Shown one piece after another: positions 1 to 30,426 of a stretch of DNA of 30,426 nucleotides (its first letter is position 1; every line of letters starts with the position of its first letter). The notes beneath the pieces were generated by a model. The model was not told where the DNA came from. It searched no databases and saw only the letters and a program-made list of their open reading frames with translations. A program made the translations under genes and the position numbers. Source of the DNA: an uncultured Oscillospiraceae bacterium (GTDB taxonomy: Bacteria; Bacillota; Clostridia; Oscillospirales; Oscillospiraceae); contig CAJLCG010000020.1 of assembly GCA_905205085.1 (NCBI GenBank), positions 1 through 30,426 of the forward strand, in the 5' to 3' direction.

Positions 1-969
1 GGACTGCGCTCCTTCCGCTACGGCTCGGTGGCCGACCATGTGCTGGAGCTGGAGTACTGCAACAACAAAGGTGAGATCCGCCGCCTCACCCGGGGGCAGG
101 ACGGATTTGACCTGTTCCTGGGTTCGGAGGGAATGTGCGGGGTCATTACCGGGGCCCGTCTGTCTACCGTGCCCCTGCTTCCCCACGTGTGGGGCCTGAT
201 CTTCTTCTTCGACGACGACGATACCGCCATAGACTTTGCCGCCCGGGCCGAGGTACTGGACTGCGTCAGCGTCCTGGAGTATATGGACAGGGCCTGTTTC
301 CGTCTGGCAGACGAATACCGGGATTCTCTCAGCGCCCTTTCCGGCCTTCCCTCCGCCCCGGACCATCACGCCGCCATCTATCTGGAGCTGGAGAGCGACC
401 AGGAGGAGGCCATCGAGCAGGCCGCCGAGGAGCTTCTCTGTGCGGCCGAGGAGCTGGGGGCCGATCCGGACAAAACCTGGAGTGCCTCGGGGGATGAGGT
501 GGAGCAGTTCCGCGGGCTGCACCACGCCATTACCGAGTGCGTCAACATGAAAATCGCCCAGTACCACGCGGAGGACTCCCGGGTGAAGCGGCTGGCCTAT
601 CCCATCCGTCTGACCGGAGAGGGACGAAAGGCCGCCCTGCAGTATTATCGCCACGCCCTTGCGGACAGCGGCCTGGATTATCTGATCTTCGGCCATCTGT
701 GCTGCCGTCAGGTCCTCACCCTGAACATTCTCTCCCGCAGCGCCCAGGACTATCTCCGCGGCAAAGATCTGTTCACCGCCTGGTGCGCCCAGGACAAAAA
801 GGAGGGCAGATACTCCATGCACCGCTGCGGCGTAGGCAAGCTGTACCGCAGTCTGTTCTGCAGCACCGCCCCCCTGGATGTTCTCAACAAGCGCATTAAG
901 AGCAAGCAGCGCTTTGATCCGGAAAACCGCTTTAACCCAGGCAATATGTTTACTCAAACCACCTTATGA
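1..969 (+). CDS. FAD-linked oxidase (GlcD/LDH-like), C-terminal part; 5' end outside window
   Basis: The reading frame is open from the first base, so the gene starts upstream and 322 residues are visible. The left edge lies inside the FAD-binding PCMH-type domain. A segment DLFLGSEGMCGVIT near residues 38-51 matches the conserved glycine-rich FAD-contact stretch of GlcD-type oxidases. The rest is the FAD-linked oxidase C-terminal domain, ending in the family signature of a DPENRFNPGNMF-like tail. Such enzymes oxidise 2-hydroxy acids or related alcohols, passing electrons to FAD and then to an acceptor protein or quinone; the substrate cannot be read from the fragment. The glpP gene begins only 40 bp downstream on the same strand, which points towards glycerol-3-phosphate-related metabolism rather than lactate, but this is inference. 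Bases 28-30 (GTG) are an internal codon, not the true start. Confidence 0.85.
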   Translation, partial: GLRSFRYGSVADHVLELEYCNNKGEIRRLTRGQDGFDLFLGSEGMCGVITGARLSTVPLLPHVWGLIFFFDDDDTAIDFAARAEVLDCVSVLEYMDRACFRLADEYRDSLSALSGLPSAPDHHAAIYLELESDQEEAIEQAAEELLCAAEELGADPDKTWSASGDEVEQFRGLHHAITECVNMKIAQYHAEDSRVKRLAYPIRLTGEGRKAALQYYRHALADSGLDYLIFGHLCCRQVLTLNILSRSAQDYLRGKDLFTAWCAQDKKEGRYSMHRCGVGKLYRSLFCSTAPLDVLNKRIKSKQRFDPENRFNPGNMFTQTTL

Positions 970-1009
970 CCCTCTATTACACCACCCCGTGCCACGGAAG
1001 GATGCTATC

Positions 1010-1573
1010 ATGAATCGAGATTCACTCCTCAGATGTTTTGAAGATAATCCCGTTATCCTGGGCATGACCAGTTGGGATGAGTTTCCTCTTGTAAAAGAAA
1101 ATGAGTCTGAAATCGTATTTACCCTCTTCGGCACTGTATCCAACATTTGTCAGATCGTACAGGATCTGAAGAAGGCCGGCAAAATCGTCTTTGTCAATGT
1201 GGATATGGTGGACGGACTGGCCAGCAAAAACAGTGTGGTGGACTTCATCAAGCAGAGCATGGCGGACGGAATCGTCAGTTCCAAGCCCCATCTTCTGCGC
1301 TATGCCCGAGAAAACGGTCTGTTCACCATCCACCGTTTCTTTATTCTGGACTCCACCTCCTGGCGGAGCATCGGCAAGCAGCTGGAGATCAGCAAAGCGG
1401 ACATCATCAACATTACCCCTGGATGGACCAAGGTGATCAGCTGGACGGCAGAGCTGTACGACACGCCTATCATCTCCTCCGGACTGGTCTGTGATAAGAC
1501 CACCGCCATCGACAACCTGAAGGCGGGGGCCATCTCCATCTGCACCACCAACCACGATGTGTGGAAGCTTTGA
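1010..1573 (+). CDS. glpP: Glycerol-3-phosphate-responsive antiterminator GlpP
   Basis: This encodes 187 residues, close to the usual 180-190 of GlpP. In Bacillus, GlpP binds glycerol-3-phosphate and the leader of glp mRNAs, letting polymerase read through an early terminator. Family hallmarks are visible along the barrel-like domain: VFTLFGTVSNI early on, NVDMVDGLA in the middle, HRFFILDS, and a C-terminal block with TPIISSGLV, AGAISICTTN and a final DVWKL. The ATG at 1010 is preceded by GGAAGG at 996-1001 with 8-nt spacing, and residues upstream of this Met do not resemble the family. It follows the FAD-linked oxidase gene by 40 bp and is probably co-transcribed with it. The terminator at 1670 closes the unit. 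Identification is firm; target transcripts lie outside the window. Confidence 0.92.
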   Translation: MNRDSLLRCFEDNPVILGMTSWDEFPLVKENESEIVFTLFGTVSNICQIVQDLKKAGKIVFVNVDMVDGLASKNSVVDFIKQSMADGIVSSKPHLLRYARENGLFTIHRFFILDSTSWRSIGKQLEISKADIINITPGWTKVISWTAELYDTPIISSGLVCDKTTAIDNLKAGAISICTTNHDVWKL

Positions 1574-1669
1574 CGGCGTATTTTCCCACCAAGCCCGCCG
1601 TGGAAGCCAACAGGTATTTTGTTTTCTAATCTACATCCTACGACCCTCCTTACGTTCTTCTCATACCGG

Positions 1670-1716
1670 CAAGCCCCCGACGCAGGTGTTTCTGTGTCGG
1701 GGGCTTGTCTTTTTTC
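1670..1716 (+). terminator. Rho-independent terminator after glpP
   Basis: A 16-bp stem (1670-1685 with 1692-1707, one G-U pair) encloses a 6-nt loop and is followed by a T-rich tract at 1708-1716. It lies about 100 bp after the glpP stop and points in the direction of that operon. Confidence 0.9.
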
Positions 1717-1720
1717 CATC

Positions 1721-1750
1721 TTATCCAAAGGCGCCCTTTTCTTTTATAAT
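1721..1750 (+). promoter_or_regulatory. Possible promoter of the sigma factor-ABC operon
   Basis: A perfect TATAAT occurs at 1745-1750, about 80 bp before the sigma factor start. The only -35 candidate at acceptable spacing (TTATCC, 18 bp upstream) is weak. If the operon is autoregulated by its own sigma factor, the real element may look different. Confidence 0.3.
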
Positions 1751-1832
1751 AGAGCATAATATTTTTGATTCCCCGCACATTCCACCTGCGTCATCCGTTA
1801 TATCCAATAGAAAGGGGGGGCGAGTCGTTCCC

Positions 1833-2291
1833 ATGGATCTGGAAGAACTCTACGATAAGCTGTACCGCTATTGCTATATGAAGACCCGCCACCCCCAGAC
1901 GGCGGAGGATTTGACCCAGGAGGCCTTTCTTCACTTTCTGCGCACCCGGGAGGTAAGCGAGATCAAAAAGCAGACGGCCTACCTCTACACCATCGCCCGC
2001 AATCTCTGCATCGATTTTTACCGCACCAAGCAGGTCTTGCCGCTGGAGCAGGCGGAGCAGGCCGCCGGAGACAGAGAAGAGGGAGACACCGTCCGCATTG
2101 CCCTGGAGCAGGCTCTGGAGCAGCTGCCGGAGGAGGACCGGGACCTCATCTTCCTGCGGTATACCAACGAGGTGTCGGCCGCCGAAACAGGGAAAATCCT
2201 GGGACTCTCCCGCTTTGCCGTCTACCGCCGGGAAAAGCAAATTTTAAAGAAGCTGCGAACCCAATTTGATTGGAGGGATTTTTATGGGTAA
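1833..2291 (+). CDS. RNA polymerase sigma-70 family factor (ECF-like)
   Basis: The product has 152 residues with the two DNA- and core-binding regions of a minimal sigma factor. Region 2 is at about residues 1-65 (tandem aromatic/acidic helices with DLTQEAFLHF and TAYLYTIARNLCIDFYR). Region 4 is at about 90-145 (LPEEDRDLIFLRY then a helix-turn-helix ending KILGLSRFAVYRREKQILK). It would direct polymerase to a small set of promoters, probably including its own operon. The ATG at 1833 is the first in-frame Met giving a family-like N-terminus; the G-rich tract at 1812-1818 is a rather distant ribosome binding site. The stop overlaps the next gene by 8 nt, so translation is coupled. No recognisable anti-sigma factor is present; the following membrane protein occupies that position. 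Confidence 0.85.
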   Translation: MDLEELYDKLYRYCYMKTRHPQTAEDLTQEAFLHFLRTREVSEIKKQTAYLYTIARNLCIDFYRTKQVLPLEQAEQAAGDREEGDTVRIALEQALEQLPEEDRDLIFLRYTNEVSAAETGKILGLSRFAVYRREKQILKKLRTQFDWRDFYG

Positions 2292-2988
2292 CCGGGAGTG
2301 GAAGCAGGCGTTTTCCCTCCTGTATCAGCCCCCCGCTCCCCAGAGGAAGGAAGCCTTTCTGGAGCGGCTGGAGCCGCCGGGGCTGTCCACCGGGGAATTT
2401 CTATTTTCTCAGCTCTTCTACCTTCGCCCCTGGAACTGGCTGCTGGCAGTGGCCATCTTTGCCGTCGGCCTGTTCCTTATGAAAAACCGGCTGCCCCAGC
2501 AGATCCGGCTGGTGTCCACCCTGCTACCCTTCGCGGCCCTTTCCACCGTGACCGAGCTCCATCGCTCCGCCCGCTGCCGGATGGAGGAGCTGGAGATGGC
2601 CTCCCGCTTCTCTCTGAAAACCCTGCTGCTGGCCCGGCTGACCCTGCTGGGGCTGGGGAATCTGCTGCTGCTGTGCGCCCTGTTCCCCCTGATGACGGGG
2701 TGGGGCCAGCTGCCCCTGGCAGAGACCGGGTTTTACCTCTTGTGCCCCTACTGCCTCACCTCTCTGCTCTGCCTGATGATCACCCGCCGGTTCCGGGGGA
2801 GCGAATCGGTGTATCTGTGCGCGGGGGCTGCGGCGGCGGTGAGCGTGCTGTGCTCCATGTGGCAGGAAAAGCCCCCGGTTCTCTTCCAGGGGGCGGGCTA
2901 TTTGTGGGTTACTCTGCTTCTGCTGGCCCTAATGATTTGGGAATATAGACGATATCTGTTTTGCGGGGAGGAATTGGTATGGAACTGA
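2284..2988 (+). CDS. Six-helix membrane protein between sigma factor and ABC transporter genes
   Basis: I do not recognise a named family for this 234-residue protein. It has a charged cytoplasmic-looking N-terminus of about 45 residues (GNREWKQAF, RKEAFLERLE), then about six hydrophobic segments near residues 51-66, 73-92, 112-135, 145-168, 178-195 and 205-222, with a positively charged loop around 94-108. The ATG at 2284 has a GGAGGGA ribosome site at 2270-2276 and overlaps the sigma factor stop; its own end overlaps the ATPase start by 10 nt. The tight coupling on both sides means it acts with both neighbours. It could be a membrane-bound regulator of the sigma factor or an extra transporter subunit. 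Both ideas are inference. Confidence 0.7.
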   Translation: MGNREWKQAFSLLYQPPAPQRKEAFLERLEPPGLSTGEFLFSQLFYLRPWNWLLAVAIFAVGLFLMKNRLPQQIRLVSTLLPFAALSTVTELHRSARCRMEELEMASRFSLKTLLLARLTLLGLGNLLLLCALFPLMTGWGQLPLAETGFYLLCPYCLTSLLCLMITRRFRGSESVYLCAGAAAAVSVLCSMWQEKPPVLFQGAGYLWVTLLLLALMIWEYRRYLFCGEELVWN

Positions 2989-3680
2989 ATATTGACCGGG
3001 TCACCAAGCAGTACGGCCCCAAAATTGCCGTGGACCGCATCAGCCTGACCTTAACGCCGGGGGTCACCGGCCTGCTGGGGGCCAACGGGGCGGGCAAGAC
3101 CACCCTGATGCGGATGCTGTGCGGCATTCTGCGCCCCACCAGCGGGTCCATCTCCCTGGACGGCCTGGACGTGTCCACGGAGGGCTACCGGGCGGTGCTG
3201 GGCTACCTGCCCCAGGATTTCGGCTACTATCCCAGCTTCTCCGCCCTGGATTTTCTCCTCTACCTGGGCGCTCTGAAGGGGATGGAGCGCAAGCAGGCCA
3301 AGGAGCGCAGCCTGGAGCTGCTGGAGGTGGTGGGACTGGGCGAGGTGGCCCGCAAGAAAATCCGGACCTTCTCCGGCGGCATGAAGCAGCGTCTGGGCAT
3401 CGCCCAGGCCCTGCTCAACCATCCCAAGCTCCTCATCCTGGACGAACCCACCGCCGGGCTGGACCCCAAGGAGCGAGTCCGCTTCCGCACCCTCATCGAG
3501 GAGCAGGGGAAGGAGAGCATCGTGCTTCTCTCCACCCACATCGTCTCCGACGTGGAGCACATCGCGGGCCGCATCCTGATGGTGAAGGACGGCCAGCTCA
3601 TCTACGACGGCAGCGCGGCCGACACGCCCCAGGACCTGGAGGGATTTTATCTCCAGCAGTTTGAAGGGGGAGGGATGTAA
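2979..3680 (+). CDS. ABC transporter ATP-binding protein
   Basis: This is the nucleotide-binding subunit (233 residues) of an ABC-2-type exporter formed with the two following permeases. All catalytic elements are present: Walker A GANGAGKTT at 34-42, Q-loop Gln79, signature FSGGMKQR at 131-138, Walker B LLILDE at 151-156 followed by PTAGLDP, and switch His187 in STH. It drives ATP-dependent transport at the cytoplasmic face of the membrane. The ATG at 2979 has GGGGAGGAA immediately upstream at 2965-2973 and lies inside the end of the preceding gene. It ends 2 nt before the next start. The order sigma factor, membrane protein, ATPase, two permeases resembles self-regulated efflux or bacteriocin-immunity-type operons in Clostridia; the substrate is unknown. 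Confidence 0.93.
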   Translation: MELNIDRVTKQYGPKIAVDRISLTLTPGVTGLLGANGAGKTTLMRMLCGILRPTSGSISLDGLDVSTEGYRAVLGYLPQDFGYYPSFSALDFLLYLGALKGMERKQAKERSLELLEVVGLGEVARKKIRTFSGGMKQRLGIAQALLNHPKLLILDEPTAGLDPKERVRFRTLIEEQGKESIVLLSTHIVSDVEHIAGRILMVKDGQLIYDGSAADTPQDLEGFYLQQFEGGGM

Positions 3681-3682
3681 GG

Positions 3683-4942
3683 ATGTTTGGCTCCCTCTAT
3701 CGCTACGAGCTGAAGAAAATCTTCCTGCGGCCCTACGTACCCGTTCTCCTGGTGCTGATCCTTGCGGTGACCCTTTTTCTCAACCTGAGCCCCCTCTGGG
3801 AGCCGGATGATGTGATCTACTTGGAAAACGGGGAGCTGGTCTTTGACACGGTGAGTCGCTATGAGGCCATCCAGTTGGAGCGCCGCTTTTCTCAGGAGGA
3901 TACGGGAACGCTGCTGGACAATCAGGCGTCTGACTCCGTCCGGGACATGAACCGCTACTACCAGAAGGTTGTAGACCCAAACGACCCGCCCACCTTCATT
4001 ATGCTCAACCACTTTCTTGTAACAGACAGCCAGATGAAGATGGGCATCAATCCCATCTATGAGGGACAGGACAATCTGGCCGACTTTGCCTATGAGACCA
4101 TGGGGGACTGGCAGGAAGAGGAATACCGGGCTCAGTCTCTCACCCAGGAGGAGATCGGGTACTGGAACCAGGAGCGCAGCGGGCTGGAGATCCCCTTCAC
4201 CCTGGCCTACGCCAAAGGGTACAGCGGCATCCTGTCCCTGGCCTACTGGCTCAACCTGATGACGGTGGCCTTTGTCTTTCTTAGCCTGTGCGGCAGCTTT
4301 TCCGACGACCACGTGTACAAGACCTGGCCTATGCTCACCAGCGCCCGGTACGGGCGGCGGCCCCTGGCTCTGGCCCGGCTGGCGGCAGGGACAAGTGTGG
4401 CCTGCGGCACGATCCTGCTGCTGTTTGTCCTCACCACTGCCATCCAGCTCTTTGTCCACGGGACGGACGGGTTTCACACCCCCATCCAGATCCTGTCGCT
4501 GACCGATCTGCGGCCGGGGCACGGGGACACCGGCCTGTGCGACAGCAGCCGCGTGATGGAAGCGGGGCCAGCGGTGCTGGTCACCGTGGGCATGAGCCTG
4601 CTGGTCAATCTGTGCTGCGCCGCCCTGGCTCTGTTCCTGTCCAAGCTGTTTCGCCGGGCGATACCCGCCCTGGCCCTGCCCCTGGGGTTGCTGCTGGTTT
4701 CCCTGCTGTTTGAGCCTTTCTTTTCCTTTTACGCCTACAACCGGCTTCTGGCTCAGATCTGGAGCTATCTGCCCATCCAGCGTCTGTCCAAAAACTTCCT
4801 TCTGGACCAGCGCCTGGTCTGGCTGGGAGACACCCCTGTAGACTGCATCCCGGTGAGCTTTCTCCTCTACGGGGTGCTGACCCTCCTGTTTTTGGCGGCC
4901 TGCCTGTGGCTCTGCCGGCGCCACGCAGTGGAGAAGGAATGA
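3683..4942 (+). CDS. ABC-2-type permease subunit 1
   Basis: The product has 419 residues with the layout of ABC-2-type permeases. A cytoplasmic start SLYRYELKKIFLRPYVP leads into one transmembrane helix at about 15-35. A long extracytoplasmic stretch of about 150 polar residues follows, then a cluster of five hydrophobic segments (about 192-210, 237-256, 293-320, 326-345, 385-408). The start ATG at 3683 lies 2 nt after the ATPase stop with GGGGGAGGGA upstream. It shares the N-terminal YELKK motif and overall plan with the next gene, so the two probably form a heterodimeric membrane channel with the ATPase. The sequence does not show what is exported. Confidence 0.85.
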   Translation: MFGSLYRYELKKIFLRPYVPVLLVLILAVTLFLNLSPLWEPDDVIYLENGELVFDTVSRYEAIQLERRFSQEDTGTLLDNQASDSVRDMNRYYQKVVDPNDPPTFIMLNHFLVTDSQMKMGINPIYEGQDNLADFAYETMGDWQEEEYRAQSLTQEEIGYWNQERSGLEIPFTLAYAKGYSGILSLAYWLNLMTVAFVFLSLCGSFSDDHVYKTWPMLTSARYGRRPLALARLAAGTSVACGTILLLFVLTTAIQLFVHGTDGFHTPIQILSLTDLRPGHGDTGLCDSSRVMEAGPAVLVTVGMSLLVNLCCAALALFLSKLFRRAIPALALPLGLLLVSLLFEPFFSFYAYNRLLAQIWSYLPIQRLSKNFLLDQRLVWLGDTPVDCIPVSFLLYGVLTLLFLAACLWLCRRHAVEKE

Positions 4943-4951
4943 GGTGGCAGG

Positions 4952-6136
4952 ATGAAGGGATTTAGAACCCTCTACGTCTTTGAGCTGAAAAAGGTCCTGG
5001 GGCAGCGGCTCTTTCTGGTTTCCGTGCTGCTGGGGGCGGCGCTGCTGTTCGGCTGGAGCCTGCTGACCTTCTACGGCACCGGCTACTACTACCGCTACGA
5101 TGCCCAGACCAACTCCGTGGAGCAGATCTCCCGGCCCTACTGTGAGGTGGAGGCCCTGCGCCGGGACTCCATGCGCGCCCTGTCCGGACGACTGCTGGAT
5201 GAGCCGCTGATGGAGGAGCTGATTGGACAATACCGCGACGATGCGTCCGGGACACGGATGTGGAATCTCAATCCCTACTCCCCCTTTCTCTATCTCAACA
5301 TCATGGAGGACCGCACCGACATCACTGCGGAGGGGTTTTATGTCAGCTATCTGCGCACCTTTAATCCCGTCCTCATTCCCCTGACCGCCCAGGAGAAGAT
5401 CTACTGGCAGGAGATGGCCAGCACTCTGGCCCCCCTGACTCTGGACTACGCCGGGGGATGGCAGGCCATGGCGCAAAACTGCGGCCTGCTGTGCCAAGTG
5501 ACGGTGCTGCTGACGGCGGTGTGCCTGTGCCGTCTCTTCTCCCAGGAGCACCGGACCCGGACCGACCAGCTGGTGCTGTCCAGTACCCGAGGCAAGACCG
5601 TGGCCTTCTGGGCCCGGTGGGCCGCGGGGAGCAGCTTTGGGGCCGGGCTGTCCCTGGTCTTTTCCGGGCTGTATGTGCTCCTATACTGTGTACTCTATGG
5701 GCCGGACGGGTTTTCCACCGCCCTCCAGCTCTGGAGCCGGGGGAGCAGCTGCCCTCTGCACCTGTCCATGGGCGGGTTTGTTCTAATCCTTCTGGCCCTG
5801 CTGGTTCTGGCCTGCATCCTGACCGCAGCCCTGGTCATGTTCCTCTCCGAACTTCTGCGAAATGCGGTTCCTGCCCTGGCGGTGCCCTTTCTTCTTTCCG
5901 GACTCTGCCTGCTGGACCTATTTTATGGGTGGGGCCGTGTAACCGAGCAGATTTCCGGCTACCTGCCCTTCTTCCGCATCAGCCTGGCCACCTTACAGGA
6001 CTTCTACCTGGTCACCCTGGGCCCGCTCCAGTTTAACGCCCTCCAGTTCAGCTTTCTGCTGTACGTACTGCTGGCCGTTTTGTGCGGAGCTCTGTGCTGG
6101 TTCTCCTATCGCCGCTATCAGGTAACCGGACGATAA
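4952..6136 (+). CDS. ABC-2-type permease subunit 2
   Basis: This 394-residue membrane protein is paralogous in plan to the preceding gene. Its N-terminus is RTLYVFELKKVLGQRL, followed by a first helix at about 18-38, a large outer loop of roughly 130 residues, then hydrophobic segments near 175-195, 225-245, 275-300, 308-330 and 360-385. The second half contains SQEHRTRTDQLVLSSTRGK, the cytoplasmic coupling region typical of ABC-2 permeases, where the sister protein has SDDHVYKTWPMLTSARYGR at the same place. It starts 9 nt after its neighbour with a GGTGGCAGG ribosome site. A strong terminator directly after the stop ends the operon. Confidence 0.85.
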   Translation: MKGFRTLYVFELKKVLGQRLFLVSVLLGAALLFGWSLLTFYGTGYYYRYDAQTNSVEQISRPYCEVEALRRDSMRALSGRLLDEPLMEELIGQYRDDASGTRMWNLNPYSPFLYLNIMEDRTDITAEGFYVSYLRTFNPVLIPLTAQEKIYWQEMASTLAPLTLDYAGGWQAMAQNCGLLCQVTVLLTAVCLCRLFSQEHRTRTDQLVLSSTRGKTVAFWARWAAGSSFGAGLSLVFSGLYVLLYCVLYGPDGFSTALQLWSRGSSCPLHLSMGGFVLILLALLVLACILTAALVMFLSELLRNAVPALAVPFLLSGLCLLDLFYGWGRVTEQISGYLPFFRISLATLQDFYLVTLGPLQFNALQFSFLLYVLLAVLCGALCWFSYRRYQVTGR

Positions 6137-6151
6137 CCCGGACCATATATT

Positions 6152-6198
6152 ACGCCCCGCAGTCTGCCGTCACCAGGCAAACTGCGGGGCGTTTTTTT
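6152..6198 (+). terminator. Rho-independent terminator after the ABC operon
   Basis: A perfect 12-bp stem pairs 6152-6163 with 6181-6192. It extends inwards through one mismatch into a TGCC/GGCA stem and is followed by seven T residues. It begins 16 bp after the permease stop and acts only on the plus strand. Confidence 0.93.
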
Positions 6199-6244
6199 CA
6201 TCATTCGGTTTTCCGTACCATGTCCGGCTGCGGACTGGCAGATC

Positions 6245-7582
6245 CTACGGCTCCTCTCGCTTTGTATCAAGATAGGTCATGGCCAGGGTGACCAGCAGCG
6301 TGATCCCCTCTGCAAAGGGAACTGCCAGCCAAACCCCGTTCAGGTCCCATACCCCGGGCAGAAGGGTTAAGAATAAAAGCAGCAGGGCAAAGGAGCGCAA
6401 AAACGTAATGACGCCGGACAAATGCCCTTTCCCGTAGGCCATAAACCGGATGGCGCAGAAGATACTGACTCCGGAAAACAGGAACCCCAGCCCATACCAA
6501 CGCATTCCGGATACGGCCAGCGTGTAGACGCTGCTCTGGGGCTGGGCAAAGAAGCTCACCCCCAGCGGGGCCAGGAAATAGGTCATCCCATACAGCACGA
6601 AGGGGGCAACGGAAAGGAAGCGCCGGGCGTAGGACTCCAAAATCCGGCAGACATCCCGCTGTCCGTTTCCATACGCATATCCCAGCGGCGGCGCGATGCC
6701 CATGGAGAACCCAAAATAGATGCCGATGACCAGAAATTGCAGATACATAATGATAGAGACCGCGGCAATGCCGTCCTCTCCGGCAAAGGCCATAGCCGTT
6801 CGGTTAAACACTACGGTGGTAATGGCGATAGCCAGCTGATTGACACATTCCGAAAGGCCGTTGACCATACAGCGCCCGGCAAGCGAAGGGGTCAGGCCCT
6901 CCACGGTGAGGCGAAAGATCTTTTTCCGCGCTGCAAAATAGAAGATCCCCATGCAGAAGGAGAGAAGCAGCCCCAGGATGGTTGCCGCGGCGGCTCCCTG
7001 GATGCCCATGTCCAGCCGGGCAACCAGCAGATAATCCAGCACAATGTTGCAGATTCCCCCGGCCAGCGCCGTCAAGAAGCTGTATGTAGGCGCTCCGTCC
7101 ACCCGAATAAAATAGGTGAACACTTCCTTCCCTACCACCAGAGGGGCGCCCATCAGCCACCAGATGGCATAGACCTGGCAGTCGGCCATGGTTGCCGGGG
7201 TGGCACCCAGTCCATCCAGCACAGCGTTCAGATTCCAGCCCACCAGCAGGGCCACCCCGCACCCCAGCAGAAGGGAGCAAAGGAGGCTGACCGAGAAGGC
7301 CCGGTTTGCCTCCTGCTCCCTTCTGGCTCCAATAAGCAGCGCGGCCACCGCGCTGCCTCCGGTGGCAAAGATCAGCGCGATGCCGTACAGCACATTGACA
7401 ATGGGATATACAATGTTGATGGCCGCGAGGGCGTTGGTTCCCACATAGGAGGAGACAAAAATGCCGTCCACAATGGTATATAACGTATTGAACAGGGAGG
7501 TCAGGTAGGTGGGAATGATAAATCGCAGCACCTTTCCAAATCGGACCTCACTTACAGAAGAAAATATTAAGGTTTTTTCCAC
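6245..7582 (-). CDS. MATE family multidrug/cation exporter
   Basis: The 445-residue product has about 12 transmembrane helices in two MATE half-domains. The N-half carries RFIIPTYLTSLFNTLYTIVDGIFV and the repeat-like SYVGTNALAAINIVYP. The second half starts near GRCMVNGLSECVNQLAIA. MATE proteins export drugs or metabolites using Na+ or H+ gradients. I chose GTG at 7582 because a GGAGGG site (7594-7589) sits 6 nt before it. ATG at 7603 overlaps the -10 element and cannot be translated from that promoter, and ATG at 7588 abuts the ribosome site. It is transcribed divergently from a MerR regulator and preceded by a MerR-type promoter, so it is probably induced by MerR when its ligand binds. The neighbouring acetyltransferase suggests an antibiotic-response module. 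Confidence 0.9.
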   Translation of the reverse strand: MEKTLIFSSVSEVRFGKVLRFIIPTYLTSLFNTLYTIVDGIFVSSYVGTNALAAINIVYPIVNVLYGIALIFATGGSAVAALLIGARREQEANRAFSVSLLCSLLLGCGVALLVGWNLNAVLDGLGATPATMADCQVYAIWWLMGAPLVVGKEVFTYFIRVDGAPTYSFLTALAGGICNIVLDYLLVARLDMGIQGAAAATILGLLLSFCMGIFYFAARKKIFRLTVEGLTPSLAGRCMVNGLSECVNQLAIAITTVVFNRTAMAFAGEDGIAAVSIIMYLQFLVIGIYFGFSMGIAPPLGYAYGNGQRDVCRILESYARRFLSVAPFVLYGMTYFLAPLGVSFFAQPQSSVYTLAVSGMRWYGLGFLFSGVSIFCAIRFMAYGKGHLSGVITFLRSFALLLLFLTLLPGVWDLNGVWLAVPFAEGITLLVTLAMTYLDTKREEP

Positions 7583-7601
7583 TCTCATCCCTCCGGGTAT
7601 C

Positions 7602-7632
7602 ATAGTAAACCTTCAAGCACCTTGAAGGTCAA
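7602..7632 (-). promoter_or_regulatory. MerR-type promoter and operator driving the MATE gene
   Basis: On the minus strand, -35 TTGACC (7632-7627) and -10 TACTAT (7607-7602) are separated by 19 bp instead of 17. The spacer holds a perfect dyad with 9-bp arms ACCTTCAAG/CTTGAAGGT around a 3-bp centre (7609-7629). An over-long spacer filled by a dyad is the hallmark of promoters that MerR-family activators untwist. The merR gene starts 44 bp away on the other strand. Confidence 0.88.
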
Positions 7633-7675
7633 GAGGATATATGATACGATAACACCCACTGGGACAGGTGATGTT

Positions 7676-8491
7676 ATGGAGAAAACATTTCAAATTGGAG
7701 AGATCGCCCGTTTTTTTGACCTGCCCGCTTCCACGCTGCGGTATTGGGAAGAATGCGGACTCCTTGCACCAAAGAAAGATGCTGAGAACGGATACCGGTC
7801 CTATTCGGTATCCGACCTGATGGTCATTTCCGATGCTGTTTTTTACAAAAATCTGGGGCTCCCCCTAAAACAGATCCGGGATATGGAGCATACCACGCCC
7901 GGTCAGCACAGGGAATTGCTGAACGAGAAAATGGGGGAGCTTGTGGAATTGCAGCAGCAAGTGGAGCTGCGCATGGAAAAGCTGCGCTGCCATTTGGCCG
8001 CAATTGACCAGATGGAACAGCTGAAACAGCAGCCCTATTTCCTGGCCGACATCGACACGGAATGCATCGTTTCCTTTGATCTCATCGAGCAGGACAAGCT
8101 GCGCCAGTATATCGGAAATCCGTATCTCTATTCCCGGGTACAGCACTCCGGTTGCCTGCACCAGGAGCGGCGGGGGCTGACCGTGCCTGCCGGGCAGCTG
8201 AGCCAGTTTCCCCCTGAGCAGATCCTGTGGCGGAATGGGGGCGGCACCTATGCCGTGTGCCTGATGAGAGAGAAACATACGGCCCCCTACAAAAACAACC
8301 TGCAGGAACAGCTTTCCCATATCCGCAAGTCGTACCGGACCGGGACCATCATCAGCCGGTTTTTGCTGTGCGCCCGGGAAGATGGCATTCTCTACGACTT
8401 TTATAAGACCTTTGTGGAGGTTTTCCCCCGGCAGCAGAACGGGCAGGCAGACCCGGCGGAAAATTACAGTGTTTTTATTAAGGAGAGTTAA
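7676..8491 (+). CDS. MerR family transcriptional regulator with C-terminal ligand-binding domain
   Basis: The protein has 271 residues. A MerR winged helix-turn-helix lies at about 4-75 (FQIGEIARFF, STLRYWEECGLL, NGYRSYS), followed by a coiled dimerisation helix at about 80-120 (ELVELQQQVELRMEKLRCHL). A C-terminal domain of about 145 residues has the general look of GyrI/BmrR-type effector domains that bind bulky drugs. The ATG at 7676 was chosen over an upstream in-frame start because the MEKTFQIGE start matches the family and CAGGTG lies 6 nt upstream. It would bind the 7609-7629 dyad and activate the divergent MATE exporter. The cat-like gene follows after 2 nt, so both are one transcript. 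Confidence 0.9.
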   Translation: MEKTFQIGEIARFFDLPASTLRYWEECGLLAPKKDAENGYRSYSVSDLMVISDAVFYKNLGLPLKQIRDMEHTTPGQHRELLNEKMGELVELQQQVELRMEKLRCHLAAIDQMEQLKQQPYFLADIDTECIVSFDLIEQDKLRQYIGNPYLYSRVQHSGCLHQERRGLTVPAGQLSQFPPEQILWRNGGGTYAVCLMREKHTAPYKNNLQEQLSHIRKSYRTGTIISRFLLCAREDGILYDFYKTFVEVFPRQQNGQADPAENYSVFIKES

Positions 8492-8493
8492 AC

Positions 8494-9165
8494 ATGGGTT
8501 ATCAAGAAATCGATTTGGAGACCTGGCCCCGCAAAGAGCATTATCTCCACTTTACCAGCCAGGCAAAATGCTTTGTATCCATCACCAAGGATGTGGATGT
8601 CACCCAGCTTCGCACTGCCGCCAAAACCTGCGGCAGAAGCTTTTATATTGCCTTTTTGTATGTGATTTGCAAGGTAATCAACCAACACGGCGAATTTAAG
8701 CTCGCCTATCTGCCCCAGGAGAAGAAATTGGTCCAGTGGGACGAGGTGGTCCCGTCTCACCTGGTATTCCATGAAGAGGACGAGACCTTTACCTGCATCT
8801 GGTCCCGGTGGAACCCGGACTTTGACGCATTCTACCGCGGTTGTCGGGAGGACATCACAGCGGGCAAGGCACACCGAGGCTACCGCATACCGGACATGCC
8901 GGAAAACACCTTCTGCGTCTCCTGCCTGCCGTGGCTGAAGTACTCTGCCCTGGATATCAACTTGTGCGGCGACGGACTTTTCCTCGCCCCTATGGTCAGC
9001 TGGGGAAAAGCGGAGGCGGCGGGCAATCAGATGCTCATGCCCCTCTCCTTTGAAATTCACCACGGGGCGGCAGATGGATTCCACATTTCCCGCTTTTATG
9101 ATGAGGTGGAACAGGAGGCTAGCGCACTAGCGGAGCACCTGCTGGCCGGGGCAAGCGTTGACTGA
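8494..9165 (+). CDS. Chloramphenicol acetyltransferase-like (CatA-type) enzyme
   Basis: The 223-residue product matches the type A chloramphenicol acetyltransferase family throughout. It has an N-terminal IDLETWPRKEHY block, RSFYIAFLYVICKVIN, then ENTFCVSCLPW, and the catalytic HHxxxDG motif (His189-His190 to Asp194-Gly195; His190 is the predicted base). These trimeric cytoplasmic enzymes acetylate chloramphenicol or other small hydroxylated compounds with acetyl-CoA. Many chromosomal homologues are xenobiotic acetyltransferases of unknown substrate, so resistance is likely but not certain. The ATG at 8494 has AGGAG at 8481-8485, inside the end of merR. Being linked to merR and a MATE pump, it fits a coordinated modify-and-export response. 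Confidence 0.85.
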   Translation: MGYQEIDLETWPRKEHYLHFTSQAKCFVSITKDVDVTQLRTAAKTCGRSFYIAFLYVICKVINQHGEFKLAYLPQEKKLVQWDEVVPSHLVFHEEDETFTCIWSRWNPDFDAFYRGCREDITAGKAHRGYRIPDMPENTFCVSCLPWLKYSALDINLCGDGLFLAPMVSWGKAEAAGNQMLMPLSFEIHHGAADGFHISRFYDEVEQEASALAEHLLAGASVD

Positions 9166-9237
9166 CACCTGTCCCCACCGAGAAGGAACTCCCTTTGTTT
9201 TGCCGGAGAAGCTTTCTTCTGCTCCTGCATCAAACAA

Positions 9238-9273
9238 GAACCCCCTTGAAATCCAAGGATTTCAAGGGGGTTC
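9238..9273. terminator. Bidirectional terminator between cat-like gene and reductase
   Basis: An almost continuous inverted repeat pairs 9238-9254 with 9257-9273. It lies between two convergent genes, and T-rich stretches follow on either strand (stronger on minus). Its core CCTTGAAATC/GATTTCAAGG recurs in the terminator at 30066-30099. Confidence 0.82.
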
Positions 9274-9285
9274 TCTCATATCTGC

Positions 9286-10452
9286 TTAGTAAGCTACCGG
9301 CACGTCGATCTCCATATCCTCCAGGGGATAGGTGACACAGGGGTGGATAAAGCCGAACTTCCGGTCCGCCTCCCGGCGGCCGTCCCGGCCATCCGCAATG
9401 CGATAGCGGCCCGACAGCCACTTGCTGTGACAGAAGCCGCAGCCTCCGGCGCGGCACTTGTTGGGGGCATTCAGTCCAGCCCGCTCCATGGCGACCAGCA
9501 GGGTTTCATTCTCCTTTGCGTCAAGGACGTAAACCTGGTCCCGCATGTGAACGGTGAGCTTAAATACGGCAGGCTTGTCCAGGGGCAGATCATGGCAGCA
9601 GGCCGCATCCCGGTGCACCGCCTTCTTAGGCAGATTCAGGGGGGCAAGCTCCTTGGCAATAAACTCATACATGGCGGGCGGACCGCACAGGAAGAAGGTA
9701 CGGTCGATGAGATCGGTGTACTTCTTCATCAGCTCCACCGACACAAAGCCCTTTTCGCATCCCGGCTGCTCCTCATCGCTGAGGACATACACCACCTTCA
9801 AATCCTTGCAGCGCTCCGCCAGCGCGTCCAGTTCCGCTTTATAAGCCAGCTGCGCCGCCGTGCGTGCGCCATAGAACAGGAGCATGGAGTAGCTCTCATC
9901 TCCATCGGCCAGGCTGCCTGCCATGGACAAGAAGGGCGTGATGCCGCTGCCGCCGGCCACGCAGATGATATTCTTGCTGTCCCGCAGCGTTTCATAGTGG
10001 AACTCGCCGGAGGGCTCGGTCATCACGAACCGGTCGCCCACCTTGGCCGTTTTGTTGAGGTATTCCGACACAAAGCCCGCATTCTCTACCGCCAGCACCA
10101 GCTTGTTTTCCAGGGCCTGCTGGGGCGTGGAGACAATGGAATAGGGACGGCTGACCAGGCTGTCCCCAATCTTCATCTGAAGGGAGACATACTGTCCGGC
10201 ACGGAAGAAGGGGAACGCGTCGCTGTCCACCCGCTTGAAGGTCAGCTCCCGGATGGCAGCGGTGAGGGGCCGTGCGGCAACCAGCTCCACCTGCATATAG
10301 CCGGGATGCAGCTTTTTGGCCAGCGTGTTGGTGCGGTATTCCTGAGGCAGCGTTTTATTGTCTCCCTGGGCCAGCATCTGCCGGCGGGTGGGGACCAGCT
10401 TTTTAAACCGCAGCATATCCATAAACCCAAAGATCTGTTTCTTGAAGTTCAT
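9286..10452 (-). CDS. Ferredoxin-NAD(P) reductase-type flavoprotein with C-terminal 2Fe-2S ferredoxin domain
   Basis: This 388-residue electron-transfer protein moves electrons between NAD(P)H, a flavin and a 2Fe-2S cluster. After a short N-terminal segment, the flavin-binding barrel (about 48-155) carries RPYS at 102-105. The nucleotide-binding domain (about 160-285) carries AGGSGITP at 166-173 and CGPP at 256-259. The C-terminal plant-type ferredoxin domain (about 296-388) has cluster cysteines Cys333-x4-Cys338-x2-Cys341 and Cys372. The arrangement resembles reductase components of oxygenases and NqrF-like proteins. The start codon shares one base with the stop of the upstream oxidoreductase, so the two are translationally coupled, and this protein is the obvious electron partner of that enzyme. 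The partner assignment is inference. Confidence 0.88.
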   Translation of the reverse strand: MNFKKQIFGFMDMLRFKKLVPTRRQMLAQGDNKTLPQEYRTNTLAKKLHPGYMQVELVAARPLTAAIRELTFKRVDSDAFPFFRAGQYVSLQMKIGDSLVSRPYSIVSTPQQALENKLVLAVENAGFVSEYLNKTAKVGDRFVMTEPSGEFHYETLRDSKNIICVAGGSGITPFLSMAGSLADGDESYSMLLFYGARTAAQLAYKAELDALAERCKDLKVVYVLSDEEQPGCEKGFVSVELMKKYTDLIDRTFFLCGPPAMYEFIAKELAPLNLPKKAVHRDAACCHDLPLDKPAVFKLTVHMRDQVYVLDAKENETLLVAMERAGLNAPNKCRAGGCGFCHSKWLSGRYRIADGRDGRREADRKFGFIHPCVTYPLEDMEIDVPVAY

Positions 10453-12005
10453 TATGCCTTCGCCTCCTTCTTCAAATCGCCTACCGTCTGCCGTCCGGAC
10501 AGGTCGCCGGAAATATAGGCGCTGGAATATCCGCTGGAGCGCATGGCGTAGCCGCCTGCAAAGCGGATACCCGGATTCATGAGCGCGTCCTCCTTCATCA
10601 TCATCATGCGGGGCATCAGGCTGTCCCAATCGGCCGTCTCATAGCCGTAAATCACGCCCTGGGGATGGCCGCAGTAGCGGGCATAGGTGGTGGGGGAGGC
10701 CACACAGATCTCCTCGATGGCGTCCCGGATCTTGCAGCCGGTCTCCCGCTCAAACACCCGGATCATGTCATCCGCCACCTGGTCTTTCATCTTGAAATAG
10801 TCTTTTTCGGTCACATTTCCCCAGTCGTCGGACATAAACATGGTGGTAAAGTACATGATGCAGGTGCCCTTGGGCGAGCACTCCGGGTAGGCGTTATTGA
10901 GACAAACCGTGGCCTGCACATGGTTGGTGCTGACCTTTTTCATGAGATCATACTGCTTGACGGTATCGGCAGTGTCATAGATAAAGTAGTTGTGGCTGGT
11001 GATGCCCAGCTCCTGGGCGGAGCGGTTGAGGCCCAGGAAGAGAGAGAAGCCCCGGCCGGCAAACTTGCGGCTGTTGGTGGCCCGCACCATCTGCTCGGTC
11101 ACGGCCTTCTTCTCCAGCATCTTGCCAAACACCAGGTGGGGCGAACAGTTGGCGATGATGTGGTGGGTGTCGATCACCGTGCCATCGGTGAGCTGCACGC
11201 CCTGGATCTTGCCGCTGTCATCGGCCAGAATCTTTTCTGCCTCGGAGTGATACCAGATGTCGCCTCCCAGCTCCCGGATGCGGGTATCCAGGGCCAAGCT
11301 GATCTCATGGGAGCGCATTTTTGGCATCCAGGCGTCCCGGGTAATATACCGGATCACCATGGAGCCATAGTGCAGAAAGCTCATGCGGTCACAGTCCACG
11401 CCCAGATAGCACCAGTAGGCGTTGAGGATATCCTTGGCCTTCTGGGGCATCTTGAGAGCATCCAGCACCTCATTGACGGAATAGCTGCCCGCCTTGACAA
11501 AGTTAGGGAAGGTCTTTTTCATATAGTCGGAGTCGGTGTTGCCGTTGACCGAGTTGGAGTATGTCTGGGCATCCCGCACCTCGTTGCACAGCTCAAAAAA
11601 CTCCGTGATGGATTTGCGGGACTCGGGGCAGTACTCCACCATCTTGTCGATAAAGGCCTGCTGGCCAAAGGGCATGACGCAGTCATACTTTTTATCGGTG
11701 GTGATGAGGTGGTACGCCTCGGGGATGCGCACCCAGTCGATTTTATTCTCCACGCCCAGGTCGCGGAACAGGGTGCGCACATCGCCGGGCTCTTCCGGAG
11801 AACCAAAGTCGTTGAGCTCATGCAGGCTCGCCTCAAATTCAAAGCGTCCCCGCTTGAAGCTGGTGGCAAACCCGCCGGGCAGATTGTGCTTTTCCAGCAG
11901 CAAACAGGAGTATCCAGCCTGCAAAATCCGGATGGCGGCAACCAGGCCGCCGTTGCCTGCGCCTATGACCACCACGTCATAGGCTTTTTTCGCTTTTGTT
12001 GCCAT
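10452..12005 (-). CDS. Phytoene desaturase-like FAD-dependent oxidoreductase
   Basis: The 517-residue flavoprotein has an N-terminal Rossmann FAD motif GAGNGG at 15-20, an acidic ribose-binding Glu38 and the following LPGGFATSF loop. The C-terminal FAD contact reads GIRFAGGYAMRSSGYSSAYISG. This is the phytoene dehydrogenase/retinol saturase/carotenoid isomerase superfamily, whose members desaturate, saturate or isomerise conjugated lipids. No carotenoid genes are nearby, so the substrate is unknown. The ATG at 12005 has a near-ideal AAAGGAGG site 7 nt upstream. It is the middle gene of a tetR-oxidoreductase-reductase operon; a TetR regulator suggests induction by a small, probably hydrophobic ligand. 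An anaerobic reductase acting on a dietary or host unsaturated compound is one guess. Confidence 0.82.
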   Translation of the reverse strand: MATKAKKAYDVVVIGAGNGGLVAAIRILQAGYSCLLLEKHNLPGGFATSFKRGRFEFEASLHELNDFGSPEEPGDVRTLFRDLGVENKIDWVRIPEAYHLITTDKKYDCVMPFGQQAFIDKMVEYCPESRKSITEFFELCNEVRDAQTYSNSVNGNTDSDYMKKTFPNFVKAGSYSVNEVLDALKMPQKAKDILNAYWCYLGVDCDRMSFLHYGSMVIRYITRDAWMPKMRSHEISLALDTRIRELGGDIWYHSEAEKILADDSGKIQGVQLTDGTVIDTHHIIANCSPHLVFGKMLEKKAVTEQMVRATNSRKFAGRGFSLFLGLNRSAQELGITSHNYFIYDTADTVKQYDLMKKVSTNHVQATVCLNNAYPECSPKGTCIMYFTTMFMSDDWGNVTEKDYFKMKDQVADDMIRVFERETGCKIRDAIEEICVASPTTYARYCGHPQGVIYGYETADWDSLMPRMMMMKEDALMNPGIRFAGGYAMRSSGYSSAYISGDLSGRQTVGDLKKEAKA

Positions 12006-12022
12006 AGTGTTCCTCCTTTAAT

Positions 12023-12613
12023 TTACACCAGCAGATTGCGGGAACGTTCCAGCCAGTGCTGTAATTCTTCTTCGCTTTTGACCTGCTTATAATAGCTCAA
12101 AATAATGCGGTAATATTCGGTCAGTTCGGTGCTGATCTCCTCTTGGCTGAAATTAAGATAACAGGTGGCCATCATCACCGCCATGGAGTAGCTGTAATAC
12201 TGCATTCTCCGGTGCATCTCCGCGGCCTTCTGCCGGGGAAGCTCCAGGTTTACCTCCAGCTTATGGATGGTCTGCGCTTCATTGGGGTCCTCAAAGAAGG
12301 TTTCCCCCGCGGCCCGCTGACGCAGGTAGACCAGCTGAAACAGGTTCTTCTCCTGCTGCGCAAAGTGCAGGAAGGAGAGGGCCACCTGCTTATAGCTGTC
12401 GGCGTCCTCACGGAGATAGTGTTCCCGGATATAGGCCACCAGTTCCTCCCGCAAGGTTTCCATATTTTCAAATTCCGAATAAATAGGCTGGGTGGAGCAG
12501 CGTAAGGTTCTGGCTATGTTGCGCACCGAAAGCGCCGCTGTCCCTTCTTCCTGAACCAATTGGACGGCAGCCTTTAAAATATCCTCACGAAAGATCCGTT
12601 TCCGCGGCGGCAT
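12023..12613 (-). CDS. TetR/AcrR family transcriptional repressor
   Basis: The 196-residue product has a TetR DNA-binding domain at about 8-55 (REDILKAAVQLVQEEGTAALSVRNIARTLRCSTQPIYSEF compressed to its key parts: helix 1, the Ala-Ala-Leu-Ser-Val turn, and the recognition helix ending in Pro-Ile-Tyr). An all-helical ligand/dimer domain follows. The ATG at 12613 has AAAGAGGAG upstream with 6-nt spacing. The gene is first in its operon, 17 bp before the phytoene-desaturase-like gene. A perfect 22-bp inverted repeat sits just after the predicted transcription start, so it very likely represses its own operon until a ligand binds. The ligand is unknown; by operon logic it should be the substrate of the downstream flavoenzyme. 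Confidence 0.9.
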   Translation of the reverse strand: MPPRKRIFREDILKAAVQLVQEEGTAALSVRNIARTLRCSTQPIYSEFENMETLREELVAYIREHYLREDADSYKQVALSFLHFAQQEKNLFQLVYLRQRAAGETFFEDPNEAQTIHKLEVNLELPRQKAAEMHRRMQYYSYSMAVMMATCYLNFSQEEISTELTEYYRIILSYYKQVKSEEELQHWLERSRNLLV

Positions 12614-12636
12614 AAAAGACTCCTCTTTCTCGCGTT

Positions 12637-12658
12637 ATAAATAACACATGTTATTTAT
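12637..12658. promoter_or_regulatory. Operator palindrome for the TetR regulator
   Basis: Ten-base arms ATAAATAACA and TGTTATTTAT flank a 2-bp centre, a perfect inverted repeat. It lies 24 bp upstream of the tetR start codon and a few bases downstream of the predicted transcription start, the usual position for TetR repression. Confidence 0.85.
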
Positions 12659-12667
12659 TGCTATTTT

Positions 12668-12696
12668 ACTATATCTTCAGGTATCTTACAAGTCAA
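12668..12696 (-). promoter_or_regulatory. Sigma-A-type promoter of the tetR operon
   Basis: The minus strand carries -35 TTGACT (12696-12691), a 17-bp spacer and -10 TATAGT (12673-12668). The predicted start near 12661 places the operator in the first transcribed bases. Confidence 0.85.
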
Positions 12697-12799
12697 TTTA
12701 GAAGAAACGCACAGAAAATTACAGGTCAAAAGAAACCGCACCTGCCGCACTTTGCTTCCAGCGGCAGACTGGGCTGGCATCTTTAACGACTGTATATAG

Positions 12800-12833
12800 C
12801 AGGGGCGCCTACGAAAGTCCGCAGGCGCCCCTG
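12800..12833. terminator. Hairpin, possible terminator of the PLP enzyme gene
   Basis: A perfect 11-bp GC-rich stem (12800-12810 with 12823-12833) with a 12-nt loop lies about 110 bp beyond the end of the minus-strand PLP enzyme gene. Neither strand has a proper T tract after it, so termination is uncertain. Confidence 0.4.
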
Positions 12834-12942
12834 TTGTGAATACATCAATTGGTTTTCCCCCTTACGGGTATACCATTTGGCTTAAAGCAGGTTCTCATTG
12901 CAGAGGCGTTTTCGCATCCGCAATCGTTATCAAACGTGCTCC

Positions 12943-14151
12943 TTATTCGTGAAACACGTACTGATCCAGGCGGTCGAATGCCTCCTGAATACGGGAAAGG
13001 GGAGAGGCCATGTTCATACGGATATGGCAGGGGCCGTGAAATGCCCGGCCGTCCTGCCAGCCCACACCCACGTCCCAGCCGGCCTTGATCACCTCGTCCA
13101 GCGTCCGGCCCGTGCGCTTGCAGTAGTCCGTCAGATCCAGGAACAACATGTAAGTGCCCTGAGGCATAGCAGCGAAAACGCCCGAATAGTGGTCCCGGAT
13201 ATGTTCATAGGCGTACCGGCAGTTGCCCTCCAGCACCTGAAGCAGCTCATCCGTCCACGCCTGTCCCTCGTCGGAATAGGCTCCTATCAGGGCATGCATG
13301 GAAAGAACGTTCATTTCGTTGTAGTGGGTGGCATCACCCCAGGCTTTCACCCGGTCCCGGAGATAAGCATTGTAAATGATATGGTAGCTGCCAATGAGCC
13401 CCGCCAGATTAAAGGTCTTGGAGGGGGCGTAGACGGCCACGGTGTGCTCTTTTGCCCAGTCGTTGACCATCAGGGTGGGGGTGTGCTGGGTGTAGGTGAT
13501 GTCCGCCCAGATCTCATCTGAAATGACCAGGCACTGGTTGGCCTCATATACCTCCATGGCCTTTTCCAGCTCCCACCGCTCCCAGACCCGGCCGGTGGGA
13601 TTGTGGGGGGAGCAGAAGATGGCCAGGTGGATGTGGTACTTCTTCAGTTTCCGGTCCATGTCCTCATAGTCCATGCGCCACACGCCGTTTTCATCCCGTT
13701 TGAGCGGGCTGTACACGGAGGTCCGTCCCAAACCCTCTACATCGGCGCGAAAGCCCACATAGGTGGGGCTGTGGAGCAAGATCCGGTCCCCGGGGGCAGA
13801 GAGCGTCTGAATGGCGCTGGTGACACAGCCGTGGACCCCGTTCTCATAGCCGATGTAGTCCCGCTTGAGCCCGGTAAAGCCATTGCGCTTGGTCTGCCAG
13901 TTGATAATGCTCTGGTAGTATTCGTCCCGAGGCTGGAAATAGCCGTAGAGCGGGTGCTTTGTGCGCTCCATCACGGCCGCAGGAACGGCAGGACAGGTGG
14001 CAAAGTTCATGTCCGCCACCCACATGGGAATGGCATCAAACCCTTCCTTTGGAGCGGCTGGCTCGTTGCCCCAAATCTTGTGGCCGATCCCGTCCACGGC
14101 AATGGCATCCATGCCGCGGCGATCCAGGATGGAAGTGAAATCGTACTTCAA
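12943..14151 (-). CDS. MalY/PatB-type PLP-dependent aminotransferase or C-S lyase
   Basis: The 402-residue fold-type I PLP enzyme has family landmarks in order: MWVADMNF near 43-50, NPTG at 184-187, SDEIW at 211-215 with the PLP-pyridine Asp212, and SKTFN with Schiff-base Lys245. The combination VADM plus SDEIW and SKTFN is typical of the MalY/PatB group. Its members act as cystathionine beta-lyases or related C-S lyases, releasing a thiol, pyruvate and ammonia. The start is a TTG at 14151. Homologues begin with a very similar MKYDF block, the next Met is 13 residues in, and AGAAGG lies 9 nt upstream. It diverges from the MATE-PstA fusion gene and has its own strong promoter. The exact substrate is not determined. 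Confidence 0.88.
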   Translation of the reverse strand: MKYDFTSILDRRGMDAIAVDGIGHKIWGNEPAAPKEGFDAIPMWVADMNFATCPAVPAAVMERTKHPLYGYFQPRDEYYQSIINWQTKRNGFTGLKRDYIGYENGVHGCVTSAIQTLSAPGDRILLHSPTYVGFRADVEGLGRTSVYSPLKRDENGVWRMDYEDMDRKLKKYHIHLAIFCSPHNPTGRVWERWELEKAMEVYEANQCLVISDEIWADITYTQHTPTLMVNDWAKEHTVAVYAPSKTFNLAGLIGSYHIIYNAYLRDRVKAWGDATHYNEMNVLSMHALIGAYSDEGQAWTDELLQVLEGNCRYAYEHIRDHYSGVFAAMPQGTYMLFLDLTDYCKRTGRTLDEVIKAGWDVGVGWQDGRAFHGPCHIRMNMASPLSRIQEAFDRLDQYVFHE

Positions 14152-14251
14152 AATCGTCTGCCTTCTCTCTTGAAAAATATGCGTTTATTCCGTTTCCGGG
14201 CGGTGAGCAGGACCTCCCCGGTAGATACAAGTTTTTATTGACGTTTTCTTC

Positions 14252-14280
14252 ATTATATAAACATCTTAGCACAATTTCAA
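14252..14280 (-). promoter_or_regulatory. Promoter of the PLP enzyme gene
   Basis: On the minus strand, -35 TTGAAA (14280-14275) and a perfect -10 TATAAT (14257-14252) are separated by exactly 17 bp. Confidence 0.88.
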
Positions 14281-14490
14281 CACATCATCATCTGAGATTT
14301 CCCCTGTCTCTAACGTGGCGCTGAACATATTTGTCCGTGGCATTCATGCCGGTATTGGCGGCCCATGCCAGCGGGCATTTGTTCATGCCCGCCCGCCTGC
14401 CAATGAACTGGGCAGCAGACTGCGTGTCGCACCGAAATATGTGCTGAATATTTGCAATTTTCAAGTAGGATTATTCTAGATAATTTATTA

Positions 14491-14519
14491 TTGACATCAC
14501 CTATGGAATACCTTATGAT
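14491..14519 (+). promoter_or_regulatory. Promoter of the MATE-PstA fusion gene
   Basis: A perfect -35 TTGACA (14491-14496), 17-bp spacer and -10 TATGAT (14514-14519) make this one of the best consensus promoters in the window. The predicted leader is about 110 nt. Confidence 0.9.
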
Positions 14520-14636
14520 ACCATACTGCGTTATACCCAAGTCCGTTTCAACATGCGTGTACATAACACGCAAGATGGAGCAGCTGGCCTTAACGCTTAT
14601 TGTAACGAACCATATGCCAAGAGGAGGGCCGGATCC

Positions 14637-16325
14637 GTGAAAGAGAGCAATTCGGCGGCCATGATATTTGATGAAAACAACATCTGGAAAATTCTTTTTC
14701 GCATCGCACCTCCCGTTATGCTGGCCCAGCTTATCCAGGCCATGTATAACATCGTGGACAGCTACTTTGTTGGAAAATATTCCGGAGACGGCCTGACTGC
14801 TCTTTCCGTCATCTTCCCCATTCAGCTTATTGTGACGGCTCTGGCCGTAGGAACCGGGGTAGGCGTGAACACTCTGATGTCCCGGGACTATGCCAGGGGA
14901 CGGGTGCCGCGGGCAAACCGCACGGCGGGAACCGGTACCGTTTTGGCTTTGATCAGCTGGGTCCTGTTTGCTGTATTAAGTAGCCTGTTTATGCGTCCCT
15001 ATGTGGAAACTTCGGCCAGTTCCGCTCAGGCCGTGGAATATGCCATTACGTATGGCCGCATCGTATGCATCGGCAGTTTGGGCGTCTTTTTGGAAAGTAT
15101 CTGGAGCAAGGTGCACCAGGCCAGCGGCAATATGCGCCTGCCCATGCTGGCGCAGATCTCCGGTGCCCTGACCAACATCCTGCTGGACCCCATTCTAATC
15201 TTTGGCTTTGGCCCCATTCCCGCCATGGGTGTGGCCGGGGCCGGTTATGCCACCGTGGCGGGCCAGGTGGTGGCCGCGCTGATTACCTCTTCCGCACTGC
15301 GCAGGCCGCCCCAGCTGCGTGCTCTGGGGCGATATGCCTGGCAAATCTATAAGCTGGGTTATCCCTCTATTTTTATGCAGATGCTGTACACCGTGTACAT
15401 TGTGGCCCTAAATGTGATTCTGGCCAGCTTCTGTGATGAGGCGGTCACCGTACTGGGTCTCTACTACAAGGTACAGTCCTTCTTCTTTATCCCCATGGCA
15501 GGCCTTCAAACCTGTATTGTTCCCTTGCTGAGCTATACCAACGCCAAGGGAAATTACCGGCGGTGTCAGACGATACTGGTGGACGCCACCCTTCTGGCGA
15601 TGAGCTTTATGCTGGTAGGCGTCGCTTGCTTTGAGCTGATTCCCGATCGGCTGCTGTCGATTTTCTCACAGGATGCCAGAGTTCTGGAAATCGGCATTCC
15701 GGCCTTCCGTATCATCGGGCTGAGCTTCCTTCCCGCTGTCCCTTCCCTGATGACACCTGTATTCTTTCAGGCCATCGGCAAGGCCATTCCCAGTGTGATC
15801 CTGGCCCTGACCCGACAGATTTTCTGCCTGATCCCTATTTTCTGGGGACTTTCCCAGTTTGGTCTGGGTTACTCCTGGGGCGCTTTCCCCATTGCCGAGA
15901 CGGTAACCGGAAGTGTTGGTTTACTGCTCTACCTGCGTCAGCGCAGAGAGTGGCAGCTTTATAGCTCCAGAGACTTTAAGTCGGAACAGAGAGGACGAAT
16001 TTCCATGAAGATGATTACTGCAATTATCAGCAAAAAAGACTCCGACGAAGTGTGCCGTGCGCTCAGTGAGGGCGGATACTATTTTACAAAAATGGCCTCT
16101 TCCGGCGGTTTTCTCAGCTGGGGCAATACCACGCTGATCATTGGCACCGAGTCCGACCGGGTCAAACCCGCCATTGAGATCATTCGTGCCAACTGCTCCA
16201 AGCGGGTGGAAAATATTCCGTCCACCATGCAGCTGCCTGCACATTCGGTCACTACCAATACCGAGGTTGTGGTTGGCGGAGCCACTATTTTTGTCACAGA
16301 AGTGGAAGAATTTGAAAAGATTTAA
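14637..16325 (+). CDS. MATE transporter fused to a PstA/DarA-like cyclic-di-AMP receptor domain
   Basis: One uninterrupted 562-residue frame has two parts. Residues 1 to about 445 form a MATE exporter with about 12 helices (APPVMLAQLIQAMYNIVDSYFVGKY compressed: the Pro-Met-Leu and Asn-Ile-Val-Asp blocks; later NILLDPILIFGFG). Residues 457-562 match the whole length of PstA/DarA PII-like c-di-AMP receptors: MKMITAII start, TKMASSGGF at 484-492, GNTT at 496-499 and VGGATIFV at 546-553. A charged linker of about 15 residues joins them. PstA proteins trimerise and bind c-di-AMP between subunits, so the fusion suggests a transporter gated by this second messenger. GTG at 14637 was chosen for the GAGGAGGG site 8 nt upstream. 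Where most family members as I recall them have Arg before the conserved Thr, this protein has Tyr482. Confidence 0.88.
   Translation: MKESNSAAMIFDENNIWKILFRIAPPVMLAQLIQAMYNIVDSYFVGKYSGDGLTALSVIFPIQLIVTALAVGTGVGVNTLMSRDYARGRVPRANRTAGTGTVLALISWVLFAVLSSLFMRPYVETSASSAQAVEYAITYGRIVCIGSLGVFLESIWSKVHQASGNMRLPMLAQISGALTNILLDPILIFGFGPIPAMGVAGAGYATVAGQVVAALITSSALRRPPQLRALGRYAWQIYKLGYPSIFMQMLYTVYIVALNVILASFCDEAVTVLGLYYKVQSFFFIPMAGLQTCIVPLLSYTNAKGNYRRCQTILVDATLLAMSFMLVGVACFELIPDRLLSIFSQDARVLEIGIPAFRIIGLSFLPAVPSLMTPVFFQAIGKAIPSVILALTRQIFCLIPIFWGLSQFGLGYSWGAFPIAETVTGSVGLLLYLRQRREWQLYSSRDFKSEQRGRISMKMITAIISKKDSDEVCRALSEGGYYFTKMASSGGFLSWGNTTLIIGTESDRVKPAIEIIRANCSKRVENIPSTMQLPAHSVTTNTEVVVGGATIFVTEVEEFEKI
15988..16007 (+). 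promoter_or_regulatory. Internal ribosome site and ATG at the start of the PstA domain
   Basis: AGAGAGGA at 15988-15995 lies 9 nt before the in-frame ATG at 16005, exactly where a free-standing PstA would start. It could allow separate synthesis of the soluble c-di-AMP receptor, or be a relic of two once-separate genes. Confidence 0.45.
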
Positions 16326-16335
16326 CCCTTTCACC

Positions 16336-16374
16336 AAAAGAGGGCAGAACACAATGTGTTCTGCCCTCTTTTTC
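16336..16374. terminator. Strong terminator between MATE-PstA and GGDEF genes
   Basis: A 17-bp perfect stem including A/T ends (16336-16352 with 16356-16372) and a 3-nt loop is followed by T-rich sequence. It lies 11 bp after the fusion gene stop and also serves as a reasonable minus-strand terminator for the convergent gene. Confidence 0.93.
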
Positions 16375-16397
16375 TTATCTGCACTTAGTATCCTTCT

Positions 16398-17399
16398 TTA
16401 CTGCCGCCCACTTTTTCGCCGGTCCGTATCCTGTGAACTGTAAAATGCGGCTTTTACCTGATACATCTGTCGATCCGCTTCTTCAAGCTGCTCTTCCATG
16501 CTGCAATGGCTCGCTCTCCATGATATGCCGATGGAAACGCTGATACCATCCCGCTCCATGTTTCCTTTGGCTGTAAGGATTGCGTTTCGGAACGCATCTT
16601 CTTCCAATTCCCAATCAACCACCACAAATTCATCGCCGCCTATGCGGTAGCCTCTTCCCGCAAACATACCGGCAATATGGTTTGCTGTGCGGCAAATGAG
16701 ACCGTCTCCGGCCCTATGTCCCATGTGGTCATTGACCTGTTTTAACCCGTTCAAGTCAATGGCCGCCACACCCAGCCTGGAGGGAGGGTCTTGTTCAAAC
16801 GTCTGCATATCGTGGTTAAATTTATTTCGGTTGAACAGTCCAGTCAGGGAATCCTCAAAACTCAGTTTTTCCAGGAGCTTTGTCTGTTCCTCAATCTTTC
16901 TCTTGTACTCATCAATACATTTTTGAAGATATTCGTATGTGTACTGCCCGATCTGCGTAGGAAAGCCTACATCCTGCTGCGTCATTTCGGAATAGGGATT
17001 CGAGATATGAATGTGGCAGCAGCGGGGCGTACCGTCTACCCAACGAAAAACAGCGGTAATACGCTGGTGTACACAAAGATAGACATTCGTGGAGGGATCG
17101 GTGGCGATCCATGCTCTGCCGGTACAAATATATACATCTGGAGAAGCGTCAATCACATCGTATTCTTCGTCCCAGATGTTGCATTTGGGAACCATATTTT
17201 CAAATTGCCGGAAAATTCCCGAAATAGTTTCCGTTCCTACCTCATATTCGTGTTCCGCTGCACCAAACCAACTCAGCCGATCATCAAACAGTTTAATGAT
17301 CGCCTCTACATCGTTTTCGCAATAGTGCTTGTGAAGCAAACAACTGGTTAATGCCTTAACCGTCTGTATCTTATGGTCTCTATCGAGAGATTGCGTCAT
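16398..17399 (-). CDS. Diguanylate cyclase with N-terminal SnoaL/NTF2-like domain
   Basis: The 333-residue soluble protein has an NTF2/SnoaL-like pocket domain at about 15-135, a short helical linker at about 155-180 (EYKRKIEEQTKLLEKL) and a GGDEF domain at about 180-325. DSLTGLFNRN (183-192), the metal-binding Asp215 and an intact GGDEF at 254-258 indicate an active cyclase making c-di-GMP from two GTP. The RxxD inhibitory site normally just before GGDEF is absent, so product feedback should be weak. The N-terminal domain probably senses a small molecule. ATG at 17399 has GAGGG 7 nt upstream. It is convergent with the MATE-PstA gene. There is no transmembrane segment. Confidence 0.9.
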   Translation of the reverse strand: MTQSLDRDHKIQTVKALTSCLLHKHYCENDVEAIIKLFDDRLSWFGAAEHEYEVGTETISGIFRQFENMVPKCNIWDEEYDVIDASPDVYICTGRAWIATDPSTNVYLCVHQRITAVFRWVDGTPRCCHIHISNPYSEMTQQDVGFPTQIGQYTYEYLQKCIDEYKRKIEEQTKLLEKLSFEDSLTGLFNRNKFNHDMQTFEQDPPSRLGVAAIDLNGLKQVNDHMGHRAGDGLICRTANHIAGMFAGRGYRIGGDEFVVVDWELEEDAFRNAILTAKGNMERDGISVSIGISWRASHCSMEEQLEEADRQMYQVKAAFYSSQDTDRRKSGRQ

Positions 17400-17517
17400 C
17401 CGTCATCCCTCACTTTTTTTAATCTTTTCAAAAAAACGACTTCCATTCCCTGTATATCTTAAAAATATCACATGGATTGACCAAATAAGCCAAACACACG
17501 CTCCATGGATTTATGAT

Positions 17518-17533
17518 AATAAGATTTCTTATT
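17518..17533. repeat. AT-rich inverted repeat upstream of the GGDEF gene
   Basis: Seven-base arms AATAAGA and TCTTATT surround a TT centre about 120 bp upstream of the GGDEF start. It could be an operator; there is no direct evidence. Confidence 0.4.
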
Positions 17534-17614
17534 GAGTTTATCTTAGTTACTTTGCGCTTCTATGTCAACGATTAGAACAAGTATCTTTCAAATTCGCCAT
17601 AAATTAGGGGCACG

Positions 17615-17644
17615 AAAAACCCCGCAAACAACTTGTTTGCGGGG
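17615..17644 (-). terminator. Minus-strand terminator-like hairpin without an assigned gene
   Basis: The stem pairs CCCCGCAAAC (17620-17629) with GTTTGCGGGG (17635-17644) around a 5-nt loop. Five T residues follow only on the minus strand. No minus-strand gene is recognised immediately to its right. Confidence 0.6.
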
Positions 17645-17732
17645 GAGGTGGGGAGCGGCCTTATCTTTTTTGTCCTTGCATTTCCTGCGCGGCACATTTC
17701 TATTGATTTTGAAAAATAAACACGTGCAGCTC

Positions 17733-17741
17733 TGCTATGAT
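17733..17741 (+). promoter_or_regulatory. Extended -10 promoter of the small-protein genes
   Basis: TGCTATGAT combines a TGn extension with TATGAT at 17736-17741. There is no clear -35, as is common for extended -10 promoters. The start codon of the 52-residue peptide follows 62 bp later. Confidence 0.55.
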
Positions 17742-17803
17742 TCGTACGTACCCGGCAGACGCCAGGTGTTTGGGGCAACAACAAGAATATGGAGGAAGAT
17801 ATC

Positions 17804-17962
17804 ATGTTTTTTTACGACTATGAGGAAGATAAGTACCAGTCCAGTTGGGATGATGAAGCAGGATATGCCAGCGCAAGCGGAGGCTGGGGTCCCCACACGG
17901 AGGAGATCTTGACGGTCCTTTTGGAGGAGCAGGAGAGGCAGCAGTATGAAGGCTGGTTTTAA
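17804..17962 (+). CDS. Acidic 52-residue small protein at the head of the cluster
   Basis: I do not recognise this peptide. It begins MFFYDYEEDKYQ, is rich in acidic and aromatic residues, contains a Gly-rich turn (SASGGWGP near 23-30) and ends in a likely amphipathic helix EEILTVLLEEQERQQYEGWF. GGAGGA at 17791-17796 sits 7 nt before the ATG, and an extended -10 promoter lies 62 bp upstream. These make it a probable real gene despite its size. It is followed after 61 bp by a zinc-ribbon protein gene on the same strand. A role as an adaptor or inhibitor for the downstream kinase/RNase protein is possible, since very acidic peptides often mask nucleic-acid-binding partners, but nothing in the sequence proves it. 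Confidence 0.62.
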   Translation: MFFYDYEEDKYQSSWDDEAGYASASGGWGPHTEEILTVLLEEQERQQYEGWF

Positions 17963-18023
17963 CAGCAGGGAGCTAACGTAAGCTCTCAGTCAATGGAATC
18001 CACAGAACAGAGAACAGGAAAGG

Positions 18024-18389
18024 ATGAGCAATATGGCATGGGAAAAGACACGCTGGAATGCAGATAAGGGAGTTATGAACCCCATCAAGAAGATTGCGGA
18101 ACAGGCGCGGTTGCATATGACACTTGAGGATCAGCAGACGCGGGCCAAGGAGCTGTATTATGTCATTGGAAGAGTCTGCTATCGTCAGGGGCTGGAGCAT
18201 ATGCCCCCTGACTGCCGTCTGGCAGCGGAAGAGCTCAACGCGCTGATGGCTGAAATGATACGCAACCAGGAGCGGCTCACCCAGCTGGGCGAAACGGTTA
18301 CATGCTCCGCCTGCGGCCATGAGATCAGTTCCGAGAGTCAGTTTTGTATTTACTGCGGCAACGGTTTGAGAACGAACAGGGAGGAATAA
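18024..18389 (+). CDS. Small zinc-ribbon protein (121 residues)
   Basis: The N-terminal 90 residues look helical (KKIAEQARLHMTLEDQQTRAKELYYVIGR, then AAEELNALMAEMIRNQERLTQLG, quoted by key parts). A C-terminal zinc ribbon has Cys94-x2-Cys97 and Cys108-x2-Cys111, with the typical CGHE and CIYCGNGL surroundings. Zinc ribbons like this usually mediate protein contacts rather than catalysis. ATG at 18024 or 18033 could start it: AGGAAAGG (18016-18023) fits 18033 better by spacing, and the difference is only three residues. It lies between the acidic small peptide and a second zinc-ribbon protein, 3 bp apart from the latter, so these form a small operon leading into the kinase-VWA-phosphatase set. 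Confidence 0.75.
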   Translation: MSNMAWEKTRWNADKGVMNPIKKIAEQARLHMTLEDQQTRAKELYYVIGRVCYRQGLEHMPPDCRLAAEELNALMAEMIRNQERLTQLGETVTCSACGHEISSESQFCIYCGNGLRTNREE

Positions 18390-18392
18390 ACA

Positions 18393-18614
18393 ATGTATTG
18401 CAGAAAATGTCACAGACACAGCGACTTCCGAGCAAACTTTTGCCGCTTTTGCGGCGCGCCGCTGGGCACGGTTGAAAATTGCGGCCTTCAGCCTCCGCTC
18501 AAAGAATATGAAACCTTTTCTTTCGGCAAAAAAATGGGAAAGGAGCAAATCCGGAGTCTTATCCTGGACGCCATCGGAATATTTGTCATTGTTTGGGCCA
18601 TTTACACCTTCTGA
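18393..18614 (+). CDS. Zinc-ribbon protein with C-terminal membrane anchor (73 residues)
   Basis: The N-terminal zinc ribbon has Cys3-x2-Cys6 and Cys17-x2-Cys20, followed by a polar linker and one C-terminal hydrophobic helix at about 54-72 (SLILDAIGIFVIVWAIYTF). This is a tail-anchored layout facing the cytoplasm. GAGGA at 18381-18385 precedes the ATG by 7 nt, and only 3 bp separate it from the previous gene. It could recruit cluster partners to the membrane, where the TPR/SEL1-like protein of the same cluster is also anchored. Function is otherwise unknown. Confidence 0.75.
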   Translation: MYCRKCHRHSDFRANFCRFCGAPLGTVENCGLQPPLKEYETFSFGKKMGKEQIRSLILDAIGIFVIVWAIYTF

Positions 18615-18686
18615 GAGAACTGGAATGTGGGAACCCCAGCCTATGCTATTGTCCCGGAGACAGGCATAGGCAAACTTGCACAGGCC

Positions 18687-18715
18687 TTGACGGCCCTGTC
18701 AGAAAGCTTTAAACT
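18687..18715 (+). promoter_or_regulatory. Probable internal promoter before the kinase gene
   Basis: TTGACG (18687-18692) and TAAACT (18710-18715) are 17 bp apart in the 208-bp gap before the large kinase gene. An 8-bp inverted repeat GCCTATGC/GCATAGGC just upstream (within 18639-18672) could be a regulatory hairpin or operator. Confidence 0.5.
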
Positions 18716-18822
18716 AGATTCAACGAAAAAGCAGCGGTCGGCACGGCATTTTATGTGGAAATTGTAGAGATTATTTGGACACTCTGGCATCATGAGTTCC
18801 TGGGGAAGGATGAACGCGGACG

Positions 18823-21800
18823 ATGGAAGCCATGAAGGATGCGGTGAAAACACCAACAAAGCGGGAATGGGACGCCAAAGAAAAGAGTATGGGACAGAGC
18901 TTCCGGAGAGAAGTGATTCAACGGGTGACCGTTTATATGTCCCGGGCCATTGAAGCGGCCAACCGGGAATATCAGGTGGAGGATCAGGAATTTTGGAAGA
19001 ACCTGTTTTTGCCCACCGGACCGGAGGGAAGAACCGTTGTGGATGTCCGGGATCTGGGCGAGACCTGTCCCCCCAATCCCTATCGCCGTCTGGACTTTCA
19101 GGGCAGCAACAAGTATTTGCTGTATGGTGGCGGACGGCTGCTGTCGAAAGAACAGACACCCCCCGTTTATGCCAGGGACAGTCTGAATTTTTTTGAGAAA
19201 TTCAAGGTTGAGTACAACCGTCAGCCATTTCAGCGCCGGGATGGAAACTGGAGGCCACCCGGTCCCAAGAAAGGCTACCAGGATGTTCTCCGGCGTGTCA
19301 TCAAAATGCGCAACTACAGCGCCCACGAGACAGAGGAGAGCATCAACCAGGTATCGTTGGAAGGGCTGGACCAGGATCTGAAGACGCTAAAGGCACTGAC
19401 TGAGCCCATCAGCCGCTGCACTGGCTGGGAGCAGGAGTTGGAGCCTGTTAAAGTCTTTTGGTCAAAAAAAGAGCGGGAATTTCAACAGACCTTTGGCAAG
19501 GTTCCGGTTTTCGTGGAGGAAATCGCCCAGGAATTGTTTACCACCGAGACTCTGTCCGAGGAACAGAGAGAGGCACTGGAGAAAGCAATCTGGTGGCTGC
19601 ATTTGGATTGCGAGGGTGGAAAGATCTACGGAGAAGACCGCCGTGAGCTCAAGGAGAAGCTCCGGCATACCCCTGCCATTGCAGCGCTGTTGGGAACCAC
19701 GGTCTTCCAGTCCTCTGAGGAGGCAGCGGCACTGACCAAGCGGGCAGAGCCGGAAGAGACATCGCTCAACGAGAGCCAGCCCCTGGAACAGCCCCTGTGG
19801 AGCCCGCTGCCCGCTGAGGCCGCGGCCAGGCTTAGCCGGGCAAAGATCAGCATTCCCCGGGAGGCGGGTATGCTCTCGGCCCTTTTGGAGTCCTTTACTC
19901 TGCTGGTAGATGAGAGCATTTTTCTGTCGGAGGAGGGGCGTGAGCTGCTCATTGAGCACCTCACACCGCTGCTGATGAAACGCAATCAGCGGCTCTACGT
20001 GGATGAGTCGGTGATCGCAACCCTGTTTCAGCAGTTTCGCAACAGTGCGCCCTATACACAGCTGGAGCTGGCTGACGCAGAGCTGGATGGACTGGACTCT
20101 GAACAGATCGCCGAAATGCAGGAAATGCGGCGGCAGATACACAAAAACAGCAAAACAGCCATCAAAACCTTGCGTTTTATGCGCACGCGCAGATGTCTGG
20201 AGGTTGTGTCCAGCCCCACGGACAGCACATACAGTTACGAAAACTTTTTCTACCTGGCTCAGGCCTACCCGGCGGTCCGTTTTCTCATGCTCACCCACGA
20301 CCGCCAGCTGGCCGAGGAACTCAAATCCGTGCGGGGACGAAATGTCGTTGTCCTCAAGCCTCAGCTGGATGGCAATTTGCTGCCCTATCGTGCCACCCGG
20401 TCTGTGTTTACGGATATGCTGAACGCACGGGCAGAGTCCGCCGTCGGACGTGCAGGCAAGGTGTCTGTCCAGGCCGAGGAGCGCTTACCTAATATTCTGC
20501 CTCCCATCCCCGGAGAGCGTCTGATGGCAGAGTTGACAGATGGAACCCAACTGGAGCTGCGTGTGGGCAAGGAACTGGGCCGCGGAGGGGAAGGTGCAAT
20601 CTATGAAACCAGCCGGCCGGAGCTGGCGGCCAAGGTCTATTTCCGCAGGGATGGCCAGCGTCTGGAGAAGCTGAAGCAGATGGTAAAGCACGATCCCGGG
20701 ATTCCTGGTCTCTGCTGGCCCAGCGCGCTGCTGTATAATGCCATGGGGGAGTGGCTGGGGTTTCTCATGCCAAAGGCCTCCGGAACAGAGCTGGCCATGA
20801 CCGTATTTCATCCCGGGCGGGGCAACCGCAACATCATAGCCCAGGGATGGAGCCGGAAAAGCCTGGCGGTCATTGCGGCAAACATTGCCGCCGCGTTTGC
20901 TCAGATGCACGAAAAGGGGATCCTGATGGGAGACATCAACCCCCGGAATTTTCTGGTCGCCTCCGACTGCTCCGTTTATCTGGTGGACTGTGACAGCTAC
21001 CAGTTCGGCGGCTTTGCCTGTCCGGTGGGAACGATTCTCTATACCCCCCCGGAGGTACACCGGGAGATGCGCGCCAGGGGCAAGGAGCATTACGGCTATA
21101 CCCGCACCGAGGACCACGAGCGCTATTCTTTGGCGGTGCTTCTGTTTGAAATCCTCATGCTGGGTAAGGCGCCCTATGAAAGCCGCAACAACAATCCGCA
21201 GGACGTACAGGAAGCCATTATTTCCGGCGATTTCCCCTATCCTTACCACGCGGATGATGAGGAAGCAGAAAACCGGCCGGTGGGCAAGGTAAATGCACCG
21301 GTGGGCCAGTGGCGCCAGATCTGGAGCCATACCACATACCTGGTCAAAACCGGTTTTTATAACACCTTTACCAACAAAAACCGTCTGTCAGCCCGGCAGT
21401 GGGAGGAGATCTTCCGTGAGTATGCCCGGCAGATTGAGCTGGGACACAGCAGCGATGAGCTGGTGCCCCGCGGATACAAGGATACCAGCGGCCGGGAGGG
21501 TGAAGACGGCACCAAGATGGTCAATCTGATCTGCCAGGATTGCGGCCTGCCCTTTAACCTGGCAGAAGATGTATGGCAGAAGCGGAAGCGGCGAGGCGAA
21601 CCCGATCTGTGCAGTACCCACTGGGAAATCCGCCAGAACTTCCAGCGGCGAGAGAAGATTGTTACCTGCGGCTGCTGCGGCGCTTCTTTCGTATCTAATG
21701 TGGCAGAATGGATGGAGCGGGTCCAGGCCGGCAAACCCATGCTGTGCCCTAACTGCACCCATGTACAGGCCACATGCAGCCGCTGCGGCAGGCGGTACCA

Positions 21801-22002
21801 GGAGACCAAAGATCGGGTAGAGGACCTTCAGCAGCGGGGGAAAGATCTGCTTTGCCCAGACTGCTTTGAGGAAATTTTCCCCAAGGTGATCTGCCAGCGG
21901 TGCGGCACCCCCTTCCGTCCACATAAAATGTGGCTGGATTCCCGGCAGCGCAGCGGCAAAGAAATTCTATGCAAGCGATGTGACAACGAGTTGAAATTGT
22001 AA
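18823..22002 (+). CDS. HEPN - PIN-like - Ser/Thr kinase - four zinc ribbon multidomain protein
   Basis: The protein has 1059 residues. Residues 1-200 are helical with RNYSAH at 163-168, the RNxxxH motif of HEPN RNases (Swt1-like in general form). Residues 350-515 look PIN-like: Asp363 on a first strand, acidic Glu473, and a THDRQL turn with Asp493; the usual second acidic position seems replaced. Residues 580-870 form a protein kinase: glycine loop GRGGEG at 586-591, Lys604, catalytic GDINPRN (Asp704, Asn709) and a metal-binding VDCDS (Asp722) of the YegI-like type. Residues 900-1059 hold four CxxC zinc ribbons about 40 residues apart (Cys904/907, 949/952, 985/988, 1024/1027; second pairs 975/978, 1011/1014 and 1050/1053, with 930/His933 in the first). 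It is followed after 17 bp by VWA and PP2C genes, completing a TerY-P-type triad. Domain calls for HEPN and PIN come from motifs only. Confidence 0.82.
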   Translation: MEAMKDAVKTPTKREWDAKEKSMGQSFRREVIQRVTVYMSRAIEAANREYQVEDQEFWKNLFLPTGPEGRTVVDVRDLGETCPPNPYRRLDFQGSNKYLLYGGGRLLSKEQTPPVYARDSLNFFEKFKVEYNRQPFQRRDGNWRPPGPKKGYQDVLRRVIKMRNYSAHETEESINQVSLEGLDQDLKTLKALTEPISRCTGWEQELEPVKVFWSKKEREFQQTFGKVPVFVEEIAQELFTTETLSEEQREALEKAIWWLHLDCEGGKIYGEDRRELKEKLRHTPAIAALLGTTVFQSSEEAAALTKRAEPEETSLNESQPLEQPLWSPLPAEAAARLSRAKISIPREAGMLSALLESFTLLVDESIFLSEEGRELLIEHLTPLLMKRNQRLYVDESVIATLFQQFRNSAPYTQLELADAELDGLDSEQIAEMQEMRRQIHKNSKTAIKTLRFMRTRRCLEVVSSPTDSTYSYENFFYLAQAYPAVRFLMLTHDRQLAEELKSVRGRNVVVLKPQLDGNLLPYRATRSVFTDMLNARAESAVGRAGKVSVQAEERLPNILPPIPGERLMAELTDGTQLELRVGKELGRGGEGAIYETSRPELAAKVYFRRDGQRLEKLKQMVKHDPGIPGLCWPSALLYNAMGEWLGFLMPKASGTELAMTVFHPGRGNRNIIAQGWSRKSLAVIAANIAAAFAQMHEKGILMGDINPRNFLVASDCSVYLVDCDSYQFGGFACPVGTILYTPPEVHREMRARGKEHYGYTRTEDHERYSLAVLLFEILMLGKAPYESRNNNPQDVQEAIISGDFPYPYHADDEEAENRPVGKVNAPVGQWRQIWSHTTYLVKTGFYNTFTNKNRLSARQWEEIFREYARQIELGHSSDELVPRGYKDTSGREGEDGTKMVNLICQDCGLPFNLAEDVWQKRKRRGEPDLCSTHWEIRQNFQRREKIVTCGCCGASFVSNVAEWMERVQAGKPMLCPNCTHVQATCSRCGRRYQETKDRVEDLQQRGKDLLCPDCFEEIFPKVICQRCGTPFRPHKMWLDSRQRSGKEILCKRCDNELKL

Positions 22003-22019
22003 GGAGGCCGGCAGGGACC

Positions 22020-22757
22020 ATGAGCGAGCAAGGGCGCAGTAAGTTTCCGGAGAAGACACCCCAGGAATATCTCCTGGAAGAAGAGGAGCTGAGCAGCAAT
22101 TCGGAACGGCGCACCCCCATTACCGTGTGCATTGACTGCTCCTTTTCCATGTTACAGCAACGCCGCCTGGAGCGTGTGATGGAGGGGTTAGCCGATTTTT
22201 GCAGGGATATGGCGGTGGACCCCATTGCCAGTCAATCGGTAGAACTATGCATCGTCAGCTTTGGCGGCGAGGGGGCCTTTGTGGAGCAGGATTTCACCGC
22301 TCCGGACCGCATTCAGCTGCCCCGCCTCCGCGCCAGCGGCGAAACACCGCTGGCCGACGCGGTGATGACTGCACTGGCAAATCTGGATATGCGCAAGCGC
22401 CGCTACGCAGACAATGGAAACTCCTATTTCCGCCCCTGGCTCATTGTGATCGGCGATGGAGATGAGACCCAATCGGCTGCCGAGTTGGAGAAAGCGGCCG
22501 CCGTGCTGAAGGCGGAGTATGAAAACAAGCGGCTGAGCGTGCTTTGTGTGACGGTAGGAGATAAGGATCACATGGAATGCGACTCGCTGATGAAGCTCTC
22601 CCCCGAACGAAAGGTGCATTATCTGCGAGATCTGAAATTTCGGGAGTTTTTTAACTGGCTGAGCCGGAGCATCCAGAAGACTACTCTTTCCATGAGTGGG
22701 GAAGAGGTCTTCTACGATCCCACCACGACCTGGGGGGAAATTTTAGGGCAAAGTTGA
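22020..22757 (+). CDS. TerY-like von Willebrand factor A (VWA) domain protein
   Basis: The 245-residue product has a single VWA domain with an intact metal-ion-dependent adhesion site: DCSFS at 39-43, Thr109 in SGETPLADA, and Asp146 in a GDGDE loop. The acidic N-terminal tail (EEEEL near 20-24) precedes it. TerY-type VWA proteins are cytoplasmic scaffolds found with a kinase and a PP2C phosphatase in phosphorylation triads linked to tellurite/stress (Ter) systems and to defence-like islands. The gene begins 17 bp after the kinase gene and is followed 12 bp later by the phosphatase, giving the kinase-VWA-phosphatase order. No TerD or TerC gene is in the window. AAGGAGG lies at 22001-22007, slightly far from the ATG. 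Confidence 0.87.
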   Translation: MSEQGRSKFPEKTPQEYLLEEEELSSNSERRTPITVCIDCSFSMLQQRRLERVMEGLADFCRDMAVDPIASQSVELCIVSFGGEGAFVEQDFTAPDRIQLPRLRASGETPLADAVMTALANLDMRKRRYADNGNSYFRPWLIVIGDGDETQSAAELEKAAAVLKAEYENKRLSVLCVTVGDKDHMECDSLMKLSPERKVHYLRDLKFREFFNWLSRSIQKTTLSMSGEEVFYDPTTTWGEILGQS

Positions 22758-22769
22758 GGACAGGCAACC

Positions 22770-23513
22770 ATGAACTATAAAATCAGCTGGGTCGTACAGA
22801 CCGGAGCCTATCACACCGCCCAGGGCATCCCCTGCCAGGACCAGGTGTATGTGTGCCGGGAGGGCGACACGGTGTGCGCCGCTCTGGCCGACGGCGCAGG
22901 CAGCCGGGAGCGCAGCCATATCGGGGCGGCCTGTGTGACCCGCGTAGTAGCACAGCTGGCCTGCGCGGAATTTGCCCGGTGGTGGGACTGGGGCGAGGAG
23001 GAGCTGGCGGGTTATCTGCTCCGCCGCTGTCTGGAGGAGCTGGAACGGCAGTCCCCGCCTATCTATGAGCTTGCCAGCACCCTGCTGTTTTTTGCCGCAG
23101 ACGGGGAGGGACGGTACCTGTCCGGACACCTGGGGGATGGCGTTCAGATCCGGGTAATGCCGGAGCGGACGGAGGTATTCAGTCCCCCGGAAAACGGCGC
23201 ATTTGAAAACGAGACCTATTTTCTCACTGAAGAGGACGCGCTGGAGCACTTCCGACTGCGCCGGGGGCGCTTGGAGGAGGTTGGCGGTCTGCTGCTGATG
23301 AGCGACGGCATGGCAGATAGTCTGTACCAGCGCAGTACCGGCACGCCCGCCAAAGCCTGTTCCACCATGGTGCGCTGGCTGCAAGAGGGTGATGAAGCGG
23401 TGATTACCCAGGCACTGGAGGAAAACACAAGGCGCTTTTTTGTTGAGCGCAGCGGAGACGACCTGAGTTTGGTAGTCCTTGCATGGCATAACGAGGAGGA
23501 GAGTCCGAAATGA
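22770..23513 (+). CDS. PP2C-family protein serine/threonine phosphatase
   Basis: The 247-residue PP2C domain has its metal ligands in place: CQD with Asp24, ADGAGS with Asp41-Gly42, HLGDG with Asp123, MSDGMAD with Asp179, and the final GDDLS with Asp230. It should remove phosphates from Ser/Thr of a partner protein in a Mn2+/Mg2+-dependent way, most plausibly reversing the action of the kinase encoded two genes upstream. No transmembrane segment is present. Its stop overlaps the start of the TPR/SEL1-like gene in an ATGA arrangement, showing translational coupling and shared dosage. The variant is the short PP2C typical of TerY-P triads rather than the PrpC housekeeping type; the latter assignment is from family knowledge. 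Confidence 0.9.
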   Translation: MNYKISWVVQTGAYHTAQGIPCQDQVYVCREGDTVCAALADGAGSRERSHIGAACVTRVVAQLACAEFARWWDWGEEELAGYLLRRCLEELERQSPPIYELASTLLFFAADGEGRYLSGHLGDGVQIRVMPERTEVFSPPENGAFENETYFLTEEDALEHFRLRRGRLEEVGGLLLMSDGMADSLYQRSTGTPAKACSTMVRWLQEGDEAVITQALEENTRRFFVERSGDDLSLVVLAWHNEEESPK

Positions 23514-25660
23514 GTGATGCGAATCAGAGATTCTTCGATTTGCTGGAGAGCGACCAGAGCGACCCCCAGATTCAGTATGAGCTGGGCCAATGCTATCTGA
23601 CCGGGGACGGCGTGGAGCAAAATGGTGCAGAGGCAGAGAAATGGCTGCGCCGGGCAGCGGACCAGGGCCACGAGGGTGCAGCGGCACTGCTGGCCGGTCC
23701 CGCAGGGGGAAACACTGCCGCTCAGGAGCCTTTAGACGCGGACACCCTGCCGGACTGGTGCCTGCGGGCGGAAGAAGGCGATGTGGAGGCCCAGTATCAG
23801 GTTGCGTGTTATTTTCTGGAGCATGGCACGAAGATTGACCAGGAAGATGCCGCGCGATATCTGACGATGGCAGCCAGGCAGGGACATCCCCGTGCTTGTC
23901 TGCTGCTGGCCAAGCAGCAGCTTGACCAGGGAAAGCTGGATGAAGTGGCAGAGCTTCTCCGCAATGCGGCAGACTGCGGTCTGTGGGAAGCGGCAGAGCT
24001 GCTGGGTGAATGCTATAGCCAGGGTATCGGCATGGCCCAGAACCCCCAGGAGGCCGAGCGGCGGTTTATTCAGGCGGCAGAGTGGGGCGGAGGAGAACAA
24101 ATGCTCCGTCTGGCTCTGCGGTATGCCAAGGGAGACCAGGTGCCCGCCAGCCGGGGCCGTGCCTTCAGTTGGGTCAAGAAGGCCCAGGAAACGGGAGTTT
24201 CTGACGCAAAAGAGCAATTTGACCTGCAGTATGCCCAGTACATGGAGGAACGGCGACGTCTGGCCCAAGAAGATGCCGAACGCCAGGCACAGGAAGAGGC
24301 GGAGCGCCAGCGTCTGGCTCAGGAGGAAATGGATACCCTACTGGCCGGACCGGATGGTCAGTCCTGTGCTGATCAGGAGCCCCTGAATGCAGACACCCTG
24401 CCGGACTGGTGTCTGCGGGCGGAAGAGGGCGATGCGGAAGCCCAGTTCCAGGTGGCCTGCTATTTCCTGGAGCAAGAACCCCAGTTGGACGGTGGAGAAG
24501 CGGCGCGGTATTTGACGATGGCGGCTCAGCAGAAACACCCCCAGGCTTGCCTGCTTCTGGCCAGACAAAAGCTGGAGCAAGGCCAGACAGACGGGGCAGA
24601 ACAACTGCTGTGCACCGCAGCGGACTGTGGTCTGTGGGAGGCGGCAGAGCTGCTGGGTGAATGCTATAGCCAGGGTATCGGCATGGCCCAGAACCCCCAG
24701 GAGGCCGAGCAGCGGTTTATTCAGGCGGCAGAGTGGGGCGGAGGAGAGCAGATGCTTCAGCTGGCCTTGCGCTACATCAAGGGAGATCAGGTGCCCGCCA
24801 GCCAGGGCCGCGCCTTCAGCTGGGTCAAGAGGGCTCAGGAGAACGGATGCTCCGATGCCAAGGAGCGGTTTGACCTGCAATATGCCCAGTACATGGAGCA
24901 ACAGCAGCGTCTGGCACAGGAGGAGGCCGAACGCGCAGCACAGGAAGAAGCCCAGCGCCAGCGTCAGGCCCAGGAAGAAGCCCAGCGCCAAGCATTAGAA
25001 GAAGCGGAACGTCAGCGCCAGGCACAGGAGCAGGCCGAGCGCCAGCGTCAAGCCCAGGAAGAAGCTCAGCGTCAGCGTCAAGCCCAGGAGGAAGCCCAGC
25101 GCCAGGCACAGGAGCAGGCCCGTCATCAGGCCGAAATCCAGGCTGAGCGAGCGGGAAAGGCTCAGCGTGTGGCGTTTTGGATGGGCGCACTTCTGCTGGT
25201 TTATGTAGGAATTTGCACTCTGTACCAGCTGCTGGATGTTTTTTCCATTCCGGTGCCCAGGTTTCTCTGGCATATCTTGGGGGAATTTGCGTTTGAGGGA
25301 CAGGGAAAACAAGAACTGCTCTATGGCGGCATGCCCGGGCTGTGCTGCGCGGGCGGATACGTGCTCAGCCGCAGCGGTCGCTATCCAACATACACCAAGA
25401 CTGTGACGGGCGTACTGTTGATCCTGCAGGCTGTGTATGCGTTGGCCGAGATATTAAACGGCAGCGATATCCTGTTTGAATTTATCGTTCTGACTCTCTA
25501 CGGTCTGGTGGTATACCTGATTTCCAGCGTGATTGCCTTTTACCTGTTGTTGTCTCTGTCCGTCTTTGTGCTCAATGTGCTGCTGGGAGGAAAGTTATCC
25601 TGGCCTGTGTATGACAAGATGAACCGGGCCATCAAACGGCGTCTGGGCTTGGGCGGGTAA
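23510..25660 (+). CDS. SEL1/TPR-like repeat, coiled-coil membrane protein with internal duplication
   Basis: The 716-residue product begins with a SEL1-type repeat (YELGQCYLTGDGVEQN near 23-38). Two copies of a 217-residue unit follow (about 60-276 and 277-493), each with helical hairpins such as AAELLGECYSQGIGMAQNP. A Gln/Ala/Glu-rich coiled coil spans about 465-550. Three or four C-terminal membrane helices lie near 553-573, 632-650, 655-672 and 673-692. Solenoid repeats of this kind scaffold protein complexes, so it may tether the kinase, VWA and phosphatase proteins at the membrane. AGGAGGA (23494-23500) is 9 nt before the ATG, which overlaps the phosphatase stop. The two copies share long exact DNA segments, showing recent duplication or gene conversion. 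Confidence 0.85.
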   Translation: MSDANQRFFDLLESDQSDPQIQYELGQCYLTGDGVEQNGAEAEKWLRRAADQGHEGAAALLAGPAGGNTAAQEPLDADTLPDWCLRAEEGDVEAQYQVACYFLEHGTKIDQEDAARYLTMAARQGHPRACLLLAKQQLDQGKLDEVAELLRNAADCGLWEAAELLGECYSQGIGMAQNPQEAERRFIQAAEWGGGEQMLRLALRYAKGDQVPASRGRAFSWVKKAQETGVSDAKEQFDLQYAQYMEERRRLAQEDAERQAQEEAERQRLAQEEMDTLLAGPDGQSCADQEPLNADTLPDWCLRAEEGDAEAQFQVACYFLEQEPQLDGGEAARYLTMAAQQKHPQACLLLARQKLEQGQTDGAEQLLCTAADCGLWEAAELLGECYSQGIGMAQNPQEAEQRFIQAAEWGGGEQMLQLALRYIKGDQVPASQGRAFSWVKRAQENGCSDAKERFDLQYAQYMEQQQRLAQEEAERAAQEEAQRQRQAQEEAQRQALEEAERQRQAQEQAERQRQAQEEAQRQRQAQEEAQRQAQEQARHQAEIQAERAGKAQRVAFWMGALLLVYVGICTLYQLLDVFSIPVPRFLWHILGEFAFEGQGKQELLYGGMPGLCCAGGYVLSRSGRYPTYTKTVTGVLLILQAVYALAEILNGSDILFEFIVLTLYGLVVYLISSVIAFYLLLSLSVFVLNVLLGGKLSWPVYDKMNRAIKRRLGLGG
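23990..24746 (+). repeat. 651-bp in-frame tandem duplication inside the SEL1-like gene
   Basis: Segments 23990-24059 and 24641-24710 are identical over 70 bp. Continuing past one substitution, 24061-24096 matches 24712-24747. The offset is exactly 651 bp, or 217 codons. Similarity at lower identity covers the whole unit from about 23687 to 24980. Confidence 0.9.
24950..25125 (+). repeat. Short-period repeats encoding the coiled coil
   Basis: Imperfect 30-bp and 24-bp units built on CGCCAGCGTCAGGCCCAGGA-like sequence encode alternating RQRQAQEEAQ and RQAQEQA steps. The array is likely to vary in length between strains by slippage. Confidence 0.8.
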
Positions 25661-25762
25661 GCGTATGCCCACCCGGCACGGCAGCACAGTCCCACCAGAC
25701 AAACCGGGTAGGCGAAAAAACTCTGTGCCGCTTGGCGACAGGGAGCAGATCGGGAGGCAGTG

Positions 25763-27004
25763 ATGGCAGGACCAAAGGGAATGAAGGACTATAACCGCAT
25801 TCGCCGGTTTTTACAGCAGATCTACCTCTATGGTTTTTTTAGCCGGGAGGATTTTCAGCGGGCAGGGATCGGCGGTGTGAAGGATTATGACTATGGAGCC
25901 GGGCTGCTGCGCACCCTGTACCCGGAGATGGATACCGACGCCCGGTGGCAGGGCGGAAAAAAGTACCTCCGCTTTCCCCGGGAGTATGCCAAAAGCGGGG
26001 AGGACCGATTGGCCGACTCTTACCTGCTCCATACTATGAAAGAGGAGGAGCTGCTCCAGATCTTGTGCATTTTCTCCGCCTGCGCACGCACGCCAAAAAC
26101 ACTGGATGAGCTGTGTGCCGCTGTGGAGCTGATGGGACTGGCGTCGGAAGGGACCGTCTATTCTACGGTGCGCCGGCGGGTGTTGGAGCTGGAGGAGTAC
26201 GGCTATCTTCAGCGGACAGGAAAGCAGATCCGAATGCGGGAGAGCCTGCTGGCCGGGCTGGAGGAAGCGGAGTTGCTGGCTCTGGAAGATTATGTGCGCT
26301 TTTCTGCGGGAGTGACCTATCCTCGGGTGGCAGGTAGCTTTCTGCGGCGCAGCATCCGGCGGGAGCTGGAGCGCCGGGGGCTGGAAGAACGGGCCGAAAG
26401 TCCGTTCCTGTTCCGCGGCAATGTCAAATGCAATGTGTTTGACGAGGTGGTGGTCTGTCAGCTGCTGGAGGCCATCCAGCAGCGGCGGCAGGTGGAGCTG
26501 GATTTGGGAGCGCGGCGGGTGACAGCGGTACCAGTGGCTCTGCGGGCAGATATCCGGCTTGGCCGTTGGTATCTGCTGTCTATGGAGCAGCGTCCCTTCC
26601 TGCGCCGGGTGCGCTCGGTGCGCCAGGTCAAACTGCTGAAGGCCCTTTCGGAGGAGAGCTGGCAGGCCATGCAGGAGGAGGTCTGCGCCGCTTTTCGCCA
26701 CAGTATCTGCTCCGGGTACCTGCCTTCCGGGGGACAGCCAGTTTTGGTCCGGGCGGAACTAGATTTTCACAGCCTGCCGGGCATGCGGGCGCAGTTTCAG
26801 CGGGAAATGCAGATGGGCGAGATCATCAAGGAAAACGGGAAAGAATATTATCAGGCATTGGTGAATGATCCCTATGAGCTGGTGCCCTTTTTGCGCTCCT
26901 TTTCTCCCTGGCTGCAGGTACTGCCGGGAGAGCACGACCTGCCCCAGCGGCTGGCAGATGATCTGGCGCAGATGGAGCAGGCACTGCGGTGCCGGGAGGG
27001 CTGA
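25763..27004 (+). CDS. WYL-domain-type transcriptional regulator, first of tandem pair
   Basis: The product has 413 residues. An N-terminal winged-helix-like region (about 1-70, with IRRFLQQIYLYGFFSREDF in short form) precedes a second helical segment (about 90-160). The WYL-like module (about 210-300) carries GRWYLLSMEQ and RVRSVRQVKLL. A C-terminal WCX-like part ends in YELVPFLRSFSPWLQVL. WYL proteins bind ligands, often nucleic acids or nucleotides, and repress or activate neighbouring defence or stress operons. ATG at 25763 is preferred to the GTG just before it because GGGAGG (25752-25757) lies 5 nt upstream. The gene is 102 bp after the SEL1-like gene and 5 bp before the second WYL gene. 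It probably controls this cluster, though no operator was identified. Confidence 0.82.
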   Translation: MAGPKGMKDYNRIRRFLQQIYLYGFFSREDFQRAGIGGVKDYDYGAGLLRTLYPEMDTDARWQGGKKYLRFPREYAKSGEDRLADSYLLHTMKEEELLQILCIFSACARTPKTLDELCAAVELMGLASEGTVYSTVRRRVLELEEYGYLQRTGKQIRMRESLLAGLEEAELLALEDYVRFSAGVTYPRVAGSFLRRSIRRELERRGLEERAESPFLFRGNVKCNVFDEVVVCQLLEAIQQRRQVELDLGARRVTAVPVALRADIRLGRWYLLSMEQRPFLRRVRSVRQVKLLKALSEESWQAMQEEVCAAFRHSICSGYLPSGGQPVLVRAELDFHSLPGMRAQFQREMQMGEIIKENGKEYYQALVNDPYELVPFLRSFSPWLQVLPGEHDLPQRLADDLAQMEQALRCREG

Positions 27005-27009
27005 GGAGC

Positions 27010-27966
27010 ATGGAACTGTTTCATAAGTATCAAAGCCGGAGCTTTCAGTTTGCATTGGAACTGATCGCCATGCTGGCCTATAGAGATCGGGTCCCCCGCA
27101 GAGCGGTGGAGCAGCTGGCAAACCGGCTGGGTCTGGACTACGCGGATCAGACACTCAGGCCCATGGAGGAGGCCGGGATTATCCGTATAGAGCAAGGTGA
27201 CTGCCTGCCCGGAACACTGGGGGGCAGATTTGTGCTGCCCCTGAGCCGGGTAGAGGAGAACTATTTCCGCGATATATTGCAGCGGCGGGAGGCAGGCTGC
27301 TTTCTGTCGCAGGAGGAGATAGAGAAGCTGAAAAGCAGCCTGGGGACCCCGGATGGGACACAGGAAAGCATCCAGCTTCCAGGCTGTGCAGCTCAGGCAA
27401 TGCTGCCCCAGCGGGAAAACCTGCGTGTCATTCTCCAGGCAATGCGCCAGGGACGGATGGTGGACTACGAATACCGCACCCGGGAGGATCGCCGCCCCAA
27501 ATCCGCGTCCGCTGTGCCGTGGAAGGTGGAATATGGCGCATTTGACCGGCGCTGGTGGATGATTTTCTATGATCCAGCTCAGCAGCGGACCATCAAGGCC
27601 CGGATGGAAAATTTGTCCCACCTCCGCTTGGGGAAACCGGCCGGGATCACGGAAGACGAGATCGAAATGGCCATGGACCGGCTGCTGGAGGCAGAGCCAG
27701 TGGTGCTGCAAGTCACGCCCACCCGCGGCGCGCTGGAGCGCTGCTTTTTGACCTTTGAGGACCAATTATTTGTGGAGACCCATCAGGAAAACCGAGAAGC
27801 CTTTCACCTGTGCTTCCGCTGGTACCGATTTGACCGGGGAGTTATCTTGCGCAAGCTGCTCTCCCTGGGCCCCGGCGTGACCCTGCTGGGTCCTGCATCC
27901 CTTCAGGAAGAGCTGCTTGCGCTGCTGGAGCAGGCCAGAACCAGGCAGGAGCAAGCCATTTTATAA
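27010..27966 (+). CDS. WYL-domain-like regulator, second of tandem pair
   Basis: The 318-residue product is a divergent companion of the previous gene. It has an N-terminal helical/winged-helix region (about 1-75: HKYQSRSFQFALELIAMLAY, then an ADQTLRPMEEAGIIR recognition-like helix). The central WYL-like sheet (about 135-215) has RRWWMIFYD in place of the classical Trp-Tyr-Leu and TIKARMENLSHLRL after it. The C-terminal helical tail is about 240-315. ATG at 27010 is preceded by GGGAGG and GAGGAG elements at 26995-27008. Only 5 bp separate it from the first WYL gene, so the two are probably made together and may form a heteromeric sensor. It ends the cluster; a large terminator follows 8 bp after the stop. 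Confidence 0.78.
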   Translation: MELFHKYQSRSFQFALELIAMLAYRDRVPRRAVEQLANRLGLDYADQTLRPMEEAGIIRIEQGDCLPGTLGGRFVLPLSRVEENYFRDILQRREAGCFLSQEEIEKLKSSLGTPDGTQESIQLPGCAAQAMLPQRENLRVILQAMRQGRMVDYEYRTREDRRPKSASAVPWKVEYGAFDRRWWMIFYDPAQQRTIKARMENLSHLRLGKPAGITEDEIEMAMDRLLEAEPVVLQVTPTRGALERCFLTFEDQLFVETHQENREAFHLCFRWYRFDRGVILRKLLSLGPGVTLLGPASLQEELLALLEQARTRQEQAIL

Positions 27967-28311
27967 ATTGATACAGGCCGGAGCGATCCGGTAGGACCCT
28001 CAGCATCCCAAAGAGGCCCTGCCGAATAGCTCCGGCCTTTCTCTTTTCCAAACCTTCCGCAGGCACACAAGCGGCTTGGGAAATCTCACCGTCGGAACCG
28101 CGGTTTCTACCGTTTTTGAAAAAAATACAGTCCATCTGATGGTATGATTCCGATGTACCCGGGGGAACCGAACAAAATCCGGCTCACCGGAACTGAGATG
28201 CTCCGGCTGACCTCCACAGCCGTTTATATATATTATTATGGTTACGCTTTGAACTATGTGGAACTGCCCGACTGGGCAGCCAATGTGTCATGATTGGAAA
28301 GGAGAATCCCT
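27967..28311. other. Intergenic region between WYL genes and SLH peptidase gene
   Basis: This 345-bp region contains the large terminator, then AT-rich sequence. One weak promoter candidate has CTGACC in the part before 28220 and TATATT-like sequence about 16 bp later. A 46-codon frame at 28153-28293 lacks a ribosome binding site. A good AAAGGAG site at 28298-28304 belongs to the next gene. Confidence 0.5.
27975..28048 (+). terminator. Large structured terminator closing the cluster
   Basis: The outer stem AGGCCGGAGC/GCTCCGGCCT (27975-27984 with 28029-28038) is followed by a T/C-rich run. Inside, a second imperfect stem (about 27989-28000 with 28013-28023) forms a branched hairpin. Confidence 0.8.
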
Positions 28312-29769
28312 ATGGGAAAGAAGATGAAAAACCGACTGCTTGCCATGGTTTGTGCCGCTGTATTGGCCGTCACACTGATGCCTGCATCTCACGCGGCAGG
28401 ACAGGTGTTTACCGACGTCAAACCTGGAGACTGGTACTACAATATGGTGTCTGAGATGGTGGATGAGGGAATGATCAGTGGGTTCCCGGACGGCAGCTTT
28501 CAGCCCAACCGCCCCATCACCCGCGTGGAGCTGGCCGCCATTGCCCTCAAGGCATTTCCCGACGCTGCCATTACCATAGACTATGACCCGGATGCCGCAT
28601 TAGAGGAAGTGAATCAAACCAATCCCGGCTTCTGGGGCAATCAGATCATCCGGGACGCCGCCCTGCGGGGAATCTACATTTTCGGTACAACCAAAGAGGA
28701 GTGGACAAAACCGGCAACCCGCGGGGAAGTCGCCGGAATGCTGGTCACACTGTACGATGGGACCCAGGACGAGCCTCTGGAGATGTATGAGGAGGCGGCG
28801 CTGCTGATTGGAGACTATGAGACCGCCGTTGCAGGCCATAACATGGAGCTTATGATCCTCTGGATGTACTCCAACGGCATTGTGACCGGGGTCAACGAGC
28901 GGGGAGACTTTATGCCCGAAGAATCGTGCAGCAGAGCAGAGTCCTGTACCATGCTGCGCAACATTCTCCATCCGGAAAATTGGATCCAATATGACTGGAA
29001 TCAGGTCAAACAGGACCATGAAAACCAGCAGACACAGCCTCCGGCTGCCCAGACGGATTTCCGCGGCCAGACCCGGATTCGTTATGCGGAAGATGTGGCC
29101 TATGAGTATTGCAGAGCATTGGAACGGGAAATCGGCATCCAGATTTTCTATCTGCCCGAATGGACCCAAAAAGATTCGGGACTGCTGACCTATGCGGATA
29201 TGGAAGGCTTCCCCAAGAATCGGGAATATTTTCAGTATGTGCTGGCTGAGCTGAAAAAAATGAAAGCCGCCTATGACCTCTACCCGGAAGGATTTTTGAA
29301 GGAAGTCGTGAACAGTAAAAATGGACACGAAACCGAAATCATCCTGTGTCCGTACACCTTCGAAGGGGTCACCTGCTACGGTGTCCATGTCTACGACAGT
29401 TCCAACGATGCCCGAAAGGTAGATCAGATCTACTACACCGGTGTGGGAGACAGTCAGTATTACAGCCATGAAATGGGACACATGGTAATGAGCGCGATGG
29501 CGATCCGCAGAGGTTGGAACACAACCTGCCAGGCCTGGGAGAATTGCACCCAGGGGGTAGACGATTATGTGTCTGGGTATGCAATGGGGGGACGGCCAGA
29601 GGATTGGGCCGAAACCTGGGCGTACCTCTGGCATCAGCCCGACGCAGTTGGACAGATGATCCAGAATGGAGCCTCGGGCCTCCAGGCAAAGGTGTCTCTG
29701 CTGACTCAGATGATGGATCAGTATTCTACCGTGGATGTGAGCCGTCTGCCTTGGTACAACCTCTTGTAA
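28312..29769 (+). CDS. Secreted SLH-repeat protein with HExxH zinc metallopeptidase-like domain
   Basis: The 485-residue precursor has a signal peptide at 1-28 (KKMKNRLL basic start, hydrophobic core, cleavage after SHA). Three SLH-like repeats follow at about 30-80, 105-150 and 160-220 (FTDVKPGDWYY, ITRVELAAIALKAF; GIVTGVNERGDFMP). These repeats bind cell-wall polymers in Gram-positive bacteria. The C-terminal domain (about 250-485) carries HEMGH at 386-390 and a downstream DWAETWAYLW (Glu434), the pattern of a gluzincin with two His and one Glu ligand. It recalls the anthrax-lethal-factor-like peptidase group, but that is only a resemblance. ATG at 28312 follows AAAGGAG by 7 nt. It stands alone, with its own terminator, and probably acts at the cell surface. 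Confidence 0.82.
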   Translation: MGKKMKNRLLAMVCAAVLAVTLMPASHAAGQVFTDVKPGDWYYNMVSEMVDEGMISGFPDGSFQPNRPITRVELAAIALKAFPDAAITIDYDPDAALEEVNQTNPGFWGNQIIRDAALRGIYIFGTTKEEWTKPATRGEVAGMLVTLYDGTQDEPLEMYEEAALLIGDYETAVAGHNMELMILWMYSNGIVTGVNERGDFMPEESCSRAESCTMLRNILHPENWIQYDWNQVKQDHENQQTQPPAAQTDFRGQTRIRYAEDVAYEYCRALEREIGIQIFYLPEWTQKDSGLLTYADMEGFPKNREYFQYVLAELKKMKAAYDLYPEGFLKEVVNSKNGHETEIILCPYTFEGVTCYGVHVYDSSNDARKVDQIYYTGVGDSQYYSHEMGHMVMSAMAIRRGWNTTCQAWENCTQGVDDYVSGYAMGGRPEDWAETWAYLWHQPDAVGQMIQNGASGLQAKVSLLTQMMDQYSTVDVSRLPWYNLL

Positions 29770-29886
29770 ACAAACTGAAGATCCATCGTATCCAATCACT
29801 CCTTTTTCATACAATTCTTTTATAAAAAAGCAGCTGCCAATCCTAAAGACGAACGACAAACATGGTGCAGGTGTAAAAAGCCAAAG

Positions 29887-29926
29887 AACGACCGGACGCT
29901 TTCTCAGCGCCCGGTCGTTTCTTTCT
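29887..29926 (+). terminator. Terminator after the SLH peptidase gene
   Basis: AACGACCGG (29887-29895) pairs with CCGGTCGTT (29911-29919). A mismatch and a further 4-bp stem CGCT/AGCG with a 5-nt loop lie inside, and a T-rich tract follows. Confidence 0.88.
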
Positions 29927-29976
29927 TCCCGCACTGGGTTCATATGTGAGAAGCTATGGTTGTGTTGGCCATCTCT

Positions 29977-30020
29977 CAGAAATTGCACCGCAAAACAGAG
30001 GATGGCCCCTATAAGGGCCA
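29977..30020. repeat. Nested inverted repeats of unknown role
   Basis: GGCCATCTCT at 29977-29986 can pair with AGAGGATGGCC ending at 30007 (one bulge). TGGCCC/GGGCCA at 30003-30008 and 30015-30020 forms an alternative 6-bp hairpin that shares bases with it. The two structures exclude each other. Confidence 0.45.
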
Positions 30021-30058
30021 GTGCATGGCTAGGCGGAAAGCAGTGATTCGCATGAGCT

Positions 30059-30099
30059 AAAAAAGAAAAGCCTTGAAATCTTGCGATTTCAAGGCTTTT
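30059..30099 (-). terminator. Terminator of the tRNA operon
   Basis: A perfect 15-bp stem (30066-30080 with 30085-30099) has a TTGC loop. On the minus strand it is followed by a TTTTCTTTTTT-like tract, and it lies directly after the tRNA-fMet gene. Confidence 0.93.
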
Positions 30100-30101
30100 T
30101 A

Positions 30102-30177
<76 letters not shown>

Positions 30178-30180
30178 ATA

Positions 30181-30267
30181 TGGTGCCGGAGACCGGGGTC
30201 GAACCGGCACGGGATTGCTCCCACGGGATTTTAAGTCCCGGGCGTCTGCCAATTCCGCCACTCCGGC
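30181..30267 (-). tRNA. tRNA-Leu (anticodon UAA)
   Basis: The 87-nt tRNA has acceptor GCCGGAG pairing with CTCCGGC, a long class II variable arm, and an anticodon loop CTTAAAA giving UAA. The CCA end is encoded (30183-30181). It is the first gene of the two-tRNA operon. Confidence 0.96.
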
Positions 30268-30306
30268 ATAAGGGACGTGGCGCCGATCTCGTTTAAGTGC
30301 TAGATT

Positions 30307-30335
30307 AGAATACCATATCTTCCTCCCGGTGTCAA
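30307..30335 (-). promoter_or_regulatory. Promoter of the tRNA operon
   Basis: The minus strand has a perfect -35 TTGACA (30335-30330), a 17-bp spacer and -10 TATTCT (30312-30307). The expected start near 30299 lies about 32 bp before tRNA-Leu. Confidence 0.9.
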
Positions 30336-30426
30336 GAGAAATTTTTATATTTTCTCATCATCCCAAAATCACCCGGCTCTTTTAAGGAAACATAGAGAAA
30401 TAAAATTGAGCTGGAAAAATTTTACC

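Follow-up and report, generated by a model that had tools for sequence, protein, structure and literature searches.

We describe a gene from an uncultured Oscillospiraceae bacterium in which a MATE transporter and a complete PstA/DarA-type receptor for cyclic di-AMP (c-di-AMP) share one reading frame, with a conserved signal for an internal translation start directly ahead of the receptor. The fusion is genuine, occurs in diverse forms and arose once. Its architecture is already present in domain annotation; the internal start is the new part and, judged by comparison of related sequences, is well supported. We lean slightly towards one gene encoding a c-di-AMP-regulated MATE exporter with two products, the fusion and a free PstA. 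The fuller proposal, that a c-di-AMP-gated exporter and the free PstA completing its sensing trimer come from one gene whose internal start was kept nearly throughout the history of the family, we hold at a little below even confidence.

The target of free PstA/DarA has proved difficult to pin down: a 2021 abstract still gives DarA as a target of unknown function (PMC7900238), and excerpts of a 2025 NMR study describe loops as presumed binding sites for downstream partners (PMC12435418). A natural fusion points to one class of effector for PstA, an exporter, and provides a self-contained test system. If the proposal is true, PstA would be wired directly to its effector, a PII-like trimer would control a monomeric transporter and c-di-AMP would be linked to export in Oscillospiraceae. 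No account of the fusion appeared in the titles or abstract openings returned by open-licence PMC full-text searches.

One reading frame for a transporter and a receptor

In the window, that is, the whole stretch of 30,426 nucleotides analysed here, the gene and its flanks comprise the following features:

14491..14519, plus strand: sigma-70-like promoter, TTGACA-17-TATGAT, 11/12 matches in a consensus scan, upstream of the fusion gene
14620..14628, plus strand: Shine–Dalgarno sequence of GTG 14637, AGAGGAGGG, duplex energy -11.8 kcal/mol
14637..16325, plus strand: MATE–PstA fusion gene, 562 residues, GTG start, stop codon at 16323-16325; many relatives of the same length in the database
14637..15953, plus strand: MATE transporter part, residues 1-439 (Pfam MatE, TIGR00797, MATE fold)
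14757..14759, plus strand: Asp41, invariant in 35 aligned fusions and aligned with Asp41 of PfMATE (6hfb)
15174..15188, plus strand: Asn180 and Asp184, invariant in 35 aligned fusions and aligned with Asn180/Asp184 of PfMATE (6hfb)
15954..16004, plus strand: linker, residues 440-456, in the model largely an extension of the last helix (416-453)
16005..16325, plus strand: PstA/DarA-type receptor domain, residues 457-562 (Pfam CdAMP_rec); also the predicted free product of 106 residues
16086..16127, plus strand: putative c-di-AMP site, Thr28, GGFL 34-37 and Asn41 (PstA numbering), with roles taken from PMC4316997
16336..16372, plus strand: terminator-like hairpin from a scan, 17 pairs and a T-rich tail, directly 3' of the fusion gene

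The frame is unbroken from the GTG to the stop codon in both the window sequence and its translation, and this open frame, together with Pfam matches to MatE and to full-length CdAMP_rec, bears out the original prediction of a MATE transporter and a complete PstA/DarA domain in one frame; the motifs on which it drew (TKMASSGGF, GNTT and VGGATIFV) are all present in the translation. The GTG is the likely start; an ATG at 14553 would give a longer frame but is less likely because of the strong Shine–Dalgarno match at the GTG. The original prediction would have fallen with a stop codon hidden by a sequencing error at the junction; the junction is no such artefact, and the frame crosses it unbroken both here and in 14 further genomes. 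Recurrence in these genomes and in 48 database proteins rules out a sequencing error or a chimera at the junction.

The promoter is the sole plus-strand promoter-like site in 14160-16600, in a scan that gave 6 sites for the region against 2.3 in shuffles, so that it is a match and no proof. The hairpin scan gave 5 against 2.7 in shuffles, with the stem at 16336..16372 the longest by far. With these two elements flanking the fusion and no plus-strand promoter-like site between them, it looks like a single-gene unit. Elsewhere, according to excerpts of PMC4475381, pstA is co-transcribed with tmk in a thymidylate kinase operon; this setting is absent here, where an aminotransferase-fold gene (PatB-like, below cut-off) and a GGDEF gene are the neighbours, both in the opposite orientation to the fusion. 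The GGDEF protein also has a SnoaL-like domain (16398-17399, minus strand, convergent with the fusion). Farther out, the window encodes a second, unfused MATE transporter (6245-7603, minus strand) and, side by side at 18823-23513, a protein kinase-like protein bearing cysteine-rich repeats, a protein with a VWA-like match just below cut-off and a PP2C phosphatase, a set that we take to resemble the TerY-phosphorylation triad. Genome G138, sampled from the same family as Oscillibacter genome G001, matches the window's DNA at 88-92% identity in two stretches of 10452-14151 and at 86% along the fused gene.

The transporter part matches Pfam MatE (PF01554) with an E value of 2.5e-42 (144.8 bits, cut-off 24.9), and the fusion matches TIGR00797 at 163.9 bits (cut-off 147.4). 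In an AlphaFold2 monomer model of the whole fusion (mean pLDDT 83.3), this part has a MATE fold, the best solved-structure matches by Foldseek being MATE structures (TM-score up to 0.86 by target), and its last helix (416-453) reaches the PII-like domain; residues 447-455, 490-494 and 543-546 are of low confidence. The fold is shared with DinF-BH (BH2163) and PfMATE, and Asp41, Asn180 and Asp184 line up with PfMATE, but neither protein has the cytosolic receptor domain of the fusion. We take Asp41 of PfMATE to be a cation/proton site and assign the Asn180/Asp184 positions a similar role. Transport seems to be under selection, since these putative ion-site residues are invariant in the 35 aligned fusions. 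Their invariance also counts against the transporter part being mainly a membrane anchor for a PstA that acts on something else, which we consider highly improbable. What speaks for an anchor is that the fused PstA is not the sole receptor: 10 of the 13 fused genomes searched with the family (G742 lies outside this set) have a second, unfused PstA match, split over two frames in G007, and only in G002, G010 and G419 is the fusion the sole match.

The receptor domain alone scores 103.2 bits against CdAMP_rec (PF06153; cut-off 27), covers profile positions 1-109 of 109 and matches the PstA crystal structures 4rww, 4rle, 4d3g and 4wk1. It shares the domain and the main binding residues with PstA/DarA of Staphylococcus aureus, Listeria monocytogenes and Bacillus subtilis. 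Excerpts of PMC4316997 report poor binding for the S. aureus PstA variants T28A, GGFL-AAAA and N41A, and the window has every one of these mutagenesis-tested residues. In a comparison of 56 fusions (P0046-P0048 were left out for their broken ends), Thr28, Phe36 and Leu37 are invariant, Gly47 and Phe99 are each retained in 55, and Asn41 in 54. In contrast to free PstA/DarA, the domain is tethered to a transporter, its B' loop region is shorter (by 3 residues compared with L. monocytogenes and B. subtilis PstA), it falls below the 140-bit cut-off of the NCBI DarA equivalog NF058593 (104.1 bits for the domain, 98.9 in the fusion) and three S. aureus contact residues are replaced, Asn24 by Gly, Arg26 by Tyr and Gln108 by Lys. 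The first and last of these replacements occur in 56/56 fusions and the change of Arg26 to Tyr in 55, the remaining fusion having Pro there, and these changes count against binding; residue 26 is Gly in the L. monocytogenes PstA, a c-di-AMP binder, as excerpted from PMC4475381. Because of the replaced contacts, we infer binding from the kept residues and regard it as plausible.

Rare and patchy distribution from a single origin

A length-restricted search of 5.8 billion proteins found 48 long proteins that match the receptor part. The domain-architecture search that the original prediction proposed returns MatE plus CdAMP_rec as already listed in precomputed annotation for 47 of them, the other, P0040, being annotated with CdAMP_rec only; as far as architecture goes, the suggestion that a c-di-AMP receptor is physically joined to an exporter was right. 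P0001, which stands for 228 member sequences, is 97% identical to the window over residues 450-562.

Few genomes have the fusion, and its distribution among them is patchy. Judged by the length of the open frame, it occurs in 2/300 of a family draw and in 5/86, 6/64 and 2/4 of genus-level draws, and by full-length match in 3/394 of an order draw and in 1/25, 2/400 and 2/296 of further sets; these draws overlap and together yield 14 fusion genomes, with frames of 563-618 residues that are open across the junction. One copy lies on the 504-kb plasmid pMM59_01 of Pusillibacter faecalis MM59 (G312:C2), where it is annotated 'cyclic-di-AMP receptor'.

In a tree of the transporter part, from which fused near-copies more than 97% identical, partial proteins and L157 were left out, a single branch (support 100/98) separates 43 fused rows from 19 PstA-less relatives. 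The fused rows thus form one clade, and one fusion event explains the data. In a tree of the PstA domain, the free PstA proteins L012-L015 are placed inside the fused group (SH-aLRT 82-96 at the enclosing forks) and may be domains released again from fusions, although the alignment is short, with few columns, and they sit on a long branch. In L013 and L014, the free PstA lies downstream of an apparent sigma-factor gene and a further gene, as read by eye.

We found no living intermediate in the form of an operon of separate genes: none of 96 free PstA rows has a transporter match at an E value of 1e-3 in its locus, most of these loci spanning only 1.5 kb per side, and no PstA start was seen by eye in the 200-300 nt 3' of the stop codons of PstA-less relatives (L006, L008, L009, L128, L129 and L155). 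Nor were conserved neighbours seen by eye in 11 fused loci (L005 and L169 were left out), compared through a crude longest-frame listing that includes spurious frames. Related transporters take other tails: the tail of the MATE at L133:1480-3411 is a cytidylate kinase-like domain (PF13189) and not PstA, and L134 and L136 have frames of similar length, so that this transporter group may take various C-terminal domains.

A conserved internal start signal

Two further elements lie at the junction:

15990..15995, plus strand: internal Shine–Dalgarno-like AGAGGA, 9 nt before the internal ATG, duplex energy -6.5 kcal/mol
16005..16007, plus strand: internal ATG, the start codon of PstA (Met457); the Met is kept in database fusions

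The duplex energy at this ATG beats that at all 17 other in-frame ATGs scored in the window, and the consensus scan gave no plus-strand promoter-like site ahead of the PstA part in the window, which favours an internal start. The equivalent of Met457 is kept in 48/48 database fusions and in 14 of the 15 fused genes read as DNA, a set that includes the window and in which the near-identical L003/L004/L016 and L073/L074 are not independent. In 14 of these 15 genes, the ATG comes with a Shine–Dalgarno-like motif (AAAGGAG, AAAGGA, AAGGGGG, AGAGGA or similar) whose GG lies 12 nt ahead, again in favour of an internal start. The median duplex energy with the anti-Shine–Dalgarno is -7.2 kcal/mol for the internal ATGs of the 14 genes; elsewhere in these frames, it is -2.0 at 214 in-frame ATGs and -2.5 at 86 ATGs out of frame (Mann–Whitney p of 1e-9 against the in-frame ATGs, the rows being related). 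The internal ATG ranks first among the in-frame ATGs scored in 11 of the 14 genes and second in the other 3, and its motif is stronger than the best candidate at the gene's own start in 9 of the 14, with the own start stronger in the window, L105, L002, L104 and L114.

Some results weigh against such a start. The internal motif is weaker than those at 75 free pstA starts (median -7.2 versus -10.8), 9% of the in-frame controls do at least as well as the weakest of the 14 (-5.7), and a synonymous-reshuffling test for selection on the codons of the motif was not significant (per-gene fraction 0.07 to 0.71).

To these DNA sequences can be added the coding capacity of the linkers, for which we counted whether the residues can encode (which is not the same as do encode) a core of AAGGA, AGGAG or GGAGG at a spacing of 4-11 nt. 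The 59 fusions give 43 distinct linkers, and all 42 that bear the Met have this capacity, compared to 33 of 329 Met-preceding stretches of the transporter part; the 43rd (L127), with Leu for Met, cannot encode a core. Shuffling residues within the 40 distinct linkers of proteins of at least 540 residues gave an expectation of 13.0, against 40/40 observed, and representatives below 80% identity gave 8.6, against 26/26; in both cases 0 of 20,000 simulations reach the observed value. At a spacing of 5-10 nt, the counts are 38/40 against 9.9 expected and 24/26 against 6.6. The 12 linker residues have a mean pairwise identity of 16%, and the capacity for the motif is nevertheless kept, so that residues drift while the signal stays.

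The phase of the core relative to the codons also appears to vary. By residue capacity, 14 linkers allow phase 0 only, 17 phase 1 only, 8 phase 2 only and 3 more than one, which implies at least 4 phase changes on the transporter tree with the window row and at least 3 without it. The case for phases 1 and 2 comes from coding capacity read off protein sequences: the window is tallied among the 17 phase-1 linkers by its residues, its real AGAGGA being in phase 0, and all 14 motifs read as DNA start a GGN codon, which is phase 0. For linkers of the other two phases, a scan of viral contigs gave no DNA, and genome searches returned known fusions, the new G742 and unfused relatives.

The original prediction held that the fusion would force or imply a trimeric exporter. 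That is not required, as the conserved internal start could supply free PstA, making one exporter with two free subunits possible. The trimeric exporter would follow if the fusion were the only product, with three tethered PstA domains trimerising and the internal ATG and motif left as relics of the former gene. Consistent with that reading are the single fusion origin in a transporter group whose other sampled members are without PstA, the codon tests, which gave no extra selection on the motif gene by gene, and a near-constant linker length suited to a fixed assembly; from the last Trp to the PstA Met there are 17-19 residues in 57 of 59 fusions, and the outliers, 6 and 15, may reflect another Trp. 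A relic should decay, however, and here the Met and the possible motif persist in diverged linkers, apparently in changing codon phases, so we judge a sole fused product unlikely. A motif at a domain boundary could also pause translation between the membrane part and the cytosolic domain without being a start site. Such a pause would not need a Met, yet the Met is kept in 42 of the 43 distinct linkers at start-site spacing, and we think this explanation very unlikely.

The exception, L127 (G742), is fused in frame but has lost the internal start (Met to Leu), and its receptor motifs have changed as well (GGF to GAF, GNTT to GSCT and VGG to VSG). By its sequence, it may be a natural example of a fusion that has given up c-di-AMP sensing. 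This joint loss counts as one case, because L104, in which Asn41 is changed to Ser, retains the internal start.

A proposed exporter with two products

MATE transporters are usually monomeric. In the two-product model, translation from GTG 14637 would yield the membrane-bound MATE–PstA fusion, and translation from the internal motif and ATG at 15990-16007 a free PstA of 106 residues. A tethered PstA domain and two free subunits would then make a 1+2 mixed trimer, with one exporter per sensing trimer; trimers of tethered domains only would be an alternative assembly. With c-di-AMP bound, the trimer loops would become ordered and, by way of the short helical linker, switch the exporter, perhaps by inhibition, a direction that is a guess modelled on the action of GlnK on AmtB. 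Since PstA binds its ligand at the monomer–monomer interfaces of the trimer, as described in excerpts of PMC4316997, one tethered domain on its own could not make up a complete site.

The closest parallel in gene organization that we considered is the MthK-type K+ channel, which excerpts of PMC2920069 describe as a membrane protein whose C-terminal domain forms a ligand-binding ring and whose linker has a conserved Met; translation from this internal Met is proposed to yield free RCK domains that interlace with the tethered domains and complete the ring. The corresponding feature here, a conserved internal Met with a ribosome-binding site, is present at the DNA level in 14 of 15 genes. We claim no shared ancestry. 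MthK is a channel with an RCK fold and an octameric ring, whereas the fusion is an exporter with a PII-like fold and a predicted trimer. The same excerpts describe Kch linkers that retain the Met and Kef linkers without it, and cite E. coli Kch, in which removal of the putative internal start left expression and function unchanged, a result that speaks against the two-product model.

As to regulation, PII-fold trimers control membrane transporters in GlnK–AmtB and SbtB–SbtA, and such control by the fused PstA is proposed here; in those systems, as excerpted in PMC10710835, a separate PII protein meets a trimeric transporter, in contrast to a covalent fusion to a MATE protein. In osmoregulatory ABC importers of the OpuA/OpuC type, c-di-AMP acts on the transporter's own CBS domains (excerpts of PMC10710835), and the fusion would likewise carry its own receptor, though with another transporter class and another receptor fold.

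A different role for the sensor follows if the cargo is c-di-AMP itself or a related nucleotide, with PstA as a feedback sensor that opens the exporter at high c-di-AMP. We consider this quite unlikely. A sensor on an exporter fits it, and some Listeria multidrug transporters export c-di-AMP, although these belong to the MFS rather than the MATE group; against it, MATE substrates are not predictable from sequence, and no nucleotide gene stood out near the fusion in the loci compared by eye. A diadenylate cyclase is encoded in 20 of 20 genomes tested, which shows that c-di-AMP can be made, but these comprise 14 with the fusion and 6 without, so that its presence does not discriminate between fused and unfused genomes. 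In P. faecalis MM59, the genome's only diadenylate cyclase match lies on the same 504-kb plasmid as the fusion, and pMM59_01, as its carrier, may be essential.
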